A DNA stretch of 64,000 nt. It comes from Blastocatellia bacterium (GTDB lineage Bacteria > Acidobacteriota > Blastocatellia > Pyrinomonadales > Pyrinomonadaceae). A program made the position numbers and the translations under genes. Shown here one piece after another: positions 1 to 64,000 of the stretch. Below the pieces are notes generated by a model that did no database searches, had not been told where the DNA came from, and saw only the letters and a program-made list of their open reading frames with translations. The DNA is taken from positions 186,001-250,000 of the forward strand of contig JAEUQK010000029.1 in assembly GCA_016789265.1 (NCBI GenBank), read 5' to 3'. Position 1 is the first letter of the stretch; each line of letters begins with the position of its first letter.

Positions 1-711
1 GGGGCGGACGCACCGTGGGGATGGTCGTCGTGTAATTGCCATCCGAACTGCGGCATTTTTACTTTAATGGTCGTCAACAAAAAGACGAACCAAATAAGGT
101 CGCTGTTCGAGTTCTTCAATTACGAGCAGTTTATGAAGGACGTCGCGAAGATCACAGACTCGGCACGCGGCAAGAAACTGACTATGGCTCAACTTGCGAT
201 GGCGATCATGCGAAATTACGACGCGTCGCGTGCACCCGAAGGATTCCCGATTTCGCAGATCGTCAACCTGTTCAAGCCGTCGTCGACGACCTCGAACAGC
301 GACCGCAACGATCGGATGAAGGCCGAAAAAACGGAAGAGGACGTCTGGCGCGTCCTCTGCGTCGAGGGGATGTGGTTCCAGGACCTTTTCACCTACGATT
401 TCCGCCGTACCGAGATGTGCGTGATCCCGTACGGGACGCAGGAAGGCGAGATCAGCTTCTGTGCCTACAACACCGGCGTCGGCTGGCGGCAGATCATCGA
501 GGAGATGCACAAGACCGCCTCGCTCTCCGAGTGGTATCAGGAACACGGCCGCCACGCCGTTTACGCCAAGGGCAAAGAAGTCCCGAACATCAGCAAAACG
601 CGCTCGCTGAGCCTGCCGGTGATCGCCAAAGTGCTCGAAGAGGACCTCGAAAAACCGACCGCGACGCCGTTCCTGGTCGAGGCCGACGAACACGAAACTG
701 TCGGCGTCTAA
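1..711 (+). CDS. Radical-SAM protein, C-terminal part (cut by window edge); resembles tetraether / membrane-spanning lipid synthase family
   Basis: The reading frame is open from base 1, so the start and the radical-SAM core with its CxxxCxxC motif lie outside the window. The visible 236 residues begin with a cysteine-rich CNCHPNCG motif at about residues 11-18. A conserved C-terminal domain follows, with a GMWFQDLF.YDFRRTEMC stretch, a GEISFCAYNTGVGW stretch and a WYQEHGRH stretch. From memory these belong to the radical-SAM family that includes archaeal tetraether lipid synthase (Tes, GDGT-MAS) and the bacterial membrane-spanning lipid synthase. That assignment is recall of motifs, not a search. 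An internal ATG at 67 lacks the cysteine motif and is not the real start. A bidirectional terminator follows at 740-768. Confidence 0.6.
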   Translation, partial: GADAPWGWSSCNCHPNCGIFTLMVVNKKTNQIRSLFEFFNYEQFMKDVAKITDSARGKKLTMAQLAMAIMRNYDASRAPEGFPISQIVNLFKPSSTTSNSDRNDRMKAEKTEEDVWRVLCVEGMWFQDLFTYDFRRTEMCVIPYGTQEGEISFCAYNTGVGWRQIIEEMHKTASLSEWYQEHGRHAVYAKGKEVPNISKTRSLSLPVIAKVLEEDLEKPTATPFLVEADEHETVGV

Positions 712-739
712 GAACTGTTTCTGCCACGGAGTTACACAG

Positions 740-768
740 AAAAAGCCCGCGATTGCCGCGGGCTTTTT
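740..768. terminator. Bidirectional intrinsic terminator
   Basis: A perfect 12-bp stem (740-751 with 757-768) encloses a five-base loop. It starts with five A and ends with five T, so it works in both directions. It lies between the radical-SAM gene on the plus strand and the small pilin-like gene on the minus strand. Confidence 0.9.
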
Positions 769-797
769 AGATTGTGTGATCAGATGATTCGGAAGAT

Positions 798-905
798 TTA
801 CTTCTGAACCGCGGGAAGCAACAGACCGATCAGGACTGCGATTATTGCGATCACGACAAGGCTCTCGGTGAGGGTAAAGCCAGCTTGATTTATTAAGTTC
901 TTCAT
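798..905 (-). CDS. 35-residue prepilin-like peptide (type IV pilin N-terminus only)
   Basis: The 35-residue product is a type IV pilin / pseudopilin N-terminus: a short leader, the GFTLTE prepilin peptidase site at residues 9-14, then a hydrophobic helix ending in LLLPAVQK and a stop. This is the pattern of the N-terminal methylation domain seen in DUF1559-type pseudopilins, but the globular head is absent. The start at 905 is chosen because an AGGAG lies seven bases upstream; an upstream ATG at 983 would add 26 residues with no pilin character. It could be a truncated pilin, a remnant, or a real minimal pilin. It ends just before the shared terminator at 740-768, and the pilMNOPQ genes are about 55 kb away. 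Confidence 0.6.
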   Translation of the reverse strand: MKNLINQAGFTLTESLVVIAIIAVLIGLLLPAVQK

Positions 906-1108
906 ATTGTTGCTCCTTCGTTTTTCTATGGATCGTGTCCATGTTTCGTTGACGAAGGGGTCAACATTTTTTGCTTTCTTCATGTTGATTTGTGCGCGTT
1001 TGGTGGTTCCGGTTTGAGAGTTAAACCACGAAATACACGAAAATACGCGAGATCATACCGAACAGATCCGAACCGGACATTACCTTTTCGATCAAAAAAC
1101 TATCCGAT

Positions 1109-2809
1109 CTAAATCGTTTTCTTTATGGCGGTCAGGCCTTCTTCTACGGTCACGCCGTTGCCGAGGTGAACTCTTAACGCTCGGCGGCCGCGATCCAGCA
1201 GTACTTGAAAATCGCCGCGGGCCTGAGCGGCTTTGACCACGCCGAAAGTGTACTTTTGTCCAGGCACCGGAAGGTCTGCAGCGTCGTCCGCGGTGATCTG
1301 CAGAAACACGCCGTTGTTTGCGCCGCCCTTATAGGCTTGGCCGGTCGAGTGTAGAAAACGCGGCCCGAAACCGAGGCAGGTCGCCGAAAGTTCCTTTTCA
1401 AGGACCGTTTCCCTGATCGCTTGAAGTGCCGCTTCATGCTCGGCGCTCATCTCGAAGTAAGCGAGCAAGGCGAAATAATCACCGGAGCCGAGTCGTGAAA
1501 GATGCGCTTTCAGATACGACGAAAGCGATCTGTTTTCACCGACGATCGAGTTCAACGCATCGACGTTCACGTCGTCGCTGAAAAGGGCGATCCCGTCTGA
1601 TCCAAAGAACGGAGTTTCGTCGGGCAGCGAACCGGTTCGTTCGTATTCTTCGGTGATCTTTCGAGCCTCGATCTTTGCAGATTCGACGTCAGGTTGGTTG
1701 AAAGGATTGATCCCCATCACGGCTCCCGCAACCGCGGTGGCAAATTCCCATCGGAAGAACTCCTGAGATATGTGATAGAGACTTTCCAGTTCAATGCGGA
1801 TCAAAGGATGCCCGGCGCGTTCGATGTCCTCGAGCCGTTGGTAAACATCCTCATCTGTTGCACCGCCCTTCAACGCCAGGTGAACGAACACGCGGTCATT
1901 GTAATAATTCTCGGCGTCGATGATCGGTTCGCGATCGACCGGAATGATCGCAACGCCGTTCTTGCCGGTAGATTCGGCGATCAATTGTTCAAGCCACGCA
2001 CCGAGATCGTACAGTTCGGGTGACGTGAAGATCGTCAATTTGTCTCGCCGTTGAGCGTGACAAACACCAAGGACGAGTCCGAGCAATGCACCGGGATTTT
2101 CTGCCGGGTCCCCACGTTTGCAGAGTTCTGCCATAGCATTCGCACGTGCAAGGAGAATATCAACATCCAATCCCATCGCGGCGGCCGCGACCAAGCCGAA
2201 CGCTGACAACGCAGAAAAGCGTCCGCCGATCTCAGGTTTTCCGTAGAAAATATGTCGAAAGCCATCGGCCTTCGCGATCTGCTCCATTTTGGATCCCGGA
2301 TCGGTGATCGCTACAAACTGTTTACCCGGACGATCGGTTATCTGTGACACGCGGTCGAAGAAATACTGTTTGAAGCAATTCGGTTCGAGTGTAGAGCCCG
2401 ATTTACTCGCGACGATGAAAAGAGTTTTACCAAGGTCTAGTTTCTCCTCTACTGCCTTTACCTGTGCAGGGTCCGTAGAATCAAGAATGTGAAAGTTCTT
2501 CTTGCCAAATGTGATTGACAAGACCTCAGGGCAGAGCGATGAGCCGCCCATTCCCATCAGCAGCACATCGTCAAATCCGCTCATCTCGATATCCTTTTGC
2601 AGCGCGTAGTAGCCACCTGTGCTTCCGATCTCTTCGGAAACTATCGTCAGCCAGCCGAGCCATTTAGCTTCATCTTCGTCTGACCAGACGGAAGCATCCT
2701 TTTCCCATATCCGATGGATCGTATTCTTCGAGTTCCAAAGGTCGATCTGCTCCTTTATTGCGTCCTCGATCTTTGGCGGGAGCGAGTAAGAAACTGAATT
2801 GATAGACAT
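1109..2809 (-). CDS. pgi: Glucose-6-phosphate isomerase, of the type fused to transaldolase in other bacteria
   Basis: Interconverts glucose-6-phosphate and fructose-6-phosphate in the cytoplasm. The protein has 566 residues with two SIS-type sugar-isomerase halves. Visible motifs are GMGGSS (86-91), SKSGSTLE (135-142), IGGRFSALS (194-202), EQLIAESTGKNG (274-285) and, near the end, FLHSTGQ followed by a lysine at about residue 494, the usual catalytic lysine position. The sequence resembles the isomerase half of transaldolase/phosphoglucose isomerase fusions more than the classical E. coli enzyme. No transaldolase is fused or adjacent: the upstream neighbour is a divergent TPR gene. A GGAA-type ribosome binding site precedes the ATG. 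Confidence 0.88.
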   Translation of the reverse strand: MSINSVSYSLPPKIEDAIKEQIDLWNSKNTIHRIWEKDASVWSDEDEAKWLGWLTIVSEEIGSTGGYYALQKDIEMSGFDDVLLMGMGGSSLCPEVLSITFGKKNFHILDSTDPAQVKAVEEKLDLGKTLFIVASKSGSTLEPNCFKQYFFDRVSQITDRPGKQFVAITDPGSKMEQIAKADGFRHIFYGKPEIGGRFSALSAFGLVAAAAMGLDVDILLARANAMAELCKRGDPAENPGALLGLVLGVCHAQRRDKLTIFTSPELYDLGAWLEQLIAESTGKNGVAIIPVDREPIIDAENYYNDRVFVHLALKGGATDEDVYQRLEDIERAGHPLIRIELESLYHISQEFFRWEFATAVAGAVMGINPFNQPDVESAKIEARKITEEYERTGSLPDETPFFGSDGIALFSDDVNVDALNSIVGENRSLSSYLKAHLSRLGSGDYFALLAYFEMSAEHEAALQAIRETVLEKELSATCLGFGPRFLHSTGQAYKGGANNGVFLQITADDAADLPVPGQKYTFGVVKAAQARGDFQVLLDRGRRALRVHLGNGVTVEEGLTAIKKTI

Positions 2810-2932
2810 TATTTCCGTGTTCCTTTTCGTTATATTCGTGTTTCGATATTTTCAATCATCTGCTGCGATAAAACAAAGAACAAGATGAAGCCAAGTCGCC
2901 GGACGATGATTTCGTCTGATAATATGTTCGCC

Positions 2933-3841
2933 ATGAAGACATTCGCCGTGCTCATTCTCCTTTCAGTTGCGGCCGTTTCAGCGACAGCCCAACCGTGCGT
3001 CGATTCCGCGAAGCAGGTAATTCCGTCATTTTCAGAATCGACTGCGAAAACCTACGAGGCTGATCTCGCCATTGCACGTGAGGCTCATACCAGGAATCCC
3101 GACAACGCGGATGAGTTGATCTGGTACGGACGGCGAACGGCTTATACGGGCAAATACAAAGAGGCGATCAAGATCTTCACGGAAGGGATAAAGAAATTTC
3201 CGAATGATGCTCGAATGTTTCGCCACCGGGGCCATCGCTACATCACGCTTCGATGTTTCGATGATGCGATCAATGACTTCGAACACGCCGCTAAGATGAT
3301 CAAGGGTAAAGCCGATGAGATCGAACGGGACGGCATCCCGAACGCACGAAATATACCGACCAGCACGCTGCAGTCGAACATCTGGTATCATCTCGGCCTT
3401 GCATATTACCTCACGGGTAATTTCAAGAAAGCTGAACGTGCTTATGCCGAGTGCCAAAAGGTCTCTAAGAACAACGACATGCTCGTCGCGACCGTTTGCT
3501 GGCGTTATATGACCCTTCGCCGGATGGGCAAAGCGAAAGATGCGAAGCGACTGCTCGATTCGATGCCGAAAGAGATCGAAGTGATAGAAAATGACGATTA
3601 CCTGAAACTCATCAGTTTGAACCGCGACGAGGTCAGACCAGAAGATCTTCTATCAACGATCCGCGGCGATGCGAACACGCTCGGGTCTGCTTCGCTCGGG
3701 TACGGCATTGGGAATTATTTCCTTTACAACGGCGATAAGGATAAGGCATACACGATATTTCGAAAAATAGTCGAGGGCGACCAATGGTCAAGTTTCGGCT
3801 ATATAGCATCGGAAACCGAGATCAAGCGGGTCGTCCGTTGA
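2933..3841 (+). CDS. Secreted TPR-repeat protein
   Basis: The ATG at 2933 is preferred because it begins directly with a signal peptide ending in an AxA-type site (ATAQP). An ATG at 2885 would put sixteen polar residues before it, and neither has a strong ribosome binding site. The mature protein of roughly 280 residues contains several TPR-like helical pairs in its first half, for example NPDNADELIWYGRR and FPNDARMFRHRGHRY, then IWYHLGLAYYLTGNFKKAERAY. TPRs usually mediate protein contacts; no enzyme motif is visible. It probably acts in the periplasm. The gene is divergent from pgi and convergent with ino1. Specific function is unknown. Confidence 0.7.
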   Translation: MKTFAVLILLSVAAVSATAQPCVDSAKQVIPSFSESTAKTYEADLAIAREAHTRNPDNADELIWYGRRTAYTGKYKEAIKIFTEGIKKFPNDARMFRHRGHRYITLRCFDDAINDFEHAAKMIKGKADEIERDGIPNARNIPTSTLQSNIWYHLGLAYYLTGNFKKAERAYAECQKVSKNNDMLVATVCWRYMTLRRMGKAKDAKRLLDSMPKEIEVIENDDYLKLISLNRDEVRPEDLLSTIRGDANTLGSASLGYGIGNYFLYNGDKDKAYTIFRKIVEGDQWSSFGYIASETEIKRVVR

Positions 3842-3844
3842 GTA

Positions 3845-3887
3845 TTGCGCCACCCTTGCGCCGGCGCAGGTGGCGCAGGTGGCGCAA
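3845..3887. repeat. GC-rich nested inverted repeat between convergent genes
   Basis: Ten bases at 3845-3854 pair perfectly with 3878-3887, and an inner TTGCGCC/GGCGCA pair is nested inside. A GGTGGCGCA unit is directly repeated. There is no T run on either side, so this is not a standard intrinsic terminator, though its place between two convergent genes fits a transcription-end hairpin. Confidence 0.55.
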
Positions 3888-3990
3888 GCTTGGCCAGTTC
3901 AGGCCTTGAATTTTCGTGCAGCAATTTTGGCCCCGAATCGCTAATACAATTGGGAGGCAAGTGGTGCGGGAGGCGATCAGCAGCCGATCG

Positions 3991-5157
3991 TTAACTTAAC
4001 CAGTCGAGCAGCATCGCTTCCTGCTTATGAAACGCCTGCTCTGGTTTCCCTGACTTGGTCATCGGAAGTTTGAAAAAGACCGAAAGTTGGTCCTGTATCC
4101 CGCCCTCACCTCGTTGTTTAGCGAGATCGAGACAGCGGGCGATCTCGATCGCGAGAGGCGCTGCAAGGATCGAATCCTTACAGAGAAAATTTACTTTTAT
4201 CTGCATTGGCCGTCCGAGGAAGCCGCTTATGTCGATGTTGTCCCACGCCTCTTTGTTATCGCCGCGAGGACGGTAATAGCGAATATCGACAATGTGGTCA
4301 TCGACATCGTAACCGAGAATTTCGTCCAGGACGCTGCTCTTAGTCTTTACCTTAGAGGCAAGCGAGTCTTCGTTCGAAAGTGCGAGGCCGTCGCGATTTC
4401 CCAGAATATTTGTCGAATACCAGCCATCCACATGCAATGCTCGTGCCTTTAATGCCGGGGCAAGTACGGTCTTGATAAATGTTTGTCCGGTTTTACCGTC
4501 CTTTCCGGCGATCGGAACGTTGTTCTTTTCGGATAGTAGTATGAGAGCGGGAATATCGGCCGCGAGCGAGGGAGTAAAGTTTCCGTACGGCACACCTTCG
4601 GCAATTGCGGCATAAGCATAGAGCATTGCCGGCGATATATCCGACGAATCGTCGTCCAAAGCTCGTTCGAAGCTCTCGATCGAATTTAGGATCTCGTTAC
4701 CTTCGTCGGCGAGCTTTTCTGTCGATGCAAGATTGATAACGACCGCCGAGCCGCATCGGCGTTTGAATTCGGCGAGGTCGGTTCGGAGTTTTTCGATGGT
4801 CGCGCGATGGCCTTTCGTGACCAATTTATTTTCACCATCGATCAACGAAAGAAAACGCTCGTCGCCCACCGCAGCCCAAGGCTTCAATTGTTTCAAAGCG
4901 TCTTCGACGGCGACGAACTGTTTGTGAGTGAGAACGTCGTGTTCTTCGGCGGCTTTCGCCAGATGGTCGGAAAACAGGTCCCAACCCGCAAATACGATAT
5001 CGGTGTACTCTGCCAGGCCATCAACTTTCAATTCTGCAAGCGGGAGACCGTCGGTGCCTATAAGGCCCTTTTTCAACAGCTCTATACCGGCCGCCATCGT
5101 CGTTCCGACCGCTCCGCCAATGCCCACTACCGCAATTCCCAAAACCCGCTTTGCCAT
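3991..5157 (-). CDS. ino1: Inositol-3-phosphate synthase
   Basis: Converts glucose-6-phosphate to 1L-myo-inositol 3-phosphate using bound NAD, the first step towards inositol lipids and other inositol solutes. The 388-residue protein starts with a Rossmann glycine motif (VVGIGGAVGTT, about 10-20). It carries the family signatures SAVVINLAST (about 137-146), GKDGKTGQT (218-226) and STNILGNRDG (248-257). Size fits the shorter bacterial and archaeal form rather than the longer eukaryotic one. The substrate links it to the phosphoglucose isomerase gene 1.2 kb away, although the two are separated by a gene on the other strand. Confidence 0.9.
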   Translation of the reverse strand: MAKRVLGIAVVGIGGAVGTTMAAGIELLKKGLIGTDGLPLAELKVDGLAEYTDIVFAGWDLFSDHLAKAAEEHDVLTHKQFVAVEDALKQLKPWAAVGDERFLSLIDGENKLVTKGHRATIEKLRTDLAEFKRRCGSAVVINLASTEKLADEGNEILNSIESFERALDDDSSDISPAMLYAYAAIAEGVPYGNFTPSLAADIPALILLSEKNNVPIAGKDGKTGQTFIKTVLAPALKARALHVDGWYSTNILGNRDGLALSNEDSLASKVKTKSSVLDEILGYDVDDHIVDIRYYRPRGDNKEAWDNIDISGFLGRPMQIKVNFLCKDSILAAPLAIEIARCLDLAKQRGEGGIQDQLSVFFKLPMTKSGKPEQAFHKQEAMLLDWLS

Positions 5158-5243
5158 AAGGAAGCGTAAGTTTACACCTTTGAAAGTCAGGTCTCAAATC
5201 AAGTTAGAATCTCAGCTAATAGCGATAGACCTAAAGCTATAAG

Positions 5244-6812
5244 CTATGGTTCTGTTCTGAACATTTTCACCAATTCTCTCTTTAGAAGCTTACCCGTCGG
5301 CCCCTTTGGAATATCCGAAATGAAACGTACCGTCTTTGGGCATTTGTAATCGGCAAGATGGAGTTTGCAGAAATCGATTATGTCCGACGCTGCAACAACA
5401 CTCGATGACGCCCTCCCTGCAGGTCGTGTTTCCGCCTGTGTGTATCCGTCCTTTAGCACGATGAAGGCGGCAACCACCTCACCGTAAAGTTCGTCCGGCA
5501 CGCCGATCACGGCTGCGTGTGCTACGGCGGGATGGGTGTATAGAACATCATCGATCTCGCGCGGATATATGTTCTCACCTGCCCGAATGATCATGTCCGA
5601 TTTGCGGTCGGCGATGTAAAAGAAGCCATCTGCGTCGCGATAGCCGATATCGCCCGTATGAAACCAGCCGTTTGCAAACGCCTTTTCCGTCGCCTCCGGG
5701 TTTTTGAAGTATCCCTTGAAGATGTTCGGGCCGCGAAGTACGATCTCGCCCAGCTCACCGTTCGGGACCTCATTATCGTCTTCATCAACGACCTTCATCT
5801 CATTGCCGATAGGAAGGCCGCACGAGCCCGGGCGTCTGTTTTGGTTCGGAGGATTGAATGTCGAGCGACAGGTCGATTCGCTCAGGCCGTAGCCTTCGAT
5901 CACCAGTACGCCAAACGTATCTTCAAATCTTTTAAGTGTTTCCGCAGGAACGGGCGCGGAACCGCACATCGCAAAGCGGAGGCTTCGCGATCTTGGATCT
6001 TGGAGCCTGGATCTTGGATCGTCACGTTGACCACTGACCATCGGCGACTTGCCGCTCAGGAGCATTGAGAGCATCGTCGCAACGGAGCCGAAAGAGGTGA
6101 TCTTGTATCGCTCGACGATGTCCCAGAATCGCGAAGCAGAGAATTTAGGAGAGACGACCGTCGAACCGCCGCAATACAATGCGGTCATCGTTGTTACAGT
6201 TACGGCGTTCATGTGAAATAGCGGCATTACCGATAGCAGACGGTCCTCCGGGCCGAATGACATCCATTCGGTGATCTGACGCGCATTCGCTATGAGATTT
6301 CCGTGGGTAAGCAGACAGCCCTTTGGCTTGCCGGTCGTACCGGAGGTGTAGATGATTATCGCCTCGTCATCTTGCGCGAGCTCGACCGGTTCAAATTCGT
6401 TTGAATATCCGCCAGCGGCGAGTCCGACATTGTCAAAGTTGAGAACAGGAGGTTTTACGACGTTTTCGATAACCGATCCGAACGCGGAATTGACGATCAG
6501 GAGCTTTGATTCGGAATTGCCTACTACCCATTCGATCTCTTCCGATTTTAATAAGGAATTTACCGGGCCCGCCAGAGCGCCGATCTTCCAACATGCGAAA
6601 TAAGCAATGATATATTCGGGCGAGTTCGGCAGCAGAAGACTAACGACATCACCTTTTCGAATTCCGGCGGAATTGAGAAGATCTGACGTTTGGTTGACCG
6701 CAGCGTTGAATTCCGAATAAGACCAGATCCGAGAGTCCGCCTCCGAGAACAGAAAGGGTTTTTCGCCGTGCTCATAGGTTCTTGCCTCGAGTAGTTCGCG
6801 TATGTCCGACAT
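5244..6812 (-). CDS. AMP-dependent acyl-CoA synthetase / ligase with two unusual insertions
   Basis: Activates a carboxylic acid through an acyl-adenylate to its CoA thioester. All core ANL motifs are visible: IIYTSGTTGKPKG (153-165), EGYGLSES (306-313), WFHTGD (383-388), DRKSDMIIRAGENIYP (402-417) and PTGKLLKRE near the end, whose lysine at about 508 is the adenylation lysine. Two stretches look foreign to the fold: residues about 258-277 (DDPRSRLQDPRSRSL), encoded by a GATCTTGGA-type DNA repeat, and residues about 460-475, rich in A, R and S, just before the C-terminal domain. Both keep the frame. Length 522. The substrate cannot be told; medium- or long-chain fatty acids are plausible. Confidence 0.85.
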   Translation of the reverse strand: MSDIRELLEARTYEHGEKPFLFSEADSRIWSYSEFNAAVNQTSDLLNSAGIRKGDVVSLLLPNSPEYIIAYFACWKIGALAGPVNSLLKSEEIEWVVGNSESKLLIVNSAFGSVIENVVKPPVLNFDNVGLAAGGYSNEFEPVELAQDDEAIIIYTSGTTGKPKGCLLTHGNLIANARQITEWMSFGPEDRLLSVMPLFHMNAVTVTTMTALYCGGSTVVSPKFSASRFWDIVERYKITSFGSVATMLSMLLSGKSPMVSGQRDDPRSRLQDPRSRSLRFAMCGSAPVPAETLKRFEDTFGVLVIEGYGLSESTCRSTFNPPNQNRRPGSCGLPIGNEMKVVDEDDNEVPNGELGEIVLRGPNIFKGYFKNPEATEKAFANGWFHTGDIGYRDADGFFYIADRKSDMIIRAGENIYPREIDDVLYTHPAVAHAAVIGVPDELYGEVVAAFIVLKDGYTQAETRPAGRASSSVVAASDIIDFCKLHLADYKCPKTVRFISDIPKGPTGKLLKRELVKMFRTEP

Positions 6813-6969
6813 CGGTTCTAAATATTAGGCTAAAAAGGTAAAACCAGATAATCTGCAACACCAAATACCTACCCAAACGGGTGTGGCGGGGATGCGGTGC
6901 ATCGCTTATTCTTAAGACCATCAGCCTCGCGCCATTGCAACGATTTTGGATCGCATTTTAGGAGAATAA

Positions 6970-7518
6970 GTGAAAAACATAACAACATTTTTGATATTTG
7001 CCGTGGTCATCGTTATCGCGGCATTCAATTCAGGGTGCAATCAAGGGGGAATTACCAATTCCAATGCCGCAAACGCAAACGGCAACAAGACAGCTTTGAA
7101 TACGAATGCAGCTGCGACGACGCCTGAGCCCACGGCTGAAAAGCCGGACACGCACACGATCGGATCACTTGCGACCCCAACGGACGCATATAAGACGGCG
7201 TACGAGCTTCGCAAAAACAAGAACACCGAAGGACTCAAGAAGATAATGTCCAAGGACATCATTGAGTTCCTGACGATGATGGGCGAAGAAGACAAGCCGA
7301 AAAAAACGCTTGACCAAATGATCGCCGAAATGTTTGAAACGCCGCAGGCCGATAAGGCCGAGGCACGAAATGAAAAGATCAACGGCGATCGTGCGACCGT
7401 AGAATACCTGACAAAAGAAGGCGATTGGAAAACGATGGACTTCGAAAAGGTCGACGGCAAGTGGCTGCTTTCATTTCCGAAAGCCGAAAAAGGAAGCAGC
7501 AAAGATATCGAACGATAA
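6970..7518 (+). CDS. Small secreted lipoprotein
   Basis: The start is GTG at 6970, with TAGGAG five bases upstream. The 182-residue protein has a hydrophobic leader ending in NSGC (cysteine 23), a plausible but imperfect lipobox. A low-complexity spacer rich in N, A, T and P follows. The C-terminal half of about 110 residues resembles DUF4878-like / NTF2-like small domains (AYELRKNKNTEGLKKIMSKD ... GDRATVEYLTKEGDWKTMDFEK.DGKWLLSF). It is probably anchored at a membrane facing the periplasm. No enzymatic residues are recognisable and its function is unknown. The gene stands alone between a divergent ligase and the aldehyde dehydrogenase. Confidence 0.72.
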   Translation: MKNITTFLIFAVVIVIAAFNSGCNQGGITNSNAANANGNKTALNTNAAATTPEPTAEKPDTHTIGSLATPTDAYKTAYELRKNKNTEGLKKIMSKDIIEFLTMMGEEDKPKKTLDQMIAEMFETPQADKAEARNEKINGDRATVEYLTKEGDWKTMDFEKVDGKWLLSFPKAEKGSSKDIER

Positions 7519-7666
7519 GCTGAACGTTTCCCTCACCTAAATATGTGCTCGCGGACAATTGCCTTCTCAGGTTTGGCAGGGTTTCGCGGGCATTGTCCGT
7601 ATTCGCCCTATATTGCGTTTTTGGCGTTTATCTCATATATTCGAGCACGCTGAATCCGCAATAAAT

Positions 7667-9145
7667 ATGGCTGTTTATAAGAGTTACATGGGCGGAAATT
7701 GGATCGACTCTGCGTCCGGAAAGACGGCCTCGAATATCAATCCCGCAAACACCAATGACGTGATCGGTACTATCCAGCTTGCAAGCCGCGAAGAAGCTCG
7801 ACAAGCAGTAGAATCGGCCTATTTTGCGTTCCGCGATTGGAAGCGAACACCGGCCCCCGCGCGCGGGCGCATCATCGCGAAGGCCGCACGGTTGATGGAA
7901 GACCGAAAAGAGGAACTTTCCGCCGCGATAACGCGCGAAGAGGGAAAAACCCTCGCCGAGGCTCGAGGAGAACTGACGCGTGCGATCAACGTTGTCGAGT
8001 TCTGCGCCGGCGAATCGCGTCGGATGGTCGGTGAAACGATCCCGTCGGAATTGCCGGCAAATTTTGCTTACACCGTCAAGGAACCCCACGGTGTGGTTGC
8101 GGCGATCACCCCATGGAATTTTCCTGTCGCGATCCCGGCTTGGAAGATCGCTCCGGCTCTCGTGGCGGGCAACACCGTTGTTTTTAAGCCCGCGACATTG
8201 ACGCCCGCAACTGCCGTGATACTCACGGAGATCTTCAACGAAGCGGGATTGCCTCCCGGTGTCCTCAATCTCGTTTTGGGCTCCGGCAGTGAAGCGGGAG
8301 ACGAGATCGTTTGCCATCCGGCAGTAAAAGCCATCTCATTCACGGGTTCTACCGAAACAGGATTGCGTTTGTATGCTCAAGTCGCCCCTCGCGGAGTAAA
8401 GGTACAGGCAGAAATGGGCGGCAAGAATCCGGTAGTTGTAATGGAAGATTGCGATATGTCGCTCGCTGTGGAATCGACCGCGCAAGGCGCGTTCGGTTCG
8501 ACGGGTCAGCGGTGCACCGCGACCTCGCGGGCGATCGTTATTGACAGGATCGCGGATGAGTTTGTCGAGAGGATCGTCGAACGGGCCAAAAGCTTCAAAC
8601 TCGGTGACGGAAGCGTGGCGGGAACCGACATCGGCCCTTCCGTGGATGAAGGCCAGTTCAATACTGTACTAAAGTATATCGACATCGGTCGAGAGGATGG
8701 GGCCGAGCTGAAATGCGGCGGTAATCGCGCCACAGGCGATGGTCTCGACGACGGCTATTTTGTCGAGCCGACGGTCTTCGATCATGTGACGCCGGACATG
8801 CGGATCGCGCGCGAAGAGATATTCGGGCCGGTGCTGTCAGTGCTGCGCGTAAAGGACTTTGATGAAGCGATGATGATCGCGAACGACAGCGACTACGGAT
8901 TGTCATCATCGGTCTTTACAAATGATACGAACCTCGTGTATCGATTTGTGGACGAGATCGAGACCGGCATGACGCACATCAATTCACCCACGACCGGCGG
9001 CGAAGCACACATTCCGTTCGGCGGCGTGAAGCATACCGGCCTCGGGGCTCGCGAACAGGGTTCGACGTCGCTCGACTTCTATACTGAATTGAAGGTCGTA
9101 TATGTCGATTACACCGGCCGCAAGCGCGAAGGGAACCTGTACTGA
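7667..9145 (+). CDS. NAD(P)-dependent aldehyde dehydrogenase
   Basis: A soluble 492-residue aldehyde dehydrogenase that oxidises an aldehyde to the acid. Visible catalytic parts are N151 in ITPWNFP, K174, the FTGSTETG nucleotide-binding loop (225-232), general base E249 in EMGGKNP, and nucleophile C283 in GQRCTA. The ATG at 7667 gives the normal family N-terminus; the frame is open further upstream but adds nothing recognisable. Similarity in style is to the alpha-ketoglutarate-semialdehyde / 2,5-dioxovalerate group. The nearby class III aminotransferase and dihydropyrimidinase suggest it could oxidise malonate or methylmalonate semialdehyde from pyrimidine breakdown; that is inference. Confidence 0.88.
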   Translation: MAVYKSYMGGNWIDSASGKTASNINPANTNDVIGTIQLASREEARQAVESAYFAFRDWKRTPAPARGRIIAKAARLMEDRKEELSAAITREEGKTLAEARGELTRAINVVEFCAGESRRMVGETIPSELPANFAYTVKEPHGVVAAITPWNFPVAIPAWKIAPALVAGNTVVFKPATLTPATAVILTEIFNEAGLPPGVLNLVLGSGSEAGDEIVCHPAVKAISFTGSTETGLRLYAQVAPRGVKVQAEMGGKNPVVVMEDCDMSLAVESTAQGAFGSTGQRCTATSRAIVIDRIADEFVERIVERAKSFKLGDGSVAGTDIGPSVDEGQFNTVLKYIDIGREDGAELKCGGNRATGDGLDDGYFVEPTVFDHVTPDMRIAREEIFGPVLSVLRVKDFDEAMMIANDSDYGLSSSVFTNDTNLVYRFVDEIETGMTHINSPTTGGEAHIPFGGVKHTGLGAREQGSTSLDFYTELKVVYVDYTGRKREGNLY

Positions 9146-9241
9146 AGCGGGGCGTGTCCGATCGCATTTGAATTAGCACCATCATCGGCAATTTTGCATA
9201 CGCAGTTTTACTGCGGCCGGTCGCCTCGTCGATCCTAAAAT

Positions 9242-10825
9242 ATGAATACACTCGCAAAGCTAACCTTTTTCGGCGCTATTTGCACCGCCGGCGTATTTCC
9301 ACAGCATGTCCAACATAATGCGCCGACCCTCCAACCGGGATCCAAGCCGATCGAGCTTGTATCGACTGATGCGATCGCTAACAGAAAGGTCGCGACCTCG
9401 AACAAACAGGCTCAGGCTTTTTTCGACCAAGGATTGACGCTTTATTACGCCTTTAATGACGGCGATGCGGTCAGGTCGTTTCGCCGGGCGGCGGAACTCG
9501 ATCCGCAGCTTGCAATGGCCTATTGGGGCATCGCAGTTGCGGCATATCCGCGAAGCACCGGAGGTGGAAATCCAGGTGATCAGAAACGGCTAAAAGAGGC
9601 ACGCGATGCAATTAAGACCGCGATGTCGATGTCGGCTCCGCCCTCTGATCGAAGGTATATCGAAGCGCTGTCTAAGCTCCTGCCCGACGAAGACAATTAC
9701 AACCGAAAAGCTTCAGAGGACGCCTATCGCGAGGCAATGAAACCGATCTACGAATCGTCGCCTCGAGACGCGGATGCCGCTGCTCTTTACGCCCTCAGCA
9801 TCTTTTATTCGGCCGGTTATTCTAATTGGACACGAGATGGCGAACCCGTCGGCAGATGGCCGGAAATGCTGGCCGTTCTCGAGGCAGGCCTTAAGCTGCA
9901 TCCCAAACACGTCGGCCTGACGCATACGTATATTCACGGCGTCGAGGAGTCAATGCAGCCCGAACGTGCCCTCGCTGCTGCCGACGCGCTGCGCGGGCAG
10001 AAGATCTTTATCCCGTCTTTTGGCCACCTTGTCCATATGCCTGCACACATCTATGTGCGGACCGGAAACTTTCAGAAATCGATCGAATCGAATGAGGAAA
10101 CGGCCACAATGCCAACAGACTCCCTGTCCGAAGAATTCAGGCTGTGGCATTACAATCACGTTCTGAATTTCCTCCTGTTCTCGTACGCCATGCAGGGCAA
10201 CTTTGCCAAAGTTTCTGATTCACTTGACCGCAAATTCATTTTCAAAACACCGCGGTCGAGCGATCAACGCCCGCGATATTTGGTGCGATTCAAGCGATGG
10301 GACGACATACTCAATGCGCCCGCTCCGCCGGCCGATAGCCGCCCGGAGACGCTGCAGGGCTGGAGGTGGGCACGGGCAATGGCGCTTATTGCCAAGGGCG
10401 ACGCAGCCAAGGCTCAGGCGGAATGGACCAAGGATACGACCGACGCTTCTCCGCTTCGCAAGATCGATGACGCCCGCATTGACGCGGCGATCGCACGTCA
10501 AAAGGGCGATAAAGCGAAGGAGATCGACTTTCTACGAGATGCCGTAGATGCCGAGGACACGCTCGGGTATTCCGAACCGCCGCTGTCCATTTCGCCTGTA
10601 AGGGAAAATCTCGGCGGTGCACTGCTCCGTGACGGGCAGTTTATCGAGGCAGAAAAGACGTTTCGCGAGGACCTGCGGCGTAATCCGGGCAGCGGACGGT
10701 CACTGTTCGGACTAATGACCTCTCTGAAGGCGCAGGGCAAAAAGGATGAAGCACTGACGGTAGAAAAGCGATATCTAGAGGCGTGGAAGTACGCCGATAT
10801 CAAACTAACCGTCGAGGAATTATGA
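9242..10825 (+). CDS. Large TPR-repeat protein, probably exported
   Basis: A 527-residue protein with a short hydrophobic N-terminus (about 5-20) that could be a signal peptide or anchor. Helical repeats follow, including QAFFDQGLTLYYAFNDGDAVRSF, then AAALYALSIFYSAG and AEKTFREDLRRNPGSGRSL. A histidine-rich segment (THTYIHGVEE at about 224-233 and GHLVHMPAHIYV at about 261-272) is typical of this TPR family, which I know from Acidobacteria without a defined role. The histidines could bind a metal. It lies between the aldehyde dehydrogenase and the aminotransferase on the same strand with gaps of about 95 bases, so it may be co-transcribed. Confidence 0.72.
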   Translation: MNTLAKLTFFGAICTAGVFPQHVQHNAPTLQPGSKPIELVSTDAIANRKVATSNKQAQAFFDQGLTLYYAFNDGDAVRSFRRAAELDPQLAMAYWGIAVAAYPRSTGGGNPGDQKRLKEARDAIKTAMSMSAPPSDRRYIEALSKLLPDEDNYNRKASEDAYREAMKPIYESSPRDADAAALYALSIFYSAGYSNWTRDGEPVGRWPEMLAVLEAGLKLHPKHVGLTHTYIHGVEESMQPERALAAADALRGQKIFIPSFGHLVHMPAHIYVRTGNFQKSIESNEETATMPTDSLSEEFRLWHYNHVLNFLLFSYAMQGNFAKVSDSLDRKFIFKTPRSSDQRPRYLVRFKRWDDILNAPAPPADSRPETLQGWRWARAMALIAKGDAAKAQAEWTKDTTDASPLRKIDDARIDAAIARQKGDKAKEIDFLRDAVDAEDTLGYSEPPLSISPVRENLGGALLRDGQFIEAEKTFREDLRRNPGSGRSLFGLMTSLKAQGKKDEALTVEKRYLEAWKYADIKLTVEEL

Positions 10826-10866
10826 GAAGATCGCGGAGATATGGAACCTCGAGTTCGATCGAAATT

Positions 10867-10886
10867 GGAGTACAATTATGTGCTCC
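10867..10886. promoter_or_regulatory. Imperfect palindrome upstream of the aminotransferase gene, possible operator
   Basis: Two eight-base arms (GGAGTACA and TGTGCTCC) with a four-base spacer match at seven of eight positions. The site sits 33 bases before the ATG of the aminotransferase gene, where a repressor could act. No other copy with both arms was noticed, so this is weak. Confidence 0.25.
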
Positions 10887-10918
10887 ATTTACGTATTTTC
10901 CGCGTTTAGTGTGTTCTT

Positions 10919-12223
10919 ATGACCCAACCAGAAACAAAGACGTCGCTGAAGAGTGCAATTGAGAAGCACAAGGAATTTCTTTTTCCGGCCGTGGCAACTT
11001 ATTACCAAGAGCCTCTTGCGCTCGTCAGAGGCGAGGGCGAATACGTTTGGGACGATCAGGGCCGCGAATATCTCGATTGTTTCGGCGGAGTTCTTACCGT
11101 CAGCATCGGGCACGCGAATCCGCGCGTTAACGCAGCGTGGAAAGAGCAGGTTGATAAGATCGCACATACTTCGACACTGTATGCAAACGGACCTCAGGGC
11201 GATCTTGCGGAAAAGCTGGCCGAGATCTCGCCGGGCAGGCTAAAGAAATCATTCTTTACCAACAGCGGCACCGAAGCCGACGATACGGCGATCCTTGCCG
11301 CCAAGCTTGCGACGGGGAACAACGAGGTCATCGCACTGCGCCATTCGTACGCCGGTCGTTCGGCGACGGCGCTTTCGACGATCGGGCATTCGACGTGGAA
11401 GCCGATCGCTTCGCAGGTCGCCGGCATTGTGCACGCGGTCGCTCCATATTGCTATCGCTGCCCGTTCAAGCTCGAATATCCTTCGTGCGGTGTCGCCTGT
11501 GCAGACGATGTCGAGGAATTGATCAAAACGACCACGACGGGCAAGGTCGCGGGGATGATCGCCGAGACGATACTCGGCGTGGGCGGTTTTATCATCCCGC
11601 CGAAGGAGTATTTTCCGCGTGTTGCCGAGATCGTTCGGCGTCACGGCGGGCTGTTCATCTCGGACGAAGTTCAGGCTGCCTGGGGCCGCACGGGCGACAA
11701 ATGGTTCGGCATCGAGCACTGGGGCGTCGAGCCGGACATCATGACATCCGCCAAGGGCATGGGCAACGGTGTGCCGATCGGCTGGACGATCGCGACCGAG
11801 GAGGTGGCGAATGCGTTCCCGGGCCTGACCTTCTCGACATTCGGCGACAACCCGGTCTCTTCGGCGGTCGGCCTCGCAGTTATCAAAGTGATCGAGGAAG
11901 ACGGCTTGCGTACCAACGCCCGCGTCGTCGGTGATTATTTCAAACAGCGGCTTCTCGAACTACAGGAGAAACATGCCATGATCGGCGACGTCCGCGGGAT
12001 GGGGTTGATGCTCGGGATCGAACTCGTCAAAGACCGCAATACAAAGGAACCGAATCCTGAAGCCGTCCTGAAAGTGTTTGAAGAGACAAAACGCCGAGGC
12101 GTTCTCATCGGCAAAGGCGGCCTTTACGGCAACGTCATCCGTACCGGATTGATGTTGAATACGACAACTGAGTCGGTCGATCGGCTCGTCGAGGCTCTAG
12201 ATGCGGGATTCGCGCTTTGTTAG
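10919..12223 (+). CDS. Class III PLP-dependent aminotransferase (AGXT2 / beta-alanine aminotransferase type)
   Basis: Transfers an amino group between an omega-amino acid or alanine and a 2-oxo acid. The 434-residue protein has the class III fold signatures: NSGTEADD (115-122), PLP-contacting aspartate 249 in ISDEVQAAWGRTG, and the Schiff-base lysine 279 in SAKGMGNG. Four cysteines at about 178, 181, 190 and 194 (C-x2-C and C-x3-C) lie in a loop and could bind a metal. AGXT2-type enzymes use beta-alanine and 3-aminoisobutyrate, the end products of reductive uracil and thymine breakdown. That fits the dihydropyrimidinase gene downstream and the preT/preA genes further on. Substrate is inferred. 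Confidence 0.87.
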   Translation: MTQPETKTSLKSAIEKHKEFLFPAVATYYQEPLALVRGEGEYVWDDQGREYLDCFGGVLTVSIGHANPRVNAAWKEQVDKIAHTSTLYANGPQGDLAEKLAEISPGRLKKSFFTNSGTEADDTAILAAKLATGNNEVIALRHSYAGRSATALSTIGHSTWKPIASQVAGIVHAVAPYCYRCPFKLEYPSCGVACADDVEELIKTTTTGKVAGMIAETILGVGGFIIPPKEYFPRVAEIVRRHGGLFISDEVQAAWGRTGDKWFGIEHWGVEPDIMTSAKGMGNGVPIGWTIATEEVANAFPGLTFSTFGDNPVSSAVGLAVIKVIEEDGLRTNARVVGDYFKQRLLELQEKHAMIGDVRGMGLMLGIELVKDRNTKEPNPEAVLKVFEETKRRGVLIGKGGLYGNVIRTGLMLNTTTESVDRLVEALDAGFALC

Positions 12224-12240
12224 CCGCCTTAAATTGGCGG
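12224..12240. terminator. Weak hairpin between convergent genes
   Basis: CCGCC and GGCGG flank a seven-base AT loop directly after the aminotransferase stop codon, with no T run. It may help end transcription of this gene and of the convergent small membrane-protein gene. Confidence 0.3.
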
Positions 12241-12271
12241 TAGGAAAAGGCCGGGACGATCAACTGCGAGA

Positions 12272-12445
12272 TCAGCGGTCCTTTTGCGATCGTTCCTGTT
12301 GGGCGCAAACTTCTGCCGTATTTTGGCAGGGAACAGCTCTCTCGATAAAAAGATCGACAAAAAACGCAGCCGACAGATAGGCCAGATAGCCTATGAGAAA
12401 ACAGGCGATGCAGACCGCAATGGCGAGTGCAGAGTTTCCTTTCAT
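12272..12445 (-). CDS. 57-residue single-span membrane protein
   Basis: A short frame starting at ATG 12445, with GGGAG ten bases upstream. The product begins MKGNSALAIAVCIACFLIGY and has one clear hydrophobic helix at about residues 6-31. A short polar tail follows with two cysteines (PCQNTAEVCAQQ) and a charged end. The spaced cysteines could form a disulfide or bind a ligand if the tail is periplasmic. No family is recognised. It is convergent with the aminotransferase gene and divergent from the serine hydrolase gene. A chance frame cannot be excluded, but the ribosome binding site and clean helix support it. Confidence 0.45.
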   Translation of the reverse strand: MKGNSALAIAVCIACFLIGYLAYLSAAFFVDLFIERAVPCQNTAEVCAQQERSQKDR

Positions 12446-12671
12446 TGTTAGCGTTCTCCCGTAAGTAAGCAGTTATCGTATGATCGCTTTTGATTATGAG
12501 TTGGAAAACGCCGATCCAGCGGATTTATGCCGAAACGATATCACAGCTATCAGAGAAATTCAAAATTTTGAATTTTATTCGCCGATTTGAACGATCTAAC
12601 CGTGGGTTGATCGACAAATATCCCTTGAAAACAGAACCGGAGTATCCGAATTTAGCCCGACACTATCGAGT

Positions 12672-14327
12672 ATGAAGACACGTTTCTTGTTTTGCATGGC
12701 GGCCTCGTTGTTTGCCGCTTCATACGCAGTTCTCGCCCAGGTGCCTGACAGATCAAGGGTCGTCGCCGGAGCCGAACGTGCATTCGAAAAAGCGTCTAAG
12801 ACGAACGCGATGCCCGCACCGGGTTGCGCTATTGGTGTTTCGGTCAACGGCGAGAGCGTTTTTGAAAAAGCGTTCGGACTCGCGGAGATGGAGCACAATA
12901 TTCCTAACACGCCCCAGACAATATTTGAGTCAGGCTCGGTTGCAAAGCAGTTCACTGCTGCGGCGCTCGTGCTGCTTCAGCAAGAAGGGAAACTCTCGAT
13001 CGATGATCCCGTGAGGAAGTACATTCCTGAATTGCCGGATTACGGTTCGCCGCTGACGATCAGGCATTTGCTCAATCACACTGCCGGACTTCGTGATTGG
13101 GGAGCGGTCATGTCTCTCACCGGAGCAGGCCGAGGCGACCGCGTGATCTCACAGGCTTTGGCAGTCGATGTCATCCTTCGTCAAAAGTATGTCGATTTCA
13201 AACCGGGCTCTGAGTATTCCTACACCAACAGCGGTTATCAGCTTGCAGCCGAGATCGTTGAACGCGTCTCCAAGCAAAAATTCCCGGCCTTTGTAGGGGA
13301 GCGGATCTTCAAGCCGCTCGGCATGACGAACAGTTCGACAAGGGATAACTATCAGCGGATCGTTCCCGGCCGTGCCCAGGCATATTCCCGCCAGGGTGCG
13401 AATGGGTCGTGGGAGCTCAACATGCCGTTCATGAATGTTTATGGCAATGGCGGAATGCTCACGACTGTCGGCGACTGGCTCAAATGGAACGCGATGCTTG
13501 ACGACCGTACATGGAATCCGTCACTTGTCGATGCTCTTGAAACACAAGGAGTGCTGAACGACGGTTACAAGATCCAATATGCGTTAGGGTTGACTGTCGG
13601 TAAATACAAAGGCCTGCGGGACGTATCCCATGGCGGCTCGACCGCCGGATATCAGACATTTTTGGCGCGCTATCCGGACCAAAAATTATCGGTCGCTGTA
13701 TTGTGCAACGGTACCAGCCCGAATGCCGGCGGCATAGCCGCTAGTGTGACGGATGAGATACTCGGACCTTTTCCGGAAGGACCAAAACCTCCTGCCGCTA
13801 TTTCCGTCCCGGAGGAACAGCTTAAAAAATTCGTCGGAATATGGCGAAACGATAAGACCCATTTACCCGCCCGGATCACATTTGAAAATGGAGCGTTGCG
13901 TTTTGCAGGGCAGCCTATGAGGCCGATCGCCGTAGGCACCTTTTTGATAGGCGGAGACGAGGTCAAGTTCACCTATGACAAAGACGGCAGGCCTATCGCA
14001 GGTGAAGGCCGAGGACCGTCGGGCGGAATCATGAGATTTGTCGCCGAACGCGAATGGACACCGACCGCGGCCGAACTGAAAGAGTTCGCCGGCGAGTGGT
14101 ACAGCGACGAGGCGCAGGCGAAATTCACCTTTACAGTCGACGGAACAAAAGCATCGATCGTACAGCGGCCTGTGTTGGATCTTTCCCTGCAGCCACTCTA
14201 CAAGGATCACTTCATTGGACAGGGCTATGTGATTTGGGTAACCCGCGACCGCAACGGAAAGATCGAAAGGCTTCATGTCGGCGCCGGCCGAATGCGCGAT
14301 ATGTTCTTTGAGCGAGCGAAGAAGTAA
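12672..14327 (+). CDS. Secreted serine hydrolase, beta-lactamase / class C penicillin-binding protein fold
   Basis: A 551-residue protein with a signal peptide ending near residue 22 (AVLAQ). The catalytic domain has the SxxK motif S89-V-A-K92, the YxN motif Y184-T-N186, and HGG at 320-322 in place of KTG. It resembles the EstB / D-aminopeptidase / LACTB group. A C-terminal region of about 190 residues is a beta-rich accessory domain. The likely role is hydrolysis of a peptide, ester or D-amino-acid amide outside the cytoplasm; the exact substrate cannot be told. The region from 12446 to here holds no other supportable gene. Confidence 0.83.
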   Translation: MKTRFLFCMAASLFAASYAVLAQVPDRSRVVAGAERAFEKASKTNAMPAPGCAIGVSVNGESVFEKAFGLAEMEHNIPNTPQTIFESGSVAKQFTAAALVLLQQEGKLSIDDPVRKYIPELPDYGSPLTIRHLLNHTAGLRDWGAVMSLTGAGRGDRVISQALAVDVILRQKYVDFKPGSEYSYTNSGYQLAAEIVERVSKQKFPAFVGERIFKPLGMTNSSTRDNYQRIVPGRAQAYSRQGANGSWELNMPFMNVYGNGGMLTTVGDWLKWNAMLDDRTWNPSLVDALETQGVLNDGYKIQYALGLTVGKYKGLRDVSHGGSTAGYQTFLARYPDQKLSVAVLCNGTSPNAGGIAASVTDEILGPFPEGPKPPAAISVPEEQLKKFVGIWRNDKTHLPARITFENGALRFAGQPMRPIAVGTFLIGGDEVKFTYDKDGRPIAGEGRGPSGGIMRFVAEREWTPTAAELKEFAGEWYSDEAQAKFTFTVDGTKASIVQRPVLDLSLQPLYKDHFIGQGYVIWVTRDRNGKIERLHVGAGRMRDMFFERAKK

Positions 14328-14390
14328 TACTTGCCTCAGAGTACACCGAGTACCCCTCAGTGATATGTTTGCCTCTGTGCTGAATCAAAT

Positions 14391-14477
14391 ATGAGAACAC
14401 TAATCAAAAACGGACGGGTCGTCATGGCGGTTGACGACTATCGGGCGGATCTTATTAGAAGGCGACGGAGAGCATAA
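14391..14477 (+). pseudogene. Decayed copy of the 5' end of hydA (first remnant)
   Basis: The first 60 bases match the start of the intact hydA gene at 16477 at 52 positions. They encode MRTLIKNGRVVMAVDDYRAD against the hydA start MKTLIKNGRVVTAVDDYRAD. The frame then diverges and stops after 28 codons. A further weak match (GACGG.GAG...ATCG) runs to about 14484. Nothing else of hydA is present before the next gene. The rest of 14328-14604 shows no gene. Confidence 0.85.
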
Positions 14478-14604
14478 CAATCGAATGGAGGTGAGGGTGA
14501 AGGGCGGTCAGTTGCAAAATCTCGTGTAGCTGTGGGTCCGAACCTTACGCCGATGTAAAGGTATCTTGCTTTAAGCATTTTTCTGAAGGAGATCGATAAT
14601 AAAA

Positions 14605-15051
14605 ATGAATAGAATCATCCTAACGCTCGTTATTTTGATCGCGGCAGTTTCTGTGTCACTGGGTCAGGCTAAAGGAAACAAGGTTGCGGGTGACAGTGTT
14701 CGTAATCAGATCGAAGCCGTTTCCCAAGCCTTTGCCAAGACACTCAGCAAGGGCGACGCGGCGAAGATCGCTGGCATGTATGCCGACGACGCTCGCGTAA
14801 TGCCCCCGAATGGCTCGATGGTTCAGGAGCGGGCAAAGATACAGCAATTCTGGCAGGGCTTTATTGATTCGGGTGCTAAGCTGTCATTAAACACGACCGG
14901 TGTCGAGGCTCAGGGAAATGCGGCAATCGAGGTAGGGACATTCGAACTGGTCTCTCCGGACGGGAAACGCGAATCAGGTAAATTCATCGTAGTCTGGAGG
15001 CGGTATAAAAAGGATTGGAAGATCGCTTACGACATTTGGAACAGTAACTAA
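14605..15051 (+). CDS. Secreted SnoaL / DUF4440-like NTF2-fold protein
   Basis: The 148-residue protein has a signal peptide (MNRIILTLVILIAAVSVSLGQ). A domain of about 120 residues follows with the NTF2-like pattern: AFAKTLSKGDAAKIAGMYADDARVMPP, a central helix (IQQFWQGFIDSG), and a final sheet ending WRRYKKDWKIAYDIWNSN. Such domains form small cups and can bind ligands or catalyse simple reactions; no catalytic residues can be assigned here. An AAGGAG lies about 13 bases before the ATG. The gene sits between the two decayed hydA 5' copies, which suggests it was inserted there. Confidence 0.75.
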   Translation: MNRIILTLVILIAAVSVSLGQAKGNKVAGDSVRNQIEAVSQAFAKTLSKGDAAKIAGMYADDARVMPPNGSMVQERAKIQQFWQGFIDSGAKLSLNTTGVEAQGNAAIEVGTFELVSPDGKRESGKFIVVWRRYKKDWKIAYDIWNSN

Positions 15052-15056
15052 CAGAA

Positions 15057-15120
15057 ATGAAAACACTGATCAGAAACGGACGGATCACGGCGGTTGATGA
15101 TTTCAGGCGGATGTTTTCAT
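15057..15120 (+). pseudogene. Decayed copy of the 5' end of hydA (second remnant)
   Basis: Six bases after the previous stop codon the sequence repeats the hydA start: the first 15 bases are identical to hydA 16477-16491. Close similarity continues to about 15120, with a three-base deletion and a one-base deletion. The reading encodes MKTLIRNGRITAVDDFRR, then loses the hydA frame and stops at 15206. The remaining stretch to 15351 shows no gene, only the AAGGAG ribosome binding site of the next gene. Confidence 0.85.
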
Positions 15121-15351
15121 TAACTGCGACTACGCCTACGACAGCGACAGACCACTCTAGCGAGCCAAGAGCTTTGTCCGTAAATCTGAAAAGAAGTCCG
15201 GATTGACGAGAAAGAAGAAGCCGTAACATGAAGGCTCCTTGTCGGGGTCGCTTGCAGAATCATATTAACAACGCCAGCGATCCCGGCGATCTCGCCACGT
15301 GGCCTCAGCATCGAATCTGAGAACACTTTCAAGAATAAGGAGTCATCCACC

Positions 15352-16407
15352 GTGAAATTTCGCATACTTCGAGCAGTAGCCGCCGGAATATTGCTTATCT
15401 CTGTTATCGGGGCGGTCTTTGGTCAACGTCGAAGGATGGGCGAATTCTTCCCAATACTTTCGAAAGGTAAATGGGGATTTGTTGATAACCGTGGAACCAT
15501 CATCATTGAACCTCGATTTGAAGGGGCGTGGTATTCACTCGAAGGGTTAGCGAGGGTTCAAGTAGGTGATAAATATGGGTATATCGACAATTCAGGAAAA
15601 TTGGTCATCCCAGCAGAGTTTGAAAGCACTGGCGATTTTTCAGAGGGGATGGCGGTCGCCGGACGAAAGCTTGCCAAAGTTGGCTACATCGACAAGACTG
15701 GAACTTTCATGATCCCAGAGCGATTCGATTTTGCCTTCGAGTTCTCTCAAGGCTTGGCAGGTGTTGAGATAAACAATAAATGGGGATTCATCGACAAAAC
15801 AGGGGCATTCGTTATCAAACCTCAGTTTGACTGGGTACACAGTTTTTCCGATGACGTTGCTCTGGTGATTACAAGTGCAAAGAACCTAGACTCGAGCGAA
15901 TTTCCAATCAAGGGAAAATACGGCTTCGTGGGGCGAAATGGAAAATTACTTATTACACCTAGCTACCAGTGGGCGGGCGATTTTTCAGATGGATTGGCGC
16001 CTGTAAAAGTAAAGAATAAGTTCGGATTCATTAACAAGGCGGGCAAACTAGTAATTCCGCCTAACTTTGATTCCGCAGATTCTTTTTCCGACGGTCTGGC
16101 CGTCGTGCGGGTTGGAAAAAAATACGGGTATATAGACAAGAAGGGAAGATTCGCAATAAAGCCTCAGTTTGATGCGGCTTCCTACTTTAATGAGGGGCTG
16201 GCCGCAGTCGCTTTTGGCGAACGATTCGAAGAAAAGTGGGGCTACATCGATACAAAAGGTGTGATCGTTATTGAACCGCAGTTCGACAATGCACTCTATT
16301 TCACTGGCGGCGTCGCAAATGCCAGTCCCGCGAGTCATGGTGAGATTGATGGCATTTGGGGCTATATCGACCAATCCGGAAAATTTGTTTGGCTTCGTAA
16401 AGACTGA
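15352..16407 (+). CDS. Secreted WG-repeat protein
   Basis: The start is GTG, with AAGGAG about nine bases upstream. A signal peptide (about 1-24, ending VFGQ) is followed by about eight WG-type repeats of roughly 40 residues. Each has the pattern (K)(W/Y)G(F/Y)(I/V)D..G...I.P.F....F..GLA.V. WG repeats form beta-structured units found in surface and secreted proteins of varied bacteria; a general function is not established. Here the repeats fill nearly all of the 351 residues, with no separate catalytic domain. The gene lies between the second hydA remnant and the intact hydA gene. Confidence 0.83.
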   Translation: MKFRILRAVAAGILLISVIGAVFGQRRRMGEFFPILSKGKWGFVDNRGTIIIEPRFEGAWYSLEGLARVQVGDKYGYIDNSGKLVIPAEFESTGDFSEGMAVAGRKLAKVGYIDKTGTFMIPERFDFAFEFSQGLAGVEINNKWGFIDKTGAFVIKPQFDWVHSFSDDVALVITSAKNLDSSEFPIKGKYGFVGRNGKLLITPSYQWAGDFSDGLAPVKVKNKFGFINKAGKLVIPPNFDSADSFSDGLAVVRVGKKYGYIDKKGRFAIKPQFDAASYFNEGLAAVAFGERFEEKWGYIDTKGVIVIEPQFDNALYFTGGVANASPASHGEIDGIWGYIDQSGKFVWLRKD

Positions 16408-16476
16408 CCTCAATAGATATGAGTCTCCGTATTGACAGCGACATTCCACTAACGCTAAAAGAAAGGTATTAAGACA

Positions 16477-17856
16477 ATGAAAACACTGATCAAAAACGGG
16501 CGGGTTGTTACTGCGGTGGACGACTATCGGGCGGATATTTTTATTGACGGTGAGACAGTGACGACGATCGGCAAGACGCTGAATATGGAGGCGGATGTTG
16601 TCATTGATGCCGCCGGCAAGCTCGTCATACCGGGCGGGATCGATCCGCATACGCATATGGAGCTGCCGTTTGGCGGGACGCATTCGTCGGACGATTTCTT
16701 TACCGGGACGCGGGCGGCGGCGTTTGGCGGGACGACAACGATCATTGATTTTGCGGTGCAGACGAAGGGCGAATCGATGACCGCGGGTGTCGACGCGTGG
16801 CACAAAAAGGCCGAAGGCAAGACGTGTATCGACTACGGTTTTCATCTCATCACGACCGATTTTGAGGACGGCAGCGAGAAAGAGATGTATTCGCTGATGG
16901 ATGAGGGCATTACATCGTTCAAGCTGTTTATGGCGTATCCCGGCGTCTTTCTGGCGGATGACGCGACGATCTTTCGCGCGATGTCGGCGGCCGGAAAACG
17001 AGGCGGCCTGATCTGTATGCACGCCGAGAACGGCATCGTGATCAATGAGATCATCAAACGCTTTCTCGCCGACGGAAGAACCGCTCCGAAGTATCACGCA
17101 CTCACTCGTCCGACTATCGCCGAGGCTGAGGGAGTTCATCGCGCCATCGCCATTGCCGAAATGGCCGAGTCGCCTGTTTACATTGTTCACCTAAGCTGCA
17201 CAGATGCGCTTAATCAAGTGCGGCAGGCCCGTGATCGCGGCATCGCGGCGTTTGCCGAGACTTGCCCGCAGTATCTGTTCCATTCGATCGACGATTACGG
17301 CGACGGTTGGGACGGGGCGAAATACGTGATGACGCCGCCGCTGCGTGAAAAGCACAACTGCGGCGAGCTCTGGAAAGGCCTCAAGATGGACGACCTGCAG
17401 GTCATATCGACCGACCATTGCCCGTTTTGTATGAAAGAGCAAAAGGAACTGGGCATCGGCGATTTTACCAAGATCCCGAACGGTGCACCCGGCGTCGAAA
17501 ATCGCTTGCCGCTGATCTACAACGGCGGCGTTGTCGAAAACCGCATTTCGCTCAACCGCTTTGTCGAATTGACCTCGACAGCAGCGGCAAAGATGTTTGG
17601 CATGTTCCCGAAAAAAGGCACGATCGCCGTCGGCTCCGATGCTGACATCGTCATTTTTGACCCGAACAGGGAGACGAAATTCGGCGTCGAGCACGAGCAC
17701 ATGAATGTCGATTACTCCTCATACGAAGGCTGGACCATTAAAGGCAAGGTCGAGACCGTTCTGTCACGCGGCCGCGTCGTGATCGAAAATGGCGAGCATA
17801 AGGGCAAAGCGGGAGATGGGCAATTTCTGAAACGCGGTGAGTGTGTAAGACTCTGA
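16477..17856 (+). CDS. hydA: Dihydropyrimidinase (hydantoinase)
   Basis: Opens the ring of dihydrouracil or dihydrothymine to the N-carbamoyl-beta-amino acid, the second step of reductive pyrimidine breakdown. The 459-residue protein is a cyclic amidohydrolase with the complete binuclear metal set: H58 and H60 in DPHTH, K149 in FKLFMAY (the lysine normally carbamylated), H182 in MHAEN, H238 in VHLSC and D313 in STDHCPF. An AAAGG ribosome binding site precedes the ATG. Only two bases separate its stop from the next start, so the two are probably co-translated. Two truncated copies of its 5' end lie upstream. It is intact. Confidence 0.93.
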   Translation: MKTLIKNGRVVTAVDDYRADIFIDGETVTTIGKTLNMEADVVIDAAGKLVIPGGIDPHTHMELPFGGTHSSDDFFTGTRAAAFGGTTTIIDFAVQTKGESMTAGVDAWHKKAEGKTCIDYGFHLITTDFEDGSEKEMYSLMDEGITSFKLFMAYPGVFLADDATIFRAMSAAGKRGGLICMHAENGIVINEIIKRFLADGRTAPKYHALTRPTIAEAEGVHRAIAIAEMAESPVYIVHLSCTDALNQVRQARDRGIAAFAETCPQYLFHSIDDYGDGWDGAKYVMTPPLREKHNCGELWKGLKMDDLQVISTDHCPFCMKEQKELGIGDFTKIPNGAPGVENRLPLIYNGGVVENRISLNRFVELTSTAAAKMFGMFPKKGTIAVGSDADIVIFDPNRETKFGVEHEHMNVDYSSYEGWTIKGKVETVLSRGRVVIENGEHKGKAGDGQFLKRGECVRL

Positions 17857-17858
17857 GA

Positions 17859-18368
17859 ATGATAAAGCGTCTCGCAGTTCGAAATCTGGAAACCAGGTTC
17901 GGAACCTTCGAAGAAGTCCTTTACTACGATGGCCAACGCGAATCGATCGCCCTCGTGATGGGCGAGGTCGCGGGCGAAGAAAATGTGCTTTGTCGCATTC
18001 ATTCGGCGTGCATCGGCGGGCACGTCTTTAACAGCGTTGAGTGCGAGTGCGCGGCTGAAATGGCCGCGGCTCAAAAGGCGATCCAGGAAAACGGAAGCGG
18101 CGTGATCATTTACCTCGAACAAGAAGGTAAGGGAAACGGCCATCTTGCCCTGATCGAGAGCATGAGATACAAGCAGGAATTTGGTCAGGCCGAGGCATAT
18201 GTACGCGCGGGGTTTAGCGCGGATGCCAGAGACTATCGGCCCGCGGCGGAAATTCTCATTGAGTTGGGGGTTCGTTCGGTTGTGCTGCTTACGTCGAACC
18301 CGGAAAAGTCTTCCGAACTTGAGAGGCGTTCAATGATCGTTTCCGAAACGAGGAATATCTTTGAGTAA
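17859..18368 (+). CDS. Divergent GTP cyclohydrolase II-like protein
   Basis: A 169-residue protein with the GTP cyclohydrolase II fold signatures: RIHSAC...VFNSVECEC, where C51, C62 and C64 match the zinc cysteines; GVIIYLEQEGKGNG (81-94); GFSADARDY (118-126); and LLTSNPEKSSEL (143-154). At the position of the catalytic tyrosine of E. coli RibA (in IRAYALQD) the aligned residue is methionine in IESMRYKQE, and the phosphate-binding loop is changed. So it may not make the riboflavin precursor. Its start lies two bases after hydA, hinting at a role in pyrimidine breakdown; GTP-cyclohydrolase-II homologues (Urc1) act in a yeast uracil pathway. That link is inference. Confidence 0.75.
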   Translation: MIKRLAVRNLETRFGTFEEVLYYDGQRESIALVMGEVAGEENVLCRIHSACIGGHVFNSVECECAAEMAAAQKAIQENGSGVIIYLEQEGKGNGHLALIESMRYKQEFGQAEAYVRAGFSADARDYRPAAEILIELGVRSVVLLTSNPEKSSELERRSMIVSETRNIFE

Positions 18369-18579
18369 CGATACGGTCCATATGAAGTGGGCCTTATCGT
18401 TAATAACGGTCGAGTCGCAACTACAATCTGCCCGGCTAACTCCACAGGCCGATACATCACCGCAAGAATGCACGCAGAGCGAATTCCTAGGGGGGCGAAG
18501 CGAGAGAATGGAAAGAAAATGATCTCGCCTCAATTTGTGTTATAAATATCCGACGATAATCCAAATTGGAGCATAAAAC

Positions 18580-18741
18580 ATGGCAGACACGCCTGAATCG
18601 AAGCCTTCCTTTTGGTCATCCCTGCCGGGTATCTTTACAGGACTTGGCGGCCTCATCGCCGCTTTGGCCGCGCTCATTACCGCGCTTTACTCCACGGGAG
18701 TGATAGGCACAAAGTCCGTTTCCAATGAGTGCCGCCGGTGA
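18580..18741 (+). CDS. 53-residue membrane peptide, first part of a coupled or split gene
   Basis: The ATG at 18580 is preceded by TTGGAG about nine bases upstream. The product (starting MADTPESKPSFW) has a glycine- and alanine-rich hydrophobic helix at about residues 15-40, ending in a short polar tail. This N-terminal helix style normally continues into a soluble domain after a proline-rich linker; here the frame stops at 18741 while the linker and domain continue in another frame. The stop overlaps a GTG of that frame as GTGA. Either a frameshift split one gene, or the two parts are coupled by reinitiation. Confidence 0.5.
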   Translation: MADTPESKPSFWSSLPGIFTGLGGLIAALAALITALYSTGVIGTKSVSNECRR

Positions 18742-19175
18742 ATTCATCGGTAACGATGGCAACTTCGCCATCTCCTTCACCAACGCCTGACAATGATCGC
18801 TACAAGGCATTGATAGGTAAATGGAGGGTCACCGAAGAGCCGCCCTTGGATCCTTATTTTGCAGAAGTGGATCGAGTGACTTGGGATTATGACGCAGAGG
18901 TCACAGGCAACGAATTAACGCTTACGGGGAGGATATTGTTCATTTCAAATGTCGACGATAAACCGAATAAGGATGAACAGCGTATCCGTGCGACCCTTAG
19001 GACGACGCTTACAGGTTTGAGCGGCGAAGGGAGTTACGAGTTTACGCGGATAAAAGGCGATCCGGTAGACAATGGTGCGATGATCAGATTGAAAGACAAC
19101 CTCAGGGAGTTCGATGTAGAAGTCAAGAACGAGGCCGACGCGATGTCCCAAAGATTAAAGGGCAGGAAACTATGA
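18738..19175 (+). CDS. Small soluble domain, second part of a coupled or split gene
   Basis: The frame can start at the GTG overlapping the previous stop (18738). An in-frame GTG at 18729 is also possible. It begins with an S/T/P-rich linker (ATSPSPSPTPDNDRYKALIGKW) and continues for about 110 residues with alternating hydrophobic positions typical of a beta barrel (WRVTEE, NELTLTGRILF, RIRATLRTTLTGLSGEGSYEF). The opening LIGKW style resembles lipocalin-like or DUF-type small barrels that bind hydrophobic ligands, but no family is certain. Together with the upstream helix it would make a membrane-anchored protein of about 195 residues. Confidence 0.5.
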   Translation: MNSSVTMATSPSPSPTPDNDRYKALIGKWRVTEEPPLDPYFAEVDRVTWDYDAEVTGNELTLTGRILFISNVDDKPNKDEQRIRATLRTTLTGLSGEGSYEFTRIKGDPVDNGAMIRLKDNLREFDVEVKNEADAMSQRLKGRKL

Positions 19176-19249
19176 ACTCTGCCGGTCTCGAAAGTCGAAC
19201 TCTCGGCCGGCGACGGCAGGTTCGCTAACCCCTGAACGTAAGCAAAAAG

Positions 19250-21142
19250 CTAGCCGTGCGATGAGTCGGCGCTTTTTGCATCGGATTCTGACTCACTAGG
19301 TTTTTTTGTAAATCCCGAAATATTCCAGCGGCTTTCGATATTTTTGAAGAGTCGAAGATTGTTAAAGAATGCGTTCGAGCCTCCGCTACCGCCGAGTTTT
19401 GAACCTTCCTGTCCGGCGAGTTTCGAACCTTCCTGTCCGGCGAGTTTCGAACCTTCCTGTCCGGCGAGTTTCGAGCCTTCCTGTCCGGCGAGTTTCGAGC
19501 CTTCCTGTCCGGCGAGTTTTGAGCCTTCTTGTCCGGCTAGCTTCGAGCCCTCCTGACCAGCGAGTTTTGAGCCTTCCTGTCCGGCTAGCTTCGAGCCCTC
19601 CTGACCAGCGAGTTTTGAGCCTTCTTGTCCGGCTAGCTTCGAGCCCTCCTGACCAGCGAGTTTTGAGCCTTCCTGTCCGGCGAGTTTAGCTTCCGAGGCC
19701 ACTGCATTTCCGCCAAACGAACCCTCGTCAAACCTCACTCCAGAGTAGTATCGATATCTTGAACCTGCCGATCCATTGACCTCGGGCGGTTCAAACTTTC
19801 GGAGAGCCACTTCGTAGAGATATTTCTTGAGAAAACCCGTCCAGGTAAATTGTTTTGAACGGCCGCTGTCTTTTGCAAAAAAGAGGCCCTCGTAGTTTTT
19901 TCGTGAAACATCGTAGCCCGCGCGCGACCACGGGAAGAAGACCGAGATGCCGTTCGAATATTGATATTCTCCGCCGCTGAAACCGCTCAGAATTACGGCT
20001 TTATCAAGCTCGGTAAGCACGTTTCGGCAGGCGGCTTGAAGTTCTACCAGTATCTCTGTATCGCCGCCGCCGCCAAGCTCGTCGATCAGCGTGGTGCATT
20101 CCTTACCGAGCAGCTCACAGAAGTCTCCGAGGTCAATATTTTGGTCGTACATGTATGATTGGCACTTCCAATGCACTTGCAAAACGACGCGTTCCATCTG
20201 ACGGTAAATGCGGCTGTTCGGGTCGTCAAAACACGCAAGAAGAGTGATCGCCAGGCCGTCGAATGCGATCGTAAGATCCTGCAGCTTACTTAGGTCCCAT
20301 GCCGCCATATCGACCGATGACCCGCCGATGGTGAATGCGTCCTGCGACCTGATAAACTCCCGGACAAAACGTTCGGCGAAAGCATTAGGATCGCACTTTC
20401 CGCGATTTTCGTTAGCAAGAGTTCCGAGTATCTTTGCGTAGGTCCAGCCGGCGCTCGGTACGCTGCCCTCCGAGGCGATCATTGTTCTGGCGACAGAACT
20501 GAATTGGTAACCGACCTCGAGCATTCCCATCACGCAAGCGTCAAATCCGAGCAGATCCAGAGGTTGCCCAAGAAGCTCAGTCGTTTCGCGCGCGAGTTCG
20601 TCGGCATCGAGATCAAGCCCTTTTACATATCCCTTCAGCTCGTCCTCGGTTCGAACGAGCCGATCGAGCATGATGAATAGGTCATTCATCTTCATTGTCT
20701 TGCCCGAGGTCTCATCTTTGAAAAGCCCGATGTCCTGAAAGCCGAGCGAGTGTCCCGAAAAGATCAGCGCATATTTATTCGCTCGGCGGCCGTAGGTGAT
20801 CTCCCCGTTTTCGTTTACTACCTCGACATTATTGACACACCAATCGACGAAATTAATGACCGACCGTTTGTCAGCAGCATTTTCATTCTGCTTGGCGGGC
20901 GTCGGGTAAAGTTTGTCGGGCACCTTGAACGACCGAACGTACTTCGCCCTCTTAGGATCCGAGAAATCGCAATACAACGTTGGTATCGATGGCGAGTTGC
21001 CGTCGTAATAGACAAACAAATTCGGGCTATCCGGTCCCTCGCCTGCCACGCCCTTTATCTGCTCAAGAGCATAAGCCATATCGACGGCAAGATTGTTGTC
21101 GCCTGCCATATAGATCATTATCGTCCATTCTTTCCGGTCCAT
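19250..21142 (-). CDS. Clostripain-family (C11) cysteine peptidase with KLAGQEGS repeats
   Basis: The start at 21142 has GGAG ten bases upstream and begins directly with the family's WTIMIYMAGDNNL strand; a longer start at 21199 adds nothing recognisable. The catalytic dyad is H131 (IFSGHSLG) and C203 (LLGFDACVMGMLEV), as in clostripain, gingipain-like and PmC11 enzymes that cut after basic residues. A C-terminal peptidase part ends near residue 465. Twelve perfect KLAGQEGS octapeptides follow, plus one degenerate copy, at about 486-589, then a 41-residue tail. No signal peptide is visible, so it is cytoplasmic or exported by an unrecognised route. The lysines in the repeats could be self-cleavage sites. 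Confidence 0.85.
   Translation of the reverse strand: MDRKEWTIMIYMAGDNNLAVDMAYALEQIKGVAGEGPDSPNLFVYYDGNSPSIPTLYCDFSDPKRAKYVRSFKVPDKLYPTPAKQNENAADKRSVINFVDWCVNNVEVVNENGEITYGRRANKYALIFSGHSLGFQDIGLFKDETSGKTMKMNDLFIMLDRLVRTEDELKGYVKGLDLDADELARETTELLGQPLDLLGFDACVMGMLEVGYQFSSVARTMIASEGSVPSAGWTYAKILGTLANENRGKCDPNAFAERFVREFIRSQDAFTIGGSSVDMAAWDLSKLQDLTIAFDGLAITLLACFDDPNSRIYRQMERVVLQVHWKCQSYMYDQNIDLGDFCELLGKECTTLIDELGGGGDTEILVELQAACRNVLTELDKAVILSGFSGGEYQYSNGISVFFPWSRAGYDVSRKNYEGLFFAKDSGRSKQFTWTGFLKKYLYEVALRKFEPPEVNGSAGSRYRYYSGVRFDEGSFGGNAVASEAKLAGQEGSKLAGQEGSKLAGQEGSKLAGQEGSKLAGQEGSKLAGQEGSKLAGQEGSKLAGQEGSKLAGQEGSKLAGQEGSKLAGQEGSKLAGQEGSKLGGSGGSNAFFNNLRLFKNIESRWNISGFTKKPSESESDAKSADSSHG
19404..19688. 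repeat. 24-bp coding tandem repeat (twelve units), with 48-bp higher-order units
   Basis: About twelve units of 24 bases encode the KLAGQEGS octapeptides of the minus-strand peptidase. Two sequence variants of the unit alternate in the centre, making a 48-bp unit repeated about three times. The protein sequence is identical in all twelve units although the DNA differs by synonymous changes. This points to slippage-driven expansion followed by selection on the peptide. It is not a CRISPR array: there are no unique spacers. Confidence 0.93.
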
Positions 21143-21431
21143 TGTATGAGGTCTCCTACAGCGGGCTGCATCCACCAGAACTTCGTTTCCGGTTCGCACA
21201 AGCTGTGATCAAATCTAAGGGAGTGAACGGTATGAACCAAATATATGTCAATTAAGCTATTGAGCAAAGCGATCTTTTGTTAACGGACTTAAAAATCGCC
21301 CGTTGATACTACTGCTTCACAAGCTAATTCTGCCTGTATTTGTGTTGTTCCGGACGCCATTTCCTGCTAACCTCTGTTAAGTTTTCCCGACATTCAACTG
21401 CATTTCTTGCTTTTTGTAGAACTGATTCTTA

Positions 21432-24110
21432 ATGACGGACGAGGTCGAAAAAGCCGGCAAGACATTGGAAGGCCAGGATCCAGCCGACAGTATTGAGACT
21501 AGAGTGCTCGAAACTGATGGCGACCAGGCTCAAGTGTCAGAAAGAGCGTCTTCAGGCCTGGGCGAAGGGGTTGTCATAAATGGCCGTTATCGCGTTGTCG
21601 GACTGCTCGGAAAGGGTGGGATGGGAGAGGTGTACCTCGCCGACGACACTAAGATAAATCGAAAGGTCGCGCTTAAGGTACTTCATTCCGACCGTGTTTC
21701 AAATGATGAAAGCATAAAGCGATTTTCCCAGGAGGCACAGGCTGTTTCGGCCCTCAATCACCCTCACATAATGACGGTCTATGAGATCGAGTCGACCGAA
21801 GACGGAACTCTCTTTTTCGTGGCCGAGTTTGTGGATGGGCAGACATTGAATCATCTGATCGCCCGCGGTATCGCGATCGAGACGGCGTTGGATATAGCCA
21901 TTCAGACGCTGTCGGCATTGTCTGCCGCTCATGATGCGGGCTTGGTCCACCGCGATATAAAGCCCGAGAACATAATGATCCGCCGCGATGGTTATGTTAA
22001 GGTCCTCGATTTCGGACTTGCTAAACTCGGCCAGCAGGAGACCGATCATCTTAGCCCGGGCTCCGAAGATCCTACGCAGGCTTTGCTTCGCACACGGCCC
22101 GGTACGGTCATGGGGACCGCCGCGTATATGTCGCCCGAGCAGGCCCGCGGGCTGCAGATCGACGGGCGTTCCGACCTGTGGAGCGTCGGCGTGGTGCTTT
22201 ACGAAATGATCTCCGGCAAACGGCCGTTCGCAGGGGACACTGCCGCGGATCTAATTGTCTCGATACTCTCCGGCGAACCGCCGGAACTCACGTCCGCAAT
22301 GCGCGGCCTGCCAGGCGAGGTCGAGCAGATCGTCGCAAAAGCCCTTTCAAAAAAAGTAGAAGATCGATATCAGACGGCCGCCGAATTTCGTTCCGATCTG
22401 GAGAATGCCAGACGACTCCTGCAACAGAATATCAACAACCAGCGGACGGCCGAACACTCGGGGCTCGATGCACGCCAGCACGAGACGGACGGCAAGGACC
22501 GCAAGATCGGTGATGGCTTGGCGACGGCCGTAGCTCTTGGCGCAATGCCGACGCACGGCGGCCCTGCAAATACGTCCGGAGGCACTAAAGAGGGAATAAA
22601 TGGCGAGGTCGTCGCCTCAACAGTTGAGCCTCGCCACCGAATGCTTCGCTGGGCGCTGATCACGGTCGTGCTGATCGCGGCTGTTTCGCTGATCGGGTAT
22701 TTTGTATTTCTTCCGGCCCGAACCGGTCCGTCGATCGAATCGATAGCCGTTCTCCCGCTCGAAAATCTGACCGGTGATCAGAACTTCGAATATGTTTCTG
22801 ACGGCATTAGCGAAAGGCTCATTGACCGTCTCGCTCAACTGCCTCAAATAAAGGTGATCTCTCGAAGTTCGAGCTTTAAGCTTCGGGGCGAGAGTGCCGA
22901 CCCGATAGCGGCCGCTTCAAAGCTTGGGGTCACAACTATCGTTACCGGCAGTTTGAGAAAGCTGGGAGACAGCCTGGAGGTTTCGATCGAGATCATCGAT
23001 GCCGGTGAGGACCGTCGATTAGCAGGCGGTACATATCGCCGAAGTGCATCAGATGTATTGGGTATCCAAAAGGAAATATCACAGACGACCGCCGAACAGC
23101 TTCGCCTAAAACTAACGAACGAACAGTCGAAGCGCTTTCTCGACAGCGGCACCTCCAATGCCGAAGCGTATCGTTATTATCTGAACGGCCTTGTCGAACT
23201 CAACGGGCCGATGGACGTGCGCGGAAATGCGCTTGAATATTTCGAACGCGCAGCCTCTATAGATCCGGACTTTGCCGATGCCTATGCCCAGATCGCATGG
23301 ATCTACTGGTCACGTGCAAACGGAAGCGACGATCCCAGCGAACTGGTGCCGAAGGCAAAGGCAGCGGCGGAGCGAGCCGTGGCATTGGGGCCCGATCTAT
23401 CTAAAGGACATGTCATTCAGGCGATGATCGGAGAGTATGAATTCGATTGGAAGACGGCCGAGCGCGAATATACAAAGGCTATCGAATTGAGTCCGAACGA
23501 CGATTTTGCCCGCAACAATTATGCGTTCTTTCTCTCCGTAATGGGCCGTCAGGACGAGGCTCTTGCCCAACTTGAGGAACAGCGGCTTCGTGACCCGATA
23601 AACCGGCGAATGTGGCTGCTTCAGCGCGGCATAATCCTTACACAGTCCCGAAGATTTGACGATGCACTCGCGGCATACACCGAGGCCCAGGCGATCGAGC
23701 CTACGCGTGAGATCCCAAATTTTTCGCTCGGTTATGTTTACGCCGGCAAGGGAATGTACTCGGAAGCCGCCGTCTATTATAAACGAGCGGTCGATGCCTT
23801 AGGCGGTGAGAATAAATACAGCCAACCGCTGGTTTATCTTGCGGCAGCGTACGCCAAAATACCCGCGCGGCAGCCTGAATCACGTCAGATACTTTCGCGG
23901 ATCGCGTCAACGGGCCAATATACTTCTCCGGCGATAGTGGCCGTAGGCTATGCCGCCCTTGGTGATGATCCGAAAGCGATCGAACTGCTTGAAAAGGCAT
24001 ATATCGACCACGACCCACTGTTGCGTTTCATAGCAACCGGATATGAATACGATTCGCTTCGCGGCGATTCTCGCTTCACTCAACTCGTGAAACGGATCGG
24101 CCTTGAATAG
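21432..24110 (+). CDS. Membrane Ser/Thr protein kinase with extracytoplasmic FlgO-like and TPR domains
   Basis: A PknB-type receptor kinase of 892 residues. The cytoplasmic kinase domain (about 53-330) has GKGGMGEV (60-67), ATP-binding K82, HRDIKPEN (173-180), DFG (193-195) and the APE-like SPEQARG, so it should be active. One membrane helix is at about 406-427. Outside follow an FlgO-like domain (about 436-560; IAVLPLENLTGDQNFEYVSDG) and TPR repeats to the end. The N-terminal tail has a TRVLETD segment. The same FlgO and TPR module occurs in the paralogues at 28-42 kb, suggesting a shared signal. Signal and targets are unknown. Confidence 0.9.
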   Translation: MTDEVEKAGKTLEGQDPADSIETRVLETDGDQAQVSERASSGLGEGVVINGRYRVVGLLGKGGMGEVYLADDTKINRKVALKVLHSDRVSNDESIKRFSQEAQAVSALNHPHIMTVYEIESTEDGTLFFVAEFVDGQTLNHLIARGIAIETALDIAIQTLSALSAAHDAGLVHRDIKPENIMIRRDGYVKVLDFGLAKLGQQETDHLSPGSEDPTQALLRTRPGTVMGTAAYMSPEQARGLQIDGRSDLWSVGVVLYEMISGKRPFAGDTAADLIVSILSGEPPELTSAMRGLPGEVEQIVAKALSKKVEDRYQTAAEFRSDLENARRLLQQNINNQRTAEHSGLDARQHETDGKDRKIGDGLATAVALGAMPTHGGPANTSGGTKEGINGEVVASTVEPRHRMLRWALITVVLIAAVSLIGYFVFLPARTGPSIESIAVLPLENLTGDQNFEYVSDGISERLIDRLAQLPQIKVISRSSSFKLRGESADPIAAASKLGVTTIVTGSLRKLGDSLEVSIEIIDAGEDRRLAGGTYRRSASDVLGIQKEISQTTAEQLRLKLTNEQSKRFLDSGTSNAEAYRYYLNGLVELNGPMDVRGNALEYFERAASIDPDFADAYAQIAWIYWSRANGSDDPSELVPKAKAAAERAVALGPDLSKGHVIQAMIGEYEFDWKTAEREYTKAIELSPNDDFARNNYAFFLSVMGRQDEALAQLEEQRLRDPINRRMWLLQRGIILTQSRRFDDALAAYTEAQAIEPTREIPNFSLGYVYAGKGMYSEAAVYYKRAVDALGGENKYSQPLVYLAAAYAKIPARQPESRQILSRIASTGQYTSPAIVAVGYAALGDDPKAIELLEKAYIDHDPLLRFIATGYEYDSLRGDSRFTQLVKRIGLE

Positions 24111-24133
24111 AGCATCTATACATAGATCAACGA

Positions 24134-24949
24134 ATGATTTACTCAGACCTATCATTGTCTCAGAAGCTCGAACGAACCGAAGCACGCGCCAACGCTGATT
24201 TTGTTAAAACGCGGGCAAGACTCGACCCTGTAAGCGGTGCCGCCTGGACCGAGGTCGGGGGCGCATACGCGATGTTTGACGGCGTCGAATCGCCCCTCAC
24301 GCAGACTTTCGGCCTAGGTGTTTTTGAAGACGCCTCGGCTGAACAACTCGATGTACTCGAATCGTTCTTCAAGGAACGCAATGCGCCTATCTTTCACGAA
24401 GTGAGCCCAATGGCAGATCAGGCAATTCTCGCATTGCTTGTCGGCCGCGGTTATCGCCCCATTGAACTCACGAGCGTGATGTATCGTGACCTGACGATCC
24501 ACCGGCCTGAGTCGGTAAGACTGAATCCCGCTATCAATACACGTATCGTCGTAGATCATGAGGTCGATCTCTGGGCCCGTACGTCAGCCGCCGCCTGGAC
24601 AGCCGAAAATCCGGCCCTCGGCGAGTTCATGCTCAAATTTGGTACCGTAAGCGCGCAATGTAGCGGAGCCTTCCCGTACATTGCCGAGCTCGACGGCGAA
24701 GCTATCGCGACAGGAATGCTCTTTATTTACGACGAAGTTTGCATTCTGGCCGGTGCGAGCACGATACCAGACGCTCGAAACCGAGGCGCCCAAAATGCAC
24801 TGCTCAGCGACCGGCTGCGTTGTGCGACGGAACAAGGATGCAAAATGGCGATCATGGGTGCAGCACCCGGCAGTCAATCACAGAAAAACGCTCAAAAAAA
24901 CGGCTTTCAGATCGCCTACACCCGCATCAAGTGGCAGATGTTTTCGTGA
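24134..24949 (+). CDS. GNAT-family N-acetyltransferase
   Basis: A 271-residue soluble protein. The C-terminal half carries the acetyl-CoA binding region of the GNAT fold: an ATGMLFIYDEVCILAGASTIPDARNRG-type strand and loop at about 195-222, then GAQNALLSDRL and the final QKNGFQIAYTRIKW segment. The N-terminal half resembles a degenerate GNAT repeat. It begins 23 bases after the kinase stop and is likely co-transcribed. The acceptor substrate cannot be predicted; small-molecule amines or protein N-termini are both possible. Upstream of the kinase, 21200-21431 holds no gene I can support. Confidence 0.75.
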   Translation: MIYSDLSLSQKLERTEARANADFVKTRARLDPVSGAAWTEVGGAYAMFDGVESPLTQTFGLGVFEDASAEQLDVLESFFKERNAPIFHEVSPMADQAILALLVGRGYRPIELTSVMYRDLTIHRPESVRLNPAINTRIVVDHEVDLWARTSAAAWTAENPALGEFMLKFGTVSAQCSGAFPYIAELDGEAIATGMLFIYDEVCILAGASTIPDARNRGAQNALLSDRLRCATEQGCKMAIMGAAPGSQSQKNAQKNGFQIAYTRIKWQMFS

Positions 24950-25044
24950 GTCTTGCGGTGCGGCGTCTCCCAAATTGCAGGTCGATCATAACTCAGATCG
25001 ACGATACGTCCGGCCGTTGCTCAAGACGGTTCACAATTAAGACT

Positions 25045-26556
25045 ATGAAAAACATACTTCTGTCAGCGATCCTCGCTCTCGTTTGCTTTCAATTCGTGAC
25101 TGCACAGGAAAAGGCCGAGGCCTTTGATAAATACGCCGAGGCGGCCCGAAAGACGTGGAATGTTCCGGGGATGTCCGTCGTTATCGTTCAGGACGGCAAG
25201 GTCGTTCTTTCGAAGGGCTACGGTGTGAGGGAACTCGGAAAGAATGAACCTGTGAATGCCCAGACGCTTTTCGGATGTATGTCAACCACCAAGGCGATGA
25301 CGGCCGCCGCTCTAGCGATGCTCGTTGACGAAGGCAAGGTCTCGCTCGATGACAAGGTCACTAAATACCTTCCGGGTTTTCGAGTGGACGACCGATACGT
25401 GACCGGTGACATTCGCGTGCGCGATCTCTTAACACATAACACTGGAATTGGAAATGCTGATTTCCTCTGGGCGTGGACGCCCGAACTGACCTCCTCGGAA
25501 GTCGTAAGCCGTATGCAATATGCACGGCAGGCATACCCGCTCCGCGGTGGATTCATTTACCAGAACATAATGTATCTCGTCGCGGGGCAGGTGATCGAAA
25601 AGGCCAGCGGAATGTCATGGGAGCGATTCATAACAGACCGATTATTTGAACCTCTCGGAATGACTGATACATATCCAAACCTTTTGATGTCCCTGAAATA
25701 TGCTAATCGTTCGAGCGCGCATCATGAGATCAAGGGAAAGATACAGCCGATCCCTGAAGACGTTGCCGATCCGATCGGCCCGGCGGGTTCGGTTTGGTCA
25801 ACGGCTGACGATATGGGCAAATGGGTCAGCTTTATGCTCGGCAACACGACTGTCAACGGCAAACAGCTTCTGAAGCCTGAAACTTACCGGGAACTCCTTA
25901 GGCCGCAGGTCGTCATACCGCCAAATGGCGGCTTTTACCCCACGACCGCGTTAACAAAACCACATTGGACAACTTACGCTCTCGGCTGGTTTCAACACGA
26001 TTATCGCGGCGAGATGGTGAATTTCCATACGGGCAGCCTTGACGGCAGAACAGCGATGATCGGGCTGATCCCGGACAAAAAGCTCGGTATTTACATTTTC
26101 GGCAATCTTGATCATGCCGAGGTCCGACACGCGCTGATGTACAAAGCCTTCGACCTTTTTGGATTCGGCGACGATTCGCGCGATTGGAGCACCGAAGCTA
26201 AAAGTTTGTATGACGGGCTGAAAGAAAAAACTAAAAAACAGATCGACGCAGTCAAAGCAAAACGTGTTGAGAACACAAAAACAAGCCTTGCCCTTGCTGA
26301 TCACGCGGGCAAATATTTCGATCCGTTCTACGGAACCGTTGAAGTTATATACACGGACGGGAAACTTCGTTTGATCCTTTCAAAGGACGTCACTGCCGAC
26401 CTCACGCACTGGCATTTCGAATCTTTTATGGCTACGTGGAGCAAGGCTTGGTGGGACGAGAACTTGATCTCATTCCAACTCGATCCGGCAACGGGAGAGG
26501 CTGCATCGATAGATCTGGATGGGGCGGTCTTTACGAAGATCAAGAAAACGAACTGA
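25045..26556 (+). CDS. Secreted serine hydrolase, beta-lactamase fold, with C-terminal beta domain
   Basis: The ATG at 25045 begins a clear signal peptide (MKNILLSAILALVCFQFVTAQ); the frame is open upstream but overlaps the acetyltransferase gene. In the 503-residue protein the motifs are S80-T-T-K83, Y172-Q-N174 and HTG (328-330), the active-site set of class C beta-lactamase-like hydrolases and D-amino-acid peptidases. The last 100 residues look like a DUF3471-type beta domain. It precedes a D-aminoacylase-like gene by only 23 bases, so both may act on D-amino-acid-containing peptides outside the cytoplasm, for example from cell walls. The substrate is inferred. Confidence 0.85.
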   Translation: MKNILLSAILALVCFQFVTAQEKAEAFDKYAEAARKTWNVPGMSVVIVQDGKVVLSKGYGVRELGKNEPVNAQTLFGCMSTTKAMTAAALAMLVDEGKVSLDDKVTKYLPGFRVDDRYVTGDIRVRDLLTHNTGIGNADFLWAWTPELTSSEVVSRMQYARQAYPLRGGFIYQNIMYLVAGQVIEKASGMSWERFITDRLFEPLGMTDTYPNLLMSLKYANRSSAHHEIKGKIQPIPEDVADPIGPAGSVWSTADDMGKWVSFMLGNTTVNGKQLLKPETYRELLRPQVVIPPNGGFYPTTALTKPHWTTYALGWFQHDYRGEMVNFHTGSLDGRTAMIGLIPDKKLGIYIFGNLDHAEVRHALMYKAFDLFGFGDDSRDWSTEAKSLYDGLKEKTKKQIDAVKAKRVENTKTSLALADHAGKYFDPFYGTVEVIYTDGKLRLILSKDVTADLTHWHFESFMATWSKAWWDENLISFQLDPATGEAASIDLDGAVFTKIKKTN

Positions 26557-26579
26557 TCTTTACTCCACGGAGAATTTAT

Positions 26580-28256
26580 ATGAAGAGACTACTGCTGTCG
26601 GCCTTTCTGCTTTGTTGGGGTGCAACTATCGCGGCCGCGCAGACCCGATATGACGTGATCATTCGCGGCGGAATGGTGTATGACGGGTCGGGCAAGGCGC
26701 CGATCAAGGCAGACATCGGGATCATAGGCGACAAGATAGCGTCAGTAGGCGATCTGCGAAAGTCCACAGCGGCTCAGATCGTCGATGCATCTGGTCTGGC
26801 CGTCGCACCGGGCTTCATCAACATGCTCTCGTGGTCAACCGAGTCAATGATCGTCGATCCTCGTTCTCTTGGCGAACTCAAACAGGGCGTCACGACACAG
26901 ATCATGGGTGAAGGCTGGTCGATGGGCCCGCTCAATGCTCGGATGAAAAAACAGATGAAGGACGACCAGGGCGATCTCAAATACGAGATCGAATGGACGT
27001 CCTTGTCGGACTATCTGAACTATCTCGAAAAACGAGGTACCTCTCAAAATGTCGCTTCCTACATCGGCGCCACGACGATTCGAATGTACGTGCTTGGCGA
27101 GGCCGATGTTCAGCCTACTGCCGCACAGTTGCAGCAGATGCGCGACCTCGTTCGTTCAGAAATGAAAGCGGGAGCACTCGGTATTGGGTCGTCATTGATC
27201 TACCCGCCGGCATTTTTCGCGAAAACCGAAGAGCTGATCGAGATGTGCAAGGTCGCGGCCGAATATAAGGGCAAATACATCTCACATATGCGCAGCGAGG
27301 GAAACAAACTTGACGAGGCTGTGGACGAACTCATCCGTATTGCCCGCGAAGCAAAAATACCAGCCGAGATCTATCACCTCAAAGCTGCCGGAAAGGACAA
27401 CTGGGGCAAGATGGATGGCGTGTTGAAAAAGGTCGAGGCCGCTCGAAAAAGCGGGCTAAAGATCACGGCCGATATGTACACATACCCGGCGGGGGCGACC
27501 GGCCTCGATGCGTCGATGCCGCCATGGGCACTCGATGGTGGTTATACCGAACTTTTTAAACGCATCAAGGACCACGATACGCGCAAACGGATCCTCGAAG
27601 ATATGCGCACGCCTAGCGATAAATGGGAGAATCTTCGGCTCGCTGCCGGGTCTGCCGATAACGTGATCCTTGTCGGCTTTAAAAATGAAAAGCTGAAGCC
27701 GCTGACGGGCAAGACGCTCGGCGAAGTGGCGAAAATGCGCGGGACCGACCCAGAGAACACCGTCCTCGATCTGGTTCTTGAAGATGGTTCGCGTGTTGGG
27801 ACGGTTTACTTCCTTATGGACGAAGCTAATATCAAGAAGCAGATAAAGGTGCCATGGGTCTCTTTCGGTTCCGATGCCGAATCGATCGCTCCTGAGGGAG
27901 TGTTTCTGAGATCGAATCCCCATCCTCGTGCTTACGGCAATTTCGCTCGACTGCTTGGCAAATACGTCCGCGACGAAAAGATCATTCCGTTGCAGGAAGC
28001 CATCCGAAGATTAACGAGTCTGCCCGCCGGCAATCTCGAGCTTGACCGCCGCGGATCACTTAAAAAAGGTTACTTCGCCGACGTGGTTATCTTCGATCCG
28101 AAAACGATAGCCGATAAGGCGACCTTTGAAAAACCACATCAGTTCGCTGTCGGCGTACGCGACGTTTTTGTCAATGGAGTCGCCGTCCTGAAAGACGGTG
28201 AACACACCGGGAAATTCTCGGGCCGCGCACTGTGGGGCCCCGGAAAGGTCAAATAA
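26580..28256 (+). CDS. Secreted N-acyl-D-amino-acid deacylase-like amidohydrolase
   Basis: The ATG at 26580 follows GGAG by eight bases and starts a signal peptide (cleavage near AAAQ, residue 21). The 558-residue protein has the amidohydrolase fold of D-aminoacylases: an N-terminal beta segment (RYDVIIRGGMVYDGSGKAP), ISHMRSEG (expected metal histidine), IYHLKAAG (second histidine) and a FGSDAES aspartate near the end. The HxH pair that normally follows PGFID is missing: the sequence reads PGFINMLSWSTE. This variant subfamily may bind only one metal or act differently. It forms a tight unit with the upstream serine hydrolase. Confidence 0.82.
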   Translation: MKRLLLSAFLLCWGATIAAAQTRYDVIIRGGMVYDGSGKAPIKADIGIIGDKIASVGDLRKSTAAQIVDASGLAVAPGFINMLSWSTESMIVDPRSLGELKQGVTTQIMGEGWSMGPLNARMKKQMKDDQGDLKYEIEWTSLSDYLNYLEKRGTSQNVASYIGATTIRMYVLGEADVQPTAAQLQQMRDLVRSEMKAGALGIGSSLIYPPAFFAKTEELIEMCKVAAEYKGKYISHMRSEGNKLDEAVDELIRIAREAKIPAEIYHLKAAGKDNWGKMDGVLKKVEAARKSGLKITADMYTYPAGATGLDASMPPWALDGGYTELFKRIKDHDTRKRILEDMRTPSDKWENLRLAAGSADNVILVGFKNEKLKPLTGKTLGEVAKMRGTDPENTVLDLVLEDGSRVGTVYFLMDEANIKKQIKVPWVSFGSDAESIAPEGVFLRSNPHPRAYGNFARLLGKYVRDEKIIPLQEAIRRLTSLPAGNLELDRRGSLKKGYFADVVIFDPKTIADKATFEKPHQFAVGVRDVFVNGVAVLKDGEHTGKFSGRALWGPGKVK

Positions 28257-29858
28257 ATGAAACGCTGTCCAGAATGCAGGCGAGACTATTTCGATGACAC
28301 GCTGCTGTACTGTCTCGACGACGGAAATGCGTTGCTCGAGGGCCCGGCGTCCGGGTCAGAACCGCCTGGGTCAGCGGGCGGTCAGTACGACGAACCTCAG
28401 ACGGCGATCCTGCACAATATCTCATCTCCGGCCGACGCGGCGACACGGCCGCGGATAGACGCGACAGCCGGAGAAAAGTCGGCTAAAAACTCGATCGCGG
28501 TTTTGCCTTTCGTTAACATGAGCGCCGACAGCGAGAACGAATATTTCTGCGACGGCCTGGCAGAAGAGATATTGAATGCTCTCGCCCGAGTCGATAGGTT
28601 AAAGGTCGCGGCCCGCACATCGGCATTCTCTTTCAAAGGCCGAAACGCAAAAGTGAGTGAGATCGCCGCCGCATTGAACGTAAATTCAGTGCTTGAGGGC
28701 AGCGTCAGAAAGTCTAATGACCGCCTGCGGATCACCGCCCAACTCGTTAACGCCGAGGATGGCTACCATCTCTGGTCAGAACGCTACGATCGCGAGATGA
28801 AAGACATCTTTGACATACAGGACGAGATAGCGATGGCTGTGGTCGAAGCACTGAAGATAAAACTTCTCGGCGAGGAAAGAGCCGCAGTGCTCAAGCGGCA
28901 AACGCAAAGCTCCGAAGCCTACGAATTCTATCTTCGAGGCTTATCGCATTTCAATAAATGGACGCCGACGGATTTTGAAAAGGCCATTGAGAACTTTCAG
29001 CGGGCCATCGCCATCGATCCGAATTACGCGTCAGCGTTCGCTGCTCTGGCTGACTCATTCACGGAGTTGTCTTTCTTTTCTTTTTCGGTGGCGGACCCGG
29101 GCCCCAAAGCCAGAGTTGCCGCCGAAAGGGCATTGAAACTGGACGATGGCCTCGCCGAAGCTCACAATTCGCTCGCCCTCATAAAGATGTACTTCGACTG
29201 GGACTATGCGGGAGCCGAATCTGAATTCAAACGGGCGGCCTCGATCAATCCGGGCAATGCGTCCGTCCATATGTGGTACGGATGGTTCCTCGGCTTGATG
29301 GGGCGTTTCGACGAGAGCCTCGGGGAACTGAACCGTGCACGGGAGTTAGATCCACTTTCCGCTCCAAATATCAACGCGATCGGCGTCGTCCTCTATTGGT
29401 CCGGTCAGACGGAAAAGGCGATCACGCAGTTCAAGGATGTCCTGGAGTTACACCCGAACTACCCGGTGGCCATAGCCTTTCTGGCTGAAGCTTATACTCA
29501 GAAAGGCGACCTTTCGTCGGCCGCCTCGACGATCGGAAAGCTCGCATCTGACGCAATGGATCCTCAGGCATTATCGGTGATGGGATATGTTTACGCGAGA
29601 TCGGGCGATCGGGACAAGGCACTTTTTATCGTGGATGAATTTGTCAAGCGTTCCGGTGCAGATTACCTGCCGGCGATCAACTTCGCGCATATATATGCCG
29701 GGCTCGGCGATCACGAAGAGGCCCTAAAATGGCTGGCCAAAGCCTGCGATGATCGAGTGACCTGGGTGCCATTCATGAGAATCGATCCAAAATTGGCTGT
29801 GCTTCGCTCGGACCCGCGCTTCAAAGAGTTGCTGAAGCGAGCCGGCTTTACTGTATAG
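28257..29858 (+). CDS. Half-zinc-ribbon / FlgO-like / TPR protein without membrane segment (paralogue 1)
   Basis: Starts on the base after the previous stop codon. Domains: cysteines 4, 7 and 19 in KRCPECRRD...CLDDG form a three-cysteine half ribbon; a linker carries DEPQTAIL (threonine 49); an FlgO-like domain occupies about 80-220 (IAVLPFVNMSADSENEYFCDGLAEEI); TPR repeats run from about 225 to the end. No membrane helix is visible, unlike three of its paralogues. The FlgO part is of the adenylate-cyclase-associated subtype (FCDGLAEEI...YHLWSERYDREMKDIFDIQDEI). Function is unknown; a scaffold or sensor role is plausible. Confidence 0.8.
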   Translation: MKRCPECRRDYFDDTLLYCLDDGNALLEGPASGSEPPGSAGGQYDEPQTAILHNISSPADAATRPRIDATAGEKSAKNSIAVLPFVNMSADSENEYFCDGLAEEILNALARVDRLKVAARTSAFSFKGRNAKVSEIAAALNVNSVLEGSVRKSNDRLRITAQLVNAEDGYHLWSERYDREMKDIFDIQDEIAMAVVEALKIKLLGEERAAVLKRQTQSSEAYEFYLRGLSHFNKWTPTDFEKAIENFQRAIAIDPNYASAFAALADSFTELSFFSFSVADPGPKARVAAERALKLDDGLAEAHNSLALIKMYFDWDYAGAESEFKRAASINPGNASVHMWYGWFLGLMGRFDESLGELNRARELDPLSAPNINAIGVVLYWSGQTEKAITQFKDVLELHPNYPVAIAFLAEAYTQKGDLSSAASTIGKLASDAMDPQALSVMGYVYARSGDRDKALFIVDEFVKRSGADYLPAINFAHIYAGLGDHEEALKWLAKACDDRVTWVPFMRIDPKLAVLRSDPRFKELLKRAGFTV

Positions 29859-29864
29859 ACTTTT

Positions 29865-31844
29865 ATGAAACGCTGCCCTGAATGTAGAAAAGACTATCTC
29901 GACGACAGCCTTTTATACTGTCTCGACGATGGCACCGCGCTTGTGCAGGGCACGGTCTCGGACGAGCCGGCGACGGCGATATTGTCGGGCGATCGTGTTT
30001 CGGATGAAAGTCTGACGAAGCAGCTTAGAACCGACGAAACGGGGTCGGGGTCGAGGTCGGTTACGTTCAGCCTCCCGGCATTTCTTTCGGGGCAAAAGCT
30101 GCCGTGGATCTTCGCTGCTTTGCTGGCGTTCGTCGCGACCCTGTTTGCGTACGCATACTTCAAAGGATCTGCGAATGGCGACTCAAAGGCGGTCATGGCG
30201 GCGTTCGAGCCGCCGTCGGAACTGGCTTTCAACGACACTCAACCGGACGCGGCGGTCATTTCGCCTGACGGTGAGAAGATCGCTTTTACCGCGACCTCGG
30301 CGGACGGAAAGAGCATGCTCTACGTTCGCAGCCTCAATTCGATGGAAGTGAAGCTTCTGCCGGGTTCCGACAATGCGCTGGAGCCATTCTGGTCGCCGGA
30401 CAGCCGTTCTATCGCCTACGGCTCCAACGGAAAGCTCAAGCGCTCCGATTTGACGGGCACAAGCGCGCAGGTGTTGTGCGATTCCGCTCGCCTGGTCGGC
30501 GGAACCTGGAGCAAAGACGGCGTTATCATCTTCGGGCACGATTACGATAAAGATCTCTTACAGGTTTCGACGAAGGGCGGCGAGCCGACGCCTTTGAACA
30601 CCGCAGAGCCCGTGCGCAGTCGTCACCCGTACTTTCTGCCCGACGGTCGCCATTTTGTTTTTCCGAAACAACGGGCAGGCCTGTGGGTGGGCTCGCTGGA
30701 TTCGCCGGAGCTCAAACAGATGGTCTCGGAACAACGTGGACCGACCGCGTACGCCACACCGGGCTGGCTGATCTTTTTTCAAAACGATGTGCTGATGGCG
30801 CAGGCTTTTGATGCGGAAAAACTCACCGTGACAGCCGAGCCGATACCGCTTTTGACAGGCGTGACAAACGCTGCTAATGCCCGGCGGTTTTCTGTTTCGG
30901 AGAACGGTGTCTTTGTTGCGACGGGAGTGTGGCAGCCGAGTTATCAGCTCGTCTGGTACGACCGCGAAGGAAAGCAAACGGGAGCGATCGATGCTCCGAT
31001 GAAGGTCACGGTCGGTCAAAGCCCCATGCTTTCACCCGATGGGAAACGTCTGGTAGTGAGAAGAGTGCAAGGCCTGCTTGAAGGCGCTGCCGGCGGGGCG
31101 AACTCAAATATTTGGGTAGTCGATCTCGAAAAAGGGGGAACGGGACTTCGACTAACTAATACATTCAGTCAGATGCCCGTCTGGTCGCCAGACGGAACCC
31201 GCATTTTGCATAACGCCGGGAATAGCATCGTTGTGAGATCTGCCACCGGCTCTGGTGATGCGGAGACTCTGGTGCCGCGGACCGCTTTTCCCACGGCATG
31301 GTCGCCGGACGGTCGTTTCATCCTTTACACGGAACGCGGGGTCAAGACGCGCATGGACATCTGGGCGCTGCCGCTGTTCGGTGACAAAAAAGAATATCAG
31401 TTGTTGAATTCGGCGTTCGACGAGCAAAACCCGCAGCTTTCGCCCGACGGTCGTTGGCTGGCTTACACATCAGACGAAACGGGCACTCCCGAAGTCTACG
31501 TCAAATCATTTTCGGCGGACGGCAAATTGGGTCCTGACAAAAAGCTCATCTCATCCAAAGGCGGCAGACTTCCGATCTGGCGGCGCGACGGCAGCGAACT
31601 CTTTTTCATCGCATCGGACTCCTCGATGATGGCTGCCTCGGTGCAAAGTGGCGGAACCGAATTTCAATTCGACGCGCCGAAGCCGCTTTTCAAAACTCGA
31701 ACCTTGTCGCTTGAGGGCGCCATTTTTCACGAATACGACGTCTCGGCCGACGGTCAAAAATTCCTCATCGGCACGATCATGGGAGACTCAAAGGCACCGT
31801 CGCCAACGTTGATCTTGAATTGGACGGCCCTGTTGAAAAAATAG
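29865..31844 (+). CDS. Half-zinc-ribbon / TM / TolB-like beta-propeller protein (paralogue 2)
   Basis: Shares the N-terminal half ribbon (cysteines 4, 7, 19; CLDDG) and DEPATAIL motif (threonine 37) with its neighbours. One membrane helix follows at about 80-98, then an extracytoplasmic region of about 550 residues with PD40/TolB-type propeller blades: ISPDGEKIAFTA, WSPDSRSIAY, LSPDGKRLVV, WSPDGTRILH, WSPDGRFILY, LSPDGRWLAYTSDE. The final part (ADGQKFLIGT) closes the propeller. It thus replaces the FlgO/TPR ectodomain by a propeller, which often binds proteins or carbohydrates. It lies six bases after paralogue 1. Confidence 0.83.
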   Translation: MKRCPECRKDYLDDSLLYCLDDGTALVQGTVSDEPATAILSGDRVSDESLTKQLRTDETGSGSRSVTFSLPAFLSGQKLPWIFAALLAFVATLFAYAYFKGSANGDSKAVMAAFEPPSELAFNDTQPDAAVISPDGEKIAFTATSADGKSMLYVRSLNSMEVKLLPGSDNALEPFWSPDSRSIAYGSNGKLKRSDLTGTSAQVLCDSARLVGGTWSKDGVIIFGHDYDKDLLQVSTKGGEPTPLNTAEPVRSRHPYFLPDGRHFVFPKQRAGLWVGSLDSPELKQMVSEQRGPTAYATPGWLIFFQNDVLMAQAFDAEKLTVTAEPIPLLTGVTNAANARRFSVSENGVFVATGVWQPSYQLVWYDREGKQTGAIDAPMKVTVGQSPMLSPDGKRLVVRRVQGLLEGAAGGANSNIWVVDLEKGGTGLRLTNTFSQMPVWSPDGTRILHNAGNSIVVRSATGSGDAETLVPRTAFPTAWSPDGRFILYTERGVKTRMDIWALPLFGDKKEYQLLNSAFDEQNPQLSPDGRWLAYTSDETGTPEVYVKSFSADGKLGPDKKLISSKGGRLPIWRRDGSELFFIASDSSMMAASVQSGGTEFQFDAPKPLFKTRTLSLEGAIFHEYDVSADGQKFLIGTIMGDSKAPSPTLILNWTALLKK

Positions 31845-31894
31845 TTTAAGAAACGCTGTCGCCCGCTAAGCGGCCCATTGCGATCGAGGAAAAG

Positions 31895-33106
31895 ATGAAG
31901 AACTTATCAAGACGAGAAATGCTGGGAGGGATTGCAGGTGCGGCTGCAATGGCCGGGGCCGCACCGTTGCTGGATGCACGGCCGTCGTTAGCTCAAACGA
32001 GCGAGTACGGCTTTACACCCGGGTTGATCTATCTTAATACCGGTTCGCTCGGGCCGACGCCTCGTTCTATTTTTGAACAGGTGTTAAAGGCGTGGACAGA
32101 TCTGGAGTTGAATCCGGTCAATAAGGCCTATGGCGGCACGACCCATGTGCTTGCCGACAAGACACGCGAATTGGTCGGTTCTCTGATCGGCTGTTCGGCG
32201 GATGAGGTGCTTCTGACCCGAAGCACGACCAATGCAATGAATATCGCCGGGCTTGGGATGGACCTTGGTTCGGGCGATCGCGTTCTGACGACGGATGTTG
32301 AACACGAAGGCGGCAGCGCCGTTTGGAAACACCTTGAGAAGCGCCGAGGTGTCATAATTGACCGCATTGCGATCGCATCGGACGATCACGACGTCAAGGG
32401 CATTGTCGGGCGATTTGAGCGTGCGATCGGGAAAGAGACAAAGGTCATCAGCGTAAGCCACGTGATCACCTCGACCGGCCTGCGGATGCCCATTCAAGAG
32501 ATCGTCGCGTTAGCGAAAGGCCGAAACATTCTGACCGTGGTGGACGGAGCACAGGCCGCCGGAAACACTGTGGTGGATGTCAAGAAGATCGGCTGTGACG
32601 CATACGCCGCTCCGGGACATAAGTGGCTCTCGGCGCCGAAGGGCACGGGCTTTCTGTACATCAGTAAAGACGCCCAGTCGAAGATCCAGCCGGTCGAATG
32701 GACGGACGGCAAAGCATTTGTACTTGGGTCGGCCGGCATGGGATCGCTGCCCTTGATGGTCGGTCTCGGAGCGGCTATTCAGGCTGCCCAAAAGCGCGGA
32801 ATAGCGGCCGCCGAAGAGCGGAACCTTCGCCTCAGAAACCGCGCCTACGAGGGCCTGAAAAAGATCGCCAAAGTGCAAGTCGTAAGTGCTCCGCCGGGAC
32901 CTCTCGCGACGGCTCTGGTCGCTTTTCGCCTTCCCGACGCAGTCGATAGCTCCGCATTCCGCAGCACGATGCGGGAGAAGTACGACATCATGCTGAAGCA
33001 GACCGAGAAACGCTGGGGCAACGGCATGCGTATCTCGTCGCATTACTTCAACACCGAAGCCGATATCGACGCTGCTCTCAAGGCGATCGCGACTGAGTTG
33101 TCCTGA
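31895..33106 (+). CDS. Tat-exported class V aminotransferase-fold protein
   Basis: A 403-residue PLP enzyme of the cysteine desulfurase / isopenicillin-N-epimerase-like class V fold. It begins with a twin-arginine signal (LSRREMLGG, residues 4-12, followed by a hydrophobic run to about 25), so it should be exported folded with its cofactor. PLP residues are visible: D217 and Q220 in VVDGAQAAG, then H242-K243 in APGHKWLSAPKG with the Schiff-base lysine 243. A likely reaction is epimerisation, beta-elimination or transamination of an amino acid in the periplasm; the substrate is unknown. It lies between paralogues 2 and 3 on the same strand. Confidence 0.82.
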   Translation: MKNLSRREMLGGIAGAAAMAGAAPLLDARPSLAQTSEYGFTPGLIYLNTGSLGPTPRSIFEQVLKAWTDLELNPVNKAYGGTTHVLADKTRELVGSLIGCSADEVLLTRSTTNAMNIAGLGMDLGSGDRVLTTDVEHEGGSAVWKHLEKRRGVIIDRIAIASDDHDVKGIVGRFERAIGKETKVISVSHVITSTGLRMPIQEIVALAKGRNILTVVDGAQAAGNTVVDVKKIGCDAYAAPGHKWLSAPKGTGFLYISKDAQSKIQPVEWTDGKAFVLGSAGMGSLPLMVGLGAAIQAAQKRGIAAAEERNLRLRNRAYEGLKKIAKVQVVSAPPGPLATALVAFRLPDAVDSSAFRSTMREKYDIMLKQTEKRWGNGMRISSHYFNTEADIDAALKAIATELS

Positions 33107-33253
33107 CCACACCGGCTGTAAAACGCTGCTCTTAATGCATGCGAGATCATTACGATGAGAGCTTTTTATTATCGGGGTTGGAAAGTTGCAAGAGAATTGG
33201 AGTGTCCAGAATGGAAAGCTCGAAAGCGAGTTCAATTACTTAGGAAGAAACAA

Positions 33254-34192
33254 ATGATCAGAAAAATGGTTGTAAGTGTAGCGATAATGGTTACCCTTGC
33301 GGCGGTCGCGAACGCACAGAAGGATATGTCGAAAAGCGGCATTATCGGCAAGGACCATTTTGTTACCAGTAACGGGCTGAAGGTCTACTTGTGGGAGAAA
33401 TACCACAAGGATCTCGCAAAGACGTTTGCGAAAACAAACAAGATCGTGCTGCTTGTCCACGGGGCGACATGGACGGGCCGGCCGGATTTTGATCTGCAGA
33501 TACGCGATTATTCGCTGATGGACTTTCTCGCCAGGAACGGCTATGACGTTTGGGCGATCGATATTCACGGCTATGGACGATCGGAAAAGACCGACAAGGA
33601 TTGGTCGGACACTGCATCTGCGGCCGGCGATATCGGGGCGGCGGTCGATTACATTACAAAACTGAGAGGCGTCGAGAAAATGTCCATTCTAGGCTGGTCG
33701 TGGGGAACGCAGACGACCGGGCTATACACAATGCGGCATCCTGAAAAGGTCCAGAAGCTGATCCTGTTCGCCATGGCGTGGAAGCCGCCGCCGGGAACAC
33801 AGCTTCCGCCGCCGCCAAAAGAACAGTATCGCGTAACCACCGAGGCCGGAGCCCGATCCGATTTTATTCCGGGCCAGTATGAGGCGGATGTTGTCGATCT
33901 GTACGTAAAGGAAGCCCTGCCTGAAGTGCCGAAAGCTCCAAACGGTGTTAGGGTCGATTTCGCTACCAAGCTGCCGATCCTCGATCCCGCGGCGATCCGC
34001 GTGCCGACTCTGATCATTCGTCCCGAAAAGGATTTTCTTAGCTCAGAAGCTCAAACGCTGGAGTTCTTCCAAAAGCTCGGGACCAATTACAAAAGCTATG
34101 TGTTCCTCCCCGACGGCCGCCATGCCATCTTGCTGGAAAAGAACTATCGAAAATTTCAGGATGTCGTTCTCGGCTTTTTGAACCAACATTAG
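33254..34192 (+). CDS. Secreted alpha/beta hydrolase
   Basis: The ATG at 33254 has AGGA eight bases upstream and gives a signal peptide ending in VANAQ (about 22). An upstream ATG at 33155 would add 33 charged residues. The 312-residue protein has the fold's landmarks: LLVHGATWTG (oxyanion region, 66-75), nucleophile S149 in GWSWG, and an acid and histidine near the end (RPEKDFLS and DGRHAIL). A proline-rich loop (PPPGTQLPPPPK) sits in the cap region. It could act as an esterase, lipase or epoxide hydrolase; the substrate cannot be told. It lies between two array paralogues and ends 25 bases before paralogue 3. Confidence 0.82.
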   Translation: MIRKMVVSVAIMVTLAAVANAQKDMSKSGIIGKDHFVTSNGLKVYLWEKYHKDLAKTFAKTNKIVLLVHGATWTGRPDFDLQIRDYSLMDFLARNGYDVWAIDIHGYGRSEKTDKDWSDTASAAGDIGAAVDYITKLRGVEKMSILGWSWGTQTTGLYTMRHPEKVQKLILFAMAWKPPPGTQLPPPPKEQYRVTTEAGARSDFIPGQYEADVVDLYVKEALPEVPKAPNGVRVDFATKLPILDPAAIRVPTLIIRPEKDFLSSEAQTLEFFQKLGTNYKSYVFLPDGRHAILLEKNYRKFQDVVLGFLNQH

Positions 34193-34217
34193 TTTTGCCC
34201 GTGCGAAACAAAACGCT

Positions 34218-35960
34218 ATGAAACGATGCCCTGAATGCAGGCGGGATTATTACGACGATACCTTGTTGTATTGTCTCGACGACGGGAATTCGCTCCTTGA
34301 AGGCCCCGCTTCCGGATCGGAGCCGTCAGCCAGCGTGTTCTTGCCTCACGACGACGAGCCGCAGACGGCCATATTGCACGGGACCGCTCCGCCGGGCGAG
34401 GCCGCGACGCGGGCGCAGATACACACGACCGAACAAACGGCCGTTCTGCCGAGCGGCATTGCTGAGGTGCCGAAGGAAAAGAGTTTCGATAAACGCCTGC
34501 TGCTCGTGCCGCTGGCTCTTGCGGTCATCGTCCTCGGCGGGTTTTTTGGTTATCGGTACTTCAACGCTGCCGGTTCCGGAAAAATCAACTCCATTGCGGT
34601 TCTGCCATTCGAGAACCGCAGTGGAAGTGCTGACACCGACTATCTTTCTGACGGCTTGGCCGATTCGCTGATCTATCGGCTGTCGCAACTGCCGAATTTA
34701 AAGGTCAGCCCGACGAGTTCGGTGATGCGGTACAAGGGAAGTTCCAGCGACATAGAGCAGATCGCACGGGAGTTGGACGTAGACGCTGTAATGTCGGGCC
34801 GCTTGACGCAGTTGGGCGACAATTTGACCGTTAGCATCCAGATGATTGACGCCCGCACGAAGAAGCTCATCTGGGCCGAGCAGTATGATCGCAAAATGAC
34901 CGATCTGCTGGCAACGCAGCGTGAGATCGCCACGGCGATCACGCAAAAGCTACAGCTCAATTTGTCGGGCGACGAGACCAAGGGTATAACCAAGAGATAC
35001 ACCGACAACAACGAAGCGTATCAGGCGTACTTGAAGGGACGAACTTACTGGAATCGGCGGACTGCGGAGAACCTTAAGAAGGCTATCGCCGAGTTCAAAT
35101 CGGCAACCGAACTAGACCCGAATTTCGCTCTTGCTTACGCCGGTCTCGCCGACTGTTACGCCATAACGCCCGAATACGCGGGAACTCCGTCGAGCGAATC
35201 TCTGCCGCAAGCAAAGGCTTTTGCCGAGCGAGCCATTGCCATCGACGATCAATTAGGCGAACCGCACGCAACGCTGGGAATTGTTTATGTCCAATTGTGG
35301 CAATGGGCAGAAGCGGAGCGGGAATACAAACAAGCCCTCGAGATTAGTCCAAATTACGCGACGGCCTATCACTGGTATTCGATCCTATTAAAGAACCTCG
35401 GACGATATGACGATGCGGCAAAGATCATTACACGCGGTGCTGAGCTCGACCCGCTGTCACCTTCCATCCAAGCCAATATCTCGATGATGTACCAGCTGCA
35501 AAATAAACACGACGAGAGCATCAAGAACTCTCTAAAGATCGTCGAACTCAACCCAAACTACGGAAGAGGAAATGAATATCTCGGGCTCTCATATTTGAAG
35601 GTGGGTCGCAAAGAAGAGGCCATCAGCACCATGGAAAAGGCGGTTGAATTGACCAATCGACAAAACATTGTGCTCAGCGAGCTCGGCTATGTTTACGCTC
35701 AGGTCGGCAAGCGAACCGAAGCAATGGCCGTTGCCAAAGAACTCGAAGATAAGTTCGCACGACACGCGGCGACCGGCCACGACGTAGCCGCCGTCTATTC
35801 CGGACTAGGCGAAAAAGATAAGGCATTCGAATGGCTGGAAAAAAGCTTCCAGACCCGGGATAGCCAACTGAACACCTTCCGATGGGAAATGCAGTTCGAA
35901 TCGCTGGCCGACGACCCGCGTTTCAAGGATTTGCTGCGACGTATGAATCTGCCGGAATAG
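34218..35960 (+). CDS. Half-zinc-ribbon / TM / FlgO-like / TPR protein (paralogue 3)
   Basis: A 580-residue protein. Order: half ribbon (C4, C7, C19; CLDDG), DEPQTAIL (threonine 50), a second motif EQTAVL (threonine 74), a membrane helix at about 93-113, an FlgO-like domain (about 122-260; SIAVLPFENRSGSADTDYLSDG), then TPR repeats to a DDPRFKDLLRRMNLPE end. The ribbon should be cytoplasmic and the TPRs extracytoplasmic. The 75 bases encoding the membrane helix match paralogue 4 at 71 positions, far more than the surrounding domains. It overlaps no other gene and is five bases from paralogue 4. Confidence 0.85.
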   Translation: MKRCPECRRDYYDDTLLYCLDDGNSLLEGPASGSEPSASVFLPHDDEPQTAILHGTAPPGEAATRAQIHTTEQTAVLPSGIAEVPKEKSFDKRLLLVPLALAVIVLGGFFGYRYFNAAGSGKINSIAVLPFENRSGSADTDYLSDGLADSLIYRLSQLPNLKVSPTSSVMRYKGSSSDIEQIARELDVDAVMSGRLTQLGDNLTVSIQMIDARTKKLIWAEQYDRKMTDLLATQREIATAITQKLQLNLSGDETKGITKRYTDNNEAYQAYLKGRTYWNRRTAENLKKAIAEFKSATELDPNFALAYAGLADCYAITPEYAGTPSSESLPQAKAFAERAIAIDDQLGEPHATLGIVYVQLWQWAEAEREYKQALEISPNYATAYHWYSILLKNLGRYDDAAKIITRGAELDPLSPSIQANISMMYQLQNKHDESIKNSLKIVELNPNYGRGNEYLGLSYLKVGRKEEAISTMEKAVELTNRQNIVLSELGYVYAQVGKRTEAMAVAKELEDKFARHAATGHDVAAVYSGLGEKDKAFEWLEKSFQTRDSQLNTFRWEMQFESLADDPRFKDLLRRMNLPE

Positions 35961-35964
35961 AATT

Positions 35965-37668
35965 ATGAAAAAATGCCCGCAATGCGGTAGAGACTATAAC
36001 GACGACTCGATGAGCTTTTGTCTCGATGACGGCTCGGAGTTGCTGTTCGGGCCTGCGAAGCCGCAGGAGCTCGACGAGCCGAAGACGGCCATCTTGCACG
36101 AGACGGAACCGCCGAGCGAGGCCGCGACCCGTGCGCAGATACACACGACCGAGCGGACGGCGGTGTTGCCTTCGCAGGTAGCGGAGCCGCCCAAAGCGAA
36201 GGGCTTTGATAAACGCCGGCTGCTCGTGCCGCTGGCTCTTGCGGTCATCGTCCTCGGCGGGTTTTTTGGCTATCGATACTTTTCGGCGGCAAATTCAAAG
36301 CAGATCAACTCGATCGCGGTAATGCCGTTTGAGAACAAGAGCGGCGATCCCGAGGTCGAGTATCTCTCGGATGGCATGGCGGAAACGCTTATCAGCAGCC
36401 TGACGACTTTGCCTGATCTCGATGTAAAGCCGCGCTCGACCGTCTTTCGATACAAAGGCAAGGACATGGATCCGCGTTCGGTCGGCAAGGAACTCAATGT
36501 GCAGGCCGTCCTGAGCGGAACCGTGATCAAACGCGGGCAGGACCTCTCTCTTTTTGTGGAGCTGATAGATATCTCGCAGGACAAGGCCATCTGGAGCGAG
36601 ACTTACAACCGTAAACAAGCGGACCTGGTCGCTCTCCAGGCCGACATCGCCCGCGATGTGTCTGGCAAGATCAAGACTAAGCTTTCGGGGCAGGATGTTG
36701 CGAAGGTCACCAAGACCTACACCGCCGACCCCGAAGCCTATCAGCTTTATCTAAAGGGCAACTTCTACATGGCCAGGTATAACGAGGAGGGTTACAAAAA
36801 AGCGCTCGAATATTACCAGCAGGCGATCGACAAAGACCCAAAATATCCGCTGCCGTATCATGGGATCGCCGTCGCGTATGATTTCGCGAACGGTTGGTAC
36901 GTGCCGCCCCGCGAAGCCGAGCCCAAGGCGAAAGCCGCGGCCACGAAGGCGCTGGAACTGGACGGTTCGCTCGCCGAGACCCACAACCTATTGGGCAAGA
37001 TCATCTTTTGGTACGACTGGGACTGGGAAGCGGCACAAAAAGAGTGGAAGCGGGCCAACGAACTCGATCCGTCATTCCCGTCGCCCTACCCGATATACTC
37101 CGCGGCGATGGGGCGATACGAGGAAGCGGCAAAGCAGCAGCAGGCGATGCTGCAGCACTTCCCACTCGACCTCCTGCTGAATATGGACGCCGCCGGGATC
37201 TTTCTCTCTGCCGGGAGACTCGACGAGTCGATCGCGCAGAGCCGAAAGGCATTAGAGATCGATCCGGACTCTTGGTGGTCCCATCAGACCCTCGGGTTGG
37301 CGTACGAAAGGAAAAAGCAATATACAGAGGCAATAGCCGAACTCCAAAAGGCACGTCTGTCGGATACAAATCCCTCCAGTCTGGGTTATCTCGGATACGT
37401 TTACGGTGCGGCGGGTAAGAGGCCGGAAGCCGAAAAGGTCCTAGGCGAATTAAAGGAGCTATCGAACCGAAGATACGTTTCCCCATTTTATACCGCGTGC
37501 ATCTACGCCGGTCTCAACGATAAGGAAAATGCCTTTGCCTGGCTCGAACGCGCGTACCAGGAAAAGTCGCCATGGATGCCGCTGCTGAAGATGCAGACCG
37601 TCCTCGACAATCTCCGCGACGACCCGCGATTTAAGGACCTGCTGAAACGGATGAATCTGCCGGAGTGA
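35965..37668 (+). CDS. Half-zinc-ribbon / TM / FlgO-like / TPR protein (paralogue 4)
   Basis: A 567-residue protein. Half ribbon C4, C7 and C19 (KKCPQCGRD...CLDDG), DEPKTAIL (threonine 41), second motif ERTAVL (threonine 65), membrane helix at about 85-103, FlgO-like domain (about 112-250; SIAVMPFENKSGDPEVEYLSDG), then TPRs ending DDPRFKDLLKRMNLPE. The N-terminal 30 residues are closest to paralogue 6, while the helix DNA is closest to paralogue 3, so the gene looks like a mosaic. The toxin-antitoxin pair lies between it and paralogue 5. Role unknown. Confidence 0.85.
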   Translation: MKKCPQCGRDYNDDSMSFCLDDGSELLFGPAKPQELDEPKTAILHETEPPSEAATRAQIHTTERTAVLPSQVAEPPKAKGFDKRRLLVPLALAVIVLGGFFGYRYFSAANSKQINSIAVMPFENKSGDPEVEYLSDGMAETLISSLTTLPDLDVKPRSTVFRYKGKDMDPRSVGKELNVQAVLSGTVIKRGQDLSLFVELIDISQDKAIWSETYNRKQADLVALQADIARDVSGKIKTKLSGQDVAKVTKTYTADPEAYQLYLKGNFYMARYNEEGYKKALEYYQQAIDKDPKYPLPYHGIAVAYDFANGWYVPPREAEPKAKAAATKALELDGSLAETHNLLGKIIFWYDWDWEAAQKEWKRANELDPSFPSPYPIYSAAMGRYEEAAKQQQAMLQHFPLDLLLNMDAAGIFLSAGRLDESIAQSRKALEIDPDSWWSHQTLGLAYERKKQYTEAIAELQKARLSDTNPSSLGYLGYVYGAAGKRPEAEKVLGELKELSNRRYVSPFYTACIYAGLNDKENAFAWLERAYQEKSPWMPLLKMQTVLDNLRDDPRFKDLLKRMNLPE

Positions 37669-37674
37669 TGTTTA

Positions 37675-37698
37675 ACTGGTCATCTGACTGGTCATCTG
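37675..37698 (+). promoter_or_regulatory. Direct repeat upstream of the toxin-antitoxin genes, possible operator
   Basis: Two perfect head-to-tail copies of ACTGGTCATCTG lie directly before an AT-rich -10-like stretch and 17 bases before the antitoxin ATG. Toxin-antitoxin operons are commonly autoregulated at such repeats by the antitoxin; that reading is inference from position. Confidence 0.5.
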
Positions 37699-37714
37699 AT
37701 AATATTAAGCAGTT

Positions 37715-37945
37715 ATGAATAGTAAGATAAAAACAATTAGTGCAACGGAATTTAAGGCAAAGTGCCTCAAGATCTTGGACCAGTTGGGGGCCGACGGGAT
37801 CATTGTCGAGAAGCGTGGCAAAGCGATAGCTAAAGTGACGCCGATCAGAGGCGACGACTTTGAGATCATCGGCTGCATGAAGGGGTTGTTAAAGATACAT
37901 GGGGAAATAATGTCAACCGGGATCAAATGGGATGCTGAATCTTGA
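37715..37945 (+). CDS. Phd/YefM-type antitoxin
   Basis: A 76-residue protein with the Phd/YefM N-terminal pattern: KTISATEFKAKCLKILDQLGADGIIVEKRGKAIAKVTPI. This forms the DNA-binding dimer in the family. The tail (GLLKIHGEIMSTGIKWDAE) would wrap around the toxin. Its last 14 bases overlap the toxin gene, as usual for co-translated toxin-antitoxin pairs. It should neutralise the PIN toxin and bind its own promoter; a perfect 12-bp direct repeat upstream is the likely site. The gene pair interrupts the paralogue array. Confidence 0.85.
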   Translation: MNSKIKTISATEFKAKCLKILDQLGADGIIVEKRGKAIAKVTPIRGDDFEIIGCMKGLLKIHGEIMSTGIKWDAES

Positions 37946-38294
37946 TACGCATATTTTGCTCGCTACTTTATTTGGAGATCTTACCGACCGCGAAAAGGGC
38001 TTGATCCACAGGCAAAGCTTGGCTATTTCCGACATTGTTCTCTGGGAAATGGCCAAACTTGCGCAAATGGGACGAATCGACATTGATTTTGGTGGTTCGA
38101 TGTTTCGCCGGGCTCTGAGACAGCTAACCGTTTATCCGATCTCAGCCGACATCGCCCGACAGAGTACAAAACTCGATTTCAAATCCGATCCCGCCTGCGA
38201 GATCATCGCGGCAACCAGCATCATCGAACGCATACCCTTGTTGACCCGCGACAAAAAAATTCTAAAGTCGAAAATCGTCCCCTTTGCAAAATGA
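37932..38294 (+). CDS. PIN-domain toxin (VapC-like ribonuclease)
   Basis: A 120-residue PIN-domain protein. Acidic residues that would hold the divalent metal are D5 (LNLDTH), E39 (VLWEMAKL), D86 (KSDPACEIIAA) and D107 (LLTRDKKIL), the expected four-residue set. Such toxins cut RNA and stop growth when free of antitoxin. Here the partner is a Phd/YefM-type antitoxin rather than a VapB, a pairing also known in other bacteria. The stop lies five bases before the start of paralogue 5, so readthrough into the array is likely. Confidence 0.87.
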   Translation: MLNLDTHILLATLFGDLTDREKGLIHRQSLAISDIVLWEMAKLAQMGRIDIDFGGSMFRRALRQLTVYPISADIARQSTKLDFKSDPACEIIAATSIIERIPLLTRDKKILKSKIVPFAK

Positions 38295-38298
38295 ACTT

Positions 38299-39969
38299 AT
38301 GAAACGATGTCCGCAGTGCGGCCGAGAGTATGACCTGACAATGAGCTTCTGCCTCGACGACGGCAGCGAGCTGCTATACGGCCCGGCGAGCAGCTCCAGG
38401 TCAGAATCGCCAGCCAGCGGGGTGCCCACCGGTGCATCTCCGAGCGGGTTACCATCAGCGGGTGGGCAGCTCGATGAACCGCCGACGGCGATAATTGCCA
38501 CTGCGGGCTCTAAGCCGCGGACCGAGACCTTCTTATCCTCTGACAGGCCTGTTGAATCAACCTTCAACTCGGTGGCCGTCCTTCCGTTCGCGCACCTCAG
38601 CAGCGACCCCGACGACGAGTATTTCTGCGACGGCCTGGCCGAAGAGCTCACCAACGCGCTCGGCAAGCTGGACGACGTAAAGGTCGTCGGCCGGACCTCC
38701 GCGTTCGCGTTTCGCGGTAAAGATCTCGGTGTCTCCCAGATCGCGAGGATCCTCGGCGTCGATCACGTTGTGGAAGGAAGTGTCCGCAAATACGGCGAGC
38801 GAATGCGGATCACCGTGCAGCTCGTCAACGCCGCGGACCGATTTCAAGTGTGGTCGGAGAAGTACGACGCCGAGATGCGCGACCTGTTCGACGTGCAGGA
38901 CAAGATAACGCTCTCTGTGGTGTCGGCGCTGAAAAACAAATTCCAGCAAAGCAGCGCGTCGCTCGGCGAAAAAGCGGCCGAGCTTATCGAGGAGTTCCGC
39001 CACCACGCCAGCAGCGTCGAGGCCTACCAGATCTACCTCCGCGGCCGCTTTTACTTCAACAAGCTGACTCCTGAAGGCTTTTACCTTGCCCTCGATTGCT
39101 TCCGCAAAGCCCTCGAGATCGACCCCGGTTTCGCCGCCGCCCACGCGGGCATCGCCGATGCCCACGTTTTTTCCGCCGAGCTCGGCCCCGTCCCGCCGCG
39201 CGAGGCGATGCCAAAGGCAAAGCAGGCCGCCCTCGACGCCCTTGCGATCGACCCTTCGAACGCCGAAGCACATGCGACTCTGGCGTTCATCCTGCAGGAG
39301 TTCGATTTCGATTTCGCGGGCTCCGAGGTCGAGTATCGCAAGGCGATCGAGCTGAACCCGAACAGCCCCGTGGCTCATCAGTATTACGGTGCGTTGCTTT
39401 CCCAGCTTAGCCGCCCCGCGGAAGCGGAGCGTGAGTTCCGCCGGGCCAACGAGCTCGACCCGCTGTCGCCATCCTCTAATTGGGTATACCCGCTCGGCCT
39501 CTTTTTCGCCGGCCGCTACGACGAGAGCCTCAAGCGTACTCGCCGCCTGCTGGAGCTTGACCCGAATTTCCCGGCCGCCCACCTCGTCGCGTCGTTTTCT
39601 TATCAGATGAAGGAAGATCACGACAGCTTTGTGGATTCCTACACGCGCTTCCTCGACCTCTGCGGGGTGGGCGAGCTTGCATCGATCGGCCGCCGCTCGT
39701 TCGAAAGCGGCGGCTGGATCGCTTTCCTTCGGGCGATGACGTCGCCTGAGGCGCGGCCGCTGATCACCTCCTACATCACCGCAGTTTTCTACGAAGCCCT
39801 CGGCGAGCACGAACCGGCCCTCGCCATGCTCGAGGATTCGCTCGAAAAACGCGAAGGCCACATGGTAATGCTTGACGTCGATCCGCGGTTTGCCGCCCTT
39901 CGCGACGATGGGCGTTTCCGCGATATACTCCGCAGGGTGGGATTCCCCGATAAGCAAGACCATAAATGA
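38299..39969 (+). CDS. Half-zinc-ribbon / FlgO-like / TPR protein without membrane segment (paralogue 5)
   Basis: The ATG at 38299 is chosen because it gives the conserved MKRCPQC start; an earlier ATG at 38284 would overlap the toxin gene. The 556-residue protein has a half ribbon (C4, C7, C18), a long S/G/P linker with DEPPTAII (threonine 63), an FlgO-like domain at about 90-230 (FCDGLAEEL...FQVWSEKYDAEMRDLFDVQDKI), then TPRs. It lacks a membrane helix and a second TA(I/V)L motif, as paralogue 1 does, and its FlgO domain is of the same subtype. Its stop overlaps the start of paralogue 6 (ATGA). GC-rich throughout. Confidence 0.8.
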   Translation: MKRCPQCGREYDLTMSFCLDDGSELLYGPASSSRSESPASGVPTGASPSGLPSAGGQLDEPPTAIIATAGSKPRTETFLSSDRPVESTFNSVAVLPFAHLSSDPDDEYFCDGLAEELTNALGKLDDVKVVGRTSAFAFRGKDLGVSQIARILGVDHVVEGSVRKYGERMRITVQLVNAADRFQVWSEKYDAEMRDLFDVQDKITLSVVSALKNKFQQSSASLGEKAAELIEEFRHHASSVEAYQIYLRGRFYFNKLTPEGFYLALDCFRKALEIDPGFAAAHAGIADAHVFSAELGPVPPREAMPKAKQAALDALAIDPSNAEAHATLAFILQEFDFDFAGSEVEYRKAIELNPNSPVAHQYYGALLSQLSRPAEAEREFRRANELDPLSPSSNWVYPLGLFFAGRYDESLKRTRRLLELDPNFPAAHLVASFSYQMKEDHDSFVDSYTRFLDLCGVGELASIGRRSFESGGWIAFLRAMTSPEARPLITSYITAVFYEALGEHEPALAMLEDSLEKREGHMVMLDVDPRFAALRDDGRFRDILRRVGFPDKQDHK

Positions 39970-41738
39970 AACGCTGTCCGCAATGCGCAAGAGACTATAA
40001 CGACGATTCGATGAGCTTTTGCCTCGACGATGGGTCCGAGCTGCTGTTTGGGCCGGTGACGGCTCGCGGTGCGAGTGACGAGCCACAGACGGCGATCCTG
40101 TCAGAACCGGGAGCGATAGCGGCCGGGTTCCGAGGCGGTGAAGAGCAGACGCGTGCGTTTGTTAATACGACTGACCAGACCGCGATCCTGCGAACCGGAG
40201 CGGAGGCAGAGCCTGCGGGAAGTTTGGACGACGCGACGGAAAGGCAGAGCCTTTCCGCACATCGAGCGGCAAAGCCGCTGATAGCTGCGGTGATAGCGGT
40301 CGTTGTTCTGGTCGGTGCGTTCCTTGGTTATCGATATCTCGGCAGTGGCGGTTCCGGGGCGATCAATTCTATTGCGGTGATGCCCTTTGTCAACGACAGC
40401 GGGAATGCGGACATTGAATACTTGAGCGACGGGATGACCGAGACGTTGATCGGCAGCCTCACGCAAGTGCCCAACTTGAACGTCAAGGCACGCTCCTCTG
40501 TGTTCCGCTATAAAGGAAAGGATACCGATGCCAGGACGATCGGAAAGGAATTGGGGGTTCAGGCAATCCTGACCGGCCGCGTCGCCCAGCGCGGTGATCA
40601 GTTGACGCTCAGCCTCGAGCTTGTCGACACTCAGACTGAGAACGCGATCTGGAGCCAGCAATATTCGCGAAAGCAGAACGATCTTGTCACTCTTCAAAGC
40701 GAGTTGGCCCGCGATGTGTCTACGAGATTGAAATCAAAACTTTCGGGCGCGGACGCGGCGAAGGTGGAGAAGAAATACACCGAAGATCCCGAAGCCTATC
40801 AGCTTTACCTTAAAGGGCGTTACTACTGGAACAAACGCACGGAAGAAAATCTCAACAAAGCTATTGAGCAATTCAAAGCGGCGGCGGATACCGATCCGAA
40901 TTTTGCCCTCGCTTACGCTGGTCTTGCCGATTGCTATGGCGTCTTACCGGATTACAGTAACGCCCCGTCAACTGAGTTTGCGACGCAAGCCAAAGCTTAC
41001 GCTGAGCGTGCTATCTCGCTGGACGATTCGCTCGGTGAATCACACATTTCTCTGGCGCTTGCGCATACTATGCTCTGGGATTGGAACGCAGCCGGGAAAG
41101 AGTTCGAGCGGGGATTAGAACTGAGCCCCAACTATGCGACAGGTTACAAGTGGTATGGCGGCTACTTGTTGACAGTGGGACGTTATGACCGATCTTTGAC
41201 CGTGCTGAAAAAGGCTCAGGAACTGGAGCCCTTGTCGTTTGTTATCTACATAAATCTGGCAGACAGCTATCTGGCCAAAGGCGACGCGGAATCAGCGATC
41301 GAACAATGTAAACGAGCGATAGAACTCGACGCCACTTGGTATTACGCTTACCTGGATCTGGCCCTGGCTTATCTGAAAAAAGGAAGTCAGGAAGACGCAT
41401 TAGCTGCCGCCGAAAAGGGAGTTGAGTTATCGAATCGCGCACGGAGCCCGCTAAGCGTTCTCGGCTATGTTCTCGCGCGAACAGGCAAGCGTGGCGAGGC
41501 ACTGCAGATCGCTGACGAGCTAAAGGCCCGATTTGCAAAAAGGCAGGCAAGAGGTTTTGAGATAGCAACGATATATCTGGGGTTGGATGACCGGGATGAG
41601 GCTTTCAGATGGCTGGAGAAAGACTTTGAAAACCGTGAGGCAATAGCACCGTCTTACTTATCCGGATATCCGCTCAACAACTTGAGCGACGATCCGCGTT
41701 ACAAGGATCTGCTGAAACGAATGAATCTTCCGGAATAA
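39966..41738 (+). CDS. Half-zinc-ribbon / TM / FlgO-like / TPR protein (paralogue 6)
   Basis: A 590-residue protein whose ATG overlaps the previous stop. Half ribbon C4, C7 and C19 (KRCPQCARD...CLDDG), DEPQTAIL (threonine 42), second motif DQTAIL (threonine 72), membrane helix at about 103-123, FlgO-like domain (about 132-270; SIAVMPFVNDSGNADIEYLSDG), TPRs, and the shared RMNLPE end. It lies five bases before the nucleobase transporter gene, so it is almost certainly co-transcribed with the second pyrimidine block. That position makes it the paralogue with the clearest metabolic context. Confidence 0.85.
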   Translation: MKRCPQCARDYNDDSMSFCLDDGSELLFGPVTARGASDEPQTAILSEPGAIAAGFRGGEEQTRAFVNTTDQTAILRTGAEAEPAGSLDDATERQSLSAHRAAKPLIAAVIAVVVLVGAFLGYRYLGSGGSGAINSIAVMPFVNDSGNADIEYLSDGMTETLIGSLTQVPNLNVKARSSVFRYKGKDTDARTIGKELGVQAILTGRVAQRGDQLTLSLELVDTQTENAIWSQQYSRKQNDLVTLQSELARDVSTRLKSKLSGADAAKVEKKYTEDPEAYQLYLKGRYYWNKRTEENLNKAIEQFKAAADTDPNFALAYAGLADCYGVLPDYSNAPSTEFATQAKAYAERAISLDDSLGESHISLALAHTMLWDWNAAGKEFERGLELSPNYATGYKWYGGYLLTVGRYDRSLTVLKKAQELEPLSFVIYINLADSYLAKGDAESAIEQCKRAIELDATWYYAYLDLALAYLKKGSQEDALAAAEKGVELSNRARSPLSVLGYVLARTGKRGEALQIADELKARFAKRQARGFEIATIYLGLDDRDEAFRWLEKDFENREAIAPSYLSGYPLNNLSDDPRYKDLLKRMNLPE

Positions 41739-41743
41739 ATATA

Positions 41744-43231
41744 ATGACCGAAACTATCCAACACGACGACGGACGGGTAGAGCTGACGGAGGCGGCTCAC
41801 GACGAGATCAAGTCGTCGGCGCTGTTCAACGAGGACCTCGCTCCCGTGCCGGTCGCAAAACGTGATTGGACAACCTACAACTACGCGGCCCTGTGGATCT
41901 CGATGGCGCACTGCATACCGACGTATATGATGGCGTCGGGGCTGATCTCGGCCGGTATGAACTGGTGGCAGGCGCTGATAACGATCCTGCTCGGCAACAC
42001 CATTGTTCTCGCACCGATATTGCTGAACTCACACCCCGGCACGAAATACGGCATTCCGTTTCCGGTCTTTGCTAGAGCAGCGTATGGAACCGTTGGTTCG
42101 AATGTGCCCGCGTTGATGCGTGCGATCGTTGCTTGCGGTTGGTTCGGAATACAAGCTTGGATCGGCGGCGAGGCACTAGACACCTTCTTCAAAGCATTCG
42201 TGCCAAATTGGGAAAACCTGCTCGGCGGCCCGATCGCGGGGCATACGCCAACTACTTGGATATCGTTCTTGCTTTTTTGGGCAATGAACATCGCGATCAT
42301 CTACAAGGGAATGGACCTGCTGCGGATCGTCGAAAATTGGGCCGCTCCATATGTACTCGTGATGACCGGGCTGCTTCTCGCGTGGATCTTGTATCAGGCC
42401 GGCGGGATCGGATTTCTGCTAAACGAACCGGGCAAGTTTCGCACGTTTGGCGAATTCTGGCCGATCTTTATACCTTCGCTGACCGCGATGATCGGATTCT
42501 GGGCGACGCTATCACTCAATATGCCGGATTTCACCCGATTCGGCCGGAGCCAGCGGGAACAGGCCGTCGGCCAGGTCATCGCGCTGCCGACGACGATGAC
42601 CGTGTTTGCGGCAATGGGAATATTGATCACATCAGCGGCGCTGATCGTTTTTCCGCATATGAATCCCGGTGATGCGTGGGATCCGGTCAAACTCGTCGGA
42701 CAGTTTTCTCAACCGGTGGTCGTCGCGATATCAATGTTTACCGTGGTCGTTGCGACTTTGTCTGTAAATATCGCTGCAAACGTTGTTTCACCTGCAAACG
42801 ATTTTGCTAACGCATTTCCGAAACTTATATCGTTCCGCACCGGCGGATTGATCACCGGCATCATCGGCATTCTGATGATGCCATGGAAGCTTTTGGCTGA
42901 TCCTTCAGGCTACATATTCGGCTGGCTAGTCGGCTATTCCGGCGGTCTCGGTTCCATCGCCGGAGTGTTGATCGCCGATTACTGGCTGATCAGAAAGAAG
43001 AACTTAAACCTTGGCGACCTGTACCGTGCGAACGGTGAATATGGAGGCTGGAATTGGTCGGCGGTTATTGCAACGCTATTGGGTTGCATTTTTGCCTGGA
43101 TAGGGCTGATAATTCCAAGTCTCAGAGTGCTTTACGACTACGCCTGGTTTGTCGGTTTCGGAGTTGCGTTTGTTTTTCATTGGGCCCTGAACCGTTCGAA
43201 CCGACAAACGCAAACAATAAATGAAACATAA
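41744..43231 (+). CDS. NCS1-family nucleobase / hydantoin:cation symporter
   Basis: A 495-residue membrane protein with about twelve hydrophobic helices. The N-terminal NEDLAPVPVAKRDWTTYNYAALW segment (about 28-50) is the typical NCS1 entry. Further family signs are the NTIVLAPILLNSHPGTKYGIPFPVFAR region (about 85-112, cytoplasmic loop) and DFTRFGRSQ. NCS1 proteins import uracil, hydantoin, allantoin or purines with sodium or protons. Its place before the dihydropyrimidine dehydrogenase genes suggests uracil or thymine, or their dihydro forms. It ends eleven bases inside the next gene. Confidence 0.88.
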   Translation: MTETIQHDDGRVELTEAAHDEIKSSALFNEDLAPVPVAKRDWTTYNYAALWISMAHCIPTYMMASGLISAGMNWWQALITILLGNTIVLAPILLNSHPGTKYGIPFPVFARAAYGTVGSNVPALMRAIVACGWFGIQAWIGGEALDTFFKAFVPNWENLLGGPIAGHTPTTWISFLLFWAMNIAIIYKGMDLLRIVENWAAPYVLVMTGLLLAWILYQAGGIGFLLNEPGKFRTFGEFWPIFIPSLTAMIGFWATLSLNMPDFTRFGRSQREQAVGQVIALPTTMTVFAAMGILITSAALIVFPHMNPGDAWDPVKLVGQFSQPVVVAISMFTVVVATLSVNIAANVVSPANDFANAFPKLISFRTGGLITGIIGILMMPWKLLADPSGYIFGWLVGYSGGLGSIAGVLIADYWLIRKKNLNLGDLYRANGEYGGWNWSAVIATLLGCIFAWIGLIIPSLRVLYDYAWFVGFGVAFVFHWALNRSNRQTQTINET

Positions 43232-44306
43232 GATCAAACTGGTAATTATTTTCGCAGCCTTTGTTTTCGGCGGGCTCGCTGTTTCCTTTTCAAGTCAGCG
43301 TGCTCAGACTCGCACAACGCAGGTCGAGACCGCCGGCCAGCGCTTCAAGAATATCAAGGTCCTTAACGACATGCCGGCCGACCAACTCGGCAAAGTGATG
43401 AATATCTTTTCAGCATCGCTTGGCGTCAACTGCGATTTCTGCCATTACGGCGAAGATTTTGAAAAAGACGGCAAGAAGGAAAAAGAGACGGCAAGGGACA
43501 TGATCAAGATGACCATGTCGCTGAACAAAGATCATTTCCGCGGCCGTCCAGAAGTGAGCTGCAATACTTGTCATCATGGACTCGACCATCCGCAAGCCCA
43601 GGTCAACCTATCACCCGAACCTATTGCCGAACGTCCAAAACAGCCGGAAACAAAGCCTACCGTTGACCAGATAATAGACAAATACATTGCTGCCCTTGGC
43701 GGCGCTCAGAAATTGGCGAAGATAACATCTCGCGAGATAAAGTCTGTTCGCGTCGAACCCGACGGCAGGACAACTGAGCCCGAGAATAAATGGTTCAAGG
43801 AAGGTAAGTATTTTTCGGAAACGATGTACGGCACTACGGCAGTGACCGAGGGTTTTGACGGAACGAAAGGCTGGAAGGCAGGAAATAAAGCAGCGATCTA
43901 CATGAAGCCGGACGAGGCCGAGCAGGTTCGCCGCGAAGGCGAACTTTCGGCACCCGAAAAGATCAAGCAGATATACCCGAAAATGGAATATCGTGCCCTC
44001 GACCGTATCGACGGACATGAGGTTTACGTTGTCTTTGCAACGGCAGCAAGCGGTACCCGCGAGCGTCTGTTCTTTGACGTCGCCACCGGCTTTCTTGTTC
44101 GACGCTCGACCGCCACGCCGACCATGTTCGGAAATTACACTTATCAGGTGGACTATCTCGATTACAAATTATTCGGCGGTGTGAAACTCCCGGCGACGGT
44201 GAAATACTCGATGCCGAACATCCGTTGGACGTCGAAAGTAGTTTCCCTGAAAAACAATCCGCAGATCGACGACAAGCGTTTCGAATCGATCGCTGCCGGA
44301 CACTGA
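43221..44306 (+). CDS. Dihaem c-type cytochrome with an outer-membrane-lipoprotein-like C-terminal domain
   Basis: A 361-residue exported protein (signal peptide about 1-27). The N-terminal domain (about 40-125) has two CxxCH haem sites at 71-75 and 114-118 and the surrounding FKNIKVLNDMPADQLGKVMNIF pattern of photosynthetic-reaction-centre-type cytochromes, which are widespread in Acidobacteria outside phototrophs. The last 200 residues (about 150-361) resemble LolA/LolB-like or DUF-type lipoprotein-carrier beta structures. Its gene overlaps the transporter gene and precedes the nitrilase gene. A redox partner role for the flavin/iron-sulfur dehydrogenase nearby is conceivable but unsupported. 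Confidence 0.8.
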   Translation: MKHKIKLVIIFAAFVFGGLAVSFSSQRAQTRTTQVETAGQRFKNIKVLNDMPADQLGKVMNIFSASLGVNCDFCHYGEDFEKDGKKEKETARDMIKMTMSLNKDHFRGRPEVSCNTCHHGLDHPQAQVNLSPEPIAERPKQPETKPTVDQIIDKYIAALGGAQKLAKITSREIKSVRVEPDGRTTEPENKWFKEGKYFSETMYGTTAVTEGFDGTKGWKAGNKAAIYMKPDEAEQVRREGELSAPEKIKQIYPKMEYRALDRIDGHEVYVVFATAASGTRERLFFDVATGFLVRRSTATPTMFGNYTYQVDYLDYKLFGGVKLPATVKYSMPNIRWTSKVVSLKNNPQIDDKRFESIAAGH

Positions 44307-44323
44307 GTAGAGAGAAAACCGAT

Positions 44324-45193
44324 ATGCCGAGAACGATCAAATGCGGATTGATACAAGCGCACAACGTCGCACCTGCGGACGCCCCGATCGAAGAGATAAA
44401 AAAGGCGAATATCGATAATCAGATGAAGTTCGTCGAAGATGCTGCCAAACAGGGCGTGCAGATGCTCTGTTTCCAGGAGATCTTCACGACGCCGTACTTC
44501 TGTGCCGAGCAGACGACGCGCTGGTACGAGGCCGTCGAAAAAGTGCCGGACGGGCCGGCCGTAAAACTGATGCAAGACGTCGCGAAACAGTTCGGTATGG
44601 TAATCATTGTACCGATCTATGAAGAAGAGATCTCTGGCATCTACTACAACACCGCCGCCGTGATCGACGCCGACGGCAAGTATCTCGGCAAATATCGCAA
44701 AACGCACATCCCGCATGTTGCCCCCGGTTTTTGGGAGAAATTCTATTTCCGTCCGGGTAATCTTGGGTACCCATGTTTCGATACTGCGTTTGCCCGCATC
44801 GGTGTCTATATTTGCTACGATCGTCATTTTCCCGAAGGAGCAAGATGTCTCGGCCTTAACGGAGCCGAGATCATCTTCAATCCTTCGGCGACGGTTGCCG
44901 GTTTGAGCGAATATCTATGGAAGCTCGAACAGCCGGCGCATGCCGTAGCAAACGGATACTTCGTCGGTGCTATCAACCGTGTCGGCACCGAGGCGCCGTG
45001 GAATATCGGCGAATTTTACGGCCAAAGCTACTTCTGCGATCCGCGCGGGCAGATGCTTGCGGTCGGTACACGCGATCAGGATGAGTTGATCGTAGCCGAT
45101 CTTGATATGGACAAGATCCGCGAAGTTCGAAACACATGGCAGTTCTTCCGCGATCGCCGTCCCGACCTTTACGGTCCGATCGTGGCTGACTGA
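44324..45193 (+). CDS. N-carbamoyl-beta-alanine amidohydrolase, nitrilase family
   Basis: Hydrolyses N-carbamoyl-beta-alanine (or the methyl form) to beta-alanine, CO2 and ammonia, the third step of reductive pyrimidine breakdown. The 289-residue protein has the nitrilase-superfamily triad E52 (LCFQEIF), K126 (YRKTHIP) and C164 (YICYDRHFPEGAR). The GLIQAHN opening and the APGFWEKFYFRPGN region match beta-ureidopropionase-type proteins. The ATG at 44324 is preferred over an upstream start that would overlap the cytochrome gene. Substrate assignment rests on these motifs and on hydA, preT and preA in the window. Confidence 0.85.
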   Translation: MPRTIKCGLIQAHNVAPADAPIEEIKKANIDNQMKFVEDAAKQGVQMLCFQEIFTTPYFCAEQTTRWYEAVEKVPDGPAVKLMQDVAKQFGMVIIVPIYEEEISGIYYNTAAVIDADGKYLGKYRKTHIPHVAPGFWEKFYFRPGNLGYPCFDTAFARIGVYICYDRHFPEGARCLGLNGAEIIFNPSATVAGLSEYLWKLEQPAHAVANGYFVGAINRVGTEAPWNIGEFYGQSYFCDPRGQMLAVGTRDQDELIVADLDMDKIREVRNTWQFFRDRRPDLYGPIVAD

Positions 45194-45212
45194 TCAGAAA
45201 GACCCTCTGATA

Positions 45213-45992
45213 ATGCGAATAGTTCTTACCATTCTTTTCATGTTTGTTCCCGTGCTCGTTGCTGCTGGGCAATCTCCCATCGAAGTCGAGCGGGGACTCT
45301 TGAGGCATCTCAAAGACGTTTCGAAATACGGAACCTACGCGGGGTCCTATGATGATAAAAAGTCAGCGGCGGCAAACAGGCAGGTGCGAAACGAGTTGAT
45401 CCGCAATGGCAATCGCCCCGCGATCCTAAAGTACGCGTTTCCCAAACTGAAAGAGGAGATGTTCATCACTACATCGAATGATGGAAAACTCCGCATATAT
45501 TCCTGGGACATGGAAACCGGCGGAACGATGCACGATTATGCCAGCGTTTTTCAGTATCAGGGAAAAAGCGGAAAGGTATATACATGGTCCGAAACCGGTG
45601 ACGAAGAATCCGCTGGCCCATTCTATACACAGATCTTTCAAGTGCCGACCAAAACCAACACGATCTATCTGATCAACTCCACATTCATTGCTTCATCGTC
45701 GCTTTCGGGCCAGTCGCTCGATGCCGTTCGAATTCTCGGTGAAAAACTTGACCGTAAGGCGAGACTAATTCGAACATCAAGCGGCCTGACTCACACGGTC
45801 GGATTTGCATACGACTTCTTCTCCGTGGTCGACCGTCCCGAACGCCCGATCAAGTTGTTTTTCTTTGATGAAGCGAAGCGGGAATTTCGTTTTCCGGTCG
45901 TCATCGAAGACGACGACGTGCCGCAGGGCCGAGTGACAGACAAGTATATTCATTACCGTTTCAACGGCACGCATTTCGTAAAAGTAAAATAG
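45213..45992 (+). CDS. Secreted protein of unknown function
   Basis: The 259-residue protein has a signal peptide (MRIVLTILFMFVPVLVAAGQ); the ATG at 45213 is chosen for it. The mature part has an RGLLRHLKDVSKYGTY helix, a beta-rich core with YSWDMETGGTMHDY and SGKVYTWSE strands, and a final PVVIEDDDVPQGRV-type segment ending HFVKVK. No family is recognised. Strands with repeated W and Y suggest an immunoglobulin- or propeller-like fold, and no catalytic motif is visible. It lies between the amidohydrolase and the RidA protein, one base before the latter, so it is part of the operon but of unknown function. Confidence 0.7.
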   Translation: MRIVLTILFMFVPVLVAAGQSPIEVERGLLRHLKDVSKYGTYAGSYDDKKSAAANRQVRNELIRNGNRPAILKYAFPKLKEEMFITTSNDGKLRIYSWDMETGGTMHDYASVFQYQGKSGKVYTWSETGDEESAGPFYTQIFQVPTKTNTIYLINSTFIASSSLSGQSLDAVRILGEKLDRKARLIRTSSGLTHTVGFAYDFFSVVDRPERPIKLFFFDEAKREFRFPVVIEDDDVPQGRVTDKYIHYRFNGTHFVKVK

Positions 45993-46379
45993 ATGCAGCA
46001 TCGCGAAAGATACAATTCGGGGGCAAAATGGGAATCGATCGTGGGTTACTCCCGTGCGGTCCGCGTCGGCGACCGGATCTACATAACGGGTACGACCGCT
46101 ACCGACGAAGACAGCAACATAGTCGGTGTAGGCGATGCATACGCCCAAACCGTTCAGTGTATTCTTAATATCGAACGGGCTTTGAAACACTTCGACGCAT
46201 CGCTTGAAAACGTCGTCCGCACGCGGATGTTCGTGACCGATATTTGCCGTTGGGAAGAGTTTGGCCGTGCTCACGGTGAATTTTTTCGTGACATCATGCC
46301 CGCGACGACAATGGTAGAGGTCTCTAAATTGATCGACCATGAAATGCTGATCGAGATAGAAGCCGACGCAGAGTTTTAA
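45993..46379 (+). CDS. RidA-family (YjgF) protein
   Basis: A 128-residue protein of the RidA/YER057c/UK114 superfamily: YITGTTATDEDSNIVGVGDAYAQTVQCILNI, VVRTRMFVTDI, then PATTMVEVSKLID..MLIEIEADA. Family members deaminate reactive enamines or imines such as 2-aminoacrylate; RutC does this in another pyrimidine pathway. The position equivalent to the catalytic arginine (R at about 72 in VRTRMFV) is present. Here it may protect the PLP or flavin enzymes or clean up an intermediate of pyrimidine breakdown. It starts on the base after the previous stop. Confidence 0.85.
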   Translation: MQHRERYNSGAKWESIVGYSRAVRVGDRIYITGTTATDEDSNIVGVGDAYAQTVQCILNIERALKHFDASLENVVRTRMFVTDICRWEEFGRAHGEFFRDIMPATTMVEVSKLIDHEMLIEIEADAEF

Positions 46380-46385
46380 CTAGTA

Positions 46386-47774
46386 ATGCCTGAGATCTCA
46401 GTCGAACAGATAGAACAGAACTTTGCAGAGATCAATCCTGCAATGACCATGGCCGAGGCGCTTGCCGAGGCTAATCGTTGCCTCTATTGTTACGACGCCC
46501 CCTGTACCCGGGCCTGCCCGACTCATATCGACGTCCCCGCGTTCATAAAGAAGATCGCGAGCGGAAACCTGACCGGTTCGGCACGCGTAATTTTCGATGC
46601 CAACCCCATCGGAGCGACCTGTTCGCGAGTTTGCCCCGTCGAGGTGCTTTGCGAAGGAGCATGTGTCGAAAAAACGCTCGTGAACAAACCGATCGAGATC
46701 GGCCGCCTGCAGCGTTACGCAACCGATCATGTTCTCCATTCTGACCAAGCACTCTTCCAAAAACCGGAACCGAACGGCCATTCCATAGGTATCATCGGCT
46801 CTGGCCCGGCCGGTCTGTCCTGTGCTTCGTATCTATCGCGTTTGGGCTACGAGGTTTCTGTTTACGAGCGAAAGCCGCTTGCCGGCGGACTCGATACCTA
46901 CGGCATGGCTGAATACAAGATGCGGCAATCGGTTTCACATTCAGAAGTGGATCACATCGCGCGGTTCGGTGTGAAGTTCATTTTGAATACGGAGATCGTC
47001 GGCAAAAACTCGGTTGAAACCGAGGAACTTGGAAACGTCAATCGTGTGAGCATTGGATCGCTTCGGGAATGGCACTCCGCTATTTTTCTGGCGACGGGAC
47101 TTGGAACGACCAATCGGCTGAGTATCCCGGGCGAAAATCTTGTGGGTGTCGTTGACGCACTTTCGTTCATCGAACACGTCAAGACCCGCGATTGGGAAGG
47201 AATTCCGCTGGGAAGGAACATTGCGGTCATCGGTGCCGGCAATACGGCGATCGATGCAGTAACACAGGCAAAACGGCTCGGCGCCGAACGCGTGATGCTC
47301 ATCTATCGGCGAAACGAGTCCGAGGCACCCGCTTACGAATACGAAAAGGAACTGGCCAAGAAGGACGGTATAGAGTTTCTATGGCAGACCGTGCCGGTCG
47401 AGATCATCGGCGATGGTAATGTCTCTGGCATTCGATGTAAGGTCGCTGATGGGTCAATGCGAGAGATAGCTTGTGATCAGGTAATTAAAGCGATCGGCCA
47501 ATCAAAGATGCATTCGTTCTTTGCCGAGGTGACCGGCGTTGACGTCGATGAAAAAGGCCACGTGATCGTCAATGATCAGATGCAGACCTCTGATCCGCAG
47601 ATCTTCGCAGGCGGTGATTGTGTGAACGGCGGCGGTGAGGCCGTCGAAGCCGCCCAAATGGGTAAGCTCGCGGCGATGGGGATTCACGAGACGTTGGCAG
47701 GAGAAACGATCGAGTTTGCCGGAGCGCTTCTCAGAGACCCGCCAAAAGCACCGGTCGACACGATACCACATTGA
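46386..47774 (+). CDS. preT: Dihydropyrimidine dehydrogenase, PreT subunit
   Basis: The NAD(P)-side electron-transfer subunit of dihydropyrimidine dehydrogenase, which reduces uracil and thymine. The 462-residue protein has two N-terminal four-cysteine iron-sulfur sites: C32, C35, C40, C44 (CLYCYDAPCTRAC) and C79, C83, C89, C93 (CSRVCPVEVLCEGAC). An FAD-binding GSGPAG (138-143), a second nucleotide site GAGNTAID (283-290) and the final GGDCVNGGGEAVEAAQMGK follow. This matches the glutamate-synthase-beta-like family. It partners with PreA downstream, with a small cupin gene between them. Starts at ATG 46386. Confidence 0.93.
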   Translation: MPEISVEQIEQNFAEINPAMTMAEALAEANRCLYCYDAPCTRACPTHIDVPAFIKKIASGNLTGSARVIFDANPIGATCSRVCPVEVLCEGACVEKTLVNKPIEIGRLQRYATDHVLHSDQALFQKPEPNGHSIGIIGSGPAGLSCASYLSRLGYEVSVYERKPLAGGLDTYGMAEYKMRQSVSHSEVDHIARFGVKFILNTEIVGKNSVETEELGNVNRVSIGSLREWHSAIFLATGLGTTNRLSIPGENLVGVVDALSFIEHVKTRDWEGIPLGRNIAVIGAGNTAIDAVTQAKRLGAERVMLIYRRNESEAPAYEYEKELAKKDGIEFLWQTVPVEIIGDGNVSGIRCKVADGSMREIACDQVIKAIGQSKMHSFFAEVTGVDVDEKGHVIVNDQMQTSDPQIFAGGDCVNGGGEAVEAAQMGKLAAMGIHETLAGETIEFAGALLRDPPKAPVDTIPH

Positions 47775-47779
47775 GATCG

Positions 47780-48133
47780 ATGATCAACGCTTCCGAAACC
47801 ACCTGGCCGAAAGAACTCGACGCCATGATCGCCGCGCCTGAACACCACACTCTTTTGATGGAAAATGACCGAGTCCGTGTTCTTGATTCAATAGTAAGGC
47901 CGGGCGAATCAACGCCCGTTCATACTCACGAATGGTCAGGCGTATTATACATATTGGGTATCAGTGATTTCGTCCGATACGATAGCAAAGGTGAGATCCT
48001 GTTCGATTCGCGTGAGTCGGCTGAGAAAACGACGCCGGGACAGGCCATTTGGTCCGGACCGCTCGAGCCGCATTACGTTACAAACGTCGGTGAAGGTGAA
48101 ATTCGGGTTATCAGCATCGAGCTGAAAGGCTGA
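47780..48133 (+). CDS. Small cupin-domain protein
   Basis: The ATG at 47780 gives 117 residues; a TTG at 47771 overlapping the PreT stop is a weaker alternative. The single cupin barrel has the metal-type motif PGESTPVHTHEWSGVLYILG (about 41-60) with two histidines and an aromatic run, and ends with an aliphatic strand (EIRVISIELKG). Cupins include dioxygenases, epimerases and binding proteins; this one cannot be assigned a substrate. Located between preT and preA, it may act on a pathway intermediate or be a sensor; that is inference. Confidence 0.75.
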   Translation: MINASETTWPKELDAMIAAPEHHTLLMENDRVRVLDSIVRPGESTPVHTHEWSGVLYILGISDFVRYDSKGEILFDSRESAEKTTPGQAIWSGPLEPHYVTNVGEGEIRVISIELKG

Positions 48134-48146
48134 TCGTTAATACATT

Positions 48147-49394
48147 ATGGCCGATCTAAGCATTACCTTCGCAGGGATCAAGTCTCCAAATCCGTTTTGG
48201 CTCGCGAGTGCTCCGCCGACGAATATGGGTTCGATGGTCGAGCGTGCGTTTGACGCGGGATGGGGCGGAGCGGTCTGGAAGACGCTTGGCGAACCCATCA
48301 CAAATGTCTCGTCGAGGCTTGCTTCGATCGACTATGGCGCGATGCGGATGATCGGACTCAACAACATCGAGTTGATAACCGATCGCTCACTCGAGGTCAA
48401 TCTAAAAGAGGTCGCCGAGTGTAAGAAAAAATATCCGAATAACGCGGTGATCGTTTCGCTGATGGTCGAGTCTAAAAAAGAAGCTTGGCAAGAGATCGTT
48501 AAACGAGCGCAAGATACAGGCTGCGATGGATTTGAGCTGAATTTCGGCTGCCCGCATGGTATGAGCGAACGCGGAATGGGCGCGGCGATGGGCCAAGTGC
48601 CCGAGTACACGTGCATGGTGACAGAATGGGTCAAGGAAGTGAGCCGCATACCGGTGATCGTAAAACTCACGCCGAATGTCACCAATATCGTGCCGCCCGC
48701 GAGAGCCGCAATGAATGGCGGGGCGGATGCCGTTTCGCTTATTAACACGATCAATTCGGTGATGGGCGTCGATATCGACACGCTTGTTCCGTATCCGAAT
48801 GTCAACGGAATGGCTGCTCACGGCGGCTACTGCGGCCCGGCGGTGAAACCTATCGCGCTAAACATGGTCAGCGAACTCGCCCGCGACGCAGAGTTCAATA
48901 TTCCGATCAGCGGCATTGGCGGCATTTCGACGTGGCGCGACGCTGTGGAGTTCATGCTGCTCGGCGCCGGTTCCGTCCAGGTTTGTACTGCCGTGATGCA
49001 TTACGGCTACCGAATAGTCGAGGACATGATCGACGGGCTTAACACATACCTCGACTCAAAAGGTTACGCGTCGGTCAATGACGTCGTCGGCAAATCGGTG
49101 AACCGCGTGACCGACTGGGGAAATCTCGATCTGAATTACATCGTCAAAGCCCACGTCAACGAAGAACACTGTGTCCGCTGCAACCTCTGCTACGTCGCCT
49201 GCGAAGACGGCGCTCACCAGTCGTTCGAATTCGTTGAGTCAAACGGCCATCGTTATCCGCGTGTGATCGAGGAAGAGTGCGTGGGCTGTAACCTCTGTGC
49301 TCTGGTGTGTCCGTCGCCCGGTGCGATCACCATGGAACGCCGCGACGACGGCTCAAATCCGCAGACCTGGCGCGAACGAACGGCAGGGAATTGA
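48147..49394 (+). CDS. preA: Dihydropyrimidine dehydrogenase, PreA subunit
   Basis: The FMN-containing catalytic subunit that reduces uracil and thymine to dihydropyrimidines with electrons from PreT. The 415-residue protein has a dihydroorotate-dehydrogenase-like barrel (PNPFWLASAPPTNMG; LNFGCPHGMSERGMG; KLTPNVTNI; SGIGGI.TW) and a C-terminal two-cluster ferredoxin part with C342, C345, C348, C352 and C378, C381, C384, C388. In the active-site loop (GMGAAMGQ) methionine replaces the acid cysteine of mammalian dihydropyrimidine dehydrogenase; bacterial PreA often lacks that cysteine. A strong bidirectional terminator follows. Confidence 0.93.
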   Translation: MADLSITFAGIKSPNPFWLASAPPTNMGSMVERAFDAGWGGAVWKTLGEPITNVSSRLASIDYGAMRMIGLNNIELITDRSLEVNLKEVAECKKKYPNNAVIVSLMVESKKEAWQEIVKRAQDTGCDGFELNFGCPHGMSERGMGAAMGQVPEYTCMVTEWVKEVSRIPVIVKLTPNVTNIVPPARAAMNGGADAVSLINTINSVMGVDIDTLVPYPNVNGMAAHGGYCGPAVKPIALNMVSELARDAEFNIPISGIGGISTWRDAVEFMLLGAGSVQVCTAVMHYGYRIVEDMIDGLNTYLDSKGYASVNDVVGKSVNRVTDWGNLDLNYIVKAHVNEEHCVRCNLCYVACEDGAHQSFEFVESNGHRYPRVIEEECVGCNLCALVCPSPGAITMERRDDGSNPQTWRERTAGN

Positions 49395-49428
49395 TCTGCA
49401 ATGATCGGTTCATGCCGCTAAGCGGCAA

Positions 49429-49473
49429 AAAAAGAAAATAGCCAGAGGTTTCACCACTGGCTATTTTCTTTTT
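49429..49473. terminator. Strong bidirectional intrinsic terminator
   Basis: A perfect 17-bp stem (49429-49445 with 49457-49473) closes an 11-base loop. The stem has A-rich and T-rich outer ends, so it terminates in both directions. Outer GCGGC/GCCGC segments surround it. It ends the long plus-strand run after preA and the minus-strand run from the other side. Confidence 0.92.
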
Positions 49474-49511
49474 GCGGCTTTGCCGCCCGGATACCCACTC
49501 GAATTGACGAA

Positions 49512-50603
49512 TCATGGAGCAAGGCCGAGCTTCTTAAGAGCGTCTTTGGCTCCCTGATGATTTGGGTTCATCTTCAGTGCCGTACGGTAGTCGGTTATCG
49601 CCTTGTCTTTGTTGCCCTGGCGTTCAAACGTCATACCGCGGAAGTAATAGTCGTCGGGATTCGTGGAATTACGGTTTATGGCGTGGTTAAAATTATTGAG
49701 CGCCGTATAGAGCTTAGACCCCTGCATCCGCGGGTTTTGTTCGTAGATCAAGAACGCGGAAATGCCCCGCATTCGGTACGCCTCGATGTATTCGGGATCA
49801 TAGTCGAGCACCTGATTAAAGGTCCTGATCGCTTCCTCGTATTTTTTCTCGCTCATTAAGATCTGTCCGCGGTCGATCAGTTGTTTGATCAGCGCCGGGC
49901 TTGGTTTTGCCGCGGGCGAGAGAGAGCCTTGACTGCTATTGGTCGAGATCTTGGACATGCCGTTGTCGACGGCGTTGTCGAAAACCTGGACGAAATAGCC
50001 CCGCGTCATCGGCTGGTCAGGATAGACTGCTTTAAGCGTCGAAGGCCCGAAGATACACTTCAGCGAATTGATCACTTCGCCCGACGTCATGACGTCGCCG
50101 ACCGCCTTTGGGTCGGGGCAGTTGGTAGGGAAGATCTCATCAAACCGTTTGCTCAGCATTCCGGTCCCGGATGCGATCTGACGCAATTGCACGATCGCGC
50201 TCTGCCTGATCGTGCGATAGGCCGCAGGCGTCAGGTTTTGGTTCGGCATCAGTTTCTTGCCCTCGGTCAATCCGCCGACGCCGTATTTCTCGATCAATAC
50301 CTGCAGATCCTTGTACCAAAAATCGGTCGGCTTTACATCCGTCACCTGCGACACCGATGTCAGGGTTTCAGCGGTAGCCCATGTGTAAACGGGCGGCTTC
50401 ATTGCGGGCGTGCCGCTCGGAGATGGTGCAGCCTTTGGCTGATAAACCGGCTTCGTGGTGCTTGGCCGATACACCGGCGTCGGCGTAGGCGAAGGACGCG
50501 TCGTCGGCTGCATACCGAAACCGTCAGTGGAAAACGCTGCGGTGAATAGTACGCTCGTCAATACAGTGGCGACGAAGATCGCACGGCAGTTGGTCTTATG
50601 CAT
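49512..50603 (-). CDS. Secreted SLH-like and TPR protein
   Basis: The ATG at 50603 is preferred; a TTG two codons earlier is possible. A signal peptide precedes a P/S/T-rich stretch (PTPTPVYRPS...). A region at about 85-125 (DVKPTDFWYKDLQVLIEKYGVGGLT) has the pattern of an S-layer homology motif. TPR repeats near the end (KKYEEAIRTFNQVLDYDPEYIEAYRMRG and KDKAITDYRTALKMNPNHQG) make up the rest of the 363 residues. It probably sits at the cell envelope, with the SLH part binding envelope polymer and the TPRs other proteins. Convergent with preA. The specific role is unknown. Confidence 0.72.
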   Translation of the reverse strand: MHKTNCRAIFVATVLTSVLFTAAFSTDGFGMQPTTRPSPTPTPVYRPSTTKPVYQPKAAPSPSGTPAMKPPVYTWATAETLTSVSQVTDVKPTDFWYKDLQVLIEKYGVGGLTEGKKLMPNQNLTPAAYRTIRQSAIVQLRQIASGTGMLSKRFDEIFPTNCPDPKAVGDVMTSGEVINSLKCIFGPSTLKAVYPDQPMTRGYFVQVFDNAVDNGMSKISTNSSQGSLSPAAKPSPALIKQLIDRGQILMSEKKYEEAIRTFNQVLDYDPEYIEAYRMRGISAFLIYEQNPRMQGSKLYTALNNFNHAINRNSTNPDDYYFRGMTFERQGNKDKAITDYRTALKMNPNHQGAKDALKKLGLAP

Positions 50604-50659
50604 AAACAAGAAATTGAACGAGATGGATTGCCGGCGAATCGCGGCACAGTAGGTTCATT

Positions 50660-53224
50660 TTATCGTCGATCAAGCAATTCGTCCACCCGTACAGGCTCGT
50701 AATCTCTTGTCTTAAGCCAATTTATGAGCTCATCGATGCGGTTGTGGAATTTATCGGTCCGTTTCGGACCCGAGCCTATATGCGTTAACAGGATGAAGCC
50801 GTTGAGGCCGTTCGGGTCTTTGGCTTCGTACTCCCTTATTCGCGACATTATCGCTTCGCTTGAGATGTAATTTTTGTCGTCGTCGGTTGTATAGTCTGCG
50901 TTCGAGCGCGTGCCGGGCGTGAAGTTGACGATGCGATAACCCATCGCTTCCGTCCAATCTGCGATCTCGCGGTTGTACCATTCGTATGGAGGCATGTAGA
51001 AGGTAACTTCTTTTCGGTCGATCCCGAAGGGACGCATCGCGGCGAAGTTGTCATTCAGGTCGCTGTTGAACTGTCCGCGTGTGACCAGCGTTTTGCTTCG
51101 GTCATTCCAATCTGCGTAAAGCAAGTGATCGTTGGAGTGCGGACCAAGATAATGGCCGTCCTTTCTTAAACGCTCGATGATCTGGCGATTCGCACGTGTG
51201 CGGTAAAAGCGTCCCGTGAGGAAGAATGATGCCTTGACGCCGTGTTTTGCGAGAGCGTCAGCGATAACGGTGCCGCCCTCGGCAAATTCGTCACCTGTGA
51301 AGACGAGGGCCATACGCTTCGACGTTTTGTCGCCCCGGATGATGCCCCCCTGGTCGTAAGAAGATCGTTGATCTTTTTCTGCCGAACTCGCCGCCCGCTC
51401 ACGCAGGCGGTTCTGACTTGGCGAGCTGAACATTGCCATCACAAGTATCGCGTCTGCCGTGCCGTCCATCGTCGGTTCGTTGGTCGAGTAGTCACCGACG
51501 TCGTCGTGGTAAACGACATCGCGCGGCTGAAATTCTGCAAATTCGTCCGGCTTGGTCAGCGTCAAGCCGATCAGGCCTTTGTATGTCGAGGCAGCGATCG
51601 GCCCGTCGACCAACCCGCCGCGGACCGGAGTTTTCAGGATCTGAACCGTCGGCAGATGAGTGTCCTCGGGAAACTCGCCGCCGGCGGGCAGCCCTTCGAA
51701 CATCGACGTTCCCCACGGGTTGCGTCCCAAGAGCCAATCCCGATGAGCAAGCATCGACGCATGAAATCTCTTGTCGCCGGTCATCAGTTCGTATAGGTGG
51801 ACCTGCGTGATAAACGCGACGACCAGGTTGTTCGAACACCAAAGAAACGGCACACCGATGCCGTAGCTGTTCGTTCTTCCGCGTTCGACGATGCGCTCGA
51901 TGCCGCTTCGGTAGTAACCCGCGAGCTCGGCCTTGGTTTTCTTATCAACGAGCGGATACAGAGCAAAGTGCCCGACATTGGTGAACGGATACATCTCGTA
52001 ATGTCGCGACATCTGTTCGCCCATCGACGAGTCCGCGTAATCCATCCATGAGGTAGTGCCGGCGAGTTTTGCGTACCGCTTTGCGTCCCTGAGATACGCG
52101 GGCTTTCGCGTTGCTTTGAATAGCTCGGCGGCGGCGTACTCCATATCGTCTGCCCAAGTGATCTCGTTGTAACGGTACGGGGCTCCGAACGAGTTGCCTT
52201 GCTGAAAGCCTTCCTGACGCTTGCCCATCAGGTAAAGTTCCTCGGCAGCCGTTAGACATTTTGCGGCGAAGTTTGTGTCCCTGAGATCTTTCTTCCAGAT
52301 CCTCGACGCCATAGCCATCGCCGCGGCCGAGCGTCCGGCGATGTTTGCGACGCCGGTCGATCTGCTCTGGAATTGGCTCAGGCCCTGAGGTTTGCCGTCG
52401 GCGAAATAAACCGGCCGATAGCTGTTCGGCCCCCAGCCGTAGTCGGCGTTGTCCTGATCGGGAAGTTTGAAGCCGCGATGATCGCGGTCGTCGGCGACCT
52501 GATGAAAAAGTTGGTCAGCCTTCGGATGCAGCTTGTGTATCCAATCGAGACCCCATTTCACTTCGTCCAGTATGTCGGGAATGCCGTTCGCACCCGCGCG
52601 TCCCAGAGCGTCAACCCTGTCGGCGAACTTCGTCTTCTCGAGTTCGTAAGCGAGCATCATCCGGGCTGTCGCGTTGCTGGCCGTGATCAGATACTTGAGC
52701 TGATCGCCTGCGTCGTGCCACCCGCCCGTCGCATCGACAAAGGTCTCGTCCGGCATCGGGCCATAGAAGGAACGCCCGTCACGCTGATGGCAGACCATGT
52801 CAAGGAACGGGTTATAGCCGCAACGTTGCTGCCGCATGAAAAAGAGCAGGTCTTCGTGAAATGCCGGATATGGGTCGATGGAAAATTGCGGCGAAACGGC
52901 TCCGGCTTTTACTAACTGGATAGTATGCGTCCCGGAACGTTCCGACGACATGGCCGAGAAATCCAGCTCGTAATAGTTAGAGAACGACGATCCCCATGAT
53001 TGCGTCGGGATGTTCTTTACACGGCCCGACCAGACAATATTGCCTTTGCCGTCTCTGACGAGGAAGGCTTCATCCGCGATCGGTGATTTTGAAAATGCGA
53101 TCGCGACCTTTTTGTCGGCAGGCAGATACCCGGCTTGGTTGATACGGATAAATGCAGACTGTGAGAGTGAATCCTGAGTCCCGCAAAGGATAGTGATGAT
53201 CAATAGGGCAAGATTCTTCATCAT
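50660..53224 (-). CDS. Fusion of a GH9 cellulase-type glycosidase and a CE4 polysaccharide deacetylase-like domain
   Basis: An 854-residue secreted protein (signal peptide about 1-22). Order: an Ig-like N-terminal domain (about 24-115), a GH9 catalytic domain (about 120-600) and a polysaccharide deacetylase-like domain (about 635-854). GH9 residues are D171 and D174 in GGWHDAGD and catalytic E583 in YSTNEPTMDG. The deacetylase domain has metal-binding D645 (VFTGDE) and H696/H700 (HSNDH). The combination suggests cleavage of a beta-linked glycan that carries acetyl groups. Substrate not provable. Spacing to the neighbouring minus-strand genes is 50-70 bases, so an operon is possible. Confidence 0.88.
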   Translation of the reverse strand: MMKNLALLIITILCGTQDSLSQSAFIRINQAGYLPADKKVAIAFSKSPIADEAFLVRDGKGNIVWSGRVKNIPTQSWGSSFSNYYELDFSAMSSERSGTHTIQLVKAGAVSPQFSIDPYPAFHEDLLFFMRQQRCGYNPFLDMVCHQRDGRSFYGPMPDETFVDATGGWHDAGDQLKYLITASNATARMMLAYELEKTKFADRVDALGRAGANGIPDILDEVKWGLDWIHKLHPKADQLFHQVADDRDHRGFKLPDQDNADYGWGPNSYRPVYFADGKPQGLSQFQSRSTGVANIAGRSAAAMAMASRIWKKDLRDTNFAAKCLTAAEELYLMGKRQEGFQQGNSFGAPYRYNEITWADDMEYAAAELFKATRKPAYLRDAKRYAKLAGTTSWMDYADSSMGEQMSRHYEMYPFTNVGHFALYPLVDKKTKAELAGYYRSGIERIVERGRTNSYGIGVPFLWCSNNLVVAFITQVHLYELMTGDKRFHASMLAHRDWLLGRNPWGTSMFEGLPAGGEFPEDTHLPTVQILKTPVRGGLVDGPIAASTYKGLIGLTLTKPDEFAEFQPRDVVYHDDVGDYSTNEPTMDGTADAILVMAMFSSPSQNRLRERAASSAEKDQRSSYDQGGIIRGDKTSKRMALVFTGDEFAEGGTVIADALAKHGVKASFFLTGRFYRTRANRQIIERLRKDGHYLGPHSNDHLLYADWNDRSKTLVTRGQFNSDLNDNFAAMRPFGIDRKEVTFYMPPYEWYNREIADWTEAMGYRIVNFTPGTRSNADYTTDDDKNYISSEAIMSRIREYEAKDPNGLNGFILLTHIGSGPKRTDKFHNRIDELINWLKTRDYEPVRVDELLDRR

Positions 53225-53293
53225 GGCTCAATACTCAATGGTTTATTGTCTTGCTCTCAGCCGCTTCGCCGCCAAAGCCAATTTGAAGCGGGT

Positions 53294-54349
53294 TCACACA
53301 GATCCGCGTCCGATCGCGTTTGCTGCGATGCGTCCCAGGGCCGCGACGAATCGGCCGAACGACGCAAAGCGCTCATCCTTTGTAAATCCTCTTACGTACC
53401 TTGCGTAGATCTGCTGTGCGATGACCGCGACCTTGAATGTGCCGAATACGTAGTAGAAGAGAATATTGGATACATCACGGCCGGACGCCTCGCCATACAT
53501 CGCAACGAGGTCGCCTCGCGAAATATTTTCCATTAACACGCGCGGGTTGAACGGCATATCCATCATCTCGTCGCCGGCATCTTTAGACATCCAATAGCCT
53601 AGCGTCGTACCGAGGTCCATAAGGGGGTCGCCGACCGTGACCATCTCCCAATCGAGTACAGCGGTGATCTTGGTCAAGTCGTTCGGGTCGAGCATCACGT
53701 TATCAAACTTATAATCATTGTGAATGAGCGATGCGCTGGATTCACCGGGAATGTCAGCGTTCAACCATTCGATGGCTCGTTCCAGTTCTTTGTGTTCGTC
53801 GGTCCTTGCCGCAAAGTACCGCTTTGTCCAGCCCTCGACCTGGCGTCGGCAATAGCCTTCGGGTTTGCCTAGCTCGCCGAGTCCTGCCGCAATGTGATCC
53901 AGCGAATGGAGATGAGCGAGGTTCTCGATAAATGAGCGGCAAACTGAGTACTTTAGTTCCGTTGATCCTTCAAGATCTTCAGGCAAACGTCCGCGAATGA
54001 TAAGCCCGCGGCGGCGTTCTATGAGATAAAACTCTGATCCGATCACCGCCTCGTCGGTGCAAAAAAGCAGCGGCTTCGGCGCAAGCGAATAAACTGCTGA
54101 GAGCTTCGAGAGCACGTCAAACTCACGCCGCATATCGTGCGCTGTCTTCACCGTGTTGCCAAATGGAGGCCGCCGAAGCACAAATTCATCCGGCCCGACA
54201 GTGACAAGGTAAGTTAAATTCGAACTTCCTGCAGGGAATTGAGTTATTTCCAGGTTACCTACAGAGATGTCTAAAGACGTCCGGAGAAATGCACTGAGCC
54301 TTTCTGCGTCGATCTCTTCACCAGCTCGAATTGCAGTCGTTTCGCTCAT
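53294..54349 (-). CDS. Phosphotransferase-family kinase, ACAD10/11 N-terminal type
   Basis: A 351-residue aminoglycoside-phosphotransferase-fold protein. Core motifs are catalytic HNDYKFDN (210-217) and the metal-binding DWE (233-235) in VLDWEMVTVGDPLMDLG. The HL.S.D...GLGE and RRQVEGW segments match the kinase part of the ACAD10/11 family, which phosphorylates 4-hydroxyacyl-CoA. It is divergent from an acyl-CoA dehydrogenase gene, the other half of such fusions in animals. GGAG lies eleven bases before the ATG. The same pathway (4-hydroxy acid breakdown) is therefore plausible, but substrate specificity is not proven. Confidence 0.82.
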   Translation of the reverse strand: MSETTAIRAGEEIDAERLSAFLRTSLDISVGNLEITQFPAGSSNLTYLVTVGPDEFVLRRPPFGNTVKTAHDMRREFDVLSKLSAVYSLAPKPLLFCTDEAVIGSEFYLIERRRGLIIRGRLPEDLEGSTELKYSVCRSFIENLAHLHSLDHIAAGLGELGKPEGYCRRQVEGWTKRYFAARTDEHKELERAIEWLNADIPGESSASLIHNDYKFDNVMLDPNDLTKITAVLDWEMVTVGDPLMDLGTTLGYWMSKDAGDEMMDMPFNPRVLMENISRGDLVAMYGEASGRDVSNILFYYVFGTFKVAVIAQQIYARYVRGFTKDERFASFGRFVAALGRIAANAIGRGSV

Positions 54350-54432
54350 TTAGAAATGTGCTCCGCCTTTTTCAGCAAGGATAAAGTTCAACGGACAATT
54401 ATGATAATCTGTGGCAAATTTCAGGAAACATT

Positions 54433-55620
<1,188 letters not shown>

Positions 55621-56132
55621 ATGAATACGATTAAGCGGGAAAGTGTTAAACATTTTCCAAAATCTTTTCCCGCAACTTGCCTTCTTTCCCGGGCCTCAAG
55701 CAGCATTTTTCGTAACAGTTCTCTCAAAATAACCGTATTTACTGGGTTTCGTCTAATCGGTCAAATTGAATGATTATGACTCACCGTTCGTTCAACACTG
55801 TAAAAAAATGTTGACAAACATTGTCCCGACGTGTAAATTCATTCCTTGACAGCGTGTCCCGCGTTTGTCTCCTATCGCCACCCGATGCGAACAAGTTTTC
55901 TAAAAGACAATTAGGTCAAAGCCTTAATGAGGCTTTTGAACGTCCGAACGGAACGGGTAATTGGCTCCGCCTTCAGTTGGCCTGTCCTACGAAACCTCTC
56001 GACGATCGCAGCTCTTCGGTGGCAAAGAAAACACTACAAAGACCAATAACCCGTATCCCTATTTCAATTTAGAAAACAAAACGAAATTTACTGAAGCCCC
56101 GGCCGACTGGCCGGAAAGGAGTGAGAAAAATA
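55621..56132 (+). other. Intergenic region with a long leader before pilM
   Basis: No protein gene can be supported here. A promoter is at 55811-55839. The transcript would have a leader of about 285 bases. A small hairpin AAAGCCT(taatg)AGGCTTT lies at about 55918-55936 within the leader, without a U run. No known riboswitch consensus was recognised. GGAAAGGAG at 56112-56120 is the pilM ribosome binding site. Confidence 0.6.
55811..55839 (+). promoter_or_regulatory. Sigma-70 type promoter upstream of pilMNOPQ
   Basis: TTGACA at 55811-55816 is a perfect -35 box. After a 17-base spacer, TAAATT at 55834-55839, preceded by a TG, serves as a -10 box. The match and spacing are the best promoter candidate seen in the window. 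It lies about 300 bases before pilM. Confidence 0.6.
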
Positions 56133-57188
56133 ATGCTGTTCGGTAAAAAGAAAAGCGTAGCCGGTTTAGACATCGGTTCCAGTTCGGTGAAGATGGTTGA
56201 GCTTGACGGTAAGGTCGGCAGCCTCAATCTCGTAAGCCTCGGCTTTGAAAATCTTCCCGACGATACGATCATCGACGGCCAGATCATGGAGCTGAACGTT
56301 GTTTCAGACGTCATACGCAACGTTTGCACAAATAACAAAGTAAGTGCGGACAGCGTCGTCACCGGCGTCAGCGGCCACTCGGTCATTATCAAGAACATCA
56401 TTCTTCCGCCGATGAGCGAGGACGAACTTGAGGAATCGATCGACTGGCATGCCGAAGAGCACATTCCTTATGACCTCTCCGACGTCAGTCTCGATTATCA
56501 GATCACGGGCAATAACAGCGACTCAACACATGTCCTGATCGCGGCCTGCAAACGCGACCGGATCGATAATGTCTGCCAGGCCATCCAGCTCGCAGGAAAG
56601 CAGCCGGCCGTGATCGACGTAGACACCTTCGCACTTCAGAACTGCTACGAAGTGAACTACCAGCCTGATGAATCGCAGGTGGTCACGCTGCTGAATATTG
56701 GTGCCTCGACGATGAACGTAAACATCGTCAAGGGCACACGTTCGCTCTTTACCCGCGACATCACCGTCGGCGGCAGCCAGTTTACCGATGTGCTTCAGCG
56801 AAGCCTCGGACTCAGCTTCCAGCAGGCCGAAGCCGTGAAACGCGGTGTCAATCATGCAGTTGACGGCATCGAGGAAAAATCGATCGAGCCGCTGATGAAC
56901 AACGTAACGGAGATCGTGGCGATGGAGATCCAAAAGACCTTTGACTTCTATCGTGCGACCACCGAAGACAATCAGACCGTTGTTCAAAAGATCCTTATTT
57001 CGGGCGGCGGTTCAAAATTGAACGGACTCGCTCAGGACCTTTCGGCTCGTCTCGAACTGCCGGTCGAGGTTCTCGATCCGTTTCGCAGCATCAAGGTGGA
57101 CACGCGGAAATTCGACCCGGATTACCTTAGTGAGATCATGCCCGAAATGGCCGTAGCCGTTGGTTTGGCAATGAGGGGAGTGAGTTAA
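56133..57188 (+). CDS. pilM: Type IV pilus inner-membrane platform protein PilM
   Basis: A 351-residue cytoplasmic actin-like protein that binds the cytoplasmic tail of PilN. Visible are the ATPase-like GLDIGSSSVKMVEL (11-24), the LPDDTIIDGQI strand, LNIGASTMNVNIV and the ISGGGSKLNGL phosphate region. The ATG at 56133 is used because it gives MLFGKKKS, typical of the family; the strong GGAAAGGAG is about 12 bases upstream. An upstream GTG at 56121 directly follows that site and is less likely. The first gene of a pilMNOPQ operon, with pilN starting four bases after its stop. Confidence 0.92.
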   Translation: MLFGKKKSVAGLDIGSSSVKMVELDGKVGSLNLVSLGFENLPDDTIIDGQIMELNVVSDVIRNVCTNNKVSADSVVTGVSGHSVIIKNIILPPMSEDELEESIDWHAEEHIPYDLSDVSLDYQITGNNSDSTHVLIAACKRDRIDNVCQAIQLAGKQPAVIDVDTFALQNCYEVNYQPDESQVVTLLNIGASTMNVNIVKGTRSLFTRDITVGGSQFTDVLQRSLGLSFQQAEAVKRGVNHAVDGIEEKSIEPLMNNVTEIVAMEIQKTFDFYRATTEDNQTVVQKILISGGGSKLNGLAQDLSARLELPVEVLDPFRSIKVDTRKFDPDYLSEIMPEMAVAVGLAMRGVS

Positions 57189-57192
57189 GACA

Positions 57193-57906
57193 ATGATCAA
57201 GATCAACCTACTGAACTCGGTAACGGAACGACAGGGTGGAGCCGTTGTAGCGGTCGACCGCAAGGTCGCAAGCGCTGGAATGCGTTTCCTTATGATGACG
57301 CTCGCGGTCGGCTTCCTTCTGACAGCGGTCATCGGCTGGGATGTGATCAGCACTCAAATGGCTAAGGCAGAGGCCGAACGTCAGCTTGAAGAGCAGAAGC
57401 AGATCGCAGCAGAGCTCGAGGCAGTGATGAAGGAACAGAAAGACCTCGAAGCTCGCATTAAGAGTATCGACGACCGGATCTCAGCGATCAAAAAGCTTCG
57501 CGAAGAACAGCGTGGCCCGAGTGCGGTACTCGAAGCACTCCGCGAGCGCATCGCGATGGTTCCCGGGCTCTATCTCCAGAGCGTGGAACAGGCCGGCGAT
57601 CAGGTAACGATCAAAGGCAACTCGCCTGACGAAGCGGCGGTAACACAATTCGGCCGCAGCCTTGAATTCTCGAATGGTTTGTTCGCGAACCTCAACATTG
57701 AGACTCAGCGACAGGAAGTCGTGAATCAAATGGCGAAAGCTCCGGCAAACGGCGAAGCACCTAAGGTCAACGTAGTTAACTTTACGATCAAGGCCGGCTA
57801 CAACTCGGCCAAAGGCAACCCAGGCAATAATCTCGCCGCCGCAAACAACGGAGCACCTGCAGCCGCACAGCCGGCCGCCGCTTCCGTCCAGGTCGCAAAG
57901 AACTAG
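57193..57906 (+). CDS. pilN: Type IV pilus alignment protein PilN
   Basis: A 237-residue inner-membrane protein. It begins with the INLLNS motif (3-8) that binds PilM, followed by one membrane helix at about 32-50, a coiled coil at about 55-100 (KAEAERQLEEQKQIAAELEAV...), then a ferredoxin-like periplasmic domain (about 105-200) and an A/P/N-rich tail. This is the standard PilN layout, slightly longer than usual because of the tail. It links PilM in the cytoplasm to PilO in the periplasm. Confidence 0.9.
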   Translation: MIKINLLNSVTERQGGAVVAVDRKVASAGMRFLMMTLAVGFLLTAVIGWDVISTQMAKAEAERQLEEQKQIAAELEAVMKEQKDLEARIKSIDDRISAIKKLREEQRGPSAVLEALRERIAMVPGLYLQSVEQAGDQVTIKGNSPDEAAVTQFGRSLEFSNGLFANLNIETQRQEVVNQMAKAPANGEAPKVNVVNFTIKAGYNSAKGNPGNNLAAANNGAPAAAQPAAASVQVAKN

Positions 57907-57962
57907 CCCAATCTCGAAATCTCTGTCGGCTTGGCCGATAGATCGAAAAGAAGGACAAGAAC

Positions 57963-58634
57963 ATGTTTGAGAAAATCAAAAATCTGAAATGGCACTTCCA
58001 ACTCTTGCTTCTGCTCTTTGTCGCAGGGCTGCTGTACGGAACGGTTTACTACTTCGTCACCGGACCGACGCGTGAAGAGATCGCGGTTCTCACGGACCAG
58101 GTATCTCAGCTCCAGGCAAAGAACGAGGCAGCCCGGCTTGCTACCCAGCGGATCAACGAATTTCGTGCGTTGTACGCAAGCAAGGCAGCAGAATATGAGG
58201 AGCTGAAGGTCCTTCTTCCCGAACAGCGTGAGATCACGAACGTTCTTCAAGGCCTGCAGGACAATGCAAAGGACGCGCGTCTTGTCGTGATGAGATTCAC
58301 ACCGCGCGACGATACTTCGCAGAATGCCATCTCGGCCAAGCCGGTCGAGGTCGAGGTTGACGCTAACTTCAACAACCTCCGCGCGTTCTATGAAAAGATG
58401 GCACAGCTGCCGCGTATCGTTTCGATCACGGACTTCAAGATCAATCAGCTTGATAAGCAGAAAGCCGACAAGACCCTGCACGCGCAGTTTCTGCTCACGG
58501 CTTACTACGCGGATCCTGACGCTCTTAACAAACCTGCTCAGCCCGCGAAACCCGGAACACCCGGAGCCCCTGCCGGTGCACCGGGACAACCCGCACCAGC
58601 CGCCCCGGCAGCCCAGCCGCCCGCAGCGAAATAA
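57963..58634 (+). CDS. pilO: Type IV pilus alignment protein PilO
   Basis: A 223-residue protein with a cytoplasmic N-terminal stretch, one membrane helix at about 12-33, a coiled coil at about 40-75 (LTDQVSQLQAKNEAARLATQRI), then the ferredoxin-like domain typical of PilO (LLPEQREITNVLQGLQDNAKDARL...) and a P/A-rich tail. It pairs with PilN in the inner-membrane subcomplex. The P/A-rich tail of about 35 residues is long for PilO, as in PilN here. Confidence 0.88.
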   Translation: MFEKIKNLKWHFQLLLLLFVAGLLYGTVYYFVTGPTREEIAVLTDQVSQLQAKNEAARLATQRINEFRALYASKAAEYEELKVLLPEQREITNVLQGLQDNAKDARLVVMRFTPRDDTSQNAISAKPVEVEVDANFNNLRAFYEKMAQLPRIVSITDFKINQLDKQKADKTLHAQFLLTAYYADPDALNKPAQPAKPGTPGAPAGAPGQPAPAAPAAQPPAAK

Positions 58635-58677
58635 CCTACCGAATTAGCAATCCAATTGCATCCAGAGAGATAAAGCC

Positions 58678-59427
58678 ATGATCAACACATCGAAAAAAGC
58701 ACGCTTCCTGAGTTTTGCGTTCCTCGCTGCTGCGGCCGTGATCGTCGTCAGCGGTGTATCGGAAGCCAACGCACAACGAGATCCGTTCGAAAAGCCCGCT
58801 TGGGCTCGATCAAAAGACGCCAACTCCGGAATGCCCGCAACGGGTAAGCCAGGCTCCGGGCCGGCCATGAATCTGGATGTTCCCGCGGTCGAACAGCGGA
58901 TCGATTACTACAAGCGTCTTCGCGAAGATGCGGTAGCGAACGGTCTCCCGATGCCAAAGGTCACGAGCGTTCTTACGCTTAACGAACTTGCCGTGACAGG
59001 CATATTCAAGACACCGCGCGGCTATGCCGCAATGGTCGAAGCGACGCCGATCAGACTTTCTTACACGATCTATCCGGGCGACAAGTTCTTTGATGGACAG
59101 CTGGTAGCAGTCGAGGAGAACAGGCTCGTATTCCGAAAGGTGACCAAGATGAGCAACGGAAAGTTCGTCGCATCGGTCGAGAATAAGTCCCTTCGCAAGT
59201 ATACCGATCGTGACATGATCCAGGGTACGGCCCCGGCAGGATCGGAGACTGCTGAGCAAAAGCCTGCGCAGCCTCTGCTGCCGCAGGGTGACACGAAGGT
59301 CGCTCTTGCTCCGGTCGTGTCGCCGCTTTCGGAAATGGAGAAAGCGTCCTCGAAGGAAGCATCCGGCGATTCTGCCAAGAAGACATCTGCGAAGAAGCCG
59401 GTCAAGGTTGCCAGAAAGGGTAAATGA
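58678..59427 (+). CDS. pilP: Type IV pilus assembly protein PilP-like
   Basis: A 249-residue exported protein with an N-terminal hydrophobic segment (about 10-29) ending near SEANAQ, so not a typical lipoprotein: no lipobox cysteine is seen. A linker and the PilP homology region (about 80-170; LNELAVTGIFKTPRGYAAMVEATPIRLSYTIYPGDKF) follow, then a charged K/S/A-rich tail. PilP connects PilN/PilO to the PilQ secretin. Assignment rests on gene order and the homology-region pattern. Confidence 0.82.
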   Translation: MINTSKKARFLSFAFLAAAAVIVVSGVSEANAQRDPFEKPAWARSKDANSGMPATGKPGSGPAMNLDVPAVEQRIDYYKRLREDAVANGLPMPKVTSVLTLNELAVTGIFKTPRGYAAMVEATPIRLSYTIYPGDKFFDGQLVAVEENRLVFRKVTKMSNGKFVASVENKSLRKYTDRDMIQGTAPAGSETAEQKPAQPLLPQGDTKVALAPVVSPLSEMEKASSKEASGDSAKKTSAKKPVKVARKGK

Positions 59428-59545
59428 CCGACTGTGAATAAGTTCTTTGCCGGCGGCAAAAAACCCCGGCCAAGTGAAAACGCGGTTAATGCTATCCGGC
59501 GAATATCGCACACGATCACCGGAAGCAATCTGTAACGGAGGAAAC

Positions 59546-61204
59546 ATGAATTCTCAAAAACCACTGAGCGTAGTCGCTAGAAAGGTGATCTTCGCTTTCC
59601 TGATCATCGGTATAATGTCGGTCCTCGTGTCGGCTCAGAAGGTCGACCAGGGACGGATGTATGGCGATCCCGGATTCCGGGGCGAACCTATCAACCTGAA
59701 CGTCGTCAATGCTGACATTCGCGACATTCTTAATTACGTGACCGAGCAGTATGGCGTTAACTTCGTCATAGACAAATCGGTGAAACAAGTACCGGTGACG
59801 GTCAATGTCAGCGACGTTCCATGGAATATCGCCCTTGATTCGATCCTTCGTGCCCAGGAGCTTGGCATCCAGGTCAACGGCCCGATCCTTCGAGTCGCTG
59901 ATTCAAAGACGCTTGCGACCGAAGGCGAAATAATTCGCCAGGCGAACGAGACCAGGCTTGACGGCTCGCCGCTTTACACAGAATTTATTCGATTGAACTA
60001 CGCCCGCGCCGCCGGCACACTTAGCCGAGGTGCATCGAGCAGCGGTACGCCGTCAGGCTCCAGCAGCTCGGCAGGCGGGTCGACCGGCAGCAGCGGCGGC
60101 GGCGAAGGCCTCCTTCCGATCATCAAGCGTCGCCTTTCGCGTCGCGGTTCGGTCGAAGTAGATAGCCGCAGCAACTCGATCATCATTACAGATGTTCGCG
60201 AGAACATTGACGCGATCCGCCAGCTCGTCTCCATTTTGGATCAGCCCGAGCCGCAGGTCGAGATCGAAGCACGCATTGTAGTCGCAACACGCAACTTCAG
60301 CCGTGACGTTGGTGTCCAGCTTTCAGGTCTTGTAATAGGAGCACGCGGCAGCGGAGCACAGGGCGGAACATTGCCGAATAATACGTCAAGCCTGCCCGTT
60401 CCCGTTGGCCTTCCCAACGCCGGTCCGAACAATGACCTTCGATCATCCATTCCGAACACGGTCATTGGATTGACCACGGGTATCTTCGGAACCGCCCAGA
60501 TCAATATGCTGATCTCGGCCGGAGAGCAAAAAGGCCAGGCAAAAGTGATCGCAACTCCGCGTGTTACGGCCCTCAACAATCGCGAAGCGATCATTGAGAG
60601 CAAAACACAGATCCCGATCATAACCGTTCAGCCCGGACAGGCTGCCGGCGGTGCGGCGATAGCGACAACGACCTACGTTGATGTTCCGTTGAAACTTCAG
60701 ATCACCCCGCAGATCACCGACCAGGGCACGATCGTACTCGAGGTCCTTGCAGAAAACGCTTCGACCCCGCCGATCGTGGGAGGAACAGCCCCATCGATCA
60801 ACTCGCAGAAGATGCAGACACAGGTTACCGTTCCGGATGGCGGTACGACCGTCGTGGGCGGTGTCCTATTTGACGATGAACGCGAGAACCAGAATCGTAC
60901 GCCCGGACTTTCTAAGGTCCCGCTTATCGGAAACTTGTTCAAACGTAAGGGTGTTTCGCGTAATACGAACGAGATCCTCTTCTTTATCACTCCGAGGATA
61001 TATCGTCCGGATTATGCTCCGACATCAGGTTCGTCAGGCGTAAAGCCGTCGGCGACGATCCTTCAGCCGGTTCCGCTGGGTAACCCGACCTCGAACTCTG
61101 ATGTGGCAGTTCCGGCTACCACACCGACCCCGGGTCCGGTCCTGCTTCCTGCAGTTCCTGTTCAGCAGCCAGGAGCATCTTCGGCAGAAGTGAAAAAGCC
61201 GTAA
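59546..61204 (+). CDS. pilQ: Type IV pilus secretin PilQ
   Basis: The ATG at 59546 has GGAGG five bases upstream and begins a signal peptide (about 1-30, ending VSAQ). The 552-residue protein has an STN-type domain (about 45-130; INLNVVNADIRDILNYV), an N1/KH-type domain with S/G-rich linker (about 140-215), and the secretin core (about 235-500) with VEIEARIVVATRNFSRDVG and the VPDGGTTVVGGVLF...TPGLSKVPLIGNLFKRKG signatures. It ends with a P/T-rich tail. No AMIN domain is visible. It forms the outer-membrane pore for the pilus. Confidence 0.92.
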   Translation: MNSQKPLSVVARKVIFAFLIIGIMSVLVSAQKVDQGRMYGDPGFRGEPINLNVVNADIRDILNYVTEQYGVNFVIDKSVKQVPVTVNVSDVPWNIALDSILRAQELGIQVNGPILRVADSKTLATEGEIIRQANETRLDGSPLYTEFIRLNYARAAGTLSRGASSSGTPSGSSSSAGGSTGSSGGGEGLLPIIKRRLSRRGSVEVDSRSNSIIITDVRENIDAIRQLVSILDQPEPQVEIEARIVVATRNFSRDVGVQLSGLVIGARGSGAQGGTLPNNTSSLPVPVGLPNAGPNNDLRSSIPNTVIGLTTGIFGTAQINMLISAGEQKGQAKVIATPRVTALNNREAIIESKTQIPIITVQPGQAAGGAAIATTTYVDVPLKLQITPQITDQGTIVLEVLAENASTPPIVGGTAPSINSQKMQTQVTVPDGGTTVVGGVLFDDERENQNRTPGLSKVPLIGNLFKRKGVSRNTNEILFFITPRIYRPDYAPTSGSSGVKPSATILQPVPLGNPTSNSDVAVPATTPTPGPVLLPAVPVQQPGASSAEVKKP

Positions 61205-61218
61205 CCCTTAGATAGAGA

Positions 61219-61247
61219 AAGCGGCCTCAGAACACCGAAGCCGCCTT
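61219..61247 (+). terminator. Hairpin after pilQ
   Basis: AAGCGGC pairs with GCCGC(c)TT across a 14-base loop, with one bulge and no T run. It lies shortly after the pilQ stop, between convergent genes. Moderate support only. Confidence 0.4.
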
Positions 61248-61324
61248 CCATTTCAAATGTTTCTTCCTTTCAGGCCCGTATCCGGTCAACGCCGGTGCGG
61301 GCCATTTTATCGTAAAAGGGAATT

Positions 61325-62770
61325 TTATTGCGGAGCGATGTACCCCGCGGGGATCGGTAGATCGGTCGCGATGCCGAACTGAGTGGCAAAAAGCGATAGA
61401 TCCGAGCTTCGCTGTATCCACCAGGTTCCGTTCGAGGGACGAAATACGCCGATGTCCGTCTTCCCGTCGCCGTCGTAATCGGCGGGAACTGCTTTGTCCT
61501 CGCCGGCTCCGAATTGTGTCGCACTCACACCCGCGGTCGAGCCGTTGACCCACCATTGTCCGGAGGACGGTCGATAAATGGCGATGTCGTATCGGCCGTC
61601 ACCGTCAAAATCGCCTTGCACAGGCCGGTCGCCAGGCAGGCCGAATTGATAGATCGCAAGTCCATCGCTGCTTCTCAGGATGTACCAAAGCCCGCTCGAA
61701 GGCCTGAATACGGCAATGTCGGTCTTTGCGTCCCCGTCATAATCGCCCTGCACCGGCAGATCGGTCGATATGCCCCATTGAGTCAGTGAATATCCACCCG
61801 TACTCTTTAGTACCCACCAGGTTCCGTCAGATGGACGAAAGACTGCCGGGTCGGTAATGAGATCGCCATCGTAATCACCCGCGACCGGAATGTCGCCAGC
61901 CAACCCGAACTGAAAAAAGGAGACGCCGGAAGTGCTTCGCAGTAAATACCAGACCCCGGTCGAAGGCCGATAAAGACCGCGGTCGGTCGTTCCGTCTCCG
62001 TCATAATCGCCGGGCGCCGGAATATCTCCGGCCGTTCCCCATTGTAGGATCTGTACGTTATTGTCTGCCGAGTTCGCGCTGTACCAGGTACCTTGAGAAG
62101 GACGAAATACCGCGATCTCGCTCTTATCATCACCGTCGAAACTCGAAATGGCCGAACCAGCCAGCGTCGCGCCTGAGGTCGTATAGATCCTGTCGCCGGC
62201 GGTTCCGCCATCGCTGTCCGCTGCGTTTCCGGCAGCATAAAAGCCTATCTTCCCAACTCGGCGAGGTGGTGCGGTCCAGGTGAAACTCCAGGACTTTGTA
62301 CCGAACTGAGTCGGCGTAACGCCATTGACCGTATGCTCAATGTACTGGCGTTCCGTGATGCCCACATTTCCGATCTCGACCTGAAGCGTCGGCGGAACAT
62401 CACCCGGCAATGTATAAGCGCCGGCCTTTTCTCCCGTTGAGTCGATAGCCGTCATTTGAAATCCGTAGATCACTGCATCGGATTGATTTACCGTAACCGT
62501 GATCGGGATCTGCTGGCCCGGGCGATAATTCTTGGGAAGACCTGAGATCTGCACGTTTCCGGTCCCGCTGTTCACTTCATACTGTGCGTGGCAGGCTGTA
62601 CAGTTTGCTTCGCCGGGACCGCCGGTATGAGCCGGGGCTGGGCCGGACGCAGAAGCGCCTGTCCTGGTCCCTGTAAAATCAGGACTAAGATATCCCGCGA
62701 TCGCCAGTATGACGGCCGCGCAAAGTGATGCGAATTTAAGGTGAGGTTTTCGTATAGCCGTAATTCTCAT
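61325..62770 (-). CDS. Secreted FG-GAP (VCBS-like) repeat protein with a single CxxCH motif
   Basis: A 481-residue protein with a signal peptide or anchor (about 10-30), then a region of about 150 residues carrying one CxxCH haem-type motif (residues 57-61, NCTACH) in a choice-of-anchor-like / Reeler-like beta domain. Six FG-GAP-type repeats follow with the pattern (D)(Y/F)DGD...D(I)(A)(V)(F/Y)RPS, each with calcium-binding-like aspartates; they fold into a beta propeller as in integrins. The second-to-last repeats are the most regular. Probably surface exposed. The role of the single haem motif is unclear. Confidence 0.8.
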   Translation of the reverse strand: MRITAIRKPHLKFASLCAAVILAIAGYLSPDFTGTRTGASASGPAPAHTGGPGEANCTACHAQYEVNSGTGNVQISGLPKNYRPGQQIPITVTVNQSDAVIYGFQMTAIDSTGEKAGAYTLPGDVPPTLQVEIGNVGITERQYIEHTVNGVTPTQFGTKSWSFTWTAPPRRVGKIGFYAAGNAADSDGGTAGDRIYTTSGATLAGSAISSFDGDDKSEIAVFRPSQGTWYSANSADNNVQILQWGTAGDIPAPGDYDGDGTTDRGLYRPSTGVWYLLRSTSGVSFFQFGLAGDIPVAGDYDGDLITDPAVFRPSDGTWWVLKSTGGYSLTQWGISTDLPVQGDYDGDAKTDIAVFRPSSGLWYILRSSDGLAIYQFGLPGDRPVQGDFDGDGRYDIAIYRPSSGQWWVNGSTAGVSATQFGAGEDKAVPADYDGDGKTDIGVFRPSNGTWWIQRSSDLSLFATQFGIATDLPIPAGYIAPQ

Positions 62771-62903
62771 TTAAAACACTCCGGAGGATCAACTTCGTAA
62801 CTTATTATTTGACGGGACAGGGGAACTTTAAGTTGAGATTTTCTACCTAAATGATGTTTGTTATGCGAGATAAAGTCAATTATTGATCTTGCCGAGATAT
62901 GAC

Positions 62904-62943
62904 AAAAAAAACTAAGGCGGCGGAAAAGGTTCCACCGCCTTAG
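62904..62943 (-). terminator. Intrinsic terminator of the FG-GAP gene at the right edge
   Basis: CTAAGGCGG at 62912-62920 pairs with CCGCCTTAG at 62935-62943. Read on the minus strand, the stem is followed by eight T. It lies 47 bases after the stop of the rightmost gene. Confidence 0.88.
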
Positions 62944-62990
62944 ATCATGAAACGGGAGCGTTTCGTTTTTCAAAACGCCCCAGATCGCCC

Positions 62991-64000
62991 TTATTGCGGC
63001 AGGTAGCTTGCCGGTATCGGCTGATCGCCGGCGAGTCCCCATTGCTGTACCTGGACCGTGCTGTTCGAAGACCGCAGTATCCACCACTCTCCGTTACGGA
63101 AGATAGCGATGTCATACTTGCCGTCGCCGTCGTAATCGCCCGGTACCGGAATGTCTGTTGACGTTCCGAACTGAACGATCTGCACCTGCTGATCGCTGCT
63201 TCGGTAGATGTACCAGAAACCCGTACTCGGACGGTAGACCGCTATATCGTCTTTGCCGTCGCCGTCGTAATCCGCCGGAACCGGCTTGTCAGCCGAAATA
63301 CCGAACTGCAACGCCGTGAATTGAGTGGCCGGATTGCCCGAAGCCGCCGCGATATACCATACGCCGGTTGACGGACGATAGACCGCGATCTCAGCCTTGC
63401 TGTCGCCCGAGAAGTCGCCAACGAACGGCTTGTCACCCGCCGATCCGAATTGGAAGATACGAACCGGATTCGCATCGTTCGGAGCCAGGATGTAGAAGTT
63501 CGTATCGGACTCGCGCCAGACAGCAAAATCATCTACACCGTCACCCGTGAAGTCGCGGATCGCCGGTTTGTCGCCCGGGACGCCCCACGCATAGCCGATA
63601 AAGGCATACGACGGGGAGTTCAGTATCCAGAAGTCAGCCGGATCTATCGGCGTGGTCGGGCGATTTATAATATGGTCGGTCTTTCGATCGCCATTCGTGT
63701 CGCCGCCCATGGCATAGTCACCATTTGCTCCCCACTGAATTCCTGCCGGACCATCCGTTGTACGGTTAACCCAGAAGGTACCCGTCGAGGGCCTCCAGAT
63801 CGAAACGTCGGTCTTGCCATCGCCGTCATAATCGGCCCTGACGGATCTTGCAGGAGCGCAAGGCCCGTTACAGGCAACTCCGGATACGACCTGAACGTCG
63901 TCGATCCGAGCACCGGTCGCGGTTACGGAGCTGTCAGTGGCGACCAGCCATCGCAACTGGACATTTTGTCCCTGAGCGGCTGCAGGCAGATTTGCAGTCG
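62991..64000 (-). CDS. FG-GAP (VCBS-like) repeat protein, cut by the right window edge
   Basis: The frame is open to the right edge on the minus strand, so the N-terminus is outside; a TTG at 63956 is not the real start. The first visible residues (TANLPAAAQGQNVQLRWLV...DDVQVVSG) look like the end of a beta-sandwich domain of the kind that precedes C-terminal repeats. Six FG-GAP-type blades follow (for example DYDGDGKTDVSIWRPS, DFSGDSKAEIAVYRPS, DYDGDGKDDIAVYRPS), ending GLAGDQPIPASYLPQ. It shares this repeat style and its ending with the neighbouring FG-GAP gene, so the two are paralogues. Probably a secreted or surface protein. Confidence 0.82.
   Translation of the reverse strand, partial: TANLPAAAQGQNVQLRWLVATDSSVTATGARIDDVQVVSGVACNGPCAPARSVRADYDGDGKTDVSIWRPSTGTFWVNRTTDGPAGIQWGANGDYAMGGDTNGDRKTDHIINRPTTPIDPADFWILNSPSYAFIGYAWGVPGDKPAIRDFTGDGVDDFAVWRESDTNFYILAPNDANPVRIFQFGSAGDKPFVGDFSGDSKAEIAVYRPSTGVWYIAAASGNPATQFTALQFGISADKPVPADYDGDGKDDIAVYRPSTGFWYIYRSSDQQVQIVQFGTSTDIPVPGDYDGDGKYDIAIFRNGEWWILRSSNSTVQVQQWGLAGDQPIPASYLPQ

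Follow-up and report, generated by a model that had tools for sequence, protein, structure and literature searches.

Clostripain-family peptidases of Blastocatellia with an internal array of one-basic-residue peptide units, a putative multicopy substrate carried in cis

Many C11 (clostripain-family) peptidases of Blastocatellia carry an array of short, nearly identical peptide units, always at the same place in the protein. Directly supported by the data are this architecture and its conservation while the unit itself turns over, the presence of one Lys or Arg per unit, purifying selection on the units, an intact catalytic dyad with its S1 Asp, and a characteristic gene neighbourhood. An Arg/Lys-type protease with a disordered array in cis, each unit of which has one basic residue, is best read as carrying its own multicopy substrate, which the C11 enzyme would cut after each Lys/Arg to give many copies of one short peptide; we hold this reading with moderate confidence. 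If cutting does occur at each Lys of the loop, a single molecule would be both protease and multicopy peptide precursor. The many C11s with conserved peptide arrays (that of the window without an evident signal peptide), often found beside CHAT, anti-sigma, and sigma genes, point to undescribed proteolytic signalling in Acidobacteriota. Literature searches on clostripain/C11, Blastocatellia C11s, CHAT/sigma, SAVED-CHAT, conflict systems, multicore peptides, and self-cleaving or pheromone peptides listed no description of a C11 protease carrying its own peptide array.

The gene lies on the minus strand at 19250-21142 of the window, i.e. the whole 64,000-nt stretch of DNA that was analyzed, which comes from a soil-type bacterium. 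It encodes a 630-aa protein with an internal peptide array, starts with an ATG at 21140-21142, and is preceded by a ribosome-binding-site-like AGGAGA (21152-21157, minus strand). A first-pass annotation, made from the sequence alone, had called the product a clostripain-like peptidase, and this is borne out by a real ORF with a match to Pfam Peptidase_C11 (PF03415; E 6.9e-24, 85.5 bits versus a cut-off of 25.8), which places the protein in family C11. It is not clostripain proper, as its score with the equivalog model TIGR02806 is 35.8 bits, far under the cut-off of 550. The catalytic and C-terminal C11 domain spans aa 1-448 (19799-21142), as assessed by Pfam, alignment, and model match. Alignment places the dyad at His131 (20750-20752) and Cys203 (20534-20536), both intact and present in 46 of 46 rows; the latter, already named as catalytic in the first pass, aligns with the catalytic Cys of C11. 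The S1 residue Asp201 (20540-20542), two residues before Cys203 at the Arg/Lys-specificity position, is kept in 44 of 46 rows. The C11 family is best known for secreted proteases, in agreement with several PDB titles. By eye, the N terminus of the window protein (MDRKEWTIMIYMAGDNNL) contains no hydrophobic stretch, in agreement with the earlier statement that there is no signal peptide, and no export route is evident for it. Three C11 proteins, including that of the window, match none of the PADLOC families at E ≤ 0.01, which speaks against a known anti-phage defence system.

The array consists of 12 perfect KLAGQEGS units at aa 486-581 (19400-19687, minus strand), followed by a degenerate 13th unit, KLGGSGGS, at aa 582-589 (19376-19399). 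TRF reports it as a tandem array at 19374-19687 with a period of 24 and a score of 416. An alignment of the 12 units shows variation in 8 of its 24 nucleotide columns, all of them synonymous third positions, and no replacement changes in the 18 non-synonymous sites per unit. Twelve perfect repeats, identical as peptides and differing by synonymous changes in the DNA, had been reported in the first pass; TRF and unit alignment confirm both points and add the degenerate thirteenth unit. The accompanying claim of selection on the peptide also stands, and holds in all 36 Blastocatellia arrays. No second copy of the repeat was found in the window genome, where a search with the whole protein at E ≤ 10 gave two matches only, the second being a truncated C11 without the repeat.

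The AlphaFold model of the window protein aligns, within residues 2-447, with 6n9j, which we take to be thetapain (Z 32.4, rmsd 2.5, 317 aligned), and with clostripain 9cip (Z 31.3, rmsd 2.8, 368 aligned). The predicted structure thus has the C11 fold, including its C-terminal domain; legumain and other clan CD folds are only remote (Z about 9). Residues 474-588 have a pLDDT below 50, with values of about 30 in the array, which is predicted to be disordered, and aa 590-625 follow with block means of about 67-80 and a modelled helix end and strand. Because the low-confidence array is followed by a better-modelled segment, it looks like an internal disordered loop, with the catalytic domain before it and a C-terminal element of higher predicted confidence after it, and not like a free tail. 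This conserved element (NAFFNNLRLFKNIESRWNISGFTKKP..., 19268-19375, minus strand) is predicted to be partly folded and contains a [KR]N motif. Of 32 complete array-bearing tails, 31 have the motif after the array; where there is no array, 22 of 23 tails contain it (19 in a stricter form). These counts leave aside the secreted type and 8 loci interrupted by a contig end, a run of N, or truncation. The model of one relative, L056, has a C-terminal end of low confidence. In a subgroup of C11s (L141, L143, L151, L153, L161, L162, and L169), the end around [KR]N is Cys-rich, of the 'CxC.SIKNFP' type, and arrays are mostly weak or absent.

Relatives were sought with the window protein in 60 related genomes, 29 of which matched, some only to the low-complexity array. 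C11s were found in 50 of 162 genomes of the class and in 39 of 396 genomes across the phylum, and contigs with record titles supplied 79 loci. A tandem array occupies the same place in 36 of 74 distinct Blastocatellia C11s. Assignment to this set rests on kinship of the genomes or on the title of the record, and 8 of its C11s are of a different type, secreted or fused. Of the 74, 68 extend to the end of the catalytic region and continue for at least 25 aa beyond it, and 32 of these 68 have no array detectable by a method that misses degenerate ones (e.g. L009/L048). Arrays are commoner in C11s than in neighbouring ORFs, where they occur in 6 of 558. Outside Blastocatellia, no array was found in the 21 C11s (of 51) whose tails are likewise 25 aa or longer. 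The first-pass annotation had envisaged that relatives might lack the repeat entirely, which is true of these distant relatives only and not of Blastocatellia. Three of 26 further C11s from other Acidobacteriota classes have arrays: EGGPYSGK in three copies, with one K per unit, followed by VKNPP (L221); a degenerate 11-mer with one K (L223); and, in a multi-domain protein whose N terminus is signal-like, an acidic repeat lacking K/R (L216), which is a counterexample.

The same-place arrays comprise 17 unit families with periods of 5-10 aa, and the unit is completely different between families. These are [KR][LI]AGQEG[ST] and kin, LGGSGSSTK, RLGTGQG, VPPYDVDNK, FRVEGNPV, DNPHWNK/NNPPWSK/KFTPPYV, RSNPSAS, DGLPFTK, KNGDIN, RMMTD, REVGG, AETAR, DFPELGTK, KAGQGNPE, ALEKASG, LGKAGGNDP, and SGALEPSDKS. 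In a gene tree of 65 rows, which includes 3 outgroups and omits the 8 secreted/fused C11s and the short rows L002, L166, L167, and L168, sister lineages differ in unit and period. The tail of L052 has WSKD-type units and then NPSASR units, which looks like unit replacement under way. As judged from these comparisons, the unit peptide is lineage-specific and the whole unit is replaced over longer times. The tail had also been proposed to be length-variable; this holds to the extent that near orthologues with the same kind of unit (one genome per species) have about 7 to 12 copies. Several array-bearing relatives have only 2-3 units.

Other repeats were met among the loci. Long ORFs of one genus (L019, L020, L021, L022, L024, and L028; at about positions 1270-3300 in each) contain long GITLTGAD/NGITLTGADG repeats with no K/R in the unit, in contrast to the C11 arrays, and the L028 ORF resembles a secreted subtilisin-type protease. 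At L025 and L027 (genomes G038 and G042), tandem DNA repeats with many TGA codons matched the low-complexity region of the window protein. With their 8-codon period, which reads LSPCHLVT in one L025 frame, they look non-coding.

What the C11 arrays share is the number of basic residues. Exactly one K/R is present in 35 of 36 array consensus units and in all 17 family representatives; at the level of single units the figure is 204 of 213, with none in 1 and more in 8. Other residue classes are not universal, the next best being LIVM (29 of 36 arrays), S/T (27), and D/E (26). When residues were permuted among the 17 representatives, 0 of 20000 permutations reached the one-K/R pattern. As a control, the same detector was applied to the 1062 non-C11 ORFs of all loci and found 20 distinct arrays, among them several subtilase-like repeats that are homologous to one another and some arrays probably read in antisense frames; of the 20, 3 have one K/R, 15 none, and 2 more (Fisher p 1.9e-10 versus C11 arrays, relatedness ignored). 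Seven arrays have both K and R in the basic column. Of 236 basic-column positions in all, 235 are K or R, and Pro never directly follows K/R in the 17 representatives. The tandem C11 pair of L060 (6116-7939 and 7971-9872) has Glu in place of the S1 Asp in both proteins, neither of which has a K/R array, possibly a single case of specificity change together with ladder loss. That one K/R is kept while the peptide turns over completely suggests that the enzyme bears peptides of its own and sets them free. The putative self-cleavage ladder of the first pass is well supported by this comparison, one K/R being the sole feature kept in all 17 unrelated families, and by the presence of the S1 Asp.

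The rest of the unit is nonetheless nearly as constant within arrays, more so than a plain K/R ladder needs: the consensus residue is kept at 1432 of 1473 non-basic positions. Within-array values pooled over the 36 arrays are 0.560 for pS and 0.037 for pN (ratio 0.067), pS exceeds pN in 36 of 36, and synonymous differences between units are often large while the peptide is unchanged. Every array is under purifying selection, and the constraint spans the whole unit. Since pS exceeds pN in each array, each copy matters, beyond its basic residue, and conservation of the whole unit suggests that the peptide matters and not just the cut.

The scheme that we favour is as follows. A cysteine peptidase of family C11, with no signal sequence that can be recognised, would carry a multicopy substrate in cis, the disordered loop leading from the catalytic domain to the C-terminal element and holding identical 5-10-residue units with one Lys/Arg each. 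An active C11 site, either its own or that of a sister molecule, would cut after each basic residue. Each lineage would thereby free its own short peptide in many copies (LAGQEGSK in the case of the window protein), and the peptides may act on something rather than being waste.

The neighbourhood of the relatives, which the first-pass annotation had not seen, places them in a CHAT/anti-sigma/sigma block. Among the 56 loci whose sequence continues for 300 nt or more past C11, 42 have a CHAT-TPR-family gene directly downstream of it, all in one large cluster, and an anti-sigma-like and/or small sigma-like gene is present in 12 of 13 CHAT loci with at least 5.5 kb downstream; the CHAT, kinase, sigma, and anti-sigma labels come from BLAST clustering, with family searches on few members. 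Pfam identified CHAT in L056, the single member put through the scan (E 2.5e-58); of 28 long members, all have the Cys motif and 26 the His motif. By eye, CHAT N termini are signal-like. Among seven anti-sigma-cluster proteins scanned with Pfam, zf-HC2 is over the cut-off in three (L058, L163, and L153) and not in the other four (L056, L110, L002, and L054). An NCBIfam scan of three sigma-cluster proteins gave matches to ECF sigma models, all below the curated cut-offs. Genes for CHAT, anti-sigma, and sigma proteins are absent beside the window C11 gene, its clade has no CHAT gene, and 11 array-bearing loci have no adjacent CHAT. Instead, a gene for a divergent Ser/Thr kinase with TPR repeats, conserved in part of the window clade, lies at 21432-24110 on the plus strand, as assessed by clustering and family scan. 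Such a kinase-TPR gene occurs within 5 kb in 7 of 14 loci without CHAT, and in L036, L037, and L045 it is just upstream of C11 on the same strand. The window C11 falls in an offshoot that has a Ser/Thr kinase-TPR gene as neighbour. The truncated second C11 of the window genome (L002, 1414-2139, 242 aa) has intact-looking anti-sigma-like and sigma-like genes (3-572 and 606-1421) and no CHAT gene, and is apparently a decayed copy of the C11 gene block. A small ORF at 18729-19175 of the window adjoins the C11 gene; its relatives outside the window locus are found only near the L040 C11, in two copies. The idea that units copy a site in a partner protein was rejected, as the cognate CHAT, anti-sigma, sigma, and kinase proteins contain no unit-like sequence in excess over non-cognate partners (mean rank p 0.57, 0.52, 0.62, and 0.37, respectively).

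A more far-reaching version, which we put forward only tentatively and by analogy, is a bacterial counterpart of the yeast alpha-factor precursor with precursor and protease in one protein. On activation, the enzyme would cut its own loop and free about a dozen copies of a lineage-specific 5-10-mer, an alarm or signal. Its reader might be the TPR protein encoded alongside, which is kinase-TPR in the window and CHAT-TPR in most relatives, with coupling to a switch made of anti-sigma and sigma factors. If so, the turnover of the peptide between lineages would amount to pheromone-like specificity.

Other explanations have to be weighed against a substrate carried in cis. An unconstrained spacer or slippage product without function is hardly credible: short-period repeats do expand and contract, and copy number differs among relatives, but the pN/pS ratio, the excess of pS in every array with its often large synonymous differences, and the rarity of arrays in neighbouring ORFs lead us to reject it. 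The constancy of whole units and the predicted disorder of the loop would suit an uncut multivalent docking platform, of which the RNA polymerase II tail repeats are an example, each unit binding one copy of a partner through a motif that includes the basic residue. We consider this unlikely, because it gives no reason why 17 unrelated families should all keep exactly one Lys/Arg and nothing else, and leaves the Arg/Lys-type S1 site of the carrier unexplained; nor is there a partner candidate with unit-like sequence, although binding would not need one.

If the array is cut, the cutter could be the partner CHAT-TPR protease, in the fashion of a caspase-like cascade, rather than C11. The position of the CHAT-TPR-family gene directly after C11 in most loci and its conserved Cys and His motifs speak for this, whereas the array-bearing loci of the window clade without an adjacent CHAT gene, and signal-like N termini that may put CHAT and C11 in different compartments, make it quite improbable. 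An autoinhibitory pseudo-substrate or timer is a serious rival that we regard as possible, if doubtful. Units would fill the active site in turn, and cutting of the array would free a docked C-terminal element and activate the enzyme, the peptides being by-products. The location of the loop before an element of higher predicted confidence, the near-constant [KR]N motif, and the activation of PmC11 and clostripain by autocleavage after Lys/Arg, with loss of a nonapeptide in clostripain (PMC4850288), are consistent with such a timer. On the other hand, a timer needs its basic sites but has no need for identical residues around them, the units number just 2-3 in several relatives, and the C-terminal element of the L056 model is of low confidence. 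A timer could hold together with peptide release, so that our confidences in these two readings overlap.

The window protein is like PmC11, clostripain, and thetapain (PF03415) in its His/Cys dyad, its S1 Asp two residues before Cys, and its expected Arg/Lys preference in P1, and like the last two in its fold (Z 31-32 to the model). PmC11 accepts Arg/Lys in P1 and autoprocesses at Lys147, its Asp177 corresponding to window D201, and a nonapeptide is excised from clostripain between Arg181 and Arg190 (PMC4850288). Autoprocessing is thus known in family C11, but as described there it involves one or two internal sites and no multicopy loop, and no array is present in the three PDB alignments examined.

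In its logic, the array resembles the fungal Kex2-processed repeat proteins (KEPs), which include yeast alpha-factor precursors and whose short core peptides are highly repeated, protease-cut, and highly diverse between species (PMC7329392). As in KEPs, the tandem units are near-identical and each has a basic residue as putative processing site. Kex2 sites are typically dibasic, whereas a single K/R is present per unit here. KEPs also have a signal peptide and a separate protease, Kex2 (PMC7329392), whereas the window array is inside the C11 protease itself, whose N terminus (MDRKEWTIMIYMAGDNNL) has, by eye, no signal peptide.

Cascades from a SAVED-CHAT protease to a second protease are known; the one CHAT protein scanned here has no SAVED domain. 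In CRISPR-linked Csx29-Csx30-CASP-sigma, CalpL/T/S, and SAVED-CHAT systems, a CHAT or other protease is encoded with a sigma-factor inhibitor (PMC10028731, PMC11417357, and PMC11229360). The resemblance to KEPs is one of logic and that to the CRISPR-linked systems one of gene block; by these analogies, neither is membership. Like the CRISPR-linked protease/anti-sigma/sigma systems, the CHAT-linked relatives carry CHAT-TPR, anti-sigma-like, and sigma-like genes; unlike them, they have a second, C11 protease with a peptide array, which in the window stands without a CHAT neighbour.
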